From NCBI RefSeq assembly GCF_011758565.1, contig NZ_JAAMOX010000004.1:1-64000 (forward strand): a stretch of 64,000 nucleotides of DNA, read 5' to 3'. Positions within the stretch are counted from its first letter, which is position 1; each line of letters starts with the position of its first letter. This DNA is from Lysinibacter cavernae. Lineage in GTDB: Bacteria > Actinomycetota > Actinomycetes > Actinomycetales > Microbacteriaceae. Positions 1-64,000 of this stretch are shown in pieces. Position numbers and translations under genes: made by a program. Below the pieces are notes generated by a model. It had not been told where the DNA came from and made no database searches. It worked only from the letters and a program-made list of their open reading frames with translations.

Positions 1-177
1 ATCGCGATCGCCAGACTCAATAGCCTCAACCAATTCGTAACACTCTTCAACAAGATACGGCACCAGCGAGGCATGGTCGTGCTGAGCATGCCATGGGCAC
101 TCGGTGCGAAGGCGATGCATCACCCCAACAAGCTCAATAGTGCTTTCACCGACCGGATTGCCATCCTGGTTTGTCAT
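1..177 (-). CDS. mazG: MazG-family nucleoside triphosphate pyrophosphohydrolase, 5' part only
   Basis: The reverse strand reads 59 codons from an ATG at 177 to the window edge, where the gene is cut. The visible N-terminus has the MazG pattern: a hydrophobic helix, then LRTECPWHAQHDHASL and YLVEECYELVEAI, which match the family's conserved CPWD..QTH.SL..YL.EE.YE..DAI segment. The EExxE acidic cluster is the Mg-binding part of the all-alpha NTP pyrophosphatase fold. The enzyme hydrolyses non-canonical or excess NTPs to NMP plus pyrophosphate. The usual Asp after CPW is His here. It diverges from nhaA. Family assignment is confident; the C-terminal half cannot be seen. Confidence 0.85.
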   Translation of the reverse strand, partial: MTNQDGNPVGESTIELVGVMHRLRTECPWHAQHDHASLVPYLVEECYELVEAIESGDRD

Positions 178-319
178 GTTTGCTCGCTTTCGTCGGCGAC
201 GGATGCGCGACCAACCAGCTGGCCGGCCGTCAGGCGCTCAGGCCCCACCGCTATAGTAGTTTCTGGTGAGTCGGGAAGCCTGGTCGACACAGACCACCCG
301 CGACCCCGAAAGGCAGCCA

Positions 320-1525
320 ATGAGCTTCCTCCGTTCAAACCGTACCTCCGCCGCACTCCTGCTCGCCGCAGCAGTCCTCGGTCTCGCCATAGCGAACAGT
401 CCGCTTGCGGATGCCGCACACAGCATCCAGCAAAGCCACATCGGTTGGCCTGGCATCGGCCTTGACCTCTCCGTCGGCCACTGGATCAGCGACGGCATCC
501 TCGCCATCTTTTTCTTCATCGTCGCCATCGAACTCAAACACGAGTTCACGGAGGGCGACCTCAATTCGGTTGGCAAAGCCATCCGGCCCGCCATCGCCGC
601 GCTCGGCGGCATTCTTGTCCCCATCGCAATCTACCTCGCCTTCACGTGGGGCAGCGGCTATGAGGGCGGCTGGCCTATCCCAACCGCGACTGACATCGCG
701 TTTGCGCTCGGCGTACTCGCTGTTGTTGGACGGGGCCTTCCCACAACCGTTCGAGCATTCCTGCTTGCGCTTGCTGTCCTCGATGACCTGGCCGGCATCC
801 TCTTCATCGCCGTGTTTTTTACCACCGGCGCGCAGATTGGTCTCATCCTGCTCGGCGCGCTGCTCGCGGTTCTCTTTGGATTCCTGAGCTGGCGGTACGC
901 AAGGCTCCGCCGCGATGCTGTGCGCCCATCGCAGACCCGACACAGGGGCCTCGAGTGGGTCCTTATCATTGGCATGGTCGCCGTCGGACTCGCCACGTGG
1001 TACGTCGTCTATCAGTCAGGCATCCACGCAACCATAGCCGGTGTCGCGCTCGGCTTTGCCATGCACCGCAAGCCGGCCCATCGCGCGCGTTACCTGATTG
1101 AGCCGTTCAGCAATGTGATCGTTCTCCCGCTCTTTGCGTTCTCGGCAGCGCTCGTCACTATCCCGTCGCTTGGCGAGACGCCGCTCGAAGCGCCGTTCTG
1201 GGGAATCATCGTCGCGCTTCCCGTCGGAAAGCTCATCGGAATTGTTGGGGCAACCCTGCTCGCCGACCGCATCCTTCGTTCCCGCCAAGCCCCCGTGCTT
1301 CGCTTTGGCGACATGATTGCGGCAGGGGCCCTCGGCGGGATCGGCTTTACCGTTTCGCTGCTCATGAACGATCTTGCGTTCGCCGACAACCGCGCCATAG
1401 CCGATCAGGGAGTGCTTGCCGTCATTATCGGTTCGGCCATCTCGATTGTGGTGTCAGTCTTCGTCGTCCGGTTGAGGGCACGCCACTATCGGGCGCTGAG
1501 GCTCAGCGAGAAGGACGCCGCCTAG
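320..1525 (+). CDS. nhaA: Na+/H+ antiporter NhaA
   Basis: About 401 residues with 11-12 hydrophobic segments, typical of NhaA, the electrogenic antiporter that exports Na+ for H+ across the cytoplasmic membrane in pH and salt homeostasis. The paired aspartates of the ion-binding site are present (AVLDDLAGI, about D155-D156), as is the upstream block GWPIPTATDIAFALGV. I chose ATG 320 because it is preceded by AAAGGC and begins directly before the first membrane helix. A GTG at 266 in frame would add 18 residues with no family support. The gene stands alone, divergent from mazG, and is followed by a small membrane protein gene. Confidence 0.93.
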   Translation: MSFLRSNRTSAALLLAAAVLGLAIANSPLADAAHSIQQSHIGWPGIGLDLSVGHWISDGILAIFFFIVAIELKHEFTEGDLNSVGKAIRPAIAALGGILVPIAIYLAFTWGSGYEGGWPIPTATDIAFALGVLAVVGRGLPTTVRAFLLALAVLDDLAGILFIAVFFTTGAQIGLILLGALLAVLFGFLSWRYARLRRDAVRPSQTRHRGLEWVLIIGMVAVGLATWYVVYQSGIHATIAGVALGFAMHRKPAHRARYLIEPFSNVIVLPLFAFSAALVTIPSLGETPLEAPFWGIIVALPVGKLIGIVGATLLADRILRSRQAPVLRFGDMIAAGALGGIGFTVSLLMNDLAFADNRAIADQGVLAVIIGSAISIVVSVFVVRLRARHYRALRLSEKDAA

Positions 1526-1635
1526 CACCCCAGATTGGCCGGGCACATCGTGTTTCGCATCCAACCTCAATCGTCCGCTGACTCGGGCGTTGGCGGCCGG
1601 CGAGTATTCGGGCGCATCCGTGGGACAATTGACGC

Positions 1636-1932
1636 ATGATGGTTGTTGGGGTTCTCTTCTTTGTTGGCGCGTTTGTGGCGATGTCGCTTTCGGTATTCGT
1701 GGCATCGAAGGCGAGCCCGTCAGTGAAGCTGCCGTGGATCAAGCAGCCGGCAGACGAACCGCGCCGCTCCTACCTGTTCAGGATGCTCGCGCTCCTGCTC
1801 GCCGTTGCGGGTTCGTTCACGCTCTCCCCCGAAATCGGCACGCTCGCGGTCGTCTTCCTCGCACTTTCGCTCCTCATCCCGATCCTCGTTGGCATTGGCC
1901 TGCACAACGCGCTGGTGGCGCGCAAAGGATAA
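1636..1932 (+). CDS. Small membrane protein of unknown function
   Basis: A 98-residue protein with a strongly hydrophobic N-terminal helix (residues about 2-24), a polar loop containing KLPWIKQPADEPRRS, and two further hydrophobic stretches (about 49-65 and 67-90), so three membrane segments are likely. It starts 110 bases after nhaA on the same strand. No clear Shine-Dalgarno precedes the ATG ATG pair at 1636. Codon use matches its neighbours and no opposite-strand gene competes. I do not recognise the family. Confidence 0.6.
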   Translation: MMVVGVLFFVGAFVAMSLSVFVASKASPSVKLPWIKQPADEPRRSYLFRMLALLLAVAGSFTLSPEIGTLAVVFLALSLLIPILVGIGLHNALVARKG

Positions 1933-1990
1933 TAACCACCGAAAAGCAACTCACCACACGATGCTGTTGGGTTCGTTGATCGGTCGGTGA

Positions 1991-2039
1991 GGCAACCGGC
2001 ATCCGGCATCCGGCATCCGGCAACCGGCAACCGGCAAGG
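1991..2039. repeat. Seven tandem heptamers GGCA(T/A)CC
   Basis: Seven back-to-back 7-bp units: GGCAACC, three GGCATCC, two GGCAACC and a final GGCAAGG. The array lies in the convergent intergenic space and ends 3 bases before the mfd stop codon. The unit contains GCATCC, the complement of GGATGC, a word that is unusually common in genes throughout this window. Confidence 0.9.
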
Positions 2040-2042
2040 ATG

Positions 2043-5000
2043 CTAGGAGGCGTCTTCAGCGTTAGTCGCGGCCGAGGCATCCGGCAGCTCTGGCAGGATG
2101 ACTTCGATGAGGTTACTCACCCAGTCGACCAGCTCGGTGCCCGCAAGCGTGATGCCGTGCGTCACTGGTAACGGAACTGTCATTGTGCCTGACGTATTCA
2201 CGTAGCGAGAACCCGGGTAGAGCCGCTGCATGCGAAGTTGGCGCGAGTCGGGGAGATCAACTCGTTCAACCTTGAGGTTTGGCCCGAGCACGATGACTTT
2301 GCTGAGCCCGTGCTTTGCCGCGCGGTGGCGAAGTCGAGAGACCTTGAGCAGGTTCTCAACCTCGGTTGGTGGGGTGCCGTAGCGGTCGGTGAGCTCTTCG
2401 ATGACCAGCGAAAGTTGATCGTCGGCCGCCCCAGCAGAGCTCGCCGTCGAGAACTTCTGGTACGCCTCAAGCCGCAAACGCTCGCTATCAACGTAGTCCT
2501 CTGGAATATGCGCGGCAACCGGCAGTTCGAGGTTGAGTTCGGTGATGCCTGCGGCAGTCTCGCCGCGGAACGTATTCACGGCCTCGCCAATCATGCGGAG
2601 GTACAGGTCAAATCCGACCCCAGCAATATGACCGGACTGTTCACCACCGAGCAGGTTTCCCGCGCCACGAATCTCAAGATCTTTGAGCGCGACCTGCATC
2701 CCGGAGCCGAGCTCGTTATTGGTTGCGATCGTTTCGAGTCGCTCGTGCGCCGTCTCGCTCAGCGGCTTCTCTTCGTCATACATGAAGTAGCCGTATGCCC
2801 GCTCTCGCCCACGACCGACACGGCCGCGCAACTGGTGAAGCTGGCTGAGGCCGTATTTGTCAGCCCTGTCGATAATGATCGTGTTGGCGTTTGCGATATC
2901 GAGCCCGGTCTCCACGATGGTTGTTGACACGAGAACATCAAATTTACGCTCCCAGAAATCAACAACGACCTGCTCAAGGGTCGCCTCCGACAGCTTGCCG
3001 TGGGCAACCGCGATCCGAGCCTCAGGCACCAGCTCGGCCAGATGAGCTGCGGTGCGAGTGATACTCGACACTCGGTTGTGCACAAAGAAGATCTGCCCTT
3101 CGCGCAGCAACTCGCGGCGGATGGCAGCGGCAATTTGGCGGTCGGAACGCGGGCCAACAAAGGTAAGAATGGGGTGCCGGTCCTCTGGCGGCGTGGCAAG
3201 CGTCGACATTTCGCGGATGCCGGTAACCGCCATCTCAAGCGTGCGCGGGATGGGGGTCGCACTCATCGCGAGGATGTCGACGTTAGTCTTGAGCTTCTTC
3301 AGCGAGTCCTTGTGTTCAACGCCAAAGCGCTGCTCTTCGTCGACAATTACAAGCCCGAGGTCTTTATAGACCACGTTGTCGGAGAGCAGGCGGTGGGTGC
3401 CGATCACAACATCCACTGAGCCATCGGCGAGCCCCTTGATGATTTCTCGAGCCTCTTTATCCGTCTGAAAACGGCTGAGCGCTCGAAGGTGAACGGGGAA
3501 TCCGGCGAAGCGGTCTTGGAACGTCTCAAGGTGCTGTTTCACGAGCAGGGTGGTTGGCACGAGGATTGCCACCTGCTTATTGTCTTGCACCGCCTTAAAC
3601 GCCGCGCGGATGGCGATCTCGGTCTTGCCGAAGCCCACGTCGCCGGACACGAGGCGATCCATCGGAATCGGGGATTCCATGTCGCGTTTCACGTCGTTAA
3701 TCGTTGTGAGTTGATCTGGCGTCTCGGCAAACGGGAAGGCCTCTTCGAGTTCCCGCTGCCACGGGGTGTCTGGGGAGAAAGCAAACCCGCGGCTTGCCAT
3801 GCGGGCCGAATAGAGCTTGACAAGCTCAACCGCGATGTCTCGAACCGCCTTGCGCGCTTTGCCCTTGGCCGCTGACCAGTCTGAACCGCCCATCTTGCTC
3901 AGTGCGGGGGCTTCGCCGCCAACATAGCGAGACAGCTGATCGAGCTGATCGGTAGGAACAAACAGCTTGTCAGCCGGGTAGCCGCGCTTTGAGGGCGCAT
4001 ACTCAAGCGCAAGGTACTCACGAAGCGCCTTCGTAGCGTTGCGGCCGGACCCCGTCGTAATTTCGCGCTGCGTCAGCTCTATAAACCGGCCGATGCCGTG
4101 CGTGTCATGCACGACGTAGTCGCCGGCAGCGAGCTGCAGCGGGTCAACGACGTTTTTGCTGCGGCTCGCAAGCTTCTTCACCTGTCCGGCCTGGTAGGTG
4201 GCGCTTCGGCCGAAGAACTCGGCCTCCGTGAGCAGGGCGAACTGTGCTTCTCCGCTCACAAATCCGTGATCGAGGGTGCTCGTGACAAGTGAGGCCACCG
4301 ATGCGTCTGGCGCCGACTCGAGGGAGGCAAGCAGCCGACCAGCAACTTCGTGCCCGGACAGCACGTCGCGCACACGCTCGATGGTGCCCTGTCCCTGCGC
4401 TGTGATGACAACGCGCCAGCCCTCGCGGAGCTGCTGCGCAACGTATTCAACCGCGCCGTCGATGCTGCCCTGGAAACTGGGCACTGCCTCAGCCTGCACG
4501 CGCACGTAACCGTCGTCTTCATCGGTGATGGGGTCGGCCTCATCGCGCTGGTACGAACTCATCGTCCACCATGGGCGGTCGCCGCGGGCACCCTTCAGCG
4601 TGTTGAGCGTCAGAAAGTCTCCGGCGGAAAGATCGATCGGGGCCTCGGCACCCGCTGTCGCTGCACTCCAGGCAGCCGCGAGGAACTCGCGGTTCGTTTC
4701 GGCGAGGCTCACCGCACGCGTGGCGACCCGCTCGGGAGCGATCACCGCGATTGCGGCCTCGGCCGGCAAGTAATGAGTGACAGGGACGAGGCGCTCAACA
4801 AGCGCGGGGGTCAGGCTTTCCATGCCCTCTGCTGGGATGCCCTCGGCAACCTTCTCCAACATGGTTGCAAGATTTGGAAACTCGCCCTGCATCTCGCGGG
4901 CCCGCTGCCGCACACCGGCATCGAGCAAAAGCTCACGGCTCGGCGCAAGCACCGCCTCTGCAACCTCAACGGGCAAACTTCGCTGGTCGGCAACCGAGAA

Positions 5001-5642
5001 GGCGCGGATCTCTTCGACCTCGTCACCAAAGAACTCGATTCGATACGGATGCTCGGCAACCGGCGAGAACACGTCGAGCTGACCGCCGCGCACCGAGAAT
5101 TCGCCTCGGCGAGTGACCATATCGACACGGGAATATGCAAGCGCGACCAAACGCTCACTGACCTCGCCAAGGTTGTAATCGCGCTGGCCAACCACAAAGT
5201 GCAGCGGCTCGACCGAAAGCAGGTTGTCGGCGAGCGGCTGCAGCGCCGCACGAACCGCGCTCACAACGATGAGGTGATTGCCGTTCTCTGGTGCCCAGTT
5301 GTGCATGGCACGAAGCGCGGCAAGGCGCTTACCCACGGTTTCGGGGCTCGGGCTGAGTCGTTCGTGAGGCAGCGTCTCCCACGCGGGAAACTCAACGATG
5401 GTTGATCCTGGCAGAAGGGATTCGAGCGACAGTCTGAGGCTCTCCGACTCGCGACTGGTGGCCGTGACCAAAAACAGGGAGGACGCAGGCGAATCGGCAG
5501 AGCGGCCTTCGAGGAGCCCGGCAAGAAGCGGAGCACGCAGCCCTTCCGCAAGCGAGAAGTCGGCGTCTTCGGATGTATAGCTGAGGGCCCGCTGAAAGCT
5601 CTCGGAATCGGTCAGTGCGGCAAGAATTCCCTGAAGAGTCAC
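2043..5642 (-). CDS. mfd: Transcription-repair coupling factor Mfd
   Basis: A 1199-residue protein, normal length for Mfd. It is the DNA translocase that removes RNA polymerase stalled at lesions and recruits the UvrABC excision machinery. Visible in order: an N-terminal UvrB-like region, a CarD-like RNAP-interaction domain (GDYVVHDTHGIGRF, about residue 510), RecG-like helicase motifs with Walker A GDVGFGKTEIA (about 669) and the DEEQ box VIVDEEQRFGVEHK (about 770), then SATPIPRTL, a second helicase lobe with QLRGRVGRGRERAYGY, and a C-terminal TRCF domain. It is followed downstream by the heptamer array. A separate promoter is likely since 109 bases separate it from pth. Confidence 0.97.
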   Translation of the reverse strand: MTLQGILAALTDSESFQRALSYTSEDADFSLAEGLRAPLLAGLLEGRSADSPASSLFLVTATSRESESLRLSLESLLPGSTIVEFPAWETLPHERLSPSPETVGKRLAALRAMHNWAPENGNHLIVVSAVRAALQPLADNLLSVEPLHFVVGQRDYNLGEVSERLVALAYSRVDMVTRRGEFSVRGGQLDVFSPVAEHPYRIEFFGDEVEEIRAFSVADQRSLPVEVAEAVLAPSRELLLDAGVRQRAREMQGEFPNLATMLEKVAEGIPAEGMESLTPALVERLVPVTHYLPAEAAIAVIAPERVATRAVSLAETNREFLAAAWSAATAGAEAPIDLSAGDFLTLNTLKGARGDRPWWTMSSYQRDEADPITDEDDGYVRVQAEAVPSFQGSIDGAVEYVAQQLREGWRVVITAQGQGTIERVRDVLSGHEVAGRLLASLESAPDASVASLVTSTLDHGFVSGEAQFALLTEAEFFGRSATYQAGQVKKLASRSKNVVDPLQLAAGDYVVHDTHGIGRFIELTQREITTGSGRNATKALREYLALEYAPSKRGYPADKLFVPTDQLDQLSRYVGGEAPALSKMGGSDWSAAKGKARKAVRDIAVELVKLYSARMASRGFAFSPDTPWQRELEEAFPFAETPDQLTTINDVKRDMESPIPMDRLVSGDVGFGKTEIAIRAAFKAVQDNKQVAILVPTTLLVKQHLETFQDRFAGFPVHLRALSRFQTDKEAREIIKGLADGSVDVVIGTHRLLSDNVVYKDLGLVIVDEEQRFGVEHKDSLKKLKTNVDILAMSATPIPRTLEMAVTGIREMSTLATPPEDRHPILTFVGPRSDRQIAAAIRRELLREGQIFFVHNRVSSITRTAAHLAELVPEARIAVAHGKLSEATLEQVVVDFWERKFDVLVSTTIVETGLDIANANTIIIDRADKYGLSQLHQLRGRVGRGRERAYGYFMYDEEKPLSETAHERLETIATNNELGSGMQVALKDLEIRGAGNLLGGEQSGHIAGVGFDLYLRMIGEAVNTFRGETAAGITELNLELPVAAHIPEDYVDSERLRLEAYQKFSTASSAGAADDQLSLVIEELTDRYGTPPTEVENLLKVSRLRHRAAKHGLSKVIVLGPNLKVERVDLPDSRQLRMQRLYPGSRYVNTSGTMTVPLPVTHGITLAGTELVDWVSNLIEVILPELPDASAATNAEDAS

Positions 5643-5751
5643 CAGATAATCTTAGCTCTCGCCGCTGACACTGGCCGAGCAGGCTTCACGCCGGCACGGT
5701 ATCCAAGATCAGGGAAGACGGCAGCTGCCCCACGAAATGAGGATGTTGGGC

Positions 5752-6399
5752 TTAGGCCCGTGGAGCGTGGAACCGCTGCTGCGCCTCAAGCAGGCCGCTC
5801 TCGACAACCGTTTCAACGGCATCCGCTGCGTCGACCAGCAGCGAGGGAAGTGATTGACGCTCGGTGCTGCCAAACTCGCGCAGCACATAGTCTGCGGGAT
5901 CTTGGCGTCCAGGAGGGCGGCCGATACCAACACGCACGCGCGTAAAATCGGGGCTGTTCGCGGCCTTGGCGATGTCGCGAAGGCCGTTATGGCCTCCGTG
6001 TCCGCCGCCGGTTTTGAGCTTGATCGTGTCAAAATCGATGTCGAGTTCGTCGTGCACCACAATGAGCCGATCAACGCCGAGCGAGTAGTACTGCAGCAGG
6101 GCGGCGACGGGACCACCCGAAACGTTCATGAAGCTGTTTGGTTTTGCCAGCACAACCTTTGGGCCGCCTGGTCGCAGACGCCCCTCTGCCACCATGGCAT
6201 TGGCTTTATGCCGCGAAAACTGAGATCCGATGCGCGAGGCAAGCTCGTCGAGCGCCATCTGCCCAACGTTGTGCCTGGTCTTCTCGTATTTGGGGCCGGG
6301 ATTCCCCAGCCCAACTACCAGCCACGTGTCGCCCACGGCATCCTCTTCTGTCTCTTGGTTAACGGGTCGAGCCCGCCGGAACAGGTCGCGAAAACTCAC
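5752..6399 (-). CDS. pth: Peptidyl-tRNA hydrolase
   Basis: 215 residues. Pth cleaves peptidyl-tRNAs released from ribosomes and recycles the tRNA in the cytoplasm. The family motifs are intact: [20 protein letters not shown] with the catalytic His, [13 protein letters not shown] with the conserved Asn, VHDELD with the catalytic Asp, and [13 protein letters not shown]. About 25 residues precede the usual start near [11 protein letters not shown], so the N-terminus is extended compared with most Pth proteins unless translation begins at an internal codon. It lies downstream of rplY on the same strand with a 53-base gap, a common pairing in bacteria. Confidence 0.96.
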
Positions 6400-6438
6400 G
6401 ATAGTTCCGACGGGCTCGGCACGATGATGCGGTTCTTA

Positions 6439-6466
6439 CTGAAGGTCAGTGACTACTGAACTTCAG
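6439..6466. other. Inverted repeat over the rplY stop codon
   Basis: Arms CTGAAGGTCAGT (6439-6450) and ACTGAACTTCAG (6455-6466) pair at 11 of 12 positions around a 4-base loop and include the rplY stop codon. No T-run follows on the minus strand, so it is more likely an mRNA 3' hairpin in the rplY-pth transcript than a complete intrinsic terminator. Confidence 0.6.
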
Positions 6467-7055
6467 CTGCCTCTGCGGCTGCGTCTGCAGCGTCGTCAGC
6501 AGCGGTGTTCGAGCGAGGAAGCACGATGTTCACGATGAGCAGGTCGCCCTCGTCGGCAAGCTTTGCGCCAACAGGGAGCTCAACGTTGCTTGCGTGGATC
6601 TGCTTGCCCTCTTCGAGTCCCTCAACGTTGACAACAACGCTCTCAGGGATGTTGGTTGCCTCAACGAGCAGGCGGAGCGTGTTGAGCTCAAGCATCGCAA
6701 GGGTACCTGGGTAAGGCTCGCCAACAACGTGGACAGGAACCTCAGCCTCAACGAGCTCACCCTTCTTCACAACGATGAGGTCGATGTGCTCGATGATCTG
6801 GCGAACTGGGTCGCGCTGAACGTCCTTGACCAGTGCGAGCTGGTCGGTGCCCTCGATGTCGAGCGTCAGAACAGCGTTGGCCTTACGGATGATGAGGGCA
6901 ACCTCGTGTCCAGGAAGGGTAACGTGCTGTGGCTCGGTGCCGTGGCCGTAGATAACAGCAGGGATCTTGCCGGTGGCGCGGATCTTGCGAGCCGCTCCCT
7001 TGCCGAAGCTGTTGCGCAGTTCTGCGCTGACTTTGTTCGTCGTGTCGTTGCTCAT
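6453..7055 (-). CDS. rplY: 50S ribosomal protein L25 / general stress protein Ctc
   Basis: 200 residues with the two-domain Ctc form: an N-terminal 5S rRNA-binding L25 domain (LRNSFGKGAARKIRATGKIPAVIYG, stated here in part as GKGAARKIRATGKIPAVIYG) and a C-terminal TL5 beta domain (about 95-185), followed by an Ala/Asp/Glu-rich tail. It binds 5S rRNA in the large subunit. A clear Shine-Dalgarno GAGGAGAAACAC precedes the ATG at 7055. It is probably cotranscribed with pth downstream. Confidence 0.96.
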   Translation of the reverse strand: MSNDTTNKVSAELRNSFGKGAARKIRATGKIPAVIYGHGTEPQHVTLPGHEVALIIRKANAVLTLDIEGTDQLALVKDVQRDPVRQIIEHIDLIVVKKGELVEAEVPVHVVGEPYPGTLAMLELNTLRLLVEATNIPESVVVNVEGLEEGKQIHASNVELPVGAKLADEGDLLIVNIVLPRSNTAADDAADAAAEAAEVQ

Positions 7056-7288
7056 GTGTTTCTCCTCGGGCAGGGCCCGTATCGTTTGGAGCCGATGAGG
7101 CTCATGGTCTGTTATTCAACTCGCGCCGGTCGCAGCGTGAGGAAAGACTTCCGCCTCACCCACCGCGTCGATAACGGATGCCGGTCACACCAACATCCCT
7201 CGCCGAAGTACAGGTGAGAGTTTACACGAGTTCTCTGCTTAAGACGACGGCACCGGCATAGACCGCTCTGGCCGCACGCTCAGCGGAG

Positions 7289-7975
7289 TTACACTCGCGG
7301 CTCAACAAACGCTTCCGGCCCAGCCGTTCCGCCAACAGCCGCGACCAATCGCTCGCGCGCACGGGCAAGGTGCTCGTCGAGCAGGCAGGCAACGGCATCC
7401 GCTTCGCCCGCACGAATAAGGCGAAGGATCTCTTCGTGTTCGGCACAGATCAGCTTGGGATCAAGCAGCCCTCGTCCCTGCACCTGGGTCATGCAGACAC
7501 GCACCTCGCTGACAAGAGAGTTGTACATCTTGCTGGTTCGTGCGCTCCCAAGCGCATCGATGAGGCTTGTGTGGAACCGCATGTCCGGCTCAACGATACT
7601 GAGCGCGTTCTCCGAATCGAGGGTTTCCGCAATCTCCCTGTTGGCCTCGGCGGCAGCCTCCGGCGCGAATTTTCGGGCGGCAAGGCGACGGAGCACTTCC
7701 GTCTCGAGGTACGCCCTTGTCAGATAGATATCCCGCACATCCTCTGGCCCGAGCTCGGGCACCCGTGCCGTCTTATGAGCGCCACGAACAAGGAGCCCTT
7801 CGGCGACGATCTTTTCAATAGCCCCCTTTGCGGTGGGGCGAGATACGTCGTAGGTCTGCGCGATGTCGGCCTCGGTAAAGGCGGTTCCTCCGGGAAACTC
7901 GGCCGCGTAGAGCCTGCCCCGCAGGTCTTCCGCAACGGCATCCACTATGGATGTTGCCACCACTCGACGGTTCAT
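7289..7975 (-). CDS. GntR/FCD-family regulator, probable lactate regulator LldR
   Basis: 228 residues: an N-terminal GntR winged helix (about 1-70, with FTEADIAQTYDVSRPTAKGAIEKI) and a helical FCD ligand-binding domain with the metal-site pattern of FadR-like sensors (MRFHTSLIDALGS, and AEHEEILRLIRAGEADAV with its His). Such proteins bind DNA as dimers and release on binding a small carboxylate. It is divergent from lldP, and the shared intergenic region has a site matching the LldR consensus TNGTNNNACNA. I infer that it controls the lactate genes next to it. GntR/FCD membership is certain; the effector is inferred from context. Confidence 0.88.
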   Translation of the reverse strand: MNRRVVATSIVDAVAEDLRGRLYAAEFPGGTAFTEADIAQTYDVSRPTAKGAIEKIVAEGLLVRGAHKTARVPELGPEDVRDIYLTRAYLETEVLRRLAARKFAPEAAAEANREIAETLDSENALSIVEPDMRFHTSLIDALGSARTSKMYNSLVSEVRVCMTQVQGRGLLDPKLICAEHEEILRLIRAGEADAVACLLDEHLARARERLVAAVGGTAGPEAFVEPRV

Positions 7976-8038
7976 GAAGTCCTTACGCTAGCTCGCAGAT
8001 TCCCATCTTCTCAGAGAATGCATGCCAACAGGATTTGC

Positions 8039-8073
8039 TACTCAAGTATGTTTGTATGACAAGATTACTCAAG
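8039..8073. promoter_or_regulatory. Putative LldR-type operator between regulator and lldP
   Basis: TTGTATGACAA at 8052-8062 is a palindrome fitting the FCD-regulator consensus TNGTNNNACNA known for LldR/FadR-like proteins. It is flanked symmetrically by two direct copies of TACTCAAG (8039-8046 and 8066-8073). It lies 42 bases upstream of the lldP ATG and 77 bases from the divergent regulator start, so it could control both. Confidence 0.65.
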
Positions 8074-8103
8074 AACGCAACGACGCTACCCTGAGGACCC
8101 CCC

Positions 8104-9783
8104 ATGTTTGAACAGATACTCGATCCGATCTTCGGATCCCTTGCCCTTTCGGCGATCTTCGCCGCGCTGCCCCTAATTGTGCTGTTTGTCCTCCTCGGAG
8201 TCTTCCGAGTTAAGGCCGCATACGCCGCGATCGTTGGGCTTGCGCTCTCAATTGTCCTCGCCATCGTTGGCTGGCAAATGCCGGTAGGCCAGGCCTTCAG
8301 CGCAACTGCGGAGGGCATCTTCTACGGGCTCTTCCCCATCCTCTGGATTCTGGTGAACGCCCTCTGGATCTACCGACTGACCCTCGCGACCGGATGGTTC
8401 GAAGTGCTCGGCAAGACCATCAGGGCAATCTCGGATGACCTTCGCGTGCTCTCCATCATCATCGCGTTCTGCTTCGGCGCACTCCTCGAATCGCTCGCAG
8501 GCTTCGGCGCCCCCGTGGCCATCTCCGCGGCAATGCTCATCGCGGCCGGAATGAAGCCGTTCAAGGCCGCAATCGTCTCACTGCTCGCAAATACGGCTCC
8601 CGTCGCGTTTGGCGCAATGGGAGCGCCCATCATTGCCCTCCACGGTGTGACAGGACTGCCCATGGATGAGCTTGCCTCTATGGCAGGCCGCCAAACGCCG
8701 CTTATCGCCATCTTCATCCCGCTCATCCTTGTCTTCATTGTTGATGGCAAGCGCGGCGTCAAGCAGACCTGGCCCGTCGCCGTTGTTGCCGGTGTCGCCT
8801 TCGGAGCGGCCCAGTTTGTCACGGCAAACTACTTCGCCGTTGAGCTCACCGACGTAGTTGCCGCAGTCGTCACGGTCGGTGCGGTTCTGCTGATGCTGCG
8901 CTTCTGGAAGCCAGCAGAAACCGTGAGCTTCACAGAGGACGCGGCAGAAGCCGGCGCAAGCGGAGCATCAGCAGACGAGTCGCTCGCGAAGGCAGCCGGA
9001 ATCGGCACGGCCACTGCCACCAAGGCGCTGCCAACATCCACCAAGGCACGCACCTGGGGCGCGATTGCTCCCTACCTCGCCATCATGGTTATCTTCACGA
9101 TCGCCCAGATTCCCGTTATCAAAGACTGGCTCTCGACCGTCGGCTCAGTGACCTTCCGCTGGCCAGGGCTCGACGTCGTGGATGCCGCAGGCAATCCCGC
9201 CTCCGCCCAGACCTTCAAGCTCGATCACCTCAAGGCCACCGGAACCCTGCTGCTGTTCTCGGGCATTGTCACCATGATGATCTACGGCATCGGCATCAAG
9301 AAGGCCGCACAGGTCTACTGGGAGACCCTGTACCAGCTGCGCTGGACAATCGTCACCGTCACAGCGGTGCTTGCACTGTCATTTGTCATGAACCTGTCGG
9401 GCCAGACCGCAAGCCTCGGCTTCGCCCTCGCTGCAACCGGCGGATTCTTTGCCATCCTCTCGCCCGTCATCGGCTGGATCGGCGTCGCCCTGACCGGCTC
9501 AGACACCTCGTCGAACTCGCTCTTTGGGCTGCTCCAGGTGACCGCCGCAAACCAGGCAGGCCTCAGCCCAGTGCTCATGGCTGCGTCGAACTCCTCCGCC
9601 GGCGTGCTGGGTAAAATGCTCTCACTGCAGAACCTCGCCGTTGCGGCCGCCGCGGTGGGAATGCACGGCTCCGAAGGCGCGCTCTTCCGCAAGCTCATCG
9701 GCTGGAGCCTCGGACTCCTCGCGTTCATTACCCTCATCATTTTCCTCCAATCAACACCCATACTCGGCTGGATGGTTCCGTAA
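8104..9783 (+). CDS. lldP: L-lactate permease (LctP family)
   Basis: 559 residues with at least 12 hydrophobic segments and family blocks such as LLESLAGFGAPVAISAAMLI, NTAPVAFGAMGAPIIALHGVTG (seen in part), SLGFALAATGGFFAI and TGSDTSSNSLFGLLQVTAA. LctP proteins carry lactate, often also glycolate, into the cell with protons. GAGGA sits 7 bases before the ATG. The large dehydrogenase gene starts one base after the stop codon, so uptake and oxidation are one transcription unit under the divergent GntR/FCD regulator. A variable, Ala-rich cytoplasmic loop lies at about residues 280-315. Confidence 0.95.
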   Translation: MFEQILDPIFGSLALSAIFAALPLIVLFVLLGVFRVKAAYAAIVGLALSIVLAIVGWQMPVGQAFSATAEGIFYGLFPILWILVNALWIYRLTLATGWFEVLGKTIRAISDDLRVLSIIIAFCFGALLESLAGFGAPVAISAAMLIAAGMKPFKAAIVSLLANTAPVAFGAMGAPIIALHGVTGLPMDELASMAGRQTPLIAIFIPLILVFIVDGKRGVKQTWPVAVVAGVAFGAAQFVTANYFAVELTDVVAAVVTVGAVLLMLRFWKPAETVSFTEDAAEAGASGASADESLAKAAGIGTATATKALPTSTKARTWGAIAPYLAIMVIFTIAQIPVIKDWLSTVGSVTFRWPGLDVVDAAGNPASAQTFKLDHLKATGTLLLFSGIVTMMIYGIGIKKAAQVYWETLYQLRWTIVTVTAVLALSFVMNLSGQTASLGFALAATGGFFAILSPVIGWIGVALTGSDTSSNSLFGLLQVTAANQAGLSPVLMAASNSSAGVLGKMLSLQNLAVAAAAVGMHGSEGALFRKLIGWSLGLLAFITLIIFLQSTPILGWMVP

Positions 9784-9784
9784 C

Positions 9785-12637
9785 ATGACTCGCCCCACAT
9801 CACTCAACGCCACACTTCTTGACGGGCTCCGCGCCTCGGTCGGCTCACCAGAGCACGTGCGTACGCGCGCAATCGACCTGCACGCCAACGCCCACGATGC
9901 CTCACACTTTCTCCTGGTGCCCCAGGCAGTGGTCATCGCAGAGAACGCGGCGGATGTTGGGGCGCTGCTCGCCACGAGCGCAGCGCAGGGCGTTCCGCTC
10001 ACGCTGCGCTCCGGCGGCACCAGCCTGAGCGGGCAGGGCATCACCGACGGCATCCTTGTCGATGTTCGCCGCAACTTCAAGCAAATTGAGGTGCTCGACA
10101 ACGGTGACCGCGTGCGCGTGCAGCCTGGTGTCACGGTGCGGGCCCTCAACATGCGGCTCGCCAAATACGGCCGCAAGTTTGGGCCAGACCCTGCCAGCGA
10201 ATCCGCCTGCACCATCGGCGGCGTAATTGCGAACAACTCAAGCGGCATGGCCTGCGGCACCGTCGAAAACACGTACAACACGCTCGAATCTCTCACGATC
10301 GTCCTGCCAAGTGGAACGGTTGTTGATACGGCTCTCCCCGACGCCGAAGAGCGGCTGCGAGCCCTCGAGCCAACACTGTTCGATGGGCTCCACAGGCTTG
10401 CGAAGCGCGTGCGCGATAATGCGTCGTCCGTCGCAAACATCCGCCGCCAGTTCTCGATGAAGAACACCATGGGCTACGGCATCAACTCCCTGCTCGACTA
10501 CGAGCGGGCCGTCGACATCCTTGCCCACCTCATCGTCGGCAGCGAAGGAACACTCGGGTTTGTCGCAGAGGCCGTGTTCCGCACCGTTCCCCTCGCACCG
10601 CACGCCTCAACAGGGCTGCTCGTCTTCGAGACCTTAGAGGCCGCCACGAGCGCGCTCCCCGCCCTCGTCGAAACGGGCGCGGCAACGCTTGAACTCATGG
10701 ACGCGCTGTCACTCAAGATTGGGCAGCAGGCCTCGGACGCCCCCGCGGCAGTGCAAGGCCTATCCGTCGACCGGCACGCTGCGCTACTCGTTGAGTACCA
10801 GGCGCAGACCGTCGCAGAACTCGCGCACCTTGAACAGGCGGGCAACGCGTTGGGGCCGACGCTTGGGCTGAGCGCACCGGCATCCTTCACCACGGCATCC
10901 GCGACCCGCGCCTCGCTCTGGCACCTGCGCAAAGGGCTCTACACGACCATCGCGGGAGCCCGCCCGGCGGGAACAACGGCCCTGCTCGAAGACGTGGTGG
11001 TTCCCGTCGAACGACTCGCGCCAACGTGTAACAGCCTCTCGGAACTCTTCGACCGCTACGCGTACGAAAACAGCGTCATCTTTGGGCACGCCAAAGACGG
11101 CAATGTGCACTTCATGCTCACCGACGGCTTCGAATCGGCTGAGCAGATCGACCGCTACACCGCCTTCACCGAAGACCTTGTTGACCTCATTCTCGGCGAG
11201 GGAGGCTCGCTCAAGGCCGAGCACGGCACCGGACGGGTCATGGCCCCGTTTGTGCGCAGGCAGTACGGCGACGAACTCTACGATGTTATGCGCCAGATCA
11301 AGCTCCTGTGCGACCCGGTAGGGATGCTCAACCCCGGAGTCCTCCTCGACGACGACCCAACGGCACACCTCCGCCACATCAAGCAGGCCCTCCCCGTCAA
11401 CGCCGAGGTCGACCGCTGCGTCGAATGCGGATACTGCGAACCAGTCTGCCCAAGCCGTAACGTGACGCTCACTCCACGACAGCGCATCGTGACGCTTCGT
11501 GCCATCGAGCAGGCAAAGCTCGACGGTGACACTGAGCTCGTAAAAAGCCTCGAACACGATTACGTCTACGACGGTGTGCAGACGTGCGCGGTTGACGGCA
11601 TGTGCCAGACGGCGTGTCCGGTGCAGATCAACACGGGAAGCCTCGTCAAGCTCCTGCGTCGCGAAGACGTGAATGGCCTTGAGCAGGGTCTCTGGAACTC
11701 GGCCGCGAAGAAGTGGGGCGCGGTCACCGCCGGCGCTGGCCTCGCGCTCAACGTCGTCGATAAAGTGCCCCAGGCCATCATCACGCCGCCAAACGTGCTC
11801 GCGCGAGCGGTGCTTGGCAAAGACACCGTTCCCTTGTACTCACCGGAGCTCCCCGGCGGCGGGTCTTCGCGCAAGCGTCCGGCTCCCCCTGCATCCGCCG
11901 TCGTGGATGCCGTGTACATGCCCGCGTGCGTCAACACGATGTTTGGCCCCGCCAACGAACCAGGCGGCTCAGAAGGCCCCGGCGTGCAGCTGTCGTTCGA
12001 GGCGCTGTGCGAAAAGGTGGGGCTGACGCTCCTGGTTCCCGACGATGTTAATAACCTCTGCTGCGGTACCCCGTGGTCGTCAAAGGGCCTCTCAAAGGGC
12101 CAGCACACCATGCAAGAGCGCACAGTTGCTTCGCTTCGCGAGGCAAGCCGCGACGGCGAGCTTGTAATCGTCTGCGATGCCTCCTCGTGCACCGAGGGGC
12201 TCCTCCATGCGATCGAAAACGAAAACGCAACCTCTGCCCGCCCGCTTCGCGTGGTGGATGCGGTCGATTTTGTTGCCGAGCGGGTGCTTCCCCTGCTGCC
12301 AGAACACGGCAAACTTGAGCGGCTCGTCCTGCACCCGACCTGCTCCTCGACTCGCATGGGTGGGAACGGCGCACTCGCTGAGGTCGCAGCTGCGGTCGCG
12401 ACGGACGTTGTGATTCCGGAGAACTGGGGATGTTGTGCGTTTGCGGGTGACCGAGGAATGCTCCATCCTGAGCTCACCGCCTCTGCGACGGCCGCCGAAG
12501 CCAGCGAAGTGGCCGACGTGGATGCCTCGGCCCACGCATCCTGCAACCGCACCTGCGAGCTCGGCATGACGAGGGCGACAGGCGAGCAATACCGCCACGT
12601 TTTGGAGCTACTCAACCAACTCGCAACCTCCGACTAA
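9785..12637 (+). CDS. dld: FAD- and Fe-S-containing D-lactate dehydrogenase (Dld-II type)
   Basis: 950 residues. In order: a FAD-binding_4 domain (about 40-260, with LRSGGTSLSGQGI and the flavin region IGGVIANNSSGMACG), a FAD-oxidase C-terminal domain (to about 520, with HAKDGNVHF and LKAEHGTGR), two ferredoxin-like clusters (CVECGYCEPVCP near 544 and CAVDGMCQTACP near 600), and CCG domains (CCGTPWSSKG near 758 and CCAFAGDRGM near 880). This matches large membrane-associated respiratory D-lactate dehydrogenases such as Shewanella Dld-II, also found next to a lactate permease. It feeds electrons to quinone or cytochrome. The ATG at 9785 fits the family; an upstream reading extension overlaps lldP and is not real. 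D-2-hydroxyglutarate or glycolate as substrate cannot be excluded. Confidence 0.9.
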   Translation: MTRPTSLNATLLDGLRASVGSPEHVRTRAIDLHANAHDASHFLLVPQAVVIAENAADVGALLATSAAQGVPLTLRSGGTSLSGQGITDGILVDVRRNFKQIEVLDNGDRVRVQPGVTVRALNMRLAKYGRKFGPDPASESACTIGGVIANNSSGMACGTVENTYNTLESLTIVLPSGTVVDTALPDAEERLRALEPTLFDGLHRLAKRVRDNASSVANIRRQFSMKNTMGYGINSLLDYERAVDILAHLIVGSEGTLGFVAEAVFRTVPLAPHASTGLLVFETLEAATSALPALVETGAATLELMDALSLKIGQQASDAPAAVQGLSVDRHAALLVEYQAQTVAELAHLEQAGNALGPTLGLSAPASFTTASATRASLWHLRKGLYTTIAGARPAGTTALLEDVVVPVERLAPTCNSLSELFDRYAYENSVIFGHAKDGNVHFMLTDGFESAEQIDRYTAFTEDLVDLILGEGGSLKAEHGTGRVMAPFVRRQYGDELYDVMRQIKLLCDPVGMLNPGVLLDDDPTAHLRHIKQALPVNAEVDRCVECGYCEPVCPSRNVTLTPRQRIVTLRAIEQAKLDGDTELVKSLEHDYVYDGVQTCAVDGMCQTACPVQINTGSLVKLLRREDVNGLEQGLWNSAAKKWGAVTAGAGLALNVVDKVPQAIITPPNVLARAVLGKDTVPLYSPELPGGGSSRKRPAPPASAVVDAVYMPACVNTMFGPANEPGGSEGPGVQLSFEALCEKVGLTLLVPDDVNNLCCGTPWSSKGLSKGQHTMQERTVASLREASRDGELVIVCDASSCTEGLLHAIENENATSARPLRVVDAVDFVAERVLPLLPEHGKLERLVLHPTCSSTRMGGNGALAEVAAAVATDVVIPENWGCCAFAGDRGMLHPELTASATAAEASEVADVDASAHASCNRTCELGMTRATGEQYRHVLELLNQLATSD

Positions 12638-12698
12638 CCTGCATCTATTTGTGAGTTTCTGCGCATAAATCCTGGATTTTGCGCAGAAACTCACAAAT
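12635..12698. repeat. Palindromic repeat A, upstream of the DUF559 gene
   Basis: It begins at the TAA stop of the dehydrogenase gene with TAACCTGCATCTATTTG. Arms 12647-12665 and 12680-12698 are a perfect 19-bp inverted repeat (ATTTGTGAGTTTCTGCGCA), and the loop itself pairs (AAATCC with GGATTT), making a hairpin of about 25 bp. The outer right arm is degraded compared with copy B. The strand opposite carries the same hairpin, so it could end transcription in either direction, but there is no T-run. Confidence 0.85.
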
Positions 12699-12791
12699 GC
12701 ATACGTCTCCACAGCCCGCTATCACAGCGCAACTCTGCACAGATTTATCCCGTTAGCGCGCGAAGCTGCGCGGGCGCTCGATGATTGCGCC

Positions 12792-13727
12792 ATGCCCAAA
12801 TCATCCGATCCCCCGCTCCCCTTCCACCAGCAAGCGTTCGCGGTGCGTGACGCGTTGGACGCCGGCATCACGCCGGGCAAACTCCGATCCAACAACCTCG
12901 CGCGGCCGTTCCAAGGAATACGTTCAGAAGGCGCTGAGCCACTGAGCGTAATCGACTTCTGCCGAGCGTATCTTCCCCGTTGTAAAGCTGAGCAGTTCTT
13001 CAGCCACCAGACCGCGGCCACCATTTGGGGCGTGCCGCTCCCCCAACGGCTGCAAACCTTGCCATTGCACATTGCTACGTTCTTTCCAAAGACCGCACCG
13101 ACAGGGCGAAATCTCACCGGACATCAGCTGTCCGCATACGGAGCACGGATGCTGTGGCGAGACGGCCTGCCCGTGCTGGATGCGGCGACCGTCTGGCTGC
13201 AATTGGCCTCGCTCCTCCCCTTTCGCGATCATGTGGCGGCCGGCGACTATCTGGTCCGCGCGCCTGAGTTCAACCAACCTGGCGACTGGCGCCCCTTTGT
13301 ATTGCTCGACGAATTGCACCGGCGGGTTGAGATGTACCACGGCCCGGGTAAACGACGGGCGGTTCGGGCAATTGCGCATGTTCGTGACGGTGCCGATTCT
13401 CGACCGGAGACGCTCCTCCGACTCCTCATGGCAGATGCGGGCTTCCCTGTTCCCGATCTGAACCCCATCGTCGCTGACCGACACGGTGAACGTATCGGGC
13501 GGGCCGACTTTGTGTTTTGGCAGCACCGACTCATTGTTGAGTACGACGGCGACCAACACCGGACAGACGACGTTCAATATGACCGAGATATGACAAGGCT
13601 CGACCGGTTTCTGTCGGATGACTGGAAACTCGTACGAATACGAAAAGCCCAGCTCTTCGATGCTCCCGAAGAAGGTATCCGCCGCATCGCCGAGGCCCTC
13701 CGATCCCGAGGCTGGGAAGCCCCCTAA
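12792..13727 (+). CDS. DUF559 / Vsr-like endonuclease-fold protein
   Basis: 311 residues. The N-terminal two thirds resemble the winged-helix and linker region seen in AbiEi-like and DUF559 proteins of actinobacteria (FFSHQTAATIWGVPLP). The C-terminus has a DUF559 domain of the PD-(D/E)XK/Vsr nuclease fold: GRADFVFW with an Asp, IVEYDGDQHR with E, D and H, then a conserved RD..R pattern and WKLVRIRKAQLFD. The putative metal-binding D...ExD set is intact. Function in cells is unknown for this family. The gene sits alone between two copies of a palindromic repeat, the second of which starts on its own stop codon. Codon use looks like that of the neighbours, so a very recent foreign origin is not evident. 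Confidence 0.8.
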   Translation: MPKSSDPPLPFHQQAFAVRDALDAGITPGKLRSNNLARPFQGIRSEGAEPLSVIDFCRAYLPRCKAEQFFSHQTAATIWGVPLPQRLQTLPLHIATFFPKTAPTGRNLTGHQLSAYGARMLWRDGLPVLDAATVWLQLASLLPFRDHVAAGDYLVRAPEFNQPGDWRPFVLLDELHRRVEMYHGPGKRRAVRAIAHVRDGADSRPETLLRLLMADAGFPVPDLNPIVADRHGERIGRADFVFWQHRLIVEYDGDQHRTDDVQYDRDMTRLDRFLSDDWKLVRIRKAQLFDAPEEGIRRIAEALRSRGWEAP

Positions 13728-13800
13728 CCTGCATCTATTTGCGACTTTCTGTCGAGATTGCGCATTTTCTCAGCAGAAACTCGCAAATAGATGCAGGTTA
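13725..13800. repeat. Palindromic repeat B, downstream of the DUF559 gene
   Basis: Arms at 13725-13751 and 13774-13800 are 27 bases each and pair at 26 of 27 positions. The left arm starts with TAA, the stop codon of the DUF559 gene, and shares 25 of 27 bases, including the first 17, with the left part of copy A. The 22-base centre is not conserved with copy A. Confidence 0.9.
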
Positions 13801-13811
13801 AAGTGTGACTA

Positions 13812-13839
13812 TTGCCAGATGCGCAGTAAACGATATGAT
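13812..13839 (+). promoter_or_regulatory. Probable promoter of the gntR-type gene, leaderless transcript
   Basis: TTGCCA (13812-13817) and TATGAT (13834-13839) are separated by 16 bases. The expected transcription start, 7 bases after the -10 box, coincides with the GTG at 13846, and no Shine-Dalgarno is present. A leaderless mRNA is therefore likely, as is common in actinobacteria. Confidence 0.55.
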
Positions 13840-13845
13840 TATTGA

Positions 13846-14607
13846 GTGAGTGTTTCCGCAGAAGGTCCGAGCGCATCAGGGCGCCTGCACGAAAGTACTC
13901 TCGACGCCATTGGCTCCGCGATCGTGCGCGGCGAGCTGCCGCCCGGCATCCCGCTCACCATCGAACAACTCGAGCAACGCTACGGGGTGTCACGGTCTGT
14001 CATCCGAGATTGTCTTCGGTCGCTCCAGACAATGAATCTGGTTCAGTCAAAACCGCGTGTCGGCGTCACCCCTCGCCCAGCATCCGAGTGGAACGTCTAC
14101 GAGCCGAAGGTCATCCGTTGGCGGCTCGACAGTAACGACCGGGCGCACCAGCTCAGAACCCTCACGCAGCTCCGCGCCGCCGTCGAACCACAGGCAGCCG
14201 GTCTTGCCGCCGCGAACATCAGCCCCCAGTCGGCCAGCGAACTCAACGGCATCGCCGGTGAAATGTGGGCGGCAGGCCGGTCAGGGGATGCCGAACGCTT
14301 CCTTGCCCTCGACATCCGCTTCCACCAGCTCATCCTGCAGCTGAGCGGAAACGAAATGTTTTCACACCTGCACGCGGTGGTGAGCGAAGTACTCACGGGG
14401 CGCACCGCCCACGGGCTCATGCCTGCCCACCCGCATCCGGATGCCCTGCAACAGCACCTTGACGTTGCCGAAGCGGTTGGCAGCGGCAACCAGCAAGCCG
14501 CAATCGACGCGATGCAACGCCTCATGAACCGCACGCTCACTGAGATGCTGCGCCGCGCGGCTGAGGAACAACCCGCCACCGCATCGTCCCCACAACCACC
14601 TCAATAA
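13846..14607 (+). CDS. GntR/FCD-family regulator next to gnd
   Basis: 253 residues: a GntR winged helix (about 15-80, with LTIEQLEQRYGVSRSVIRDCLRSL) and an FCD domain (about 95-225, with AVEPQAAGLAA, RFLALDIRFHQLILQLSGN and a late His in LQQHLDVAEAV for metal binding). It reads into gnd, 25 bases downstream, so I infer a gluconate or sugar-acid responsive regulator of 6-phosphogluconate metabolism. The start is GTG at 13846, likely leaderless. It is the second FCD regulator within 6 kb; the two are not close copies. Confidence 0.88.
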   Translation: MSVSAEGPSASGRLHESTLDAIGSAIVRGELPPGIPLTIEQLEQRYGVSRSVIRDCLRSLQTMNLVQSKPRVGVTPRPASEWNVYEPKVIRWRLDSNDRAHQLRTLTQLRAAVEPQAAGLAAANISPQSASELNGIAGEMWAAGRSGDAERFLALDIRFHQLILQLSGNEMFSHLHAVVSEVLTGRTAHGLMPAHPHPDALQQHLDVAEAVGSGNQQAAIDAMQRLMNRTLTEMLRRAAEEQPATASSPQPPQ

Positions 14608-14632
14608 CCACCCCACCAATCCAGGAGGAATC

Positions 14633-16084
14633 ATGGCGGATAACGCCAACACCGCAACCGCAAACATCGGCGTCGTAGGCCTCGCCGTTATGGGCAGCAA
14701 CTTGGCCCGCAACCTCGCAAGCCGCGAGGGCAACACGGTTGCCGTATTCAACCGCTCCCCCGAGCGCACCCGCACGCTCACCACCGAGCACCCTGAGGCA
14801 AACTTCGTCGCAAGCGAGACCATCGAGGATTTTGTCAACTCGCTCAGCAAGCCGCGCACGGCCATCATCATGGTGCAGGCAGGCGCAGGAACTGACGCGG
14901 TCATCGATCAGCTCACCAACCTGTTCGAGCCCGGCGACATCATCGTCGACGGCGGAAACGCACTCTTCACCGACACCATCCGTCGCGAGAAGGCAGTGAG
15001 CGCAACGGGTATCCACTTTGTTGGCGCCGGTATTTCCGGCGGCGAAGAGGGCGCCCTCAAGGGCCCAAGCATCATGCCTGGTGGATCCGCTGAGTCCTAC
15101 AAGACCCTCGGCCCCATCCTCGCCTCGATCGCCGCGGTCGCCGAGGGCGAGCCCTGCGTCACCCACGTTGGCACCGACGGCGCCGGACACTTCGTCAAGA
15201 TGATTCACAACGGCATTGAGTACGCCGACATGCAGCTCATCGCCGAGGCCTACGACCTGCTCCGCCGCAACGCTGGCCTCACGCCCGCCGAGATCGCCGA
15301 TGTGTTCGCCGAATGGAACAAGGGCGAGCTTGAGTCATACCTCATCGAGATCACGGCCGAGGTGCTGCGCCAGGTGGATGCCAAAACCGGCAAGCCGCTG
15401 GTTGACGTCATCCTTGACCAGGCTGGTTCGAAGGGAACCGGCGTCTGGACCGTGCAGAACGCCCTCGCGCTTGGCGTTCCCGTGTCCGGTATTGCCGAAG
15501 CCGTCTTCGCCCGCTCGCTGTCGTCTCACCCTGAGCAGCGCGCCGCCGCGGCTGGGATGCCTGGCCCTGCCAGCCCCGTTGCCGTCACCGACCGCGAGGC
15601 TTTCATCGAGGACGTTCGCCGCGCACTCTACGCGTCAAAGATCATCGCGTACTCGCAGGGCTTCGACGCCATCCGCGCTGGCGCAGAAGAGTTCAACTGG
15701 ACCATCGACCTCGGAGCCGTTTCGCGCATCTGGCGCGGCGGCTGCATCATCCGCGCCCAGTTCCTCAACCGCATCGCTGACGCCTACGCTGAGTCGCCAA
15801 ACCTGTCGGCGCTGCTGACAGCCCCCTACTTTGCCGAGGCCATCACCTCGTCTCAGGAGGCCTGGCGCCGCGTGGTAGTTTCGGCAACCGTCACGGGTAT
15901 CCCCGCACCGGCGTTCTCGTCGTCGCTTGCATACTACGACGGACTGCGCGCCGAACGCCTGCCGGCTGCCCTCGTCCAGGGACAGCGCGACTTCTTCGGC
16001 GCTCACACCTACGGCCGCGTTGACCTCCCCGGTGTGTTCCACACGCTGTGGAGCGGAGACCGCACCGAAATCGAGATGAACTAG
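14633..16084 (+). CDS. gnd: 6-phosphogluconate dehydrogenase, decarboxylating
   Basis: 483 residues, the usual length of NADP-dependent 6PGDH. It oxidises and decarboxylates 6-phosphogluconate to ribulose 5-phosphate in the pentose phosphate pathway. Visible: Rossmann motif IGVVGLAVMGSNLARNLA, FVGAGISGGEEGAL, the catalytic block HFVKMIHNGIEYADMQLI with Lys, His and Asn, and a C-terminal YYDGLR segment. AGGAGGA precedes the ATG by 5 bases. Cotranscription with the regulator upstream is likely, and an intrinsic terminator follows 11 bases after the stop. Confidence 0.97.
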   Translation: MADNANTATANIGVVGLAVMGSNLARNLASREGNTVAVFNRSPERTRTLTTEHPEANFVASETIEDFVNSLSKPRTAIIMVQAGAGTDAVIDQLTNLFEPGDIIVDGGNALFTDTIRREKAVSATGIHFVGAGISGGEEGALKGPSIMPGGSAESYKTLGPILASIAAVAEGEPCVTHVGTDGAGHFVKMIHNGIEYADMQLIAEAYDLLRRNAGLTPAEIADVFAEWNKGELESYLIEITAEVLRQVDAKTGKPLVDVILDQAGSKGTGVWTVQNALALGVPVSGIAEAVFARSLSSHPEQRAAAAGMPGPASPVAVTDREAFIEDVRRALYASKIIAYSQGFDAIRAGAEEFNWTIDLGAVSRIWRGGCIIRAQFLNRIADAYAESPNLSALLTAPYFAEAITSSQEAWRRVVVSATVTGIPAPAFSSSLAYYDGLRAERLPAALVQGQRDFFGAHTYGRVDLPGVFHTLWSGDRTEIEMN

Positions 16085-16094
16085 CTCAAACAAC

Positions 16095-16130
16095 AACGGT
16101 CCTGCAACTCACGTTGCAGGGCCGTTTTCG
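16095..16130 (+). terminator. Intrinsic terminator after gnd
   Basis: ACGGTCCTGCAAC (16096-16108) pairs with GTTGCAGGGCCGT (16113-16125) around a TCAC loop, followed by TTTTCGTT. One G-T pair interrupts the stem. It separates gnd from the convergent prs gene. Confidence 0.9.
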
Positions 16131-16211
16131 TTCGTGGGGTGCATTCCCGCTCGTGGGGCGCGAAAAACCGCGCCCCGGGAGCAGGATCGCACCCCATGAG
16201 AGAATGAGCGC

Positions 16212-17189
16212 TTATGCAGCGCCGTCGAACATCGAGGTAACCGAACCGTCTTCAAAGACCTCGTGAATCGCACGGGCGATCAGCGGGGCAATTGACAGCA
16301 CCGTGAGCTTTTCAAAACGCTTCTCCGCCGGAATTGGCAGGGTGTCAGTCACGACTACCGAGTCGATGAAGTCCGAGCTGAGGATCTCAACCGCCGGGTC
16401 GGAAAGGATGGCGTGGGTCGCGGCAATCGTGACGCCCTTCGCGCCGTTCTTCTTAAGCGCCTCAGCCGCCTTCGCAATGGTGCGGCCGGTGTCGATCATG
16501 TCATCAACGAGCAAACACCAGCGGCCCTTAACATCTCCAACGATGTCGTGAACGCTCACCTGGTTTGGAACCAGTGGGTCGCGGCGCTTGTGGATGATGG
16601 CAAGCGGGGCTCCGAGGCGGTCGCTCCAGATGTCGGCGACGCGGGCGCGTCCCATGTCTGGCGACACGACGGTGAGCGTCTCTGGGTCTAGCTTTTCGCG
16701 GAAGTGATCAAGCAGCACGGGCATTGCAAAGAGGTGGTCTACCGGGCCGTCAAAGAAACCCTGGATCTGCGCGGCGTGCAGATCAACAGACATGATGCGG
16801 TCTGCGCCGGCAACCTTAAACAGGTCGGCCACGAGGCGAGCCGAAATGGGTTCGCGTCCGCGGCCTTTTTTGTCTTGGCGTGAGTACGGGTAGAAGGGAG
16901 CAACAACAGTGATGCGCTTTGCGGATGCTCGCTTGAGTGCGTCAACCATAATGAGCTGCTCCATGAGCCACTCGTTGATTGGGTTGGTGTGTGACTGAAT
17001 CACAAAGGCGTCGCAGCCACGAACGCTCTCGTCAAAACGGGCGTAGAGCTCACCGTTTGCGAAGGTTCGGGCGTCGGTCGGAACCAGTTCGGATCCAAGT
17101 TCACTCGCAATGCTTGCTGCGAGTTCGGGGTGCGCACGTCCAGAAACTAAGACAAGTTTTTTCTGACCGTTGACCTTGATGCCCGACAT
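16212..17189 (-). CDS. prs: Ribose-phosphate pyrophosphokinase
   Basis: 325 residues. It makes PRPP from ribose 5-phosphate and ATP for nucleotide, His and Trp synthesis. The family blocks are intact: RFDESVRGCDAFVIQSH, FYPYSRQDKKGRGREPISAR (the flexible ATP loop), SVDLHAAQIQGFFDGPVDHL, VVSPDMGRARVAD, and the PRPP-binding loop VDDMIDTGRTIAKA. Its ATG directly abuts the stop codon of glmU, so the two genes are translationally linked in a glmU-prs operon, an arrangement shared by many Gram-positive bacteria. Confidence 0.97.
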   Translation of the reverse strand: MSGIKVNGQKKLVLVSGRAHPELAASIASELGSELVPTDARTFANGELYARFDESVRGCDAFVIQSHTNPINEWLMEQLIMVDALKRASAKRITVVAPFYPYSRQDKKGRGREPISARLVADLFKVAGADRIMSVDLHAAQIQGFFDGPVDHLFAMPVLLDHFREKLDPETLTVVSPDMGRARVADIWSDRLGAPLAIIHKRRDPLVPNQVSVHDIVGDVKGRWCLLVDDMIDTGRTIAKAAEALKKNGAKGVTIAATHAILSDPAVEILSSDFIDSVVVTDTLPIPAEKRFEKLTVLSIAPLIARAIHEVFEDGSVTSMFDGAA

Positions 17190-18614
17190 TTATTCTCCGC
17201 TTTTCTCGGCCGCACGTGCCGTATCAGTTTCTGGTCGGTTCTGAGCCACCCAGCCATCAATGTTTCGCTGTGGCGCAACGGTCACCGCGAGGGAGCCGGA
17301 GGGGACGTCCTTTCGGACAATTGTTCCCGCACCGGTATAGGTTCCGTCTTCAAGTGTAACCGGCGCAACCAGAACATTTTTCGACCCGATGCGCACGTGC
17401 GAGCCAACCGTCGTGTGGTGCTTCTTCTGGCCGTCGTAGTTGGCGAAGATTGTGCCGGCCCCAACGTTGGTGCCTTCACCAATGGTTGCGTCGCCAACGT
17501 AGCTCAGGTGCGGCACTTTGCTGCCAACGCCGATGTTGGCGTTCTTGGTTTCAACATAGGCACCAATTTTGCCGTCGGCCCCGAGGATGGTGCCTGGGCG
17601 GAGAAAGGAAAAGGGGCCAACCGTCGCGTTCGAACCGATAACGGCCAGCTGAGCGTCAGTACGACGTACCGTCGCGCCAGCGCCAACTTCACAATCGAGC
17701 AGCGTTGTGTCCGGCCCGATGATTGCGCCAGATTCAACGACGGTGGCGCCGAGAATCTGAGTTCCGGGAAGGAGCGTGACGTCTTCTGCGAGCTGGGCAT
17801 TCTTGTCGATCCAGGTGGTTGCCGCATCCTGAATCGTGACCCCGGCAAGCTGCCAGGAGCGGATGATTCGGGCGTTCAACTCGGCGGCCGCTGCTGCGAG
17901 TTGCGCTCGGTCGTTGATGCCGGCAACGAGCCAGTGGTCAGAGATAGCAACGGCCTCGATGCGTCCTCCTGCGGAGAGGATCTCTCCCGCCGCGTCGGTC
18001 AGGTATTTCTCCTGCTGCGCGTTGTTCGTGTCGATCTTGCTGAGCGCCACCGTCAGGGCACCTCGCTCGAAGATGTAAACACCCGCGTTGGTTTCGTTGA
18101 TGGCGAGCTGTTCTGGTGAGGCATCCTTCTGCTCAACGATGCCAACAAAACTGCCGGAATCGGAACGGAGGATTCGACCGAGTCCCGTAGGGTTGGCAAC
18201 GATTGTGCTCAGCAGCGTCAGCGCGTTTCCCTCGGCGACGTGGGCATCAACGAGCGCCTTTGCGGCGGCCTCGTCGAGCAGTGGAACGTCGCCGCTCAGG
18301 ACAAGGATGTGGCCAGAGAATGAATCGGGCAGCGCAGCTACCGCGACCTCAACGGCTCGGCCTGTTCCCGGAATCTCATCCTGGTCGACAATGATGGCCG
18401 TTGGCAGATGCGAGACAACGGCCTCGGCGACTCGGTCTCGGTCGTGCCGGACCACGGCGACGATGTGCGCTGGGTTGAGCTGGGCCGCGGTGTCGAGCAC
18501 GTGCTCGATGAGCGGTTGTCCGGCCAGTGGATGGAGCACCTTCGGCAGTGAGGACCGCATACGCGTACCCTGCCCCGCCGCCAAGATGACTACTGCTAGC
18601 TGGCTCTGTGACAT
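17190..18614 (-). CDS. glmU: Bifunctional GlmU (GlcNAc-1-P uridylyltransferase / GlcN-1-P acetyltransferase)
   Basis: 474 residues. The N-terminal half is a uridylyltransferase (VVILAAGQGTRMRSSLPKVL at the start, NAGVYIFE near 190), and the C-terminal half is a left-handed beta-helix acetyltransferase with hexapeptide repeats ending in SYVGDATIGEGTNVGAGTIF and NYDGQKKHHTTVG. It makes UDP-GlcNAc for peptidoglycan. I chose ATG 18614 because it starts just before the pyrophosphorylase motif; the longer reading to 18851 runs through the tRNA gene. prs follows with no gap. Confidence 0.97.
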   Translation of the reverse strand: MSQSQLAVVILAAGQGTRMRSSLPKVLHPLAGQPLIEHVLDTAAQLNPAHIVAVVRHDRDRVAEAVVSHLPTAIIVDQDEIPGTGRAVEVAVAALPDSFSGHILVLSGDVPLLDEAAAKALVDAHVAEGNALTLLSTIVANPTGLGRILRSDSGSFVGIVEQKDASPEQLAINETNAGVYIFERGALTVALSKIDTNNAQQEKYLTDAAGEILSAGGRIEAVAISDHWLVAGINDRAQLAAAAAELNARIIRSWQLAGVTIQDAATTWIDKNAQLAEDVTLLPGTQILGATVVESGAIIGPDTTLLDCEVGAGATVRRTDAQLAVIGSNATVGPFSFLRPGTILGADGKIGAYVETKNANIGVGSKVPHLSYVGDATIGEGTNVGAGTIFANYDGQKKHHTTVGSHVRIGSKNVLVAPVTLEDGTYTGAGTIVRKDVPSGSLAVTVAPQRNIDGWVAQNRPETDTARAAEKSGE

Positions 18615-18652
18615 CCAAGACCTCCGCGCATTGTTATGCAGTTCACTTCGCG

Positions 18653-18724
18653 CTCCGCCTCCAGGATTCGAACCTGGACCGAACACCTCCAAAGGGTGCC
18701 GTGCTGCCGTTACACTAAGGCGGA
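18653..18724 (-). tRNA. tRNA-Gln (anticodon TTG)
   Basis: On the minus strand the 72-base gene has acceptor arms TCCGCCT and AGGCGGA with discriminator G, an anticodon stem GCACC/GGTGT with loop CTTTGGA giving anticodon TTG, and a T-arm with GGTTCGAATCC. CCA is not encoded. It reads toward glmU, 38 bases before the glmU start, so a joint transcript is possible. Confidence 0.95.
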
Positions 18725-18887
18725 ACGTACACGAACGCGTCGCGCACATGTATAAGTGTGCCAGAAACTTTTGCTTTCGTTGAACAGGCCCAGTTGGTCC
18801 CGGATAAAATTGGGGCCTGCGTTGGGCGCACTCCCAAGCAGTTCTAGGCAACGAGCCCTTCCCAGATTTACTTCAAGAAAGCGCAGC

Positions 18888-19391
18888 ATGAAAGACAACG
18901 ACGAAGTCGACCGGATTGTGGATGCCTGGCAGGTCGCCAGGCCCGACCTCAATTTTGCGCCGCTGCACGTACTGTCGCGTGTGACGCGCATCTCGAAGCA
19001 CTTCGGCCGTATCCGACAGAACGCCTTTCAGCGATCCGAGCTTGAGTCCTGGGAATTTGATGTGTTGGCTGCCCTTCGTCGGGAGGGCGATCCGTTTGCC
19101 CTCAGCCCCAAGCGTCTTGTTTCGGCCACCATGGTGTCGAGCGGCACCATGACCAACCGCATTGATCGACTGGTCGAACGCGGATTTGTGAAGCGCCTCA
19201 CCGACCCAAACGATGGGCGCGGAGTGCTCGTCGAGATGACGCCAGCAGGTCTGACGAGGGTGGATGCCGCAATCACCCGGCTCGTTGATGCTGAGGAAAT
19301 CCTGCTCGGCGGGCTTTCCGAGACGGAACAAGCCCGCCTCGGAACGCTACTCCGCAAACTGCGCAACAGCATCGACGCAACCGACCTCTAA
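18888..19391 (+). CDS. MarR-family transcriptional regulator
   Basis: 167 residues with a MarR winged helix: LESWEFDVLAALRREG, then the recognition helix region SATMVSSGTMTNRIDRL and the wing LTDPNDGRGVLVEMTPAG. MarR proteins bind as dimers and respond to small phenolic or oxidant ligands. ATG 18888 has AAGAAAG upstream; a longer reading to 18756 covers the tRNA promoter region and is unlikely. Its stop codon shares four bases (19388-19391, CTAA) with the stop of the convergent RND transporter gene. Convergence rather than divergence makes direct control of that pump uncertain. Confidence 0.88.
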   Translation: MKDNDEVDRIVDAWQVARPDLNFAPLHVLSRVTRISKHFGRIRQNAFQRSELESWEFDVLAALRREGDPFALSPKRLVSATMVSSGTMTNRIDRLVERGFVKRLTDPNDGRGVLVEMTPAGLTRVDAAITRLVDAEEILLGGLSETEQARLGTLLRKLRNSIDATDL

Positions 19392-22300
19392 CTCAACAAT
19401 TCTTCAAGCTGCTCTTCTTCAGGGTTCTCCCGAGTTGCCGCACGCTCCTCGCGCTTGAGCCGCCTTGCCTCTTTCCGCTCACCTCGCCGTTCGAGCAGCG
19501 CGTAGAGCACCGGCACAAGGATGAGTGTCAGCAGGGTTGACGAGATAAGCCCGCCAATCACCACAACCGCGAGCGATTGCGAGATGAACATTCCGCCGCC
19601 GGTCAGCCCGAGCGCCATTGGAACGAGCGCAAAGATTGTGGCGCACGCCGTCATAATGATTGGCCGAAGGCGGAGGCGTGACCCCTCCAGAACCGCTTCT
19701 GAAATGCTGGCCCCGTTCGCCCTGTGATGGTTGATGAGGTCGATCAGCACAATGGCGTTGGTCACGACGATACCGATGAGCATCAGGAGGCCGATCATCG
19801 AGGGAATACCGAGCGCCGTATTGGTGAGCAGCAGCGCAAGAATCGCTCCCGTCGCGGCGAAGGGCACCGACACGAGCAGGATAACTGGCTGCAGCAGGCT
19901 TCGGAACGTCGCCACCATCACGATGTAGACAAGGGCGATGGCGAGCAGCATGGCTACGCCAAGTTGTCCAAACGCTTCGTCCTGCTCAGCCGAGGCCCCG
20001 CCGATATCGGTTGTCACGCCGGCTGGCAGCTGCAGGTCGTCCAATTTGGCGTTGAGCGCCGCACTGATCGCGCCGAGGTCGTCGCCGGTCGGTTTCGCAG
20101 AGATCGTCACGGCCCGCTCCCCATCAATTCGGGTAACCGTGCTCGCCGCCTTTTCGCGAACAACTTCGGCGACCTGACCGACGGTAATCGCCGTGGCAGT
20201 GACGTCGACAAGTGCTTTCTGCTCTGCTTGGAGACGCTCCGACTCTGCCTGAGCAGCATTCGACTCGGCAACCGATTTATCTAGCTCAGTGAGCTGCGTG
20301 TCGATCTGGCGGATGCCTTCCTCCGCCTGGCTAATTCCGCCTGATAGCTGGGCAAGGGCATCCGCGAGAGCCTGGCCCTGCAGCACGTCGGTCGTCACGG
20401 GTTCGCCAGATCCCGGCTCCGGGGCGGGGATTGCCGAGAGCTCTGCAAGTTGCGTGCGCAATTCGCCAAGCCCGGCTACGGCCTCGGCGCGGGCTTTGAC
20501 CAGCTCGGAACGTTGTGAGCTGACCTGTCCTTCGGCCTTTGCGGTCGCTTCGTTTGACATCGCCTCTTGTTCAGCGAGCAGGGCATCGCTCGCGGCTTTT
20601 TGGGCCTGCGCCTGCTGCAGCGGCGACACGGGGATGCTGAGCGCGGCGATATCCGCGGGAGTCGCGTCAACCTGGTGCGAGCGGAAAAGGAGATCGCGCG
20701 GCTCGCCGTTGATCGTCAGGGTGGCAATGGTTGAGCCGCGGAGAACGCTCGAGAGCGCGTCGCCGATGTCGCTCTGGGTAAATCCGTAGGCTGCGGCCGC
20801 GACCCGATCCACCTTGACCCTGAGCAGCGGCTGCTCCCCCGCGAGGTCGCTCTTGACCTCAGAGAGACCCGTGATCCCGCTCATCATCGCCATGACGTTG
20901 TCGGAGCCTTCTGCGAGCGCTTGCTCGTTGTCGGCCTTAATGGTGACGTCAACGGTCTGGTTGCCTTGGTCTCCGCCCTGGCTTTCAACCCGGACGGTTC
21001 CGGCTCCATCTTGAGCGCTGAGTTGCTTCTCAAGCGCTGCGGCCACTGTGCTGACATCGCTGTTGTCGGTGAGGGTCGCCGTGAAGTATGCCTGGTTGGT
21101 CGAGCCGGAGCCGACAGTGGTGAGTAGCGTCTGTATTCCGGGAGTCTTTTCGAATACCTGCTCGATTTCTGCGGCCCGTTCATCGGTCAATGACAGACGG
21201 GTACCTGCTGGCATTTCCAGCGAAACAGAAACTTGCTTCTGTCCGCCAAGGTCGCCAAGGAAATCGGTCTTCAGCAACCCGGTAGACCCGATCGTGAGGA
21301 TGAAGATGACCGAGGCCGTAACGAGGGTCACAACGGGATGCTTGAGGGCTGAACGAAGAACCGGCATGTAGCCGCGCTGCAGCCGTGTCACCTTAGCGTC
21401 TTCGTCGTGAGCGGGCTCGGGAATATCCTCCCCTATTGAGTCCTCGTGCTCGGCGCTGAGAACGTCCTGCTGGCCCGCTACAGCACCGGCTGAGGATTTC
21501 TTCCGCGGCTTCAGGAACCAGAACGCAAGCACGGGAACAATCGTGAGCGACACAATAAGCGATGCAACCAGCGCGATTGAAATCGTCACGGCAAACGGTC
21601 GGAAGAGTTCACCGGTAACGCCGCCAATGAGGGCGATAGGCAGGAAGACCGCAACGGTCGTGATGGTCGAGGCGGTAATTGCCGCGGCAACCTGGCGAAC
21701 GGAGGCAACAATCGAGCCAGCCGTGAGCGGGCCGTCCTCGGTATCGCTTCGCCGCTTGATGTTTTCGATCACCACGATCGAGTCGTCGACGACGCGTCCG
21801 ACAGCAACCGTCAGGGCCGCAAGCGTAAAGATGTTGAGTGTGAAGTCTCCAACCCACAGTCCAATCATCGCGATGAGCAGCGAGAGCGGAATCGAGATCG
21901 CCGTAATGATGGTCGACCGCACGGAGAACAGAAACACAAGAATCACAAGAATTGCAAAGAGCAGGCCGAGCCCGCCTTCAACAGAGAGGTCTTCAATGGA
22001 CTGTTCAATCATTGGTGCCTGATCAAACACCACGTCGAGCGTTGCATTCTTGCCAAGCTGCTTCTCGAGGTCGGGGATGAGCTCCGTAACGGCGTGGGAA
22101 AGCGAAACGGCGTTCGCGTCTTGGTTCTTCATGATGGAGAGGTTGAGCGAGGGGCGTCCGTCAGCTCTGGCGATGCTGCTCACCTCGGCTGGCTCTTCGG
22201 CTATCGTCGCGATTTCGCTCAGCAGCACCGTGCCGCTCTCGGTTGCGATCGGCACGTGCGAAACGGCCTCAACGCTGTCAAGGGTCGCACCAACCTCAAC

Positions 22301-22978
22301 CGATAGCTGGCTATCGCCGTCAAAACTGGTTCCGGCAGAGTTCACGACGCCGGCGGCACGGATGCTCTCCATGACGGCAGGCGCTGTCACCTTCTTTGCC
22401 GCAAGATCGGCCGGTCGCAGCGTCACGGCGAGCAGCGTCTCAGTCTTGCCCTGCACTTCTGTCTTCCGAACCCCGGAGACATCGTTAAACGCGGGGACAA
22501 CAACCGATTCGAGGCGTTCGACAAGCTCACCGTTTTCGGCATCGGACGTCACCACAAGCTGCATGGCTGGGATATCGTCGCTGCCGCCCGTATACACCTC
22601 TGTGCTCACCGCAGCCGGCATTGCGGCTTTAACCCCGTCAACCGCAGCGCGGATATTCGCAATCATCTTTTCGCTGTCGAGTCCGTAATCCCACTCAACC
22701 TGCACCTGTCCCCCACCGCTTGTTGAGGATGACGTCATGCGCCCCGTACCAGGGATCGCTTTGATTGCTTGCTCCACTGGGCCGACGGCATCCTTCGCGA
22801 CGTTCTCGGGAGAGGCCCCCGGGTACACAACACCGACGCCAGCCTGCGGAATCTGCGTTGACGGGATCAGCTCTTGCTTGAGGGACACCGTTGCGATGAG
22901 CCCAATAACAACTATTGCCAGGGTCACCAGCCCCACAATGGCTCGGTTCTTGAGGCTCAACTTCGTCAGCAGATGCAT
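19388..22978 (-). CDS. RND-family efflux transporter with a coiled-coil insertion
   Basis: 1196 residues of HAE1/AcrB-like RND architecture: TM1 at the N-terminus, a first large external loop, helices with the proton-relay signature VGRVVDDSIVVIENI, a second loop, and a C-terminal TM bundle (LMLIGIVVTNAIVLIDLINH). ATG 22978 (MHLLTKLSLKNRAI) is the family start. Such pumps export drugs or lipids using proton influx. About 140 residues (roughly 785-925) that are Ala/Glu/Gln/Lys-rich and heptad-like are inserted in the second external loop, between IAALSIPV and TAITVGQVAEV, where AcrB has its docking-domain tip. No adaptor or outer-membrane channel gene is nearby, as expected for a Gram-positive cell. 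Confidence 0.92.
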   Translation of the reverse strand: MHLLTKLSLKNRAIVGLVTLAIVVIGLIATVSLKQELIPSTQIPQAGVGVVYPGASPENVAKDAVGPVEQAIKAIPGTGRMTSSSTSGGGQVQVEWDYGLDSEKMIANIRAAVDGVKAAMPAAVSTEVYTGGSDDIPAMQLVVTSDAENGELVERLESVVVPAFNDVSGVRKTEVQGKTETLLAVTLRPADLAAKKVTAPAVMESIRAAGVVNSAGTSFDGDSQLSVEVGATLDSVEAVSHVPIATESGTVLLSEIATIAEEPAEVSSIARADGRPSLNLSIMKNQDANAVSLSHAVTELIPDLEKQLGKNATLDVVFDQAPMIEQSIEDLSVEGGLGLLFAILVILVFLFSVRSTIITAISIPLSLLIAMIGLWVGDFTLNIFTLAALTVAVGRVVDDSIVVIENIKRRSDTEDGPLTAGSIVASVRQVAAAITASTITTVAVFLPIALIGGVTGELFRPFAVTISIALVASLIVSLTIVPVLAFWFLKPRKKSSAGAVAGQQDVLSAEHEDSIGEDIPEPAHDEDAKVTRLQRGYMPVLRSALKHPVVTLVTASVIFILTIGSTGLLKTDFLGDLGGQKQVSVSLEMPAGTRLSLTDERAAEIEQVFEKTPGIQTLLTTVGSGSTNQAYFTATLTDNSDVSTVAAALEKQLSAQDGAGTVRVESQGGDQGNQTVDVTIKADNEQALAEGSDNVMAMMSGITGLSEVKSDLAGEQPLLRVKVDRVAAAAYGFTQSDIGDALSSVLRGSTIATLTINGEPRDLLFRSHQVDATPADIAALSIPVSPLQQAQAQKAASDALLAEQEAMSNEATAKAEGQVSSQRSELVKARAEAVAGLGELRTQLAELSAIPAPEPGSGEPVTTDVLQGQALADALAQLSGGISQAEEGIRQIDTQLTELDKSVAESNAAQAESERLQAEQKALVDVTATAITVGQVAEVVREKAASTVTRIDGERAVTISAKPTGDDLGAISAALNAKLDDLQLPAGVTTDIGGASAEQDEAFGQLGVAMLLAIALVYIVMVATFRSLLQPVILLVSVPFAATGAILALLLTNTALGIPSMIGLLMLIGIVVTNAIVLIDLINHHRANGASISEAVLEGSRLRLRPIIMTACATIFALVPMALGLTGGGMFISQSLAVVVIGGLISSTLLTLILVPVLYALLERRGERKEARRLKREERAATRENPEEEQLEELLS

Positions 22979-23254
22979 GGGGTGTTTGGCTCCTGTAAAA
23001 GGTGTCGTACGTGTGTTCGTCGGCGATGCACACACGAGAGATACGCCTTGCGGCGGTAGAGAGATGGGTAATTTTCATACCGCTCGGCAGCGTGAGATCG
23101 CCCAATACTGAGTCAACTCGATACGGCAAGCGCATACATCGGCCAAAGGAATGACGATTCTGAAGGCGGCATGGTCCCCTGGTACTACATCCCTTCCGAA
23201 CAGGTCGCCGCGCAGTCGGCCCTGACACCCAGGCAAACACGGTAGCCTCTTGGG

Positions 23255-25063
23255 GTGGCACATCTCTTAGGCGCAGAAAACCTTCATCTCGAGTTCCCGA
23301 CCCGAGTCATCTTCGATTCCATCACCATTGGGGTGAACGAGGGTGACCGCATCGGCATCGTCGGACGAAACGGCGACGGCAAGTCGACGCTCCTCTCGCT
23401 GCTCTCTGGACGGCTCGAACCAGACGCTGGCCGCGTCACCGTTCGCGGCGGCGTCACCATTGGGATGCTCGACCAGACAGACGTCCTCGACCAAGAGATG
23501 CTCGTTTCTCAGGCGATTGTTGGTGACCTTGAAGAATACGTGTGGGCGAGCAACCCGATCATTCGCGATGTGATTGATGGCCTTATTCAGGATATTCCGT
23601 GGGATGCCGTCATCGGTTCGCTCTCCGGTGGCCAGCGCAGACGCGTCGGCCTCGCCGCACTCCTCGTTGGAGACTGGGACTGCATCTTCCTGGACGAGCC
23701 CACAAACCACCTCGACGTCGAGGGCATCACCTGGCTTGCCAATCACCTCAACAACCGCTGGGGCAAGAACGCTGGCGGACTACTCGTGGTGACTCACGAC
23801 CGCTGGTTCCTCGATGAGGTGTGCAACACCACGTGGGAGGTCCACGATCAGATCATTGAGCCGTTTGAAGGTGGCTACGCTGCCTACATCTTGCAGCGCG
23901 TTGAGCGCGACCGCATGGCGGCTGCCTCAGAGTCAAAGCGTCAGAACCTCATGCGCAAAGAGCTCGCGTGGCTCCGCCGCGGTGCCCCTGCCCGCACCGC
24001 AAAGCCAAAGTTCCGCATCGAAGCGGCCAACCAACTCATCGAAAACGAGCCTCCGGTTCGCGACAAGATCCAGCTCAGCCAGATGGCTTCTCAGCGCCTT
24101 GGAAAAGATGTTGTTGACATCCTTGACGTGAGCGTCAGTTACGGCGAAAAACAGGTGCTCAAAGATATTGAATGGCGGATCGCCCCTGGCGAGCGCACCG
24201 GCATCCTTGGCATCAACGGAGCCGGCAAGAGCACCCTGCTCGGACTTGTTACGGGCGATGTGCAGCCGACGACCGGCATCGTCAAGCGAGGCAAAACCAT
24301 CAAGGTTGCCACGCTCAGTCAGGAGCTCGCTGAGCTCGTTGAGCACGCCAACGACCGGGTGAGTGATGTGGTCGCTCGCAAACGAACGAGCTATGTTTCC
24401 GGCGGCAAAGAGATGACTCCGAGCCAGCTGCTTGAGCGACTCGGGTTCACGAGCGCGCAGTTGCAAACCCCGGTCAAGGATCTTTCCGGTGGCCAGCGCC
24501 GTCGCCTCCAGCTGCTCCTCATCCTGCTTGATGAGCCCAACGTGCTCGTACTCGACGAGCCGTCAAACGATCTCGACACCGACATGCTAGCGGCGATGGA
24601 GGATCTGCTCGATTCGTGGCCGGGAACCTTGCTGGTGGTCTCGCACGACCGGTACCTCATGGAACGCGTCACCGATCAGCAGTACGCCATCCTCGACGGC
24701 AAGCTCCGCCATTTGCCCGGTGGCGTTGACCAGTACCTCAAGCTGCGCAAGGCTTCGGATGCTGCGGATACCGGCCCGTCGGCCTCGGCATCCGCCTCAA
24801 GCACAACACCAGCGGCAGCCCCGGTTCCAGCGAACCAGTTGAGCGGTGCCGAGCGCCGAAACGCCGAAAAAGAACTCGCCTCAACCGAGCGTAAAATGGC
24901 GAAGGCAACCGAGGCGATCAAAGCGACCCACGACCGTCTCGCGGCCCATGACCAGGGCGATTACGAGGGAATTAGCATCATGATGCAGGAAATCACCGCG
25001 CTCGAGGCGACGGTCGCGTCGCTTGAGGAGCGATGGTTGGAGCTTTCTGAACTCCTGTCCTGA
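23255..25063 (+). CDS. ABC-F family ATPase (Uup-like)
   Basis: 602 residues with two ABC cassettes and no membrane segments. Cassette 1 has Walker A GRNGDGKST (about 39) and signature LSGGQRRRVGL; cassette 2 has GINGAGKST (about 320) and LSGGQRRRLQL. A P-site-tRNA-interaction linker lies between them, and the C-terminal 80 residues form a predicted coiled coil, the arrangement of Uup. ABC-F proteins act on ribosomes or, for Uup, on DNA and translation. The start is GTG at 23255, by alignment of the first cassette; a strong Shine-Dalgarno is lacking. The tail before the coiled coil is Ala/Ser/Pro-rich. Confidence 0.93.
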   Translation: MAHLLGAENLHLEFPTRVIFDSITIGVNEGDRIGIVGRNGDGKSTLLSLLSGRLEPDAGRVTVRGGVTIGMLDQTDVLDQEMLVSQAIVGDLEEYVWASNPIIRDVIDGLIQDIPWDAVIGSLSGGQRRRVGLAALLVGDWDCIFLDEPTNHLDVEGITWLANHLNNRWGKNAGGLLVVTHDRWFLDEVCNTTWEVHDQIIEPFEGGYAAYILQRVERDRMAAASESKRQNLMRKELAWLRRGAPARTAKPKFRIEAANQLIENEPPVRDKIQLSQMASQRLGKDVVDILDVSVSYGEKQVLKDIEWRIAPGERTGILGINGAGKSTLLGLVTGDVQPTTGIVKRGKTIKVATLSQELAELVEHANDRVSDVVARKRTSYVSGGKEMTPSQLLERLGFTSAQLQTPVKDLSGGQRRRLQLLLILLDEPNVLVLDEPSNDLDTDMLAAMEDLLDSWPGTLLVVSHDRYLMERVTDQQYAILDGKLRHLPGGVDQYLKLRKASDAADTGPSASASASSTTPAAAPVPANQLSGAERRNAEKELASTERKMAKATEAIKATHDRLAAHDQGDYEGISIMMQEITALEATVASLEERWLELSELLS

Positions 25064-25158
25064 CCGCGTTTCTCGCGCTGAGTCGATGCGCGCTGAGTTG
25101 ATGCGCTGTGTCGATGCGCTGAGTCAATGCGGCGTGGACGCGTGCAGCTCCACGCGCA

Positions 25159-26349
25159 CTAGCCGAGGTCTGCGAGCCCAACCACGAGGGTTGCCAAGAA
25201 CAAGACGCCCGTCGCGACAATGCCAAATACCGCTTTGTTCAGCGGCAGCCGCACGCGGTCGCCACCAATGAGGCGGGTAATGATGCCGGCCCCGCACGCC
25301 ACAAGTGGGATCATGGCCGCAACAATAATCTGGTTTTCAAAGTAATAAATCTGCTCACGCGGCGCTGGCATGATGCCACCAGCTTCGTTGAGGCCATACT
25401 TCAGGTAGAACATCCAGACCGGAGAGATGAGCGACACAACCGTGCCGAGCAGGGCCCCGTGTTCGTACTGCCGGATGCGGTAGGCAACACGCGTCTCCTG
25501 CGGCATCGGTTCGATGCTGCGGACGTAGTTTCGGAATCCAAGAATAATGAGTACCACCGCGCCGATGAGCAGCGCAAGAAACATGAGCGTCGACGCAAGC
25601 GGAGCGATTGTGAAGCCGCCCGAACCGCTCGCGTCGAGGGCACACACGGTGCGTGGTGGCAGGAAGAGGAAGGCCGAGCCTTCACCCGTGCCGGTGAAAT
25701 CAGCTGGCCTTCTCGTTGAGCAGTACTTTTGTGGATCAACGAACATGCGCACGAGCATGCCGTAGAGCGCCGGCCACATGACAATCCAGAGCGTACTCCA
25801 TGCGATGGCTGCGGTGCCGAATCTGCCCTGCCCAGCTCTGGGATGCTTGACCGCAAGGTCGCGTGTCCCGGCCTCGGTCAGTCGACGATCGTGCCTGGTT
25901 GCCGATGCGGCGGCCGCCTGCTGGTCGGCAGCGGACGACGGACTTTGGCTGGGCATCCCAACGTGTTGGACGCGCTCGGTCGGCGCGGTTCGCGGCTGCT
26001 GGGTTGGGACCTGCACCGATTGGGTGGTCGCACGACCAGCCTGCGCGGGAGGTGTTGGTGCTGACCGCCTTGCGCCCATCGGTTCAACAGCGGAGGGCAA
26101 CTCGGTGGATGCCTTGGCATCAACATCCGCGTTTGGTACGTCGCTCCGGAGCACCTCGCGGCCAACAATGTCGCGGCTGACCACGTCTTTGCGCACAACA
26201 ATCTCGCTGACGATGTCTCCACTTGCGAGGTCACGGCTCACAACAACTTCGGAAACCACAACTTCGCTGACGACATCGCGACTGACAACCTCGCGACCGG
26301 ATGCTCCAGCGTGTTGGGAGTCACCCGCAGCGTTGTCTGACTTACTCAC
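25159..26349 (-). CDS. Membrane protein with pentapeptide-repeat N-terminus
   Basis: 396 residues, unrecognised. Residues about 18-72 are pentapeptides of the pattern (R/E)(D/V)(V/I)V(S/G), such as RDVVS and EVVVS. Next comes a Pro/Gln/Ser/Thr-rich linker (about 75-160), then a conserved-looking C-terminal region with four membrane helices: WSTLWIVMWPALYGMLV, ASTLMFLALLIGAVVLIIL, a helix near GALLGTVVSLISPVWMF, and AVFGIVATGVLFLATLVVGL. GTG 26349 has GGAG five bases upstream and is preferred; an ATG 54 bases further up has no ribosome site. The repeat is presumably cytoplasmic. Function is unknown. Confidence 0.75.
   Translation of the reverse strand: MSKSDNAAGDSQHAGASGREVVSRDVVSEVVVSEVVVSRDLASGDIVSEIVVRKDVVSRDIVGREVLRSDVPNADVDAKASTELPSAVEPMGARRSAPTPPAQAGRATTQSVQVPTQQPRTAPTERVQHVGMPSQSPSSAADQQAAAASATRHDRRLTEAGTRDLAVKHPRAGQGRFGTAAIAWSTLWIVMWPALYGMLVRMFVDPQKYCSTRRPADFTGTGEGSAFLFLPPRTVCALDASGSGGFTIAPLASTLMFLALLIGAVVLIILGFRNYVRSIEPMPQETRVAYRIRQYEHGALLGTVVSLISPVWMFYLKYGLNEAGGIMPAPREQIYYFENQIIVAAMIPLVACGAGIITRLIGGDRVRLPLNKAVFGIVATGVLFLATLVVGLADLG
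26135..26298. repeat. 15-bp coding tandem repeat array
   Basis: About eleven imperfect 15-bp units within the N-terminus of the membrane protein gene, visible on the plus strand as successive blocks of the type CTGACNACNTCGCG. Each encodes one pentapeptide. The units have diverged mainly at third positions, which indicates selection on the peptide. Confidence 0.75.
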
Positions 26350-26508
26350 GATTGCTCCAGTCTTGCGGCCGGCTAGGCTCAGGGGGAAAGCCAACACGTT
26401 CAAGACGCGACGCGTGACCCTAAACCATAAGTTTAGCGGTATTTTGCACCGTCAGCATCTCGTCAGGTAAATTCGACGGACGCACTGACCGACCATGAGG
26501 AGTCGGAT

Positions 26509-26736
26509 TCAGATCGAGCACACTCCATCGGCACAGAACCCGGCATCGGCGCTGAGTGATGGGTCGCTGGCCGACGTTGCGCTTTTAGACGCGCTCATCA
26601 TGCGGATGAGCGGTGTCCCCACTCCGTGAGCGCTCCCGTCAACCTCGACTTGCGCCGAGCCGCCACCGGTCGCTGTCGGAGCGGTGCCGCCCTCGGCTTC
26701 GGAGCTCACGTATCCAGAGGCAGCTGAATCAGGCAT
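26509..26736 (-). CDS. Small ORF coupled to dsbA, with a C-terminal Cys pair
   Basis: 75 residues. Its ATG overlaps the stop of the oxidoreductase gene by 8 bases (ATGCCTGA), a layout for translational coupling or a trace of a frameshift. The product is Ser/Ala/Gly-rich without a clear domain and ends GFCADGVCSI. FrnE-type DsbA proteins of actinobacteria typically end in a CGPDGC-like pair, so this ORF may be a displaced C-terminal tail of the upstream protein. It could equally be spurious. Confidence 0.4.
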   Translation of the reverse strand: MPDSAASGYVSSEAEGGTAPTATGGGSAQVEVDGSAHGVGTPLIRMMSASKSATSASDPSLSADAGFCADGVCSI

Positions 26737-27406
26737 CCGATGCCTCCCCGATGCTCCCGGAGGCTATCTGCTCAAGCACGCTCTGGAACGCAGCTGGCTC
26801 TTGGGCGCCAGAGACCCCATACGCGCCTTCAAACACGAAAAACGGGACTCCGTTGATGCCATAGGCACGAGCCTGGTCAATATCGGCCTGCACGTCGCGC
26901 GCAAAGGCGTCGCCTGTGAGGGCGGAACGCACCTCGTCTTGATCAAGGCCAACCTCCGAGGCGAGCGTCACGAGCTCGTCAATGCGACCAACGTGCGTTC
27001 CCTCTTCGAAGTACGCCTTGAGCAGGCGCTCCTTCATCTCGCGCTGGAGTCCTTTGCTCTTGGCAAAGTGAAGCAACTCGTGCGCTTTGAGCGTCTTGGT
27101 GTGCTGCAACGCATCAAAATCGTAGTTCAGGCCGACGCTGGACGCGATGCCTGTGACGTGGCCGAGCATCTGCTCAACCTGCTCGACGGGCATGCCTTTG
27201 TGCTTGGCAAGGAAATCGATTTCGGTGCCGGCAAAGTCAGTTGGCGTATCGGGTGCAAGCTCAAAGCTGTGATACTCGATCTCAACCGGTTTGCTGTGCT
27301 CGGAGGAGGCAAAGGCGTCGAGGGCCTCCTCGAAGCGGCGCTTTCCGATGTAGCACCATGGGCACGCAATGTCGGACCAGATATCAACTTTAATTGTGTC
27401 AGCCAT
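26729..27406 (-). CDS. DsbA-family oxidoreductase, FrnE-like
   Basis: 225 residues with a thioredoxin fold and helical insertion. The active site is CPWC in KVDIWSDIACPWCYIGKRRF near the N-terminus. Family blocks LHFAKSKGLQREM and the cis-Pro motif GINGVPFFVFEGAYGVSGAQ are present. There is no signal peptide, so it acts in the cytoplasm, as FrnE/YwbO relatives do, in thiol-disulfide exchange or polyketide-type chemistry. The coding frame stops just after GSIGEASDA, without the Cys pair usual at the family's C-terminus; that pair appears in the next overlapping reading frame. Confidence 0.92.
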   Translation of the reverse strand: MADTIKVDIWSDIACPWCYIGKRRFEEALDAFASSEHSKPVEIEYHSFELAPDTPTDFAGTEIDFLAKHKGMPVEQVEQMLGHVTGIASSVGLNYDFDALQHTKTLKAHELLHFAKSKGLQREMKERLLKAYFEEGTHVGRIDELVTLASEVGLDQDEVRSALTGDAFARDVQADIDQARAYGINGVPFFVFEGAYGVSGAQEPAAFQSVLEQIASGSIGEASDA

Positions 27407-27412
27407 GCTGAG

Positions 27413-27437
27413 TGAAACCGGGCGGCACCCGGATTCA
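27413..27437. other. Inverted repeat between dsbA and the lipoprotein gene
   Basis: TGAAACCGGG (27413-27422) and CCCGGATTCA (27428-27437) pair at 9 of 10 positions around CGGCA. No T-run follows; it lies between the lipoprotein stop and the dsbA start and may reduce read-through. Confidence 0.55.
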
Positions 27438-27459
27438 TTCCCGAGAACGGCATCCCCTG

Positions 27460-28686
27460 TTATCTGGTGAATGAAGCTGTCGCCTCGGCCGGGAGGGGCA
27501 CGATTTCCTGCGGCTTGCCCTCTACTACGATCTCGTATGATGCGAGCGTCTCAAGATCAACAACCGTTGCCCCGTCCCACGCGCCGTCCCTTGTATAGCC
27601 TCCGCCAAGCACCGCACTGAGCCCCTGCGTTGCTGGGTTGCGCCACTGCGTAACGGTCTCATGTAGTCGTTCAAGCGGCACTATTCGCTCGGTCGAGTCA
27701 GCCATTGACCGGATGGTGAGGTTTGGTCCCCCTGATGCCGAACCAAAACTTCCTGTTCCTACCACGAGCAAGGAGCGCGCACCCGTTCGAACGTCTGTTG
27801 CGATTGCTGCCCCGTGCTGATGCGAGTTACCGGTCATCTGAGCAACGGTTGTCTCCCCGGTTGCCGGGTTCAGATCAACGAGCGCCTGCCCCTGAACCGG
27901 CAGCAGGAGGTGCCCGTCACTATTCACAACGCCGTAGTGGGTCTTTTCCCACGAGGCGAGCCCGCCCTCTTGTCCAAAGGGAGCAACGCTGATCGAACGA
28001 GGTTCAAAGGTTGCCGTGTTGATGGCTGTCACGCTGAAGGAGTCGTGGTCAATTGAATAGACCTCTCCCCCGTCGTCTGAGACCACAACGTCAAACGGGC
28101 GCAGCCCAACGTCGACACTTGTCATAAAGGTTCCACTCGCGGTGTCAAAGACTTCGAGCGCGGACGGTCCGGTTCCCCTCGTCACGGCAACGTAGACGCG
28201 GGAGCCATCTGGGGAGGCCGCGAGACCGAGGCCACCTTCGCGATATTCCCCGTAGCTCAGCGTGGATGCCGGATGCTGATACCCCACCAACGCTGTTCGA
28301 GCGCCGGTCACGAGGTCAACAATGGCGAGTCCCTCAGCGGTTGCCACGTAGGCGGTTGTGCCATGGGTATCAATACCCCACGGCGCCTGTCCAACTTCAA
28401 TGCGCTGCACAACGGCATCCTGCCCCTCACGCAGCGGATCGATGACCGCGATCGCGTTGGACGCCGCGAGCGTCCCAAGCAGCAGAGTTGGTTCCGCTGC
28501 CGCGGCTGGACCGCTCTCTCCCTCGTGAGATGGCATCGGGGCAACCATGGTCGGGCCGGCCGTCAAAACCGCTGGGCTGTTGCTCTCAGGGGCGCATCCA
28601 CCAAGCAGAATACCGGCTGACGCGACGGCGACAACGCCGAGCGCACGCCGCCACAGCTTCCCGCCGGAATCACGCAAAACACCCAT
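27460..28686 (-). CDS. Beta-propeller lipoprotein (YncE-like)
   Basis: 408 residues. The N-terminus has a lipoprotein signal: Lys/Arg residues, the hydrophobic core ALGVVAVASAGILLGGC with the lipobox Cys at about 31. The rest consists of repeated blades such as NAIAVIDPLREG, GLAIVDLVTG, GSRVYVAVTRG and GEVYSIDHDSFSVTAIN, a seven-bladed YVTN/YncE-like propeller. It should sit on the outer face of the cytoplasmic membrane. Ligand and role are unknown. A strong inverted repeat (27413-27437) follows its stop codon. An AztD-like metal-binding relative is possible, since those are propellers too, but I see no decisive motif. Confidence 0.75.
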   Translation of the reverse strand: MGVLRDSGGKLWRRALGVVAVASAGILLGGCAPESNSPAVLTAGPTMVAPMPSHEGESGPAAAAEPTLLLGTLAASNAIAVIDPLREGQDAVVQRIEVGQAPWGIDTHGTTAYVATAEGLAIVDLVTGARTALVGYQHPASTLSYGEYREGGLGLAASPDGSRVYVAVTRGTGPSALEVFDTASGTFMTSVDVGLRPFDVVVSDDGGEVYSIDHDSFSVTAINTATFEPRSISVAPFGQEGGLASWEKTHYGVVNSDGHLLLPVQGQALVDLNPATGETTVAQMTGNSHQHGAAIATDVRTGARSLLVVGTGSFGSASGGPNLTIRSMADSTERIVPLERLHETVTQWRNPATQGLSAVLGGGYTRDGAWDGATVVDLETLASYEIVVEGKPQEIVPLPAEATASFTR

Positions 28687-28744
28687 GGGGTAACCGTATC
28701 GCGCGAACCTGCACCTTTCATTTGAACGGCGCGACGTTGAGGTG

Positions 28745-29686
28745 CTACACCGCGCCGGGGATGACGCGGGCCCCGTGTACTGGGCTCGTTGCCCGTAGCG
28801 CTTGGTAGCCGCGAAGGCTCAGCGCAACCTGCAGCTCAACAGCTGACTCGCCGTCGGCGGCGAGAAAAGCAATCGTTGGGCCGGACCCAGAAACGATGCC
28901 GGCGAGGGCACCGCTCTCTTCACCGAGCTCAAGCGTGTCGTAGAGATCTGGCGCCATATGGAGCGCGGCCGCCTGGAGGTCATTATGGATGCAGTCGGCA
29001 AGCATCTGTGCGTCACCGGCTCGCAGCGCTTGCAGCACCTGGCTGTCAACAACAGGCTTCACCGGAACCGGCGAAATCGCTCCGGTATGCCGGATGCGGT
29101 GCTGGTCGAGCTCCCGATACACCTCGGGCGTGCTCAACCCTTCACTCGCGGGCACGAGCACCCAGTGAAAACTGCCCTTGGCAAGTGCGGGGCTGAGTTC
29201 GTCACCTCTGCCAGTGCCTACTGCGGTTCCACCCATGAGAGCGAAGGGCACGTCGGCGCCGAGCTGTGCGGCAAGTCGGTGCAGGTCGTCGCGGCTGACA
29301 TGGGTGGCCCAAAGGGCGTCACAGGCGACAAGAACTGCAGCCGCGTCTGCGGACCCGCCCCCCATGCCACCGGCGATTGGCACGTTCTTCTCAATGCGGA
29401 GATGAACCCCACCTGCATAGCCAGTGTGTTCTGCGAGCAGCTTTGCTGCCTGAATGGCGAGATTGCGCTCGTCAACAACAAGCGCAGAAGTATCAATTGA
29501 GCCGCCAAAGACGGCAGAGAACTCATCCGAGTGGGAGGCCCACACATCCTCATAAAGCGAGACGGCCTGGTAGGCAGACGCAACTTCGTGGTAACCGTCA
29601 TCCATGACGCTACCAACTTTAAAGAATAGATTGAGTTTGCCCGGGGCTCTCACGTGAACCGTGGGGGCAGACGAGGTTGGACTCAT
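28745..29686 (-). CDS. ispE: 4-diphosphocytidyl-2-C-methyl-D-erythritol kinase
   Basis: 313 residues, a GHMP kinase of the MEP isoprenoid pathway that phosphorylates CDP-ME. Visible: the N-terminal [20 protein letters not shown] block, the ATP loop [20 protein letters not shown], and the C-terminal [11 protein letters not shown]. Supplying isopentenyl diphosphate by this route is normal for actinobacteria. The ATG at 29686 lies upstream of the conserved APGKLNL block by about 11 residues. It is followed by the lipoprotein gene after 58 bases. Confidence 0.96.
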
Positions 29687-29776
29687 ATAACCAACCTAAC
29701 CCATCCGGAGGTGCCCCCAGAGCCAATACTGCACGTATCAGCATTCAATCGATCGGCGCACCCACTTCTGCGCAGC

Positions 29777-29825
29777 AAAAAACCCAGCCGCTGGGCCATA
29801 ATGGCCCCGAGCGACTGGGTTTTTT
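29777..29825. terminator. Bidirectional intrinsic terminator between ilvC and ispE
   Basis: AAAAAACCCAG (29777-29787) pairs with CTGGGTTTTTT (29815-29825), with a second hairpin GGGCCAT/ATGGCCC inside. Flanking A- and T-runs make it work on both strands. It ends the ilv transcript, 59 bases after ilvC. Confidence 0.92.
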
Positions 29826-29883
29826 GTGCAATCGTTATTCGGCCTGCCTCATTGCGGAGTCAATGCCGTGTAACCGATTATGA

Positions 29884-30975
<1,092 letters not shown>

Positions 30976-31485
30976 TTAGTTCTTGAAGACGCGTTCGGTG
31001 ATCGACTTTGAGCCTCTGCCAATTGCGAGGAGTCCCGATTGCGCGATCTCCTTGATGCCGTATGGCTCAAGCACGCGAAGGAACGCCTGAATCTTGCCGG
31101 AGTCTCCCGTGACCTCGATCACAAGAGCATCGGTCACGACGTCGATGACGCGCGCCCTGAACAGGCTCACGGCCTCAATCACCTGTGAACGCGTTGAGTT
31201 ATCAACACGAACCTTGATCAGCATGTGCTCGCGCTGCACCGATTGGCCAGGCTCAAGCTCAACAATCTTGATGACATTCACCAGCTTATTGAGCTGCTTG
31301 GTCACCTGCTCGAGCGGGAGCGAGTCAACATCAACGACAACCGTGATGCGTGAAAGCCCTTCGATCTCGCTGTGTCCAACTGCGAGCGACTCGATGTTGA
31401 AGCCACGTCGGGCAAACAGCCCGGCGACGCGCGTCAGCAGGCCGGGTTTGTCCTCGACAAGGAGGCTCAGAACGTGTGTTGTCAT
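30976..31485 (-). CDS. ilvH: Acetolactate synthase small (regulatory) subunit
   Basis: 169 residues with an N-terminal ACT domain (HVLSLLVEDKPGLLTRVAGL, then RRGFNIESLAVG) and a C-terminal ALS_ss_C domain. It binds valine and gives feedback control to the large subunit. The ATG lies 3 bases after the ilvB stop, so the two subunits are coupled in translation. Length and motifs are typical for the short actinobacterial IlvN/IlvH type. Confidence 0.97.
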   Translation of the reverse strand: MTTHVLSLLVEDKPGLLTRVAGLFARRGFNIESLAVGHSEIEGLSRITVVVDVDSLPLEQVTKQLNKLVNVIKIVELEPGQSVQREHMLIKVRVDNSTRSQVIEAVSLFRARVIDVVTDALVIEVTGDSGKIQAFLRVLEPYGIKEIAQSGLLAIGRGSKSITERVFKN

Positions 31486-31488
31486 GGT

Positions 31489-33315
31489 CTATTCCTCCTC
31501 GTCCCAGGTTGGGCTGTGATCGCGTGCGTACTGAACGTAGTTGTTGCTGACTCCCTGGGGAACCATAGGCCACACCATCGAATCGGCGCTCACCACGAAG
31601 TCAATAACAACGGGGCGATCGTTGGTCTCAAGCGCAAGTTTGATGGCCGCATCAATCTCGTCTTCTTTTTCAACGCGGATGCCGAGGCAGCCGTACGCGT
31701 CGGCCATCTTCACGAAGTCGGGAACGCGGATGGTTCCGTGACCGGTGTTGAGGTCGGTGTTTGAGTGGCGTCCGTTGTAGAACAGCGTCTGCCACTGGCG
31801 AACCATTCCGAGCGACGAGTTGTTGATGATCGCAACTTTGATCGGGATGTTGTTGATCACGCAGGTCGCGAGCTCTTGGTTGGTCATCTGGAAGCAGCCG
31901 TCGCCATCGATCGCCCACACGTGGCGATCCGGCTGGGCAACCTTCGCACCCATTGCGGCGGGAACCGAATAGCCCATCGTTCCTGCTCCACCGGAGTTGA
32001 GCCAGGCGTTTGGGCGCTCGTACTTGATGAACTGAGCCGACCACATCTGGTGCTGTCCAACGCCGGCGGCGTAGACACCTTCTGGGCCGGTCAGGGCACC
32101 GATACGCTCGATCACGTGCTGCGGGGCAAGGAGCCCATCGGTTGGTGCGGTGTAGCCAAGCGGGAACTTCTCACGCAATTCATTGAGGTAGGCCCACCAC
32201 TCCGAATAGTCTGGCGTGGTCTCGCGGGCGTGCACCTCGACCGTGTTGGTCAGATCTGCGAGCACTTCGCGTGCGTCGCCAACGATAGGCACATCCGCAA
32301 CGCGAATCTTGGAGATCTCGGCGGGGTCGATGTCGACGTGCACAACCTTGGCGTGCGGTGCGAAAAGCGCTGCCTTGCCGGTAACGCGGTCGTCAAACCT
32401 GGCACCAAGAGCGATGAGGAGGTCGGCCTCCTGCAGTGCGAGCACCGCTGGAACCGTTCCGTGCATTCCTGGCATGCCGAGGTGCTGCTCGTGGGAGTCG
32501 GGGAAGGCCCCGCGAGCCATGAGCGTTGTCACAACCGGTGCACCCGTTGCCTCGGCAAGCGCCTTCAGCTCTTCGGATGCTCGGGCGCGAACGATGCCGC
32601 CACCAACGTACAGAACAGGCTTTTTCGCCTCAACAATGAGCTGAGCCGCCGCCTGAATCTGCTTGCTGTTTGCCTTGGTCACCGGGCGGTAACCGGGCAG
32701 GTCAACCTTGGGGTTCCAGGTGAAGTCGAACTCCTCCTGCTGCGCGTCCTTGGTGATATCAACGAGCACGGGGCCTGGGCGTCCGGTCGAGGCGATGTGG
32801 TACGCGGATGCGATGGCGTTAGGGATGTCGGCGGCGCGCGTCACCAGCAGCGAGTGCTTCGTGATGGGCATCGTAATTCCGACGATGTCGGCCTCCTGGA
32901 AGGCATCCGTTCCCATGAGCGTAGAAAAGACCTGCCCTGTGATCGCAAGCAGCGGCACAGAGTCCATGTAGGCATCGGCGATGGCCGTCACCAGGTTCGT
33001 CGCGCCGGGGCCGGAGGTCGCAATACACACTCCGACCTTTCCGCTCGACGAGGCGTAACCCTCTGCCGCGTGGCCGGCACCTTGCTCGTGGCGCACAAGA
33101 ATGTGGCGGAGCTTGGTGCTGTCCATCAGTGGGTCGTATACCGGGAGGATGGCCCCACCCGGCAGTCCAAATACGTCAGTGACCCCAAGGTTTTCCAGGC
33201 TGCGAACCACGGCCTGTGCGCCGGTGATGCGCTCACCGGTTGGGGCCTGGGCTCCGCGGCCACGTGCCGCGCTGCCTCCTGGGCTGGGGATGACGGGAAT
33301 CGATTCCGTAGTCAT
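31489..33315 (-). CDS. ilvB: Acetolactate synthase large (catalytic) subunit
   Basis: 608 residues, a ThDP/FAD enzyme that condenses pyruvate into acetolactate or pyruvate with 2-oxobutyrate into acetohydroxybutyrate. Visible: the N-terminal [19 protein letters not shown] with catalytic Glu in [13 protein letters not shown], and the ThDP signature [18 protein letters not shown] to VAIINN. The N-terminus (about 25 residues, with [19 protein letters not shown]) is Gly/Ala-rich and variable. No clear leader-peptide attenuator is seen in the 109 bases upstream. Large shadow frames on the opposite strand are not genes. Confidence 0.97.
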
Positions 33316-33382
33316 TCGTATAGTTCTTTCGACTGTCTCAAGCGATGTGAATAAAGAGTGAGTGACTTCCGGGCCAACGAAC

Positions 33383-33416
33383 GGTAGCTGCCACGAACAA
33401 CGTCGTGGCAGCTACC
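33383..33416. terminator. Hairpin downstream of ilvD
   Basis: GGTAGCTGCCACG (33383-33395) pairs with CGTGGCAGCTACC (33404-33416). It lies between the ilvD stop and the ilvB start. The T-run is weak on the minus strand, so it may only partly end transcription and separate ilvD from ilvBHC. Confidence 0.6.
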
Positions 33417-33424
33417 AATAATCG

Positions 33425-35119
33425 CTAACCGGTTGTGGCGCCCTGAGAGGCGGAACGAACCAGCTTGGAATACTTGGCCAGAACACCGCGAGTGTAGCGC
33501 GGGGGAAGAGGAGCCCAGCCTTCTCGGCGGGCTGCAAGCTCGTCAGGGTCAACCAGTAGGTCAAGCGTGCGAGCGGCGATATTAACCCGAATCAGGTCAC
33601 CATCGCGAACAAAAGCAACTGGACCTGCGTCCACCGCTTCTGGTGCAATATGGCCGATGCAGAGTCCGGTTGTGCCGCCCGAGAATCGACCATCAGTCAA
33701 GAGTAGTACATCTTTGCCGAGTCCCGCACCCTTGAGCGCTCCCGTAATGGCGAGCATCTCGCGCATTCCTGGCCCACCCTTTGGCCCTTCGTAACGGATC
33801 AGGATGACGTCACCCTTGCTGATCTTGCCCTCGGTGAGCGCATCCATAGCCCCACGCTCGCGCTCAAACACGCGTGCTGGGCCTTCGAAGACATCGAGGT
33901 CGAAGCCCGCTGTTTTCACAACGGCACCCTCTGGGGCGAGCGAGCCGTGCAGAACAGCCAGTCCACCGTTTGCGTGGATTGGGTTGTCGAGCGTGCGAAT
34001 AACCTTGCCATCAACCGGGTCAGGGTTGAGCGCTTCGAGGTTCTCAGCAACCGTCTTACCGGTAACGGTGAGGCAGTCGCCGTGCAGCAGGCCTGCGTCA
34101 AGCAGGGCCTTCATCACAACGGGGATGCCACCGTGACGGTCGACGTCGTTCATGACGTACTGCCCAAACGGCTTGAGGTCACCGATGTGTGGAACACGAT
34201 CAGCGATGCGGTTGAAGTCGTCAAGTGTGAGATCAACTTCTGCCTCGCTCGCGATCGCGAGCAGGTGCAGAACAGCGTTGGTCGAACCGCCAAGAGCCAT
34301 CACAACCGAGATCGCGTTTTCGAACGCCTTCTTGGTCATGATGTCGCGGGCAGTGATGCCCTTCTTGATGAGGTTCACAACAGCCTCACCCGAGCGGTGT
34401 GCGTAGTAGTCGCGGCGGCGGTCTGCGCTTGGCGGAGCGGCAGAGCCGGGAAGGCTCATACCGATTGCCTCAGCAACGGAGGCCATGGTGTTCGCGGTGT
34501 ACATGCCACCACAGGCCCCCTCACCTGGGGCGATCGCGCATTCAATGCGCTTGAGGTCTTCTTCGCTCATGGTTCCGGCTTTGCAGGCACCAACGGCCTC
34601 AAAGGCGTCGATGATGGTCACCTGCTTCTCGGTTCCGTCGCTGAGCTTGACCCAGCCAGGCGCGATGGAGCCGGCGTAGAGAAAGACAGAAGCGAGGTCG
34701 AGGCGAGCCGCAGCCATCAGCATTCCGGGGAGCGATTTATCGCAACCGGCAAGCAAGACGGAGCCGTCGAGGCGCTCGGCCATCATGACGGTCTCAACGG
34801 AGTCGGCGATAACCTCGCGGGAGACGAGCGAGAAATGCATTCCCTCGTGTCCCATCGAAATACCGTCGGAGACGGAGACGGTGCCAAACTGCAGCGGGTA
34901 TCCCCCACCGGCGTGCACACCTTCTTTGCAACCCTGGGCGAGACGATCAAGGCTGAGATTGCAGGGCGTAATCTCGTTCCAGGAACTCGCGACGCCAATC
35001 TGCGGCTTGTCCCAGTCTTCGTCTCCCATACCGACAGCACGAAGCATCCCACGTGAGGCTGCTTTCTCGATGCCGTCAGTCACTTCACGACTGCGTGGTT
35101 TGATATCGATTTCAGGCAT
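33425..35119 (-). CDS. ilvD: Dihydroxy-acid dehydratase
   Basis: 564 residues. The Fe-S enzyme dehydrates dihydroxyisovalerate and dihydroxymethylvalerate to the 2-oxo acids in valine and isoleucine synthesis. Visible: [55 protein letters not shown] (three conserved Cys for the cluster) and [20 protein letters not shown] chose ATG 35119 ([17 protein letters not shown]), the family start; the longer reading to 35209 overlaps the next gene. Gene order on the minus strand is ilvD, ilvB, ilvH, ilvC, so the cluster covers three consecutive pathway steps. Confidence 0.97.
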
Positions 35120-35172
35120 GGTACGAGTGTACCGGTGAGCTGATAGCTCACCGGACACTCGTTCCGACACGC

Positions 35173-35415
35173 CTAATCGATTTTTGAAATTAACCAAAAA
35201 GCGATCCACAGCCCGAGGGCGTCAATGAGCACTCCCGCGCCAAACACGATGGCCTCATACCCCTCGGCCGCGAATGCTGAGCCGATCACATAAAAGCCAC
35301 CAAAGACCAATAAAAACGCGAAAATTAGGCCCAAAACGGTTACGAGCGATGTGGTGCCGCTCGAACGCTCCCCGTTCAAACCTGTTGCTTCACTGGATGA
35401 TACTTGTGTGCTCAC
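35173..35415 (-). CDS. Small membrane protein of unknown function
   Basis: 80 residues: a Ser/Thr-rich N-terminus of about 20 residues, then two hydrophobic helices ([20 protein letters not shown] and [20 protein letters not shown]). It starts at GTG 35415 with GGGAGGGA about 10 bases upstream, a good ribosome site. It lies 53 bases upstream of ilvD on the same strand. I do not recognise the family. Confidence 0.7.
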
Positions 35416-35581
35416 GATGAATATTCCCTCCCAATAACATGCACAAATACTTCAACCATAAACTATACACGCGCGCAAACCTTCCGCTCACACCGTATAC
35501 TCGCCATCGAAGGTTAAAAACTTTCCTTGGGGGGTGACGGATTTAATCACCCAAAAATTCACACATATTTTGGAGACCACC

Positions 35582-36052
35582 GTGACAAAAAAAGACGACA
35601 ATCTTATGGCTCTTGACAAGCAGATTTGCTTTGCCCTGACGGTTGCTTCACGGAGCGTTGTGAGCGCTTACCGCGACGTTCTTGCGCCGCTCGGAATTAC
35701 CCACCCGCAGTACCTCGTACTGCTCGCACTGTGGGAAAACGAGCCACTTTCGCTCAGCAAGCTCAGCGCGCTGCTTCGCCAGGAAGCCGGCACCCTGTCC
35801 CCGCTCGTCAAGCGCCTTGAGCACCAGGGGCTCCTCACGCGCAGCCGCCTTCCTAACGACGAGCGCACACTCTCGATTGCGCTCACCGAGCGTGGCCGCG
35901 AAATGCGCAACGAGGCATCAGACATCCCAACAAAGATGGCTGAGCGCCTTGGTATGAGCCACAAGGAAATCGCCGACCTGCACGCCTCGATGATGCGTCT
36001 CATCGAGCACACCGCAAACTACGAGGCACAGGCAAAGGCCTCAGCAAAGTAG
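35582..36052 (+). CDS. OhrR-like MarR-family peroxide regulator
   Basis: 156 residues. The opening MALDKQICFALTVASR matches OhrR proteins, where the Cys in the CFAL block is the organic-hydroperoxide sensor. The winged helix follows: THPQYLVLLALWENEPLS, RQEAGTLSPLVKRLEHQG, RLPNDERTLSIALTERG. Oxidation of the Cys normally releases the regulator from the ohr operator. GTG 35582 is chosen because GGAG lies 8 bases upstream. No ohr peroxidase gene is next to it here. It diverges from the small membrane gene at 35415. Confidence 0.85.
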   Translation: MTKKDDNLMALDKQICFALTVASRSVVSAYRDVLAPLGITHPQYLVLLALWENEPLSLSKLSALLRQEAGTLSPLVKRLEHQGLLTRSRLPNDERTLSIALTERGREMRNEASDIPTKMAERLGMSHKEIADLHASMMRLIEHTANYEAQAKASAK

Positions 36053-36068
36053 TTTCAACAACACTCAG

Positions 36069-36091
36069 TTTGGTTGCCGATTGGCACCAAA
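36069..36091. promoter_or_regulatory. Inverted repeat after the OhrR-like gene
   Basis: TTTGGTTGCC and GGCACCAAA form a 9-bp stem with one bulged T around GATT. It lies just downstream of the regulator gene and before the large hairpin, in the gap upstream of gap. It could be an operator or an RNA hairpin. Confidence 0.4.
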
Positions 36092-36119
36092 TCGACGCTC
36101 TCGGGTTAGACTGGGAGTT

Positions 36120-36167
36120 ACGGGAACAGCACACGATCGATTGTGAATCGAGTGTGCTTGTTCCCGT
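36120..36167 (+). terminator. Long hairpin between the OhrR-like gene and gap
   Basis: ACGGGAACA (36120-36128) pairs with TGTTCCCGT (36159-36167), GCACAC with GTGTGC, and TCGATT with AATCGA around a GTG loop, giving about 21 bp with single bulges. TTGTCGTT follows. It is best read as an intrinsic terminator for the regulator gene; it could also sit in the gap leader RNA. Confidence 0.7.
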
Positions 36168-36310
36168 TTGTCGTTAACGCCCAGTACACACGCCGAGGGC
36201 CCGGAGGTGTGGCCACTACTGGGCGCAAACGATGGCGCAGACCCGCGCCGGGCGCAACAGCGCGCCAATCAACGGCCTCGACGACGAAGCCGCACCACGA
36301 AAGGAAGTCA

Positions 36311-37771
36311 GTGAAACACACATCCGACGCCCACCTGAGCGAGTGGCTCGAACGCCAAGAACTTGCTGAGGCGATGATCCCCCTCGTTGGACACCTGTAC
36401 CGCGACCACGGAATCGTCACGTCGATTCACGGCCGCAGTCTCGTGAACCAGTCGGCCGTTGACATCCTCAAGGCCCACCGCTTTGCTCGACAGGTCGACG
36501 AAGTTGAGCTCGATATCCACGAGACCCTTCCCCTGCTACAGATCGTCAGCGCACTCGCGCCAGGCTCCGCCTCGATCGATCTTGCTGGCCTGCTCACAAG
36601 CTACCGCGCTGCAGTCGGCGAAAACGCGTCCGACGCAGCGCTTGAAGAATACTTGCGCGAAACGCTTTCGTCCGTCATCGGCGACAACTGGGCGCCGCTC
36701 GGCGAACCAACAGACGTGGTCCTTTACGGCTTTGGCCGCATTGGCCGCCTGCTTGCCCGCATCCTTATCGGCTACTCAGGAGGCGACTACGGGCTCCGCC
36801 TTCGCGCCGTTGTTGTGCGCCGAGGCTCTGACAACGACCTCGAAAAACGTGCGAGCCTGCTGCGCCGAGACAGCGTGCACGGGCCATTCGACGGCACCAT
36901 TTCTGTTGACCACGAATCAAACACTATTGGCGCAAACGGGGTGCTCATCCAGGTCATCTACTCGGACAACCCGGCAACCATCGACTACACCGCATACGGC
37001 ATCAAAAACGCCATTGTTGTTGATAACACAGGCCGCTGGCGCGATGAAGAGGGGCTCTCGCAGCACCTTAAATCAACTGGCGTTTCGCGAGTCGTCCTGA
37101 CGGCACCTGGCAAAGGCAGCCTCAAGAACATTGTGCACGGGATCAACCACAACACCATCGGCGAAGACCCAATCATCACGGCGGCGTCATGCACCACCAA
37201 CGCGATCACGCCGGTACTGAAGGTGCTCAACGATGCATACGGCATTGTCCACGGTCACGTTGAGACAGTTCACTCGTTCACAAACGACCAGAACCTTATC
37301 GATAACTTCCACAAGGGAGATCGCCGTGGTCGATCGGCAGCTCTCAATATGGTTATCACGGAAACCGGAGCCGCGAAGGCTGTCGCAAAGGCGCTTCCAG
37401 AGCTTGAGGGCAAGCTCACCGGAAACGCCATCCGCGTCCCGACGCCAGACGTCTCGATGGCAATCCTGAATCTCACGCTCGAAAAGGAGACCGACAAGGA
37501 ATCGGTCAACAGCTATCTGCGCGACATTTCACTCACGTCTCCGCTTCGTAAGCAGATCGACTACATCGACTCACCCGAGGTTGTCTCTACCGACTTCGTT
37601 GGCTCGCGCAAAGCTGGCATCGTCGACGGACTCGCGACCATCAGCAACGGAAAAAACCTCGTGCTCTACGTCTGGTACGACAACGAGTTTGGCTACAGCT
37701 GCCAAGTGATTCGCGTGCTTGAGGAGATCGGCAGGGTGCATCCACCTGCGTTCCCCCCGCTCGCTGGGTAG
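36311..37771 (+). CDS. gap: Glyceraldehyde-3-phosphate dehydrogenase, long GapB type
   Basis: 486 residues, about 150 longer than classical GAPDH. The first 125 or so residues are an extension seen in GapB/GapX forms (Corynebacterium GapB is about 480 residues). The NAD(P) motif is DVVLYGFGRIGRLLARIL, the catalytic Cys is in ITAASCTTNAITPVL, and the C-terminus has WYDNEFGYSCQVIRVLEEIG. Long forms often work in gluconeogenesis with NADP preference, which is inferred here. GTG 36311 follows the site AAGGAAG; the reading further upstream runs into the hairpin region. Confidence 0.93.
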   Translation: MKHTSDAHLSEWLERQELAEAMIPLVGHLYRDHGIVTSIHGRSLVNQSAVDILKAHRFARQVDEVELDIHETLPLLQIVSALAPGSASIDLAGLLTSYRAAVGENASDAALEEYLRETLSSVIGDNWAPLGEPTDVVLYGFGRIGRLLARILIGYSGGDYGLRLRAVVVRRGSDNDLEKRASLLRRDSVHGPFDGTISVDHESNTIGANGVLIQVIYSDNPATIDYTAYGIKNAIVVDNTGRWRDEEGLSQHLKSTGVSRVVLTAPGKGSLKNIVHGINHNTIGEDPIITAASCTTNAITPVLKVLNDAYGIVHGHVETVHSFTNDQNLIDNFHKGDRRGRSAALNMVITETGAAKAVAKALPELEGKLTGNAIRVPTPDVSMAILNLTLEKETDKESVNSYLRDISLTSPLRKQIDYIDSPEVVSTDFVGSRKAGIVDGLATISNGKNLVLYVWYDNEFGYSCQVIRVLEEIGRVHPPAFPPLAG

Positions 37772-37781
37772 CGTCTCATGA

Positions 37782-37850
37782 GCGAGTCGTTACGTCTGAT
37801 CGCTGCGAGGGCCACAGCCGGCTAGCCAACGATCTCGCGTGACGACTCGC
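37782..37850. other. Long-armed inverted repeat after gap
   Basis: GCGAGTCGTTACG (37782-37794) pairs with CGTGACGACTCGC (37838-37850) at 12 of 13 positions across a 43-base insert. It probably folds in the 3' end of the gap mRNA. There is no T-run. Confidence 0.5.
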
Positions 37851-37903
37851 TTCGCTGTCTCGTCTCAGGCAACGACTCACACCGGCCCCCTAGACTTGGT
37901 TGG

Positions 37904-39190
37904 ATGGAGACACAGTCGGGGGCGCAGTCCGCACGTGGCGAAGCAACCCGCCGTGTCATCCGTTCTACGGCAGCCGGACTCTTTGTCGAACAAGGTTTTG
38001 GTGCGGTTTCCCTCCGGGACATTGCGGCAAGGGCACAGATCTCGCATCCGGGAATCTTGCGGCACTACGCCTCAAAAGACGAAATTCTCGACGCGGTTGT
38101 TGACGAGCTCGAGCGAGAGAACCTCGAGTGGCTCGGCACCACGACCCCGTCGCTCAGCACGATCCCTGCGCTTGCCAGGCGCAACGAGAGCGTTCCCGGC
38201 TACGTGTCGCTCTTCACCACCCTTGCCGGGGAGGCAACAAGTTCGCTGCACCCCGCCAATAACAGGTTCACAAACCGGCATCGCGGCGCCATCAACTTTT
38301 GGGCGGAGCGGTTTCGATCAGAGCTCGGCGACTCGCAGCAGACCGAGCCATCCTGCGAGTCCGCGCATGACTGCGCGGTACGGCTCGTCGCGGTGTGGGA
38401 CGGACTCCAGCTGTTGTCGCTCTATCTGCCGAATCGTGTGAGCGTGCCGGAATCGCTCGAACACTATCTCGGCTCGATTGGGGTGGATGCCAGCGGCAGC
38501 GTCCAGGCCGCAACCTCGACGGACAATAACGAGATATTTTCCAAACGAGCAACATCACCTCAGCTGGCTCATGAACCCCTCGTCGGGTATGCGCAGGGCA
38601 GGGCCCGTCGCAACCAGATCGTGACGGATTCCGCCGTGCTGTTTGCCCAGCGAGGCTTCCATGCCACCAGCCTCGCCGAGATTGCCCAGCGCGTTGGCAT
38701 CAGCAAATCAACGCTCCTTCACCACTTTGGCAGCAAAGATAGGCTTCTCGCGGCGGTAATCGACCACTGGGACAGCATCACCGGAGAACAGGCCGGTGAT
38801 ACCGGTGACGACGTTACCGACCTTACGACACTGCTCGCACGCTATCCTGACGCCCAACGCGACGCATTAGCGCGGCCAGGACTCATCGAGCTGTACGCGG
38901 TGCTCTCCGCAGAGGCATCGTCTCCATCTCACCCGGCGCACGAGTACTTCCGAAACCGATTTGTGTCGGCGATTGGCCGATTCACGGCGCTGTTCTCGGC
39001 AGCGATTGCGAGCGGAGATGCTATACCCGGCCTCGATCCGAACGCTGAGGCCATCAGGCTCATCGCGCTGCTCGACGGCCTACAACTGCAATGGCTCTAC
39101 GAGCATTCCGCAGTTGACCCGACGACACAACTCATTGCCCACGTGACGGCGCTCATGAGCACACCCCTCGGGAACAACAGCCCTCACTAA
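37904..39190 (+). CDS. Tandem TetR-family regulator with two complete TetR units
   Basis: 428 residues, twice the normal length. Unit 1 (about 1-200) has the HTH LRDIAARAQISHPGILRHY and unit 2 (about 225-425) has LAEIAQRVGISKSTLLHHFG, each followed by an equivalent helical ligand domain (VPGYVSLFTTLAGEATSSLH against LIELYAVLSAEASSPSHPAH). The internal likeness points to a fused duplication, so the protein may act as a one-chain dimer or read two half sites. No target operon is obvious. The ATG at 37904 is the only reasonable start. Confidence 0.88.
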   Translation: METQSGAQSARGEATRRVIRSTAAGLFVEQGFGAVSLRDIAARAQISHPGILRHYASKDEILDAVVDELERENLEWLGTTTPSLSTIPALARRNESVPGYVSLFTTLAGEATSSLHPANNRFTNRHRGAINFWAERFRSELGDSQQTEPSCESAHDCAVRLVAVWDGLQLLSLYLPNRVSVPESLEHYLGSIGVDASGSVQAATSTDNNEIFSKRATSPQLAHEPLVGYAQGRARRNQIVTDSAVLFAQRGFHATSLAEIAQRVGISKSTLLHHFGSKDRLLAAVIDHWDSITGEQAGDTGDDVTDLTTLLARYPDAQRDALARPGLIELYAVLSAEASSPSHPAHEYFRNRFVSAIGRFTALFSAAIASGDAIPGLDPNAEAIRLIALLDGLQLQWLYEHSAVDPTTQLIAHVTALMSTPLGNNSPH

Positions 39191-39244
39191 CGCTTGGACA
39201 GGCCCCTGGGCGTTGTTCTGCTTGCGAGCGCTTAGAATTGACTG

Positions 39245-40726
39245 ATGACCTCCCACGAATCCCGCCGAATCGACCCAGCCGAGCTTGAGGTCACCCTCCG
39301 CGTTCTTGCGGAGCTGAGCGAGATCGATGAAGAAGATCCCGATTTTCTGAAGGTCCGCCACGCGACCGCCAAAATGTTCAAATCAGTCAAGGTGAGCCGT
39401 CGCGCGCAGAAGCGCAACCGCATCGCCGAGGCTGACCGCCAGGTTATCGCCGCAACGGCAACGGGCGCGCCGACCCGCATCGATGACGAGACAAAAGGTT
39501 CCCAGCTACGCAGCGGGACCGATGCCCCCATCGCCGGCGAACTCCAGGTCGCCCGCCCGTGCTACATCTGCAAGCAGCGCTACACACTCGTTGACGCGTT
39601 CTACCACCAGCTCTGCCCAAGCTGCGCCGCGATGAGCCACGAGAAGCGAGACGCCCGCACCGACCTGACTGGCAAGCGCGCGTTGCTGACCGGTGGCCGA
39701 GCAAAAATCGGAATGTACATCGCGCTCCGACTGCTTCGCGACGGTGCCCACACAACGATCACGACCCGATTCCCGAAGGATGCCGTCCGCCGGTTTGCGG
39801 CGATGCCCGACTCCGCAGATTGGCTGCACAGGCTTCGAATTGTAGGAATCGACCTCCGCGACCCTGCGCAGGTCATATCGCTCGCGGAGTCGGTCGCCGA
39901 ACAGGGTCCCCTCGACATCCTCATCAACAACGCTGCCCAAACGGTTCGTCGCTCCCCCGGAGCGTATTCACCGTTGGTTGAGGCCGAGCAATCGCCGCTT
40001 CCAACGGGCGTTGATCTTCCCGAGATCGTGACGTTCGGCCACACGAACGACGCGCATCCGCTCGCCCTTGAGGCATCGGTCTCCAGCCACCCGATTCTTG
40101 CCGCGGCAGCCGCAGCCGGTGCCGGCCCCCTCACCGCACAAGACCTTACCGAGATGGCGCTCACCCCCGGCACCTCGTCGATCGAGCGCCACCGCGATGG
40201 AACGGCCATTGATGCTGGCGGCCTCGTACCCGACCAGCTCGACACCAATAGCTGGGTCGCCAACATCGAAGATGTTGATCCGCTCGAACTCCTCGAGGTG
40301 CAACTGTGCAACTCAACAGCCCCATTTATCCTGATCAGCAAGCTACGCCCCTCAATGGCCTCAAGCAAGGCGAGACGCACCTATGTCGTCAACGTTTCGG
40401 CGATGGAGGGCGTCTTCGGCCGCGGTTACAAGGGCCCTGGGCATCCACACACCAACATGGCAAAGGCCGCGCTCAACATGCTCACGCGCACAAGCGCAAA
40501 AGAGATGCTGGCGACCGACGGCATCCTCATGACGAGTGTTGATACCGGATGGATCACCGACGAGCGACCACACCCAACAAAGCTCCGCCTGGCAGAAGAG
40601 GGCTTCCACGCTCCTCTCGACCTCGTCGACGGCGCGGCACGGGTCTACGACCCCATCGTGCGCGGCGAGTTAGGCGAAGACGTCTGCGGCGTATTCCTGA
40701 AGGACTACAGCGCGAGCCAGTGGTAG
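39245..40726 (+). CDS. SDR-fold protein with N-terminal zinc ribbon
   Basis: 493 residues. Residues about 1-95 are charged and mainly helical. CYICKQRY and CPSCAAM (about 102-128) form a CxxC-CxxC zinc ribbon. A short-chain dehydrogenase Rossmann domain follows (LLTGGRAKIGMYIALRL, then LDILINNAAQTVRR). The usual TGxxxGIG is modified (Lys in place of one Gly), and at the active site, SAMEGVFGRGY followed by HPHTNMAKAAL, the YxxxK Tyr is replaced by Thr while the Lys is kept. Catalysis by the usual SDR route is therefore doubtful. It is convergent with otsB (8-base gap). Substrate unknown. Confidence 0.82.
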   Translation: MTSHESRRIDPAELEVTLRVLAELSEIDEEDPDFLKVRHATAKMFKSVKVSRRAQKRNRIAEADRQVIAATATGAPTRIDDETKGSQLRSGTDAPIAGELQVARPCYICKQRYTLVDAFYHQLCPSCAAMSHEKRDARTDLTGKRALLTGGRAKIGMYIALRLLRDGAHTTITTRFPKDAVRRFAAMPDSADWLHRLRIVGIDLRDPAQVISLAESVAEQGPLDILINNAAQTVRRSPGAYSPLVEAEQSPLPTGVDLPEIVTFGHTNDAHPLALEASVSSHPILAAAAAAGAGPLTAQDLTEMALTPGTSSIERHRDGTAIDAGGLVPDQLDTNSWVANIEDVDPLELLEVQLCNSTAPFILISKLRPSMASSKARRTYVVNVSAMEGVFGRGYKGPGHPHTNMAKAALNMLTRTSAKEMLATDGILMTSVDTGWITDERPHPTKLRLAEEGFHAPLDLVDGAARVYDPIVRGELGEDVCGVFLKDYSASQW

Positions 40727-40735
40727 TTACCCCCG

Positions 40736-41497
40736 TTACGACGTCCTGAGGTCGGCAAGGCGGTGCAGGATCTGAGCAACCTCAACGGGCGAAGCGACGC
40801 GGTGGTTTGCAGCGGTCTCACCCTCGCCAACTTTGAGCGATATGTCGCCAGGCAGCAGAACAAGAAACGCGTCTTCGTCTGTGACATCATCGCCGGCGAA
40901 GAAGACGGAATCCGCGTCGACCTTGGCGCGAAGGTACCGGATGCCCTCGGCTTTTGTCGTGTCCCGAACGGCGAACTCGATAATGTTCTTGCCCCCACGA
41001 GTTGTTAACGGGTAGTCAATCTCTGCGACGGCTGCATCCAGCCGCTCGACGGCAATGGCTGCATCCGCCGCGGTCGCGAGCCGGGTATGCACGGCAAAGC
41101 CTGCTGGCTTGTCTTCGACCCAAACGCCCTCAACGTCGTGAATCGCGGCACGAAGGAGACCCCCGAGCACTCCAACAACTGCGGCCTCATCGTCGGACAG
41201 GCCAAGTCCAGCATCCTCGCCTGGAGACAGTATCTCGGCACCGTGCGAGCCAACAAAGAACACGTTTTCCGGAGCCCCCGAAACCTCAAGGAGCGAGTCT
41301 AAAGCGCGCCCAGAAACAAGCGCAACGCTCACACCAGGAGCGGCAGCCAACCGAATAAGTGCCTGCTGGGCCTCTGGCAGGGCGCGGGCCTCTGCGGGGA
41401 CATCAACCTCCGGGGAAAGCGTGCCATCAAAATCAAGCGCGACCAGCACATTTGGCAACGCGGCAAACCGTTCAAGTTCTGTCTCTAGCGAGGTCAT
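40736..41497 (-). CDS. otsB: Trehalose-6-phosphate phosphatase
   Basis: 253 residues, HAD superfamily. The nucleophile motif is VLVALDFDGTLSPE (two Asp) near residue 20, with SGRALDSL, the C-terminal DDVTDEDAF acidic motif and a cap region between them. It removes phosphate from trehalose 6-phosphate. The ATG overlaps the otsA stop codon as ATGA, so the two are translated together. It follows otsA in the OtsAB trehalose pathway used for osmotic and desiccation protection. Confidence 0.95.
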   Translation of the reverse strand: MTSLETELERFAALPNVLVALDFDGTLSPEVDVPAEARALPEAQQALIRLAAAPGVSVALVSGRALDSLLEVSGAPENVFFVGSHGAEILSPGEDAGLGLSDDEAAVVGVLGGLLRAAIHDVEGVWVEDKPAGFAVHTRLATAADAAIAVERLDAAVAEIDYPLTTRGGKNIIEFAVRDTTKAEGIRYLRAKVDADSVFFAGDDVTDEDAFLVLLPGDISLKVGEGETAANHRVASPVEVAQILHRLADLRTS

Positions 41498-42975
41498 GAT
41501 TCTGCCCCCTCATTTGCCGCCTCGGCAACAAGGCGTCTGGCATGGGATTCCTCAAGAGCATTCAAAAATGATCGTGACCAGCGAGCAACATCGTATTCGG
41601 CGACGCGGCGGCGAAGGGACCGCATCCGTTTCTCCTGCTCCGAAACAGGCATAGTCACGGCCTGCACGATGGCATCTTTGAGACCCTCGATGTCGTGTGG
41701 ATTGATGAGGAGCGCCTGCTTCAATTCGTCTGACGCGCCCGCAAACTCGCTCAGCACAAGCACGCCCCTTCGATCAAACCGAGTGGCGGCGTATTCCTTT
41801 GCAACGAGGTTCATACCGTCACGGAGGGCCGTGACAAGCATCACGTCGGCGGCGAGGTAGAGGGCGGCCATTTCCTCTCGCGGATACCCGTGGTGCAGAT
41901 AGTGGACCGCGGTATCAGCAATCGACCCAAAGTCGCCGTTGAGTCGACCGACGGTGAGCTCAATTTCGTCTCGCAACTGACGGTAGGTTTCCACGCGCTC
42001 ACGACTTGGGCTCGCAACCTGCACAAGAGTGGTGTTCTCAACCGAGAGCCTGCCGTCTTCGAGCAGCTCACCGTATGCCTTGAGCCGGTGGCGGATCCCC
42101 TTTGTGTAGTCAAGGCGATCGACGCCAAGAATAATGGTCTTCTCTTCGCCAAGCTGCGAGCGGATCTCCTTCGCCCGAGCCTGGACCTCAGGTTGGCGCG
42201 CCAACCGTTCGAAGCCAGCACTGTCGATCGAGATAGGGAAACTCTTGGCAACGATTGGCCGGAACGAACCATCGGACTGCGGCTCAAGCACCCTCGCACT
42301 CTTCGTTTCGTAGCCGAGTAGTCGACGAACGGAACGCTGAAAGTTACCTGCGTCGGCCGGACGTTGAAATCCGATGACGTCGGCGCCAAGCACACCGTTG
42401 ATGATCTGTTTGCGCCACGGAAGCTGCGAAAAAATGCCGTAGGCGGGAAACGGGATGTGGTTGAAATAGCCGATCGTCAGGTCAGGGCGGATGCTACGAA
42501 GGATGCGAGGCACAAGCTGCAATTGGTAGTCGTGGACCCACACGGTCGCCCCGTTGGCAGAGATGGCGGCTGCTGCCTCGGCAAACCGCTGATTCACGCG
42601 CTGATAGGCCACCCACCACTCACGGTGGTACGCGGGCGGCGCAATGACGTCGTGATACAGCGGCCAGATGGTGTCGTTCGAGAATCCCTCATAGAAGTCT
42701 TGAACTTCCTCTTCGCTGAGGGCAACAGGATAAATATCAATAGTGCCGTCGGAGAACGGCTCAACGTCCTCATCCGCGACGCCGGGCCACCCAACCCACG
42801 CGCCACCCTGCTCACGCATGACGGGCTCCATCGCCGTCACGAGGCCGCCAGGCGATGTCTTCCACTGCGCAGTTCCGTCATCTGCAATCACCCGGTCTAC
42901 GGGGAGTCGATTCGAAATGCACACAAAACTGTGGCTTGGACTATCCCCAGCAGGCTGGGGCTGAGAGTTCGTCAA
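41494..42975 (-). CDS. otsA: Trehalose-6-phosphate synthase
   Basis: 493 residues from a TTG start. GT20 family: CISNRLPVDR at the N-terminus, WVHDYQLQLVPRIL, YFNHIPFPAYGIFSQLPWR, and VDRLDYTKGIRHRLKA, all contacting UDP-glucose or glucose 6-phosphate. It makes trehalose 6-phosphate. The start TTG 42975 has GAAGGG upstream at good spacing; the reading to 43110 is also possible but overlaps the divergent promoter region with the isomerase. It ends in ATGA overlap with otsB. Confidence 0.94.
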   Translation of the reverse strand: MTNSQPQPAGDSPSHSFVCISNRLPVDRVIADDGTAQWKTSPGGLVTAMEPVMREQGGAWVGWPGVADEDVEPFSDGTIDIYPVALSEEEVQDFYEGFSNDTIWPLYHDVIAPPAYHREWWVAYQRVNQRFAEAAAAISANGATVWVHDYQLQLVPRILRSIRPDLTIGYFNHIPFPAYGIFSQLPWRKQIINGVLGADVIGFQRPADAGNFQRSVRRLLGYETKSARVLEPQSDGSFRPIVAKSFPISIDSAGFERLARQPEVQARAKEIRSQLGEEKTIILGVDRLDYTKGIRHRLKAYGELLEDGRLSVENTTLVQVASPSRERVETYRQLRDEIELTVGRLNGDFGSIADTAVHYLHHGYPREEMAALYLAADVMLVTALRDGMNLVAKEYAATRFDRRGVLVLSEFAGASDELKQALLINPHDIEGLKDAIVQAVTMPVSEQEKRMRSLRRRVAEYDVARWSRSFLNALEESHARRLVAEAANEGAES

Positions 42976-43109
42976 CGTGCTCTGCCCTTCGTTCGGGTGG
43001 CTGCGTTGTGGAACGCGACCACGTTGTGCCACCTTATCAGCCGAGAATTTTGAGCAAATCTTCTGAATGCTCGTCCAATATTCAGATAAGCGGGTTATCG
43101 TTAGGCACA

Positions 43110-43964
43110 ATGATTCGACTCGGCCTCAGTACCTCAAGTGTCTATCCGCTCGACCTCGAGAGCGGCTTCCGCCTCGCTCAAGAGGCCGGTTTCGACGGGG
43201 TCGAGGTGATGGTTACTCGCGATAAGCGTACGCAGAACATCACGTCGCTCCGTGAGCTCTCCGATCAGTACTCGATGCCCATCCTTTCGGTGCACGCGCC
43301 GGTCCTGCTGCTCACACATTTTGTGTGGGGAACCGACCCGCAGGTCAAGCTCGAAAAGACGGCAGAGCTCACGCGCAATCTCGGGGCATCCACCGTTGTG
43401 GTGCATCCACCGTTCCGCTGGCAGGCCGAGTACTCAGAGAATTTCCTCGACATTGTGCGCAGCACCAGCGAGACGTACGGCGTTGAAATTGCCGTGGAGA
43501 ACATGTTCCCGTGGACGGTCAAAGGCAAAAGCGTCAAAGCGTATGCCCCAGGCTGGGACGTCACCGAGTTTGATTGCGAAGCGACAACCCTCGACTTTTC
43601 CCACGCAGCGCTCTCCGGTCAAGACTCATTCGAGATCATGACAAAACTCGGCGAACGCCTCCGCCACGTGCACCTGTGCGACGGCTCGGGATCGCTCGAC
43701 GAGGGAAAGGTCTTTGACGAGCACCTCTTGCCAGGCAGGGGCGGACAACCCGTCTCGAAGGTTTTGCGCGCGCTTGCGATGGGCGGATGGTCTGGCAGCG
43801 TCGTGGCCGAGGTTAACACCCGAAAGGCCAAAACACCGGAAGAGCGCCTGAGCATGCTCATCGAAACTCGTGAGTTCGCGCAGCGTCACACGAACATTTC
43901 GATGCCACCAAAGCGGCTCCAAAAGGGCATGAAACGCCTCGCGGATCTCCGTCCAGGCGGTTAA
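43110..43964 (+). CDS. Sugar phosphate isomerase/epimerase-like TIM barrel
   Basis: 284 residues of the AP-endonuclease-2 / xylose isomerase-like fold: IRLGLSTSSVYPLDLESGF, EAGFDGVEVMV, VHAPVLLLTHFVWG, VVVHPPFRWQ, IAVENMFPW, LDFSHAALSG and HVHLCDGSG with the metal-binding Glu, His and Asp. ATG 43110 begins the first strand. It diverges from otsA across a 134-base region (ATG 43110 to TTG 42975), which must hold both promoters. The substrate cannot be told from sequence. A link to carbohydrate use fits the context. Confidence 0.87.
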   Translation: MIRLGLSTSSVYPLDLESGFRLAQEAGFDGVEVMVTRDKRTQNITSLRELSDQYSMPILSVHAPVLLLTHFVWGTDPQVKLEKTAELTRNLGASTVVVHPPFRWQAEYSENFLDIVRSTSETYGVEIAVENMFPWTVKGKSVKAYAPGWDVTEFDCEATTLDFSHAALSGQDSFEIMTKLGERLRHVHLCDGSGSLDEGKVFDEHLLPGRGGQPVSKVLRALAMGGWSGSVVAEVNTRKAKTPEERLSMLIETREFAQRHTNISMPPKRLQKGMKRLADLRPGG

Positions 43965-44070
43965 GTCGAGCCGTTGCGCTGAGGGGATGTCAACCCCGGC
44001 AGTCAGTACGTGCGGCGCACGCCGCGACACGGTAACGTTGACGAGCGAGTACGTCTTACGGAGGAGTCTT

Positions 44071-44280
44071 ATGTCTATCGGAAAATACTTGGTCAACGGC
44101 GGCGTTATCGGCTCGATCGTTGGCCTCGCCAGCACCGTCAAGAAGACAAAGCACACCCCAAACGACTGGCGCACGGTTCTGACCTGGGTGATCTGGGCGA
44201 GCACCCTCGCAATCGCAATCGGCTCTGTTGCCCTTCGCGATCAGGATCGCGCATACGAGGAACTGCATAAAAACGACTAA
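44071..44280 (+). CDS. Small membrane protein of unknown function
   Basis: 69 residues. GGAGGAG precedes ATG 44071 by 5 bases, a strong site, so I prefer it to an ATG 84 bases upstream. The sequence has Gly-rich KYLVNGGVIGSIVGLAS, a basic stretch VKKTKHTPNDW and one clear membrane helix (LTWVIWASTLAIAIGSVAL). It follows the isomerase by 106 bases. Family not recognised. Confidence 0.65.
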   Translation: MSIGKYLVNGGVIGSIVGLASTVKKTKHTPNDWRTVLTWVIWASTLAIAIGSVALRDQDRAYEELHKND

Positions 44281-44343
44281 CCGCGCTCATTCCGCGCCGC
44301 TGCGTCCGTGAACCCGTATCTCGGGTCCAACATCCTGCTTCCC

Positions 44344-44405
44344 AATCGAGGGCGGGCTATCCACCCCTTTCACCACAACGAAGGGGAGATATCCCGCCCT
44401 CGATT
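44344..44405 (+). other. Large stem-loop upstream of the GH3 genes
   Basis: AATCGAGGGCGGG (44344-44356) pairs perfectly with CCCGCCCTCGATT (44393-44405). Inside, TATC pairs with GATA and CCCCTT with AAGGGG, leaving loop CACCACAACG. No T-run follows, so it is not a normal terminator. The loop ACCAC could pair with GTGGT just downstream. Confidence 0.65.
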
Positions 44406-44417
44406 GTGGTTAACCAC
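44406..44417. promoter_or_regulatory. Perfect 12-bp palindrome, possible operator for the GH3 operon
   Basis: GTGGTTAACCAC is a perfect palindrome directly after the stem-loop. A candidate promoter follows: TTCACA (44424-44429) and TAACAT (44448-44453) at 18-base spacing. This fits a repressor site just upstream of the -35 box. Confidence 0.5.
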
Positions 44418-44506
44418 TGACACTTCACAATAATCCCGACCGACTGGTAACATTAGCCGCATTCGAGTAACGCGCACTGCCGCGCGCTAAACCAATGGGA
44501 TGTGTC

Positions 44507-47284
44507 ATGGACAGAAAACAGTATCGAGCTCTTGTCGCTGCCAACAAACACGAGGCAAAAGCGAAGAACGCCGAGTATAAGCAGCGAATCAAGGACGCCG
44601 GTAACATCTCGTCCGACGAAAAAACTGCCGAAAAACAGCGAATTGCCGCCGAAAAGCGCGAGTGGAAAGCCTCGATCAAGGCCACATCCGACAAACAGCA
44701 GCGCAAAGCCGAGAAAAAAGGCTGGAAGCGGTATCGCAAGATCCGGCGCCGCCCCTACGTGATCGGCGCCATTGTCCTGGTTATTGCGCTCATCGGCGGC
44801 GGATTCACCAATTGGTACGTGACGGCGACAAAGCCGCTTAACGATCAGCAGCAGGCCGCTGCGGATTCGTCGCGCACGGTTGCGGAGCAGGTCATGGATG
44901 AGAGCATCACCCTACTCAAAAACAACAACGACGTGCTTCCGTTCTCCCCCGATACCAAGCTCAACGTCTTCGGCTCGGGAGCAGCAAAGCCCCTCTTTGG
45001 AGGCGGCGGCGCAGGAGGCATTAACATCACCACCGTTGACGACCTGTTTGCGGCATTTGACGACAATAACATTGCGTACAACCCCGAATTATTCAACCTC
45101 TACAACAACTACGTTGCCAAGGGCGAAGCTTCAACGGCTGACTACGAACGCCCAAAGGCAGGGCTCGTTGAAAAGCTCGTGCCAAACCTCGTTGGATTCC
45201 TCGGCGGCGGCAGCGCGGAAATGCCCCCGAGCAACCTGTCCGACGCCATCATGGATGAAGCGGCGAACTACTCAGACACCGCGGTGTATGTCGTTTCACG
45301 CACCGGTTCCGAAACCATTGACCTCACGCCAGACCAGATGTCACTGAGCGACGACGAACGCGGCACAATCGAACTGCTCGATAAGACGTTTGCGCATGTC
45401 GTTGTGCTCGTGAACTCCTCGAACACGCTCGAACTTGGTTTCCTCGACGAACTCACCAACGTCGAGGGTGCGCTGTGGGTTGGATTGCCAGGGCAGTACG
45501 GCACGCACGCGATTGCCCGCGCACTCATCGGCGAAACGAACCCCTCCGGTCGCCTCGTCGACACGTGGGCCTACGACGTTGAGAGCAACCCGGCCGTTGC
45601 CAACACGGGCAACTTTCAATACCTGGACGCCAACGGCGAACCAATGGAACGGTTCTTCACCAACAACCTTGAGGGCATCTACGTTGGCTACCGCTACTAC
45701 GAGACGTTCCTCTCCCCCGATGACTACGCCACCACGGTTCAGTACCCCTTTGGATACGGTTTGTCGTACACCAACTTCGCCTGGGACGTCGCCGAACCGG
45801 TCGTCAGCGACGACAGCATTGCCGTGAAGGTCACGGTAACCAACACTGGCGAAACAGCTGGCAAGGATGTTGTTGAGCTCTACTACTCCGCGCCGTACAC
45901 GGCTGGCGGCATCGAGAAATCGGCGATCGAACTTGGATCCTATGCCAAGACCAAGCAGCTCAAGCCAGGCGAGTCCCAAGATCTCACGCTTGAGCTCAGC
46001 CAAATGACGATGGCTTCCTACGACGAAACTACTGCGCAGGCTTGGGTTCTTGAGGCCGGCGACTACGGCATCAAGCTCGGAACGGATGTTCATACCATCC
46101 GCGATACGTTCACGTACACCGTGCCGACGTCACTCACCTTCGCAACTGATGACGCAACGGGCGCGAAGATTACCAACCAGTTCTCCGATGCCGCGGGAGA
46201 CCTCACCTACCTCTCTCGCAGCAACCCAAGCGACACGATGCCGGTAGCCCCAACTGACGAACAGCTGAAGGCTCCGAAAGCCGTACTCGACACGCTGACC
46301 TACGAGGACAGCAAAACCACGGCAAAGGAGCCAACACTCGGCGCCAAGAATGACCTGCAGCTCAAGGATCTTGAGGGGCTCTCCTACGATGACCCCAAGT
46401 GGGAACAGTTCCTCGACCAATTCACCGAGGCAGACCTGGTCAAACTTGCGGGAGACGGCGGCTACTGGTCTTCTGCGATCTCGCATCTTGGCATCCCAGA
46501 GACCACCATGTACGACGGCCCAGCCAGCATCCGGAGCTTTCTCGGCGCGTGGTCGACCGTGGCCTACCCCGTCTCCGTCAATGCCGCGAGCACGTGGAAC
46601 GACGAACTCATCGAGCAGATGGGTCATGCCATGGGCGAAGAGGCTCAGTCGTTCGGGGTGGATGCGGTCTACGCGCCGTCGGTTAACATGCACCGCTCGC
46701 CGCTGGGTGGCCGCAACTTCGAGTACTACTCGGAGGACCCACTCATCTCCGGCAAGATGGCAGCTGCGTATACCCGCGGTATCCAGGAAACCGGCACAAC
46801 CGCCGTCGTGAAACACTTTGCCGCCAACGATCAGGAGACCAACAGGGCTAACAACGGCCTGTACGTCTGGGCGACCGAACAATCGCTGCGCGAAATCTAC
46901 CTCAAACCCTTTGAGATCACGGTCAAAGAGAGCAACCCACACGCGATGATGTCGGCGTTCAACCGCATCGGCACAACCTGGGCCGGTGGCAGCCATGAGC
47001 TTCTCACCGACGTCCTGCGTGACGAGTGGGGCTTTGAAGGTTTTGTGATTACGGATGCCGGAATCGCCGGCCAAGAAAAGCACTTCAATGCCGTTCAGGC
47101 GGTCAAGGCCGGAAACGACTTGATGCTCCGTAGCCTCATCAACCTGCCAACGGATAATCTCTTTGAAAAGGAACTCAAAGCTGGACTCAAGGAAGACCGC
47201 GCCGGCCTCCTCCAAGCGCTCCGTACGTCGGCCCACAACATCTCGTTCTATGTGCTCACCACGACCAAGATGGATACCGAATGA
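44507..47284 (+). CDS. Membrane-anchored, circularly permuted GH3 glycosidase
   Basis: 925 residues. Residues about 1-80 are Lys/Glu/Ala-rich and helical (cytoplasmic), then one membrane helix (YVIGAIVLVIALIGGGF). Outside, domains are in reversed GH3 order: the C-terminal alpha/beta domain first (SITLLKNNNDVLPF, near 127, ending at NPSGRLVDTW and YPFGYGLSYTNF), a fibronectin-III-like domain, then the TIM-barrel domain last (MYDGPASIRS, GGRNFEYYSEDP, VVKHFAAND, and the nucleophile Asp in GFVITDAG). This order is known from Ruminococcus albus and Butyrivibrio beta-glucosidases. It cleaves beta-glucosidic or similar terminal sugars at the cell surface. ATG 44507 has GGGA upstream. It overlaps the next GH3 gene by ATGA. 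Confidence 0.9.
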   Translation: MDRKQYRALVAANKHEAKAKNAEYKQRIKDAGNISSDEKTAEKQRIAAEKREWKASIKATSDKQQRKAEKKGWKRYRKIRRRPYVIGAIVLVIALIGGGFTNWYVTATKPLNDQQQAAADSSRTVAEQVMDESITLLKNNNDVLPFSPDTKLNVFGSGAAKPLFGGGGAGGINITTVDDLFAAFDDNNIAYNPELFNLYNNYVAKGEASTADYERPKAGLVEKLVPNLVGFLGGGSAEMPPSNLSDAIMDEAANYSDTAVYVVSRTGSETIDLTPDQMSLSDDERGTIELLDKTFAHVVVLVNSSNTLELGFLDELTNVEGALWVGLPGQYGTHAIARALIGETNPSGRLVDTWAYDVESNPAVANTGNFQYLDANGEPMERFFTNNLEGIYVGYRYYETFLSPDDYATTVQYPFGYGLSYTNFAWDVAEPVVSDDSIAVKVTVTNTGETAGKDVVELYYSAPYTAGGIEKSAIELGSYAKTKQLKPGESQDLTLELSQMTMASYDETTAQAWVLEAGDYGIKLGTDVHTIRDTFTYTVPTSLTFATDDATGAKITNQFSDAAGDLTYLSRSNPSDTMPVAPTDEQLKAPKAVLDTLTYEDSKTTAKEPTLGAKNDLQLKDLEGLSYDDPKWEQFLDQFTEADLVKLAGDGGYWSSAISHLGIPETTMYDGPASIRSFLGAWSTVAYPVSVNAASTWNDELIEQMGHAMGEEAQSFGVDAVYAPSVNMHRSPLGGRNFEYYSEDPLISGKMAAAYTRGIQETGTTAVVKHFAANDQETNRANNGLYVWATEQSLREIYLKPFEITVKESNPHAMMSAFNRIGTTWAGGSHELLTDVLRDEWGFEGFVITDAGIAGQEKHFNAVQAVKAGNDLMLRSLINLPTDNLFEKELKAGLKEDRAGLLQALRTSAHNISFYVLTTTKMDTE

Positions 47285-49629
47285 ACCTCGACGAACTCAT
47301 CGGCCAGATGACGCTTGAAGAAAAGGCGTCGCTGCTGTCCGGCGAGAACTTTTGGAATACCAAGGCCATCAAACGACTGGGGATTCCGTCAATGATGCTC
47401 ACAGACGGCCCACACGGCGTTCGCAAGCAGGGTGGTAAAGCGGATCACCTTGGGCTCAACAAGAGCATCCCCGCGACCTGCTTCCCGCCTGCAGCAACCC
47501 TGGCCAATAGCTGGGATACGGCGCTCCTCCATCGGGTTGGCGAACGGTTGGGGCTCGAGGCAGCCGGCGAACACGTTGGCGTACTGCTGGGGCCCGGCCT
47601 CAACATCAAACGAAATCCCCTGTGCGGGCGCAACTTTGAGTACTTCTCAGAGGACCCACACGTGACCGGGCAGCTCGCGAGCAGCATGGTGCGCGGCATC
47701 CAATCATCCGGAATCGCCGCGAGCCCAAAACACTACGCGGTGAATAGCCAAGAGCACCTCAGAATGTCGATCAACGAAATCGTGGATGAGCGGGCGCTTC
47801 GCGAGCTCTATCTTGAGGGATTCCGTCAGGCGGTGGTTGATGGCGAGGCCAAGGTAGTCATGACCTCCTACAACAAAGTCAACGGCGAATTTGCCAACGA
47901 GAACACGCATCTCATGCGCGACATCCTCTACGGCGAGTGGGAGTACCCCGGCATGACGGTTACCGATTGGGGCGGCAATAACGACCGCGTTCGTGGGCTC
48001 ATAGCTGGCAACCAACTCGAAATGCCGTCAACAAGCGGCATCACTGACGCCGAAGTTGTCGCGGCCGTTCGCGCCGGGACGCTTGACGAAGCCGTAGTTG
48101 ACGATGCGGTTACTCGCCTACTCCGGGTCGTGTTCGAAACGGGCGCCGCGGTTGCCGATGCATCGCCCGTCGATCACGATGCCCAACACCGCGAGGCAGT
48201 CGATGCGGCCCGGAAATCGATGGTGCTGCTCAAGAACGAGGGTAACGTGCTTCCCCTTCGTCCAGGACTCCGTGTTGCGATCATTGGCGACTTCGCCAAG
48301 AATCCTCGGTATCAGGGCGCCGGGAGCTCGCTGGTAAACGCGTATCAGCTCGATGATGCCCTTTCCGCGCTCGAACAGTCGTCGATTGAGGTTGTCGGCT
48401 ACGAGCAAGGATTCAAACGGCTTGGCGGCGAAAGCAAACGACTCCGAAAACGGGCACTCGCCCTCGCCGGCAAGGTAGACACGGTTGTGCTGTTTCTTGG
48501 CCTCGACGAAGGCTCTGAAGCGGAGGGCATCGACAGAGAATCTCTCCGGATCCACAACAACCAGTTGCAGCTCATGAACGAGTTGCGCGGAGTAGTCAAG
48601 AACATTGTTGTGGTGCTCGCTGGAGGCGGGGTGATCGAGCTGCCCTTCGAGGCGAAGGCCGACGCGATCTTGCACAGCTACCTTGGCGGCCAAGGTGGGG
48701 GCACAGCGGTCAAAGAACTGCTGCTTGGGGAGGCAAACCCGAGCGGCAAACTCACGGAGACGTATCCGCTGCGCTATACCGATGTCCCTTCGTCCCCGTA
48801 CTACCCTGGACGAGAAGCGACCTCTGAGCACAGGGAGAGCATCTTCATCGGGTACCGCTACTACGACACCGCCGGCGTTCCCGTTCGTTACCCCTTTGGC
48901 TATGGCCTGTCGTACACGACATTCGCCTACAGCGACCTCGAGGTGTCCGAGGGGTCAGTCCTCGCGACAATCACCAACACCGGCTCAGTGGCCGGTGAAG
49001 AGATTGTGCAACTGTACATCCGGCCGGTTCATAAGCGGGTGTTCAGAGCTGATCGCGAGCTCAAGGCGTTCGCCAAGGTGGCCCTCAAGCCTGGCGAGTC
49101 TGCCAGGGTCGAGCTCCCCTACTCACGGCGTGATCTTGCCTATTACAACGTTGCGAACGGCGACTGGTCTGTCCAGAGCGGGGACTACGAGTTGCAAGTC
49201 GCTGCGTCGCTTCTGGATGTTCGGCTCAGCGGCACCGTGTCGATTGTAGGCGACGACACCCCGCACGGCTACGACGAGGGGCAACTCGCCAAATACTACG
49301 CAACGGACCTCAGGTCACTCACCGCCGCGGATTTCCATGCGCTCCTCGATTTCACTCCTGAGCCAACCCTCTGGGACCGCAGCAAGCCGCTTGGGCTTGA
49401 CGACACCATCGCACAGGGCCAGTACAGAGGGCTATTCGGGCGGGCGTTCTATGGAGTGTTGGCGCTCGCGCAAACGGTGCTCAGAGCGTTCAAGAAACCG
49501 ATGCTTGCAAATAACGTCATGTTTCTCATCGCGATGCCGTTCCGAAAAATTGAACGGTTTACCGGAGGAAAGGTCAGTCAGCGCGGAGTCTCACGCTTAT
49601 TGAAGTGGGTCAACGGGAGAAGGCGCTAG
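47281..49629 (+). CDS. GH3 beta-glucosidase with canonical domain order
   Basis: 782 residues, no signal peptide, so cytoplasmic. The GH3 barrel comes first (LTDGPHGVRKQGG, LKRNPLCGRNFEYFSEDP with Ile at the second place, KHYAVNSQE, and nucleophile Asp in VTDWGGNNDR), then the alpha/beta domain (SMVLLKNEGNVLPL, GLDEGSEAEGIDR with the acid/base region) and an Fn3-like domain (PFGYGLSYTTF). About 100 extra residues follow (EGQLAKYYATDLRSLTAADF onward), typical of longer GH3 forms. The start ATG overlaps the stop of the first GH3 gene, so extracellular and cytoplasmic hydrolysis of the same oligosaccharide is plausible. Its stop overlaps that of the convergent regulator gene by 4 bases. Confidence 0.93.
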   Translation: MNLDELIGQMTLEEKASLLSGENFWNTKAIKRLGIPSMMLTDGPHGVRKQGGKADHLGLNKSIPATCFPPAATLANSWDTALLHRVGERLGLEAAGEHVGVLLGPGLNIKRNPLCGRNFEYFSEDPHVTGQLASSMVRGIQSSGIAASPKHYAVNSQEHLRMSINEIVDERALRELYLEGFRQAVVDGEAKVVMTSYNKVNGEFANENTHLMRDILYGEWEYPGMTVTDWGGNNDRVRGLIAGNQLEMPSTSGITDAEVVAAVRAGTLDEAVVDDAVTRLLRVVFETGAAVADASPVDHDAQHREAVDAARKSMVLLKNEGNVLPLRPGLRVAIIGDFAKNPRYQGAGSSLVNAYQLDDALSALEQSSIEVVGYEQGFKRLGGESKRLRKRALALAGKVDTVVLFLGLDEGSEAEGIDRESLRIHNNQLQLMNELRGVVKNIVVVLAGGGVIELPFEAKADAILHSYLGGQGGGTAVKELLLGEANPSGKLTETYPLRYTDVPSSPYYPGREATSEHRESIFIGYRYYDTAGVPVRYPFGYGLSYTTFAYSDLEVSEGSVLATITNTGSVAGEEIVQLYIRPVHKRVFRADRELKAFAKVALKPGESARVELPYSRRDLAYYNVANGDWSVQSGDYELQVAASLLDVRLSGTVSIVGDDTPHGYDEGQLAKYYATDLRSLTAADFHALLDFTPEPTLWDRSKPLGLDDTIAQGQYRGLFGRAFYGVLALAQTVLRAFKKPMLANNVMFLIAMPFRKIERFTGGKVSQRGVSRLLKWVNGRRR

Positions 49630-50309
49630 AGCAGCTTTCGTTCGAGTGCCCAGGCGGTGAGCTCGTGCCTCGACGAAAACTGCAGCTTGCGGAGCACAGC
49701 AGACACGTGTGTCTCCACCGTTTTCACCGAGATAAAGAGTTCGGCCGCCGCTTCTTTGTAGCTATAGCCTCGAGCGATCAGACGCATAACTTCTTGTTCA
49801 CGTGCAGAGAGCCGGTCAAGTTCGTCGTTGGTTTGGGCGGTCTCCCCTGAGACCGCTCCAAACGCGTCAAGCACAAACCCGGCCAGCCGAGGAGAGAACA
49901 CGGCATCGCCATCGGCAACACGGCGAACGGCGTCTGATACTTCGACGCCAGATGAGCTCTTGGTGATGTAACCGCGGGCACCAGCGCGAATAACGCGCAC
50001 AACATCGTCGGCTGCATCGGACACGCTCAGGGCGAGGAACAGCGTGTTGGGCGCCACGCTGCGCTGGATGACTTCTGCCCCGCCACCGCCGTTGCCACCG
50101 GGAAGGTGGACATCGAGCAGCACAACGCGAGGCTGCAGCTGGTTCACCGCGCTGATGGCTTCATCAACCGTTGTCGCCTCACCAAGTACGTTGAGATCGG
50201 GGGCAAGCTCGGCGCGCAGACCTGAGCGGAAGATAGAGTGATCGTCAACAATCACGACCGTGAGTTGTCCGCGGTCCTGCTGAGGTGCATCGTGCGGTTG
50301 GTCGGTCAT
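49626..50309 (-). CDS. NarL/LuxR-family response regulator
   Basis: 227 residues: receiver domain with the phosphorylated Asp in VVLLDVHLPGGNGGG, and a C-terminal LuxR helix-turn-helix (LSAREQEVMRLIARG to SVKTVETHVSAVLRKL). It pairs with the kinase gene just upstream on the strand, overlapping its stop as ATGA. A PspC-domain kinase partner suggests control of cell-envelope stress genes, including the divergent cluster. Confidence 0.94.
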   Translation of the reverse strand: MTDQPHDAPQQDRGQLTVVIVDDHSIFRSGLRAELAPDLNVLGEATTVDEAISAVNQLQPRVVLLDVHLPGGNGGGGAEVIQRSVAPNTLFLALSVSDAADDVVRVIRAGARGYITKSSSGVEVSDAVRRVADGDAVFSPRLAGFVLDAFGAVSGETAQTNDELDRLSAREQEVMRLIARGYSYKEAAAELFISVKTVETHVSAVLRKLQFSSRHELTAWALERKLL

Positions 50310-51694
50310 GAGAGGTCACTTTCGGCTGGGGTTTCGCGTGGTGTTTCGAGTGGGAGGGTGAGCAACACCTCGGTGCCTACTCCCCCTCGCCCTGGTCCGA
50401 TGCGGGCGTTGCCACCTGCTCGCGCCATCCGGCCGATGATTGATTCCCTGACACCGTGCCGGTCATCTCCTACTGTCTCAAGCGTAAACCCAGGCCCCCT
50501 GTCAATCACGCTCACTTCGACAGCGTTTGGTCGAGTCTCAACGTAAACGGAGACAGAACCGCCGGCATGGCGCGCCGCGTTGAGCATCGACTCACGCGCT
50601 GCAGCAATCACGCTGTCGTTGGCAAGACTCAAGCTCGTCCCAACAACAACGATGTCAAAATGTACGGCAAAATCGGCTTCGATGGATGCTGCGGCCTGCC
50701 GAATCTCGTCTGCGAGGTCAACCTCAACCGCATCCGTCGATTCGGCAAACAGCCAGCCGCGGAGCTCGCGTTCTTGCGCGCGTGCGATACGAGCGATGTC
50801 ACTCTGCGCACCAGATTTTTGCTGGATGAGCGCAAGCGTCTGCAGCACGGAGTCATGCAGGTGAGCGGCGATCTCTGCCCGCTCAGTCGCCCTCGCCCGT
50901 GCTGCCCGCTCGTCACTCAGTTCACGGGTCAGCCGAATGAGCCAGGGAGCGATAACGACGGCGACCCCGAGCAGGACGGAGAAAGCCGCGACCACGACCG
51001 TCCAGACGTTGGGCCGCTCCCCCGTCACGAAAAACAACAGGATGCCAAACGCAACCAATACCAGCGCCCCAAGCGTGCGAATAAGCACTGAGGAACTGGT
51101 TGTTGGGGCATCGCTGCGAAGCCGGTAGAACTGCCACCAAGCCAGCGCCACACCCACGCAGACAACAACGGCTGGGATGATCGCGGCAAGCGGCACGTTA
51201 ACGCCCATGCGGCTGGCCAGCAAGGACAGCCCGATGGCAAGCAACGCGAGGCCAAGTAGAATCTCGGTCACTGGATAGGTCCGCCCAGGAGGCTGCGGCG
51301 ATGAGGTCAATCCACCGTCAGCGGTGGGTGCTGACGGCTGGTGTGATGGAGCGGTGTTGACGCCAGGCACCCGACTCTGCCAGGGCATCCGAATTTCGCT
51401 TCGCGGAGGGAAGACCGGATCGCTATGTGCCTCCGATGGTGCCGTCTGAACGCCCGGCTGCATCAAAATCTGAGATGCGGTGCGATCTGCTGGCACGGAG
51501 CCCTCGGTTGGGGTCGTGGCCCACAGCCAGCAGTACAGAGCGACGCCGGCACCGCCAGCCGCCGCGAGCGCGATCATAATCGTGCGGATGAGGCCGACGG
51601 GTACCCCAAGATGCGCGGCAAGACCTGCGCAGACGCCACCCACAATTCGAACGCGCGGGCGCACGAGTGTGGGACGTGGTGCTTGAGGACTCAT
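50306..51694 (-). CDS. Sensor histidine kinase with N-terminal PspC domain
   Basis: 462 residues. The N-terminal PspC domain (RIVGGVCAGLAAHLGVPVGL) is followed by membrane helices (TEILLGLALLAIGLSLLAS, AAIIPAVVVCVGVALAWW and more, about five in all), a HisKA_3 domain with the phospho-His in AEIAAHLHDSVLQTLALI, and an HATPase (ESMLNAARHAGG, VIDRGPGF). ATG 51694 is chosen; a 21-residue extension is possible. It matches the LiaS-like kinase with membrane PspC sensor found in actinobacteria and shares a promoter region with the divergent PspC-protein gene. Confidence 0.92.
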   Translation of the reverse strand: MSPQAPRPTLVRPRVRIVGGVCAGLAAHLGVPVGLIRTIMIALAAAGGAGVALYCWLWATTPTEGSVPADRTASQILMQPGVQTAPSEAHSDPVFPPRSEIRMPWQSRVPGVNTAPSHQPSAPTADGGLTSSPQPPGRTYPVTEILLGLALLAIGLSLLASRMGVNVPLAAIIPAVVVCVGVALAWWQFYRLRSDAPTTSSSVLIRTLGALVLVAFGILLFFVTGERPNVWTVVVAAFSVLLGVAVVIAPWLIRLTRELSDERAARARATERAEIAAHLHDSVLQTLALIQQKSGAQSDIARIARAQERELRGWLFAESTDAVEVDLADEIRQAAASIEADFAVHFDIVVVGTSLSLANDSVIAAARESMLNAARHAGGSVSVYVETRPNAVEVSVIDRGPGFTLETVGDDRHGVRESIIGRMARAGGNARIGPGRGGVGTEVLLTLPLETPRETPAESDLS

Positions 51695-51808
51695 GGGTTC
51701 AATCCAAACACGAACAACGGACATTGAGGTATTCCTGAGCCAAGGTTCAGGGTCCACTCAGGGTGGTCCCCCATAGCAGCAAGCCGCCGAGTACGAAAAA
51801 CTTGAATC

Positions 51809-53380
51809 ATGAACGAGCAACAGGTGCCCCCAACGGGAGACAGCACACAACCAGCACCCCCTCCGGGCTACGCATTCTTCAATTGGATCAGGGGCCTTGG
51901 CATCACACGCACCGACGATTCATGGATTGGTGGAGTCTGCAGCGGCATCGCGGCAAAACTTGGTATCGACCCCATGATTGTCCGCGGCATCGCGATCGTG
52001 GTCGCCATTTTCGGCGGCCCCGTGATTCTGTTCTACGCAGCAGCATGGATGCTACTGCCCGACCAGCGCGGCCTCATCCACTTTGAGCAGGTCATGCGCG
52101 GCAACGTCACCGGGACCAGCGTCGCGATCTTTGTGATCGCAGGCCTCAGCGTCCTCCCCTGGTTCCAGGGTCTTTGGTGGCAAGGCCCTCCCGGATGGTG
52201 GGGCATGCCAGACTGGCTTGAGATCACCTTCCGTGTTGCCTGGACCATTCTGGTCGTCGGCGCCATCGTATGGCTCATCTCGTGGATTGTTCGTCGGCTC
52301 CAGAACGACCCTGTGGTTGGACCCTATGTCGGCTCGAACGGCAAATACCGTCGCCCAAGCCCACACTCGTCAACAGACCAGGCTGGCCCCTCATTTGCTT
52401 CGGCCACGAGCGGAGCTGAAACGCCCGGCGCCAACGGCTCGGAGACGACAGCCCAGTTCGCGAGCAACACGGCGTCGCCCACGAGCGCCAATGCGTGGAC
52501 GCAGAGCGACCACGCCTCGCCAACCGTCGACCCGCTGCTCAACGCTCAGGGCAACAACTGGGCAGATCCACAGGGGCAGGCAGGCCAGGGCCAGCAGACC
52601 GCCGCCCAACGACACGCCCAGCAGCAACAACACCGCGAACAGCGCGCCGCGTGGAAGGTTGACTACCAGGAACAGGCACGGGAACACAAACGTCGCCAAC
52701 TTGGCGCTGGCTACGTTGCCATCTGGCTTGGTCTCGCGGCAATCGCAGGCGCCGTTGTCGCTTTCAGCGCCACGGCCACCTCATCGATCGCAGACCCTGC
52801 GGTTCTTGGATTCTGCACGGCCCTCGCTGTCCTCGGAATCGCGACGGTTGTTGCGGGAATCAGGGGCAAGCAAAGCGGAGGCCTTGGGTTCTTCTCATTT
52901 GTGGCCGTCGTTGCGACCCTCGTTGTTGGAGTATTCCCCTGGGGCACCCACTACGCTGTTGCGGGTTCCCCCCAGTGGGCAGTGTCAAGCGCCGAAACCG
53001 ATACCAGGCAGGGTTTTGCCCTTGTCGCTGGCGGGATGACGGTTGATCTCACCGAGCTCGGCAAGCGCAACGTTGAGACGGGTGGGATTGTGGATGTCTG
53101 GCTCGTCGCTGGTTCAGCCAAGATCTTGCTGCCGTCCAACGAAGATTTTGTCGTTCAGACCAACGCGATTGTTGGCAGTGTCACCGTGAACGGAGTAGAC
53201 GACGACTCGTCGTTCAATAGCGGAAGCGTCTTCCAATCAAGTCGGGTGAGCGTGAGCAACGGTGAGGTGCTGCACAGCACGTCTACACCCGATGACGACG
53301 CCACCGTCATCCGGGTATGGTCTGTGGCCGGTTCGACCACAGCAGATGTCATTACGACCAAGAGCGGAGCACGATCATGA
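51809..53380 (+). CDS. PspC-domain membrane protein with LiaF-like C-terminus
   Basis: 523 residues: an N-terminal PspC domain (SWIGGVCSGIAAKLGIDPM), two to three membrane helices, a long polar Gln/Ala/Ser-rich region (about 180-290, with GQGQQTAAQRHAQQQQ), then four helices (KRRQLGAGYVAIWLGLAAI onward) and a C-terminal beta-rich cell-wall-stress domain (VDLTELGKRNVETGGIVDVW, AKILLPSNEDFVV). It is likely the membrane partner of the kinase/regulator pair facing it. The next gene overlaps its stop by ATGA. Confidence 0.87.
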   Translation: MNEQQVPPTGDSTQPAPPPGYAFFNWIRGLGITRTDDSWIGGVCSGIAAKLGIDPMIVRGIAIVVAIFGGPVILFYAAAWMLLPDQRGLIHFEQVMRGNVTGTSVAIFVIAGLSVLPWFQGLWWQGPPGWWGMPDWLEITFRVAWTILVVGAIVWLISWIVRRLQNDPVVGPYVGSNGKYRRPSPHSSTDQAGPSFASATSGAETPGANGSETTAQFASNTASPTSANAWTQSDHASPTVDPLLNAQGNNWADPQGQAGQGQQTAAQRHAQQQQHREQRAAWKVDYQEQAREHKRRQLGAGYVAIWLGLAAIAGAVVAFSATATSSIADPAVLGFCTALAVLGIATVVAGIRGKQSGGLGFFSFVAVVATLVVGVFPWGTHYAVAGSPQWAVSSAETDTRQGFALVAGGMTVDLTELGKRNVETGGIVDVWLVAGSAKILLPSNEDFVVQTNAIVGSVTVNGVDDDSSFNSGSVFQSSRVSVSNGEVLHSTSTPDDDATVIRVWSVAGSTTADVITTKSGARS

Positions 53381-53739
53381 GCAACCCGAATATCCAAGGC
53401 CCGTTGAACCCCGGCGAACACGTCAACCCCGATCAGTCGCCAACGGTGCCGCTCGAACATACGACCGCTTCCCCTCAGGACGCAGCCGGCTTCGACCAGA
53501 CGCAGCCACAGGCCGCGGTTCCACCACGCGCTTCCGAAAAGCCGCTCCAGGCCAGACTCGGCACGATCGTATGGGGCGTACTGCTCGTCGCGTTTGCGGT
53601 TATCGTTGCCGTTGTTCAGCTCAACCCAGCTACGTTTAGCAACGCGGCAAACACAAGCGTTCTCATCACAGCAGGCCTCATCGGCGCAGGACTTTTGCTT
53701 GTACTCGCCGGCATCGCGGCAGCTGTTCGCAAAAAATAG
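53377..53739 (+). CDS. Small membrane protein of the PspC cluster
   Basis: 120 residues: a Pro/Gln-rich N-terminus of about 60 residues, then two membrane helices (TIVWGVLLVAFAVIVAVV and SVLITAGLIGAGLLLVLAGI) and a basic end. The ATG overlaps the stop of the PspC protein gene (ATGA), so it belongs to that operon. Related small membrane proteins appear beside PspC modules in actinobacteria. Function unknown. Confidence 0.78.
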   Translation: MSNPNIQGPLNPGEHVNPDQSPTVPLEHTTASPQDAAGFDQTQPQAAVPPRASEKPLQARLGTIVWGVLLVAFAVIVAVVQLNPATFSNAANTSVLITAGLIGAGLLLVLAGIAAAVRKK

Positions 53740-53768
53740 GCGAAGGAGTATCTGCTCGTTTCCTTCGG

Positions 53769-54773
53769 TTAGAGCCCCGTGCCGTGAACGGTATGGGGCT
53801 CTATGCGTGTAAGCTCCTCGTCGCTGAGTGGCGCCGCGTCGAGGGCAGCGACATTTTGTTCAAGCTGGGCAACACTCGACGCCCCGATCAGCGCCGAGGT
53901 TACCTGCGGCTGGCGCAGAATCCAGCTCAGGGCCAACTGCGCAAGCGTCTGCCCCCTCGATGCGGCGATATCGTTGAGGGCTCGCGCACGACCAAGGTAT
54001 TCCTCACTGATGCGTTCCTTCGGCAGAAATACGCTCGTGGCGGCCCGAGAGTCTGCTGGAATGGTGCCGCCAAGATAGCGATCTGTCAGCAGCCCCTGCG
54101 CGAGCGGAGAGAACACAATCGATCCGATGCCCTCTCGCTCAAGCACGGGGAAGAGGCCGTGCTCGATATGACGGTCGAACATTGAGTATCGTGGCTGGTG
54201 GATGAGGAGCCGAACGTTATGTGCGGAAAGCGCGGCCACCATGGCCTCGGTCTGCTCAGGGTTGTAGTTCGATACTCCGACGTAGAGCGCTTTACCACTC
54301 GTCACGGCGTGAGCGAGCGCGCCTGCAGTCTCCTCGATTGGTGTATCCGGGTCTGGTCGGTGATGGTAAAAAATATCGACGTAGTCGAGCCCCATCCGCT
54401 GCAAACTGCGGTCAAGCGACGACAGCAGGTACTTGCGAGATCCCCATTCGCCATAGGGGCCTTTGTGCATGTAGTACCCGGCTTTCGTCGAGACAATGAG
54501 TTCGTCTCGATAGGGAGCAAGGTCTTCTGCAAAAATCCGGCCGAAGTTGCGTTCAGCAGAGCCAGCTGGTGGCCCGTAGTTGTTGGCGAGGTCAATGTGG
54601 GTAATACCGAGGTCAAAGGCCCTCCTCAGAATCTCGCGCTGCGTCTCGATTGCCCTGGTGTCGCCAAAGTTGTGCCACAAACCGAGAGATAGTTCCGGGA
54701 GCAATAGGCCACTACGGCCGCATCTGGCGTATGGCATCGACGCGTATCGATTGTCGTTGGCAACATAGGTCAT
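53769..54773 (-). CDS. Aldo/keto reductase (YghZ/Gpr-like)
   Basis: 334 residues, AKR fold. Catalytic Tyr in NNYGPPAGSAERNFGRI, Asp and Lys in FDLGITHIDLANN and VSTKAGYYMHKGPYGEWGS, and His in YHHRPDPDTP. The last motif and length match YghZ-like L-glyceraldehyde 3-phosphate reductases. It reduces sugar-derived or toxic aldehydes using NADPH. It diverges from the TipA-like merR gene; the operator between them may control both genes. Confidence 0.92.
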   Translation of the reverse strand: MTYVANDNRYASMPYARCGRSGLLLPELSLGLWHNFGDTRAIETQREILRRAFDLGITHIDLANNYGPPAGSAERNFGRIFAEDLAPYRDELIVSTKAGYYMHKGPYGEWGSRKYLLSSLDRSLQRMGLDYVDIFYHHRPDPDTPIEETAGALAHAVTSGKALYVGVSNYNPEQTEAMVAALSAHNVRLLIHQPRYSMFDRHIEHGLFPVLEREGIGSIVFSPLAQGLLTDRYLGGTIPADSRAATSVFLPKERISEEYLGRARALNDIAASRGQTLAQLALSWILRQPQVTSALIGASSVAQLEQNVAALDAAPLSDEELTRIEPHTVHGTGL

Positions 54774-54816
54774 GGTGTTGTTCCTCTCACGCAGCGTGAC
54801 GGCGTCAAAAACCTGC

Positions 54817-54847
54817 TTGACTTTGACGTAACGTCAACTTTTATCGT
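54817..54847 (+). promoter_or_regulatory. MerR-type promoter and operator
   Basis: TTGACT (54817-54822) and TATCGT (54842-54847) are 19 bases apart, the long spacing typical of MerR-activated promoters. The spacer holds TTGACGTAACGTCAA (54823-54837), a dyad that would bind the MerR dimer. It lies between merR and the divergent aldo/keto reductase gene. Confidence 0.75.
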
Positions 54848-54912
54848 TGTACACGTGCCGCTCCGCAGCACACATCGCACAGCATCCGCCCACTCTACAC
54901 AGGGGAACACCG

Positions 54913-55674
54913 ATGGAACAGTCTATTTCGGAGATCGCCAGGCTCACCGGAACCACCTCGCGCACGCTTCGCCACTATCAGGCGATAGGCCTGCTCGAGC
55001 CAAGCCGCGTCGGGTACAACGGCTATCGCTACTACGACGACGACGCGCTCGTGAGGCTCCAACGCATCCTGCTGCTCCGCCAACTCGGCCTCGGCCTTGA
55101 AGCGATTGCCTCGGTGCTCTCGGGGGCTCAGAGCAACACGGATGCGCTTGATACACACCTGCGATGGTTGCATGCAGAGCGCGAGCACCTCGACCGACAG
55201 ATTCGATCGGTAGAGACAACACTCAAGAAACTCACGAATGGAGAACACCTCATGGCCGAAGAAATGTTTGACGGCTTCGATCACACTGCCCACCGAGAAG
55301 AAGTGGTACAACGCTGGGGCGCAGATACGTATCAGCGCAGCAATACTTGGTGGACACAACTGAGCGAAGAACAACGCAAGGAATTCCTTCACGCCCAGCG
55401 GCTCATCCAGGATGAGTTCGGCGCGGCCCAGCTCGCAGGCCACTCGCCGGAAAGTGATCAGGTTCAGGCGATTGCGGCAAAGCAGGTTGACTGGCTCAGG
55501 GTTGGTGCAGAGGGGACGGGGATGTCCGTCACCGCAGAGTATGTTGCTGGGCTCGGCGAACTCTACGTGAGTGACCCTCGTTTCGGCAAGAACTACACCA
55601 GGCATGACCCATCCGGAGCCGAGTACGTCAGGGATGCGCTTGCCTACTACGCATCGCACTCCCTCACGACGTAA
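54913..55674 (+). CDS. TipA-like MerR-family regulator
   Basis: 253 residues: a MerR DNA-binding domain (ISEIARLTGTTSRTLRHYQA, RLQRILLLRQLGLGLEAI), a coiled coil (about 80-110), and a C-terminal TipAS-like ligand domain (EEMFDGFDHTAHREEV, then VTAEYVAGLGELYVSDPRFG). TipA in Streptomyces senses thiopeptides and drugs and activates its own promoter. ATG 54913 follows AGGGGAA. The matching operator upstream has the 19-base spacing. I infer autoregulation and drug or stress response. Confidence 0.93.
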   Translation: MEQSISEIARLTGTTSRTLRHYQAIGLLEPSRVGYNGYRYYDDDALVRLQRILLLRQLGLGLEAIASVLSGAQSNTDALDTHLRWLHAEREHLDRQIRSVETTLKKLTNGEHLMAEEMFDGFDHTAHREEVVQRWGADTYQRSNTWWTQLSEEQRKEFLHAQRLIQDEFGAAQLAGHSPESDQVQAIAAKQVDWLRVGAEGTGMSVTAEYVAGLGELYVSDPRFGKNYTRHDPSGAEYVRDALAYYASHSLTT

Positions 55675-56152
55675 CCGGTTAGGACTCGGCCTCGGCCGTT
55701 ATGGCTCGTTGGAGCCGTGACGTTGTCAGGTTCTGCTTGATGATCAAGGCGAAGTCGTCATCCGTGCAATCGAGCGAACGGAATGACGGCAGCCCTGAGG
55801 CAGGGGCGGCAGCGATCGCAACGCTCCAGCAGTACGCGAGTCCCTTGCGAAGCGCCCGCACCAGGCTCCCCAGGCCAGAGAGGCTTGTGTCACTGAGTCG
55901 GTTGCAAGGCCATCGCAACCGCCTTCCGTAGGCTCAAGGACGAGTCTGTAGCGAGGAATCGAAGCCAAGTTCGAAACTCAGCGGAACCGCGCGCAAGAAT
56001 CCAATATCGAGTGTGCGGAGCATTAGTTCGCATGCCTCGGGTTTCTTCACAGCCCGGGATTGCTCCCTCAAAAAACAGGCGGAACGGTAACGCAGTCATA
56101 ACCTTCTGACAACCCCATTCACTTTCGATACCAGCCGTTGTAGGGTGTGGAT
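55675..56152. other. Intergenic region, possible gene remnant
   Basis: 478 bases without a convincing gene, between the merR stop and the ald start. On the minus strand three overlapping frames carry protein-like stretches of 70-80 residues (ending near 55679, 55744 and 55890) that could be one frameshifted gene, but I recognise no family. There is no Lrp-type AldR gene here, which usually sits beside ald. Confidence 0.35.
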
Positions 56153-57277
56153 ATGAGGATTTCCGTTCCCAAAGAAGTGAAAAACAACGAATTCCGCGTA
56201 GCTATCACCCCCGCTGGCGTTCACGACCTCACGACTAACGGCCATGAGGTGTTTATTCAAAGCGGTGCAGGTATAGGCTCAAGCATCCCGGATGCCGAAT
56301 ACGCGCAGGCGGGTGCCACTATTGTCTCGACCGCCGCTGAAACCTGGGCTACCGGCGAGCTTGTGCTCAAAGTCAAAGAGCCGGTTCCTGAGGAGTACGG
56401 CTACTTTCGTCCTGACCTCGCCCTCTTCACCTATCTACACCTCGCGGCAGAGCCAGCGCTCGCTGATGCGCTCCTCGCCTCAGGAGCAACAGCCATCGCA
56501 TACGAAACGGTACAGCTCCCGAACAACGCACTCCCGCTTCTTGCGCCGATGAGCGAGGTGGCAGGAAGGCTCTCCGTACTCGTTGGCGCCAACACAATGC
56601 TGAAGCCACACGGCGGACCAGGGCTCCTCATGCCTGGCGTGCCAGGAACCCGATCGGCGGATGTTGTCATCCTCGGCGGCGGCGTCGCCGGCACAAATGC
56701 CCTCGCGGTCGCCTACGGACTTGGGGCAAGGGTCACGGTGCTCGACACCAACCTTGTGCGCCTCCGTGAGCTCGACGCACAATATGCGGGGCACATCAAG
56801 ACCATCGCATCAAACAGCTATGAAATCGAGAAGGCTCTTGTCGATGCCGACCTGGTCATCGGCTCGGTCTTGCTTCCCGGCTCGCGTACCCCTCGACTCG
56901 TGAGCAACGCGCTCGTTGCCAAGATGAAGCAGGGCAGTGTGCTCGTTGACATCTCTGTCGACCAGGGCGGCTGCTTCGAGGATTCACGCCCAACGACCCA
57001 CGACGACCCAACATTCACCGTCCACGGTTCCGTGTTCTACTGCGTCGGCAATATGCCTGGCGCGGTGCCACACACGTCAACATATGCGCTCACCAACGCG
57101 ACGCTCCCCTACATTCGTCAGATGGCAAGGCTCGGGTGGCGCGAAGCCTGTCGAGCGGATGCCGCACTCGCCAAGGGCATTAATGTCTCGGGGTCGCGGG
57201 TGGTCAACGCATCGGTCGCCGACGCTCTCAATCGCCCGGCTGAGTCAGTGGACGAGCTGCTGGCAACAACGGCGTAG
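56153..57277 (+). CDS. ald: Alanine dehydrogenase
   Basis: 374 residues. It converts L-alanine to pyruvate and ammonia with NAD. Family blocks: MRISVPKEVKNNEFRVAITP at the N-terminus with substrate-binding Arg and Lys, the NAD motif VVILGGGVAGTNALAVAYGLG, and VDISVDQGGCFEDSRPTTHD. ATG 56153 is preferred over GTG 56147 by homology and has TAGGGTG upstream. It links alanine use to the pyruvate pool. No regulator gene is adjacent. Confidence 0.96.
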   Translation: MRISVPKEVKNNEFRVAITPAGVHDLTTNGHEVFIQSGAGIGSSIPDAEYAQAGATIVSTAAETWATGELVLKVKEPVPEEYGYFRPDLALFTYLHLAAEPALADALLASGATAIAYETVQLPNNALPLLAPMSEVAGRLSVLVGANTMLKPHGGPGLLMPGVPGTRSADVVILGGGVAGTNALAVAYGLGARVTVLDTNLVRLRELDAQYAGHIKTIASNSYEIEKALVDADLVIGSVLLPGSRTPRLVSNALVAKMKQGSVLVDISVDQGGCFEDSRPTTHDDPTFTVHGSVFYCVGNMPGAVPHTSTYALTNATLPYIRQMARLGWREACRADAALAKGINVSGSRVVNASVADALNRPAESVDELLATTA

Positions 57278-57300
57278 TCCGAGCGGCCAGAGCCAGCACG

Positions 57301-58128
57301 CTACAGCAGACTAATGCCGGTATACGTGTCCTCAGCAGGCGCGTACTCGGCGCTCACGACGTCAACAACAACAATGGTGACGTTGTCTCGCCCGCTGTTG
57401 CTGAGCGCCTGGGCAAGCAGTTCTCGGGCTGCTTGCTCTGGAGTCTCGGCGACGCCAAGGAAATGCTCGATGCCGTGGTCTGTAAGTTCTTTGGTGAGCC
57501 CATCTGAACAGATGAGCAGTCGCTGGCCTTCGACCAGGGCAAGCTGGACGTAATCGGGAATCGGCTCTTCGTTAAAACCAACCGCACGAGTAATGACGTT
57601 GCTGTGCGGATGCGTCTCGGCCTCTTCAGGCGTGATCGAACCGGTGTCAATGAGATGTTGGACCACGGAATGGTCGACCGTGATTTGGCTGAGCGCACCC
57701 TCAAAGTATTGATACACCCGCGAGTCGCCGATGTTGAAGCAGTCCCAGAGAAGGGTTTGGTCATGATTTGCGAGCGCGATGCCGGTAACCGTCGTGCCGG
57801 TGCCGAGGTCGCTGTCTCCGGCGTTCACCTCGATGTCTTCAACAGCCTGGCTCAGCGCCGCATCGATGTCGTTGCGGCACACGGTTGGGGTGCCACCGAG
57901 TTGACCGAGGCGACGGACCACAGCAGCGCTGGCGACGTCACCAGCTGAGTGACCACCCATTCCGTCAGCAACCGCAAAAACCGGCGGAGTTGTGACGTAG
58001 CTATCTTCGTTAACTTCACGCCGGTATCCAACATCGGTAATTGCGAACCACGAGAGTTTCACTTTGCCAGGGTTAAGATCGGGCGCGTCAACGACGAATT
58101 CGTTCTGGTTGAGACCAACCTCTGTCAT
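57301..58128 (-). CDS. PP2C-type serine/threonine phosphatase
   Basis: 275 residues from the ATG at 58128 (a GTG at 58170 would add 14). Metal-binding motifs: VNEDSYVTTPPVFAVADGMGGHSAGDVAS, SDGLTKELTD and GRDNVTIVVVD. It removes phosphate from Ser/Thr, in actinobacteria usually opposing PASTA kinases. No kinase gene is adjacent. It is convergent with ald with a 23-base gap. Confidence 0.92.
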   Translation of the reverse strand: MTEVGLNQNEFVVDAPDLNPGKVKLSWFAITDVGYRREVNEDSYVTTPPVFAVADGMGGHSAGDVASAAVVRRLGQLGGTPTVCRNDIDAALSQAVEDIEVNAGDSDLGTGTTVTGIALANHDQTLLWDCFNIGDSRVYQYFEGALSQITVDHSVVQHLIDTGSITPEEAETHPHSNVITRAVGFNEEPIPDYVQLALVEGQRLLICSDGLTKELTDHGIEHFLGVAETPEQAARELLAQALSNSGRDNVTIVVVDVVSAEYAPAEDTYTGISLL

Positions 58129-58224
58129 TCGGATGTCTTTCGCACACAACGAGCCTAGTCGGTTCTCCACCGCGCCAACGAGTGTAACGTGGCGCGGTGG
58201 AGAACTCAGACAGCTCGTGCGCTG

Positions 58225-58737
58225 TTAGGAGTTGAAAGGAACGTAGCCCTGGTTGGGCACGCCGTTGAACCGAACGTTGTCTTTGAGGATGTTGTTGTAC
58301 CAGCTTGGCGGCGGAACCGACGCTGGGTTGAACTGAGCCTTGTTGACCGCAACCACGATCAGCCAAATCAAGCCAAGGAAGAAGCCAAAGATTGTGTACC
58401 CCACCGCGTTGAGGCCAAGTTTGAGGTTGATCCGGTACATGGCGAGAACGTAGAGCACGAGGAAGGCAATATTACCCACGAACGGGATAAACGATACAAA
58501 GAAGTACCACGGGTTGATGTCACCAAGCTTGAGAAAAATCATGGTGTTGTAGATCGGAACCCACGCGCGCCACTTCTTGTCCACGCCTGCTTTCGTGAAC
58601 AGCATCGACATAAAGATCGACGAGATGACGTAGCCGGCAACCGCAAAAATAAAGATGACAAATGCGTACACCGCGAGGAAGGCAAAGAGCGCAAAGCCCT
58701 CTGTGGTGCTGTAATCGGAATATTCAGTAAGGAACAC
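58225..58737 (-). CDS. Membrane protein, DUF5684-like
   Basis: 170 residues from GTG 58737, preceded by AAAGG; the ATG at 58788 has no ribosome site. Three to four membrane helices: ALFAFLAVYAFVIFIFAVAG, PWYFFVSFIPFVGNIAFLVL, and YTIFGFFLGLIWLIVVAV. The block SMLFTKAGVDKKWRAWVPIY with PIYN is typical of DUF5684 and related proteins near signal peptidases. Function unknown. Confidence 0.75.
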   Translation of the reverse strand: MFLTEYSDYSTTEGFALFAFLAVYAFVIFIFAVAGYVISSIFMSMLFTKAGVDKKWRAWVPIYNTMIFLKLGDINPWYFFVSFIPFVGNIAFLVLYVLAMYRINLKLGLNAVGYTIFGFFLGLIWLIVVAVNKAQFNPASVPPPSWYNNILKDNVRFNGVPNQGYVPFNS

Positions 58738-58852
58738 GAGGTTGCCTTTCGGGTGAAGTTGGGTCGGCCTAGCATACCGACGAAACATGAAACTCTGAGT
58801 TTACTCAAAGTTCGATTCCTAGCGTAGCGCGCACACCCCGACCAACGCCAGG

Positions 58853-59635
58853 CTACAGGCCGGGAACCACCAATTGCAGCGTATGTTCGTCTGCGAGAGC
58901 AACCTCATGCCCCGTTGAGAGCAGCCCTTCAAGCAACTCGTGAGCAGTCGAAAACTCGACTCCTTCACGAGCAAGAGAGCGTACAAGCTCGCCCTTGCCT
59001 TTTTTATTGAAGTGATTGAGCGCACGCAGTGAGCCGTCACGCTCTCTCGTGAGAACATCAACAGAGAGAAAACGGTCGGAGAACGGTACCGGCGCCAACT
59101 CGCGATACCCCTTTGACCGCAAGTCGATGACTAACTCGTGCCCGTTGCCAAACATCGTCTCCGGCAGCTGGCTCCAGAATGCCCTCAGTGTGTTACCGCG
59201 ACCGAGTACCGCAGAGTTGTATGACAGCCGATAAGCGGGGATATGGTCGCCCGCCATGATCGGGCCAAACAAGGCCGACTGGATGATGACGTGGTGATGC
59301 AGGTACGCGAGAGCAGCAGCATCGAGTGACGCCACGCCAATAGCGTCGTACAGGACACCGGTGTATCTGGCAATTGCTGGCAGCGTTGGAGCGGTGCGAA
59401 GCTCACGATTTCGGTCAATTTCGCCAAGCTGCTTTGGCCCAAGCTTGAGCACTCGCTGGCTTTCGTCTACGTCGGCCGCAAGAGAGACGACCACTTCAAC
59501 AAGAGATTCCCTGCGCTTGAGCAGTAGCGCGGAATCCTCGGGGCTTAACGAGAGAGAGGCGAGACCACTCAGTTGGAGTGGCCCCGCCTCTCCCCCGCTG
59601 ACCTTCGTTTCGGAAGGCGGCAGAAGAATTTTCAT
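58853..59635 (-). CDS. yaaA: Peroxide stress protein YaaA (UPF0246)
   Basis: 260 residues. The YaaA family start MKILLPPSETKVSGG is at ATG 59635, with the conserved YTGVLYDAIG, LFGPIMAGDHIPAYRLS and VIDLRSKGYRELAP blocks. In E. coli YaaA lowers free iron during peroxide stress, and the family has a DNA-binding cantaloupe fold. It follows the ATP synthase genes on the same strand (57-base gap after atpC), but is probably expressed separately. Confidence 0.93.
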   Translation of the reverse strand: MKILLPPSETKVSGGEAGPLQLSGLASLSLSPEDSALLLKRRESLVEVVVSLAADVDESQRVLKLGPKQLGEIDRNRELRTAPTLPAIARYTGVLYDAIGVASLDAAALAYLHHHVIIQSALFGPIMAGDHIPAYRLSYNSAVLGRGNTLRAFWSQLPETMFGNGHELVIDLRSKGYRELAPVPFSDRFLSVDVLTRERDGSLRALNHFNKKGKGELVRSLAREGVEFSTAHELLEGLLSTGHEVALADEHTLQLVVPGL

Positions 59636-59691
59636 TATGGTTATTGACTCGCACGTCATCACCTCGGCCCTAGAGGCCGGATGCTGGCGTG

Positions 59692-59958
59692 TTAGGCGAC
59701 GATCGAAGCCCGTCCGGCAACAACCTGCACAACGTTGTTGTCGACCGACAGGAAGCCGTCGGCAGCGTCAACAACAACCCTGGAGCCGTCAAGCGCGGTC
59801 ACCCGCACCTCACCGCCGGCAAGGATAGCAAGCATCGGTTCGTGACCGGCAAGGATGCCGATCTCGCCTTCGACGGTCTTTGCGATGATCTGCGATGCCT
59901 CGCCAGTCCACACTTCGCGGTCTGCCGAAACAACACTCACCGTAAGAGGCGCTGCCAT
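59692..59958 (-). CDS. atpC: ATP synthase epsilon subunit (short form)
   Basis: 88 residues. Only the N-terminal beta-sandwich domain is present (LTVSVVSADREVWTGEASQI, GEIGILAGHEPMLAIL). The C-terminal helical hairpin that brakes the rotor in longer epsilon subunits is missing, as in several actinobacteria. ATG 59958 lies 2 bases from the atpD stop, so both are coupled. Confidence 0.93.
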   Translation of the reverse strand: MAAPLTVSVVSADREVWTGEASQIIAKTVEGEIGILAGHEPMLAILAGGEVRVTALDGSRVVVDAADGFLSVDNNVVQVVAGRASIVA

Positions 59959-59960
59959 AA

Positions 59961-61439
<1,479 letters not shown>

Positions 61440-62339
61440 CTAGTTGGCAAGCGCGTCAGCGCCGCCCACAATTTCTGAAATCTGTTGGGTAATTTCCGAC
61501 TGACGGGCGTTGTTGGCCAGTCGGGTGTAGTCACGAATGAGTCCGTCAGCGTTGTCGCTGGCCGACTTCATCGCCTTCTGCGTTGCGGCGTGCTTTGAAG
61601 CGGCCGACTGCAGCATTGCGTTGAAGATACGAGACTCGATATAAACCGGCAGGAGTTTGTCAAGAACGCTTTCGGCGTCGGGCTCAAACTCGTACAGCGG
61701 CTCAATCTTCGCCAGTTCGGGGCCGGCTTCGGCCTCTCCCTGTACGAGCTCAAGTGGCAGGAGACGGATGACCTCTGGGGTCTGCGTCATCATGCTCACG
61801 AAGCGGTTGTAGACCACGTGAATCTCGTCAACGCCGCCCTGTTTCGCATCGCGTGCGAATGCCTCAAGCAGCGTGTCGCCGATTTCTTGTGCCGTCTCGA
61901 AGACCGGGTTGTCAGTTCCACCCGACCAGACGCGCTCTGCAGCGCGCTGACGGAATGCAAAGTACCCCTGGGCCTTGCGACCAACGAGGTAGTAGACAAC
62001 TTCTTTGCCTTCTTCGCGCAGCAGTTCGCTGAGCTGTTCAGCTTCGCGCAAAACGTTTGAGTTGAACGCACCAGCGAGACCACGGTCAGACGAGAAGATG
62101 AGCACGGCAGCGCGCTCAACCTTTTCGGGCTCTGTAGTCAGCAGGTGATCAACATTTGAGTGCGAAGCCACGGCCGAAACGGCGCGGGTAATGGCGCGTG
62201 CGTAAGGGGTTGATGCCTGGACTCGTGCCTGTGCCTTCTGGATACGTGAGGCAGCGATCAACTCCATTGCACGCGTGATCTTCTTGGTCGTCTGGGCAGA
62301 TTTGATTTTCTGCCGGTAGACCCGAAGTTGCGCTCCCAT
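61440..62339 (-). CDS. atpG: ATP synthase gamma subunit
   Basis: 299 residues. N-terminal [20 protein letters not shown] and C-terminal [20 protein letters not shown], with coiled-coil helices at both ends. It is the rotor shaft of F1. 27 bases separate it from atpD and 107 from atpA. Confidence 0.97.
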
Positions 62340-62446
62340 GTCTCTCCTGTGTTCCTAAAAGTTATTCGATCGGTGTGTTTGTGTTCGCTGTGGTGGCAGA
62401 TGCTCCGCCACCACAGCGGGCGTCAAACGACGCCTGTCAAAAGCGA

Positions 62447-64000
62447 TTAGCGCTTCTTGACTACGATCTTTTCCTGGTTGACGTCGTCTTCGTCGAGAGC
62501 CTTGACCTCTTCGTTGCCAACGAGTGACTTGCCTTCGCTCGTCTGGAACTCAAGCTTGAACTTGTCAATGCTTGAACCAAGCGTTGCGACGGTATCGTCG
62601 TCAAGCACGTTGGTCTCGCGGAGCGTGTTGAGAACCTCGGTGTTGCGACCAAGGTAGTCGAGCAGCTCGCGCTCAAAGCGCAGGATGTCTTCAACAGGAA
62701 CCTCGTCGAGCTTGCCGTTGGTGCCAGCCCAGATCGAAACAACCTGGTCTTCAACGGGGTACGGCGAGTACTGCGGCTGCTTGAGCAACTCGGTGAGGCG
62801 TGCGCCTCTGGCGAGCTGACGGCGGCTTGCAGCGTCGAGGTCGGATGCGAACATCGCGAAGGCCTCAAGCGAACGGTACTGGGCGAGCTCGAGCTTGAGC
62901 GTTCCAGAAACCTTCTTGATCGACTTGACCTGAGCGTCTCCACCAACACGCGAAACCGAGATACCAACGTCAACAGCAGGGCGCTGGTTGGCGTTGAAGA
63001 GGTCGGACTGGAGGAAGATCTGGCCGTCGGTGATCGAGATCACGTTGGTGGGGATGTAGGCAGAAACGTCGTTTGCCTTGGTCTCGATGATTGGCAGACC
63101 TGTCATCGAACCAGCACCCAGCTCGTCGGAGAGCTTTGCACAACGCTCGAGCAGACGCGAGTGCAAGTAGAAGACGTCACCAGGGTAAGCCTCGCGGCCC
63201 GGTGGACGGCGGAGCAGCAGTGAAACGGCACGGTAGGCCTCAGCCTGCTTCGACAGGTCATCGAAGATGATGAGTACGTGCTTGCTGTCGTACATCCAGT
63301 GCTGGCCGATAGCCGAACCGGTGTACGGAGCGAGGTACTTGAAGCCTGCTGGGTCGGATGCTGGCGAAGCCACGATGGTCGTGTACTCCATGGCGCCGGC
63401 GTCCTCGAGTGCACCGCGAACGGCTGCGATGGTCGAGCCCTTCTGACCGATAGCAACGTAGATGCAACGAACCTGCTTGTTGGTGTCGCCCGACTCCCAG
63501 TTCGCCTTCTGGTTGATGATGGTGTCAATCGCGATGGCGGTCTTACCCGTCTGGCGGTCACCAATGATGAGCTGACGCTGTCCACGACCGATCGGGATCA
63601 TGGCGTCGATCGCCTTGATGCCGGTCTGCATTGGCTCGTGAACCGACTTACGGGCCATAACGCCAGGAGCCTGAAGCTCAAGGGCGCGGCGGCCGGTCGA
63701 AGCGATTTCGCCAAGGCCATCAATTGGGTTTCCGAGAGGGTCAACCACGCGGCCGAGGTATCCCTCGCCAACGGGAACGGAGAGGACCTCACCTGTGCGG
63801 GTGACTTCCTGTCCCTCTTCAATGCCGGTGAACTCACCGAGCACAACAACACCAATTTTGGTCTCGTCGAGGTTTTGAGCAAGACCGAGGGTTCCGTCGG
63901 CAAAACGAACCAGCTCGTTCGCCATAACGCCGGGGAGACCCTCAACGTGTGCGATACCGTCAGCGGCATCAACAACGTAGCCAATCTCAGTCTTCGAGGC
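62447..64000 (-). CDS. atpA: ATP synthase alpha subunit, 5' end outside the window
   Basis: 517 codons are visible; the gene continues past the right edge, and the first visible residues are [20 protein letters not shown], so about 25 N-terminal residues are missing. The Walker A is [15 protein letters not shown], with [20 protein letters not shown]. It is the non-catalytic nucleotide-binding partner of beta in F1. The frame runs unbroken to base 64000; a shorter reading from an internal ATG (63925) is not the real start. Confidence 0.98.

Follow-up and report, generated by a model that had tools for sequence, protein, structure and literature searches.

Nine nuclease-type DUF559 paralogs in the genome of Lysinibacter cavernae (GCF_011758565.1) match, one-to-one, nine palindrome families identified in the same genome, one of which is a two-armed 72-bp element present in 47 copies. 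Pfam assigns no function to the DUF559 family, for which such a constant genomic partner provides a testable role. We favour, with a probability of about 0.5, a two-part REPIN-like system composed of a DUF559 nuclease gene and its private palindrome population. An earlier note on this DNA had proposed a REP-like family with a nuclease partner, a proposal that gains support from the nine gene-family matches described here and from their recurrence in other genera.

The window locus and its palindrome family

The DNA studied comprises positions 1-64,000 of contig NZ_JAAMOX010000004.1, forward strand, referred to below as the window (Table 1). The earlier note had placed a DUF559 gene between two related palindromes, A and B, and its measurements were reproduced: the left ends agree at 25 of 27 bases, the first 17 being identical, each copy starts at the upstream gene's TAA stop codon (at 12635 for A, 13725 for B), and the A-left to B-left distance of about 1.09 kb measures 1090 bp. 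The intervening gene scores 26.7 bits against a Pfam cut-off of 20.6. Both palindromes lie where they had been described, and B is palindromic across 13725-13800; A, however, is palindromic only over 12647-12698, its outer right arm (12699-12708) having decayed. The start on a stop codon holds for A and B but is genome-wide a tendency rather than a rule, since 30 of 45 copies have an edge no more than 15 nt from the 3′ end of a predicted gene and seven share one base with the stop codon.

Table 1. Palindromes and genes located in the window.
Feature	Position	Strand	Remark
Palindrome A, window family, 72-bp element	12637..12708	.	profile match 12637-12702, 62.4 and 63.3 bits
DUF559/MTES_1575 nuclease-type gene, 311 aa, motif IVEYDGDQHR	12792..13727	+	PF04480 match
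Palindrome B, window family, intact 72-bp element	13727..13798	.	69.6 and 70.7 bits
Putative gntR-type gene (name from earlier sequence reading)	13846..14607	+	missing together with the DUF559 gene in two relatives
Dispersed palindrome, family of DUF559 gene C1:1985k (locus L157)	16132..16199	.	
Dispersed palindrome, family of DUF559 gene C1:1258k (locus L060)	44343..44406	.	

We take the DUF559/MTES_1575 family of the window gene to be a Vsr-like PD-(D/E)XK family. In window-type proteins the nuclease domain is located at the C-terminus, and the only PDB sequence match of a six-paralog profile, up to E=1, was 3hrl, an endonuclease-like protein. A single-sequence AlphaFold model was set aside (mean pLDDT 38.6).

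The window repeat is not a chance occurrence, since its 17-mer, at up to two mismatches, yielded 34 forward and 39 reverse matches in the genome, compared with none for the reversed control pattern. All 45 copies checked are intergenic. Targeting of tRNA genes was rejected, as none of 43 palindrome loci (the two window copies left out) contains one. Element length is exactly 72 bp in 44 of 45 copies, but no relatedness is seen in the central 22 bp (median 11/22 identical), and profile scores drop from 46 straight to 13.5 bits, leaving no decayed copies. No target-site duplication of 3 bp or more was found in 45 copies, and duplications of 2 bp occur in six, versus 2.7 expected. The family was not found in 118 relatives. 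Five matches in genome contigs of other phyla and one viral match were regarded as chance.

Although 83.3% of cells in the two arms pair, covariation does not exceed that of shuffles; the arms vary independently and show no compensatory pairing, so that a hairpin intermediate is not evidenced. An RNA hairpin or intrinsic terminator was rejected on this ground, together with an Rfam search of the family that returned only microRNA matches far below the gathering scores.

Several of these properties would also be expected if the palindromes were cognate sites with a host role, such as chromosome organisation, transcript ends or insulation, bound by the DUF559 protein, with new sites emerging slowly and being maintained by selection instead of movement. 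The strict arms and spacing around an unrelated centre, the two-fold symmetry lacking pairing covariation and the clustering behind stop codons all agree with it; the absence of decayed copies and the unrelated centres mean that selected sites fit as well as mobile ones. We nevertheless consider a host role unlikely, though the strongest challenge to our reading, as the family is missing from all 118 relatives, paralogs within one cell have different palindromes, and a regulator is not expected to have its gene bracketed on both sides. Furthermore, site information exceeds, by estimate, what 47 sites in a genome of this size need, and a nuclease-type motif is retained, as judged by eye, in all nine palindrome-linked genes.

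Only two of the 47 copies adjoin the family's DUF559 gene. The earlier note had stated that palindromes spread genome-wide away from DUF559 genes would refute the link, and for the window family alone such a distribution is found (45 of 47); it is, however, the picture expected when a single partner gene serves a dispersed family.

Nine nuclease-type genes with nine palindrome families

The nine paralogs are the window gene, L059, L060, L061, L062, L063, L155, L157 and L159. Palindromes of the gene's own family stand on both sides of eight and on one side of the ninth. Matched brackets were thus present at 8/9 nuclease-type genes versus 1/258 other ORFs, the sole positive control ORF being a non-palindromic tail-type gene duplication. 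For three of the nine families the order of discovery was reversed: the repeats turned up in a sample with no known partner, and the corresponding genes were located later. A coincidental DUF559 link had been considered, as six of seven DUF559 matches lack a nearby window-family palindrome; it was overturned by the paralogs' own palindrome families. The window gene and L059-L062 pass the PF04480 cut-off, L063 scores 20.4 against 20.6 but lies above the cut-off in the genome search, and L155, L157 and L159 have no PF04480 match, their membership being based on paralog-profile matches only.

Palindrome similarity follows nuclease similarity, with a Mantel r of 0.41 (p=0.001) across the nine families and 0.52 (p=0.024) across seven close paralogs, both at small n and with half-sites chosen by eye. 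This tracking, and the distinct family matched to each gene, argue against a positional and non-functional link, in which DUF559 genes would simply insert next to terminators or other palindromes already present in the host. In favour of such a link, elements do lie behind stop codons, and one Arthrobacter copy stands after a separate terminator-like hairpin; against it, no matched pair was found at two distant paralogs that lack the nuclease motif. Strong-palindrome clustering in 400-kb samples yielded only DUF559-linked families in this genome and in genome G080, whereas a relative without a DUF559 match (G016) contained 39 palindromes in 400 kb, with one pair of terminator-like hairpins as the sole repeated family. 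We therefore regard a purely positional link as very improbable.

A different possibility is that the bracketed unit moves whole, as an IS-like or cassette-like element, from which solo palindromes would derive in miniature form or as scars of excision. Consistent with this, the paired gene-linked copies share centres at L059, L060, L061, L063 and L157, and the direct repeat at L061 measures 81 bp and extends past the palindrome. In addition, two relatives have dld directly next to gnd and lack the DUF559 gene, the window-family palindromes and gntR at that junction. The earlier note had called for a search for such an empty site; the outcome is favourable, also to the two-part reading, but it is not clean, because gntR is missing as well. 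Movement of the whole unit is improbable in our judgement given that there is one gene per family here, that the scattered copies seen do not have the centres of the gene-linked pair and that target-site duplications are lacking. A second L063-type unit, examined as a case of transposition, was rejected as an assembly duplicate at a contig end, its 99.2% identity continuing beyond the palindromes. No movement was seen for the elements themselves either, with neither a clean empty site nor a target-site duplication found, which weighs against the favoured reading.

Recurrence in other genomes

DUF559 is present in 38 of 59 genomes searched, that of L. cavernae included, with at most seven matches per genome; no DUF559 relatives were found in viral contigs. 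In related genomes, 13/28 DUF559 loci were positive in the pair test (loci L097 and L106 tested in frame) compared with 0/36 control genes (p=3e-6), and the remaining 15 failed. Among 12 of the passing loci, only five have strong hairpins (>=14) on both sides; in the rest, palindromy of the matched repeats is weak on one side or both. In genome G024, the gene accounts for five of six half-site matches, and no match occurs in two congeners.

Among named records, 8/9 DUF559 loci were paired, versus 0/12 neighbouring genes; the paired records come from Arthrobacter, Tsukamurella, Collinsella and a gut "phage" contig (unverified), and the Nonomuraea locus failed. Pairing therefore recurs in other genera, other families and one other class. 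Four of the named-record palindrome families are themselves dispersed, with copies at 33 and 10 places for the Arthrobacter families, 12 for Tsukamurella and 9 for Collinsella. In two of the Tsukamurella pairs the match is a direct repeat in which no palindrome was scored.

Proposed system and comparison with known elements

In the favoured two-part system, the first part would be a DUF559 nuclease gene, one per family, between two private palindromes of about 56-76 bp, and the second would consist of further copies of the same palindrome scattered in intergenic space. The nuclease would most likely bind, as a dimer, to both inverted arms and cut at or near the element, which could then be copied elsewhere through repair or replication, new copies mainly entering gaps just behind genes. 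The need for recognition would preserve arms and spacing while the centre drifts, and several such systems, each with its own sequence, could coexist in one genome. The data show the gene-palindrome pairing, the one-to-one match of the identified families and genes, the dispersal, the lineage restriction of the window family and the tracking of palindrome by nuclease similarity; recognition, cutting and copying or movement are proposed steps, and any benefit to the host is likewise proposed. More tentatively, DUF559 proteins across Actinomycetota may be another enzyme class, unrelated to the first, by which REPIN-like populations are founded and maintained, with a PD-(D/E)XK nuclease in place of the HUH transposase and at least nine orthogonal systems in one genome. 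If true, this would provide a function for a very common family.

Window-type proteins share the C-terminal nuclease domain family of Vsr-like endonucleases (Caulobacter VsrA, Escherichia coli Vsr). VsrA, a DUF559 protein, is reported to be responsible for a DNA damage response upon cytosine methyltransferase loss (PMC12907096). That finding and the domain family would suit a restriction-like or addiction system, with the palindromes serving as self marks or as a means of tuning the nuclease, a reading to which we give little credence: the annotated neighbours of the five annotated named loci include no DNA methyltransferase, and a genome would hardly be expected to run nine private sequences in parallel. 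A difference from the present genes is that the role discussed for VsrA is mismatch repair at methylated cytosines, in a text that has no word starting 'palindrom' (PMC12907096).

The palindromes resemble MITEs and insertion sequences in being short, non-coding, inverted-repeat and multi-copy, but differ in lacking target-site duplications and in having centres that vary between copies. A likeness to AbiEi-type antitoxins is seen in L159, whose AbiEi_4 domain is barely above the cut-off (25.2 vs 25 bits), and in one Tsukamurella relative named AbiEi-type in its record. AbiEi proteins bind inverted repeats (PMC7319586), which, together with the domain in L159, also lends weight to a host role for the sites. 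Unlike AbiEi systems, however, the five annotated loci have no neighbour annotated as an AbiEii toxin (several are 'hypothetical'), and window-type proteins carry a C-terminal nuclease domain.

The closest likeness is to REPIN/RAYT systems (REPtron, TnpA-REP; PMC3116915). Both comprise dispersed extragenic palindromic doublets with conserved arms and a less conserved spacer, and several private families per genome. REPIN/RAYT palindromes border the coding sequence, and enzyme and repeat co-evolve (PMC8266576); here, DUF559 genes are bordered by copies of their own repeat, and the Mantel correlation given above, at small n, is the corresponding sign of co-evolution. Unlike REPIN/RAYT, the candidate enzyme is a DUF559 protein and not an HUH Y1 transposase, the window-family consensus (that family only) has no GTAG or CGTC foot, and use of a single-strand hairpin is not evidenced. 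A RAYT partner for the window palindromes was rejected, since the RAYT domain PF01797 has no match in this genome, while the same search was positive in 5 of 14 control genomes.

We found no published link between DUF559 and palindromic repeats in the open-access PubMed Central library searched, preprints excluded. To our knowledge, REPIN/RAYT is the only described case of enzyme-linked palindrome populations persisting in bacterial genomes. A second, independent case based on a different enzyme would mean that such a lifestyle has evolved repeatedly, and would make it possible to study how a nuclease can maintain numerous target sites and yet spare its host. The nuclease-palindrome pairs each resemble a long and specific DNA-recognition pair, and with nine of them in one genome that specificity can be tested at once. 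DUF559-palindrome systems seem to be a so far undescribed equivalent of REP-repeat systems, with another type of enzyme at their core.

The window gene and its palindrome family

The paired palindromes that the earlier note had described around a lone DUF559 gene are present, as are their 1090-bp spacing and their overlap with TAA codons. The gene matches Pfam DUF559 with 26.7 bits (cut-off 20.6), a match to the restriction-endonuclease-type domain MTES_1575 lies below its cut-off, and in the PDB a profile of six DUF559 paralogs matches 3hrl alone.

Searching the genome with the window 17-mer at up to two mismatches returned 34 forward and 39 reverse matches (reversed control, 0), which resolve into 45 elements; a profile search (model R1) recovered 47, each on both strands and scoring 46 to 77 bits. 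Element length is exactly 72 bp in 44 of 45. The outer 15 bp of the arms are near-invariant in most copies, with part of one outer arm missing in about one-fifth, and the central 22 bp are unrelated among copies (median identity 11/22 over pairs of 44 copies), except in a single pair (L030 and L056) identical at 21/22. According to a simple in-house gene predictor, 43 of the 45 elements have a predicted gene on either side, the flanking genes being tandem in 28 cases, convergent in 9 and divergent in 6, and two have one on a single side only; overlap with a predicted gene never exceeds 8 nt, and in 30 a gene 3' end falls within 15 nt of the element edge.

Model R1 found no decayed copies, the only match below 46 bits scoring 13.5 bits, and the arms within one copy vary independently, with paired cells at 83.3% vs 83.8% in shuffles and no covariation above shuffles (43 sequences). 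That decayed copies are absent and that the arms show no pairing covariation both speak for the strongest alternative explanation, namely that the palindromes are a set of selected binding sites. No copy was detected in 118 related genomes (E 0.001), and an exact 28-base pattern has no match among 84,980 species genomes, a set that may exclude the own genome and near ones.

Within the arm, position 19 is nearly always G or C, positions 20–22 are A or T in every case, and C or T stands nearly always at position 23 and always at 26; position 16 is likewise in a narrow class, and the almost invariant GA (17–18) and TG (24–25) adjoin these positions. Because positions 16, 19, 20–22, 23 and 26 vary only within narrow base classes, minor-groove or shape readout is hinted at. 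In the 3–9 bases just outside the 45 elements, the left side is rich in C and the right side in G, and therefore the favoured site or the footprint may be longer than 72 bp. Contig C3 (373 kb) carries none of the 47 copies, yet other families are present there.

Private palindromes of DUF559 paralogs

The earlier note had said that palindromes spread genome-wide with no link to DUF559 genes or stop codons would refute its proposal. The window family seemed to provide such a refutation, as only one of the seven PF04480 matches in the genome, the window gene, has this family nearby. The apparent refutation was overturned: the five remaining intact DUF559 genes are each adjoined by a palindrome of their own, differing in sequence, and second copies of these were also located. 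L161, a broken DUF559 gene, still has a single palindrome. Further paralogs were found with a profile of six DUF559 paralogs.

DUF559 gene of the window and paralogs found with the six-paralog profile
Feature	Position	Palindrome context	Basis
DUF559 gene (window)	12792-13727	Between palindromes at 12635 and 13725	Pfam match
L155	C1:1200816	Bracketed by own palindrome family	Six-paralog profile
L157	C1:1985035	Bracketed by own palindrome family	Six-paralog profile
L159	C1:1951506	Single palindrome, upstream	Six-paralog profile
L158	C3:315207	No palindrome; E-[YF]-D-G motif missing by eye	Six-paralog profile
L160	C1:232015	One short 38-bp hairpin upstream; E-[YF]-D-G motif missing by eye	Six-paralog profile

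Flank pairs were scored by the best local alignment of left against right flank in either orientation, with a threshold of 17.5 (maximum over 600 mismatched flank pairs, 17.0). Eight of the nine nuclease-type DUF559 genes pass; L158 and L160 fail, with scores of 11.0 and 11.5. Of 259 ORFs of 200 aa or longer in the window and a 400-kb systematic sample, 2 pass, the window gene and a non-palindromic duplication of a tail-type gene.

A scan of the window and this sample, about 1/8 of the genome, yielded 37 strong palindromes, A and B among them; 60 kb of shuffled sequence yielded none. Twenty-five fall into nine DUF559 families, all nine being represented; three of these were first seen as orphan repeats in the sample, and the DUF559 genes they bracket or adjoin were located later. 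By eye, most of the remaining 12 look like short, terminator-like hairpins; one 58-bp palindrome (L124) may represent another family. More families may exist in the genome, since the scan covered only that fraction.

At the paralog L061 (464-527 and 1745-1808), the direct repeat around the gene measures 81 bp with one mismatch, exceeding the palindrome by 14 bp on one side and 3 bp on the other, which suggests that a larger segment was duplicated. An apparent broken second DUF559 unit at the end of contig C1 (L156) was rejected as an assembly overlap with the end of C2 (L063; 99.2% identity, 16 gaps).

DUF559 loci in other genomes

The relatives' set comprised 29 loci, the best match from each of 29 genomes among 37 relatives with a match; 28 entered the pair test as in-frame ORFs, L107 being left out. 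Thirteen of 28 pass vs 0 of 36 control genes taken from one arbitrary 4-kb stretch of each of 20 relatives' genomes (Fisher p=3e-6). L113, with a matched pair by inspection that is masked by start choice, is outside this count. A pair or strong hairpin occurs at 19/28 loci, and a strong hairpin at 3/36 controls, in a first run with two loci out of frame; strong hairpins stand on both sides in 5 of the 12 first-run passing loci, and at L102 there are none.

Among named records, 8 of 9 DUF559 loci have a matched pair vs 0 of 12 neighbouring genes. These are found in Arthrobacter sp. StoSoilB13 (two genes), Arthrobacter sp. ERGS1:01, an unverified gut 'Bacteriophage sp.' contig, Tsukamurella tyrosinosolvens (three genes, two of whose pairs are direct repeats unscored as palindromes in the scan) and Collinsella aerofaciens (one gene); the Nonomuraea DUF559 locus has none. 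At the Collinsella gene, small arrays take the place of single copies, with three palindromes on one flank and two on the opposite flank (L275 1705-2005, 3110-3252), and one Tsukamurella unit including its palindromes (L278 2327-3386) lies between purC and purB, both on the opposite strand.

Dispersed copies were also observed. The two StoSoilB13 palindromes occur at 33 and 10 places, all on the strain's two replicons (72,556 plasmid records searched), the Tsukamurella palindrome at 12 places in 9 records of one strain, and the Collinsella palindrome at 9 places in one record. The half-site of G080 gave 9 matches, 4 of which lie far from the DUF559 gene, and the control gave 0. G024 is a weak case, with 5 of 6 half-site matches at the DUF559 gene, one elsewhere and none in two congeners. 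When strong palindromes from 400-kb samples were clustered, the own genome yielded six families, every one DUF559-linked, and G080 yielded one, which belongs to the DUF559 gene of that genome; in G016, without a DUF559 match, the 39 palindromes of the sample include no family besides one terminator-like hairpin pair. A third StoSoilB13 family, GCAACGCGGGGTCACTTAC, occurs at L167 23343-23413 and 33691-33757 and at L169 11605-11669, and no partner gene was present among the protein-search matches.

Following the earlier note, we take the genes around the window gene to be dld, gntR and gnd. The note had proposed comparing strains for an empty site between dld and gnd. In the two relatives with the most similar dld, G018 (82%) and G016 (80%), gnd follows about 100 bp after dld, and this locus has neither a DUF559 gene nor gntR. 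Genome searches of both gave no DUF559 match at E 0.001 and no window-family palindrome. Because gntR is missing too, the locus cannot count as a clean empty site of the 1.09-kb unit. In the other eleven compared loci, gnd was not found beside dld. At the Arthrobacter junction behind DUF3151, StoSoilB13 has a palindrome and ERGS1:01 none, the intergenic DNA having diverged too far for a precise junction to be recognized.

Possible recognition, proposed mechanism and known systems

Protein and palindrome similarity correlate across the nine families (Mantel r=0.41, p=0.001) and among seven close paralogs (r=0.52, p=0.024), with half-site consensus sequences picked by eye. In the ranking of palindrome pairs, the two closest protein pairs, L059–L062 and L060–L061, come first and third; L157–L159, mutually closest proteins, come second. 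This correlation supports recognition, short of proof, because shared descent alone could produce it. In the mechanism we propose, the DUF559 nuclease would bind both palindrome arms as a dimer and cut the DNA, and the element would then be copied by repair or replication.

Of 14 open-access papers that mention DUF559, two also mention palindromes, and by title and abstract start neither deals with this association; open-access searches for repeats in related groups returned nothing relevant by title. The word 'Actinobacteria' does not occur in a survey of GTAG/CGTC-tagged palindromes (PMC3733652); PMC12907096 concerns a DUF559 protein.

The arrangement matches REPIN/RAYT systems in that an enzyme gene has a private palindrome on both sides and the same palindrome forms an intergenic population, and in that arms and spacing are conserved while the centre is free. 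It differs in its partner, which here is a DUF559 protein, a RAYT domain not being found.
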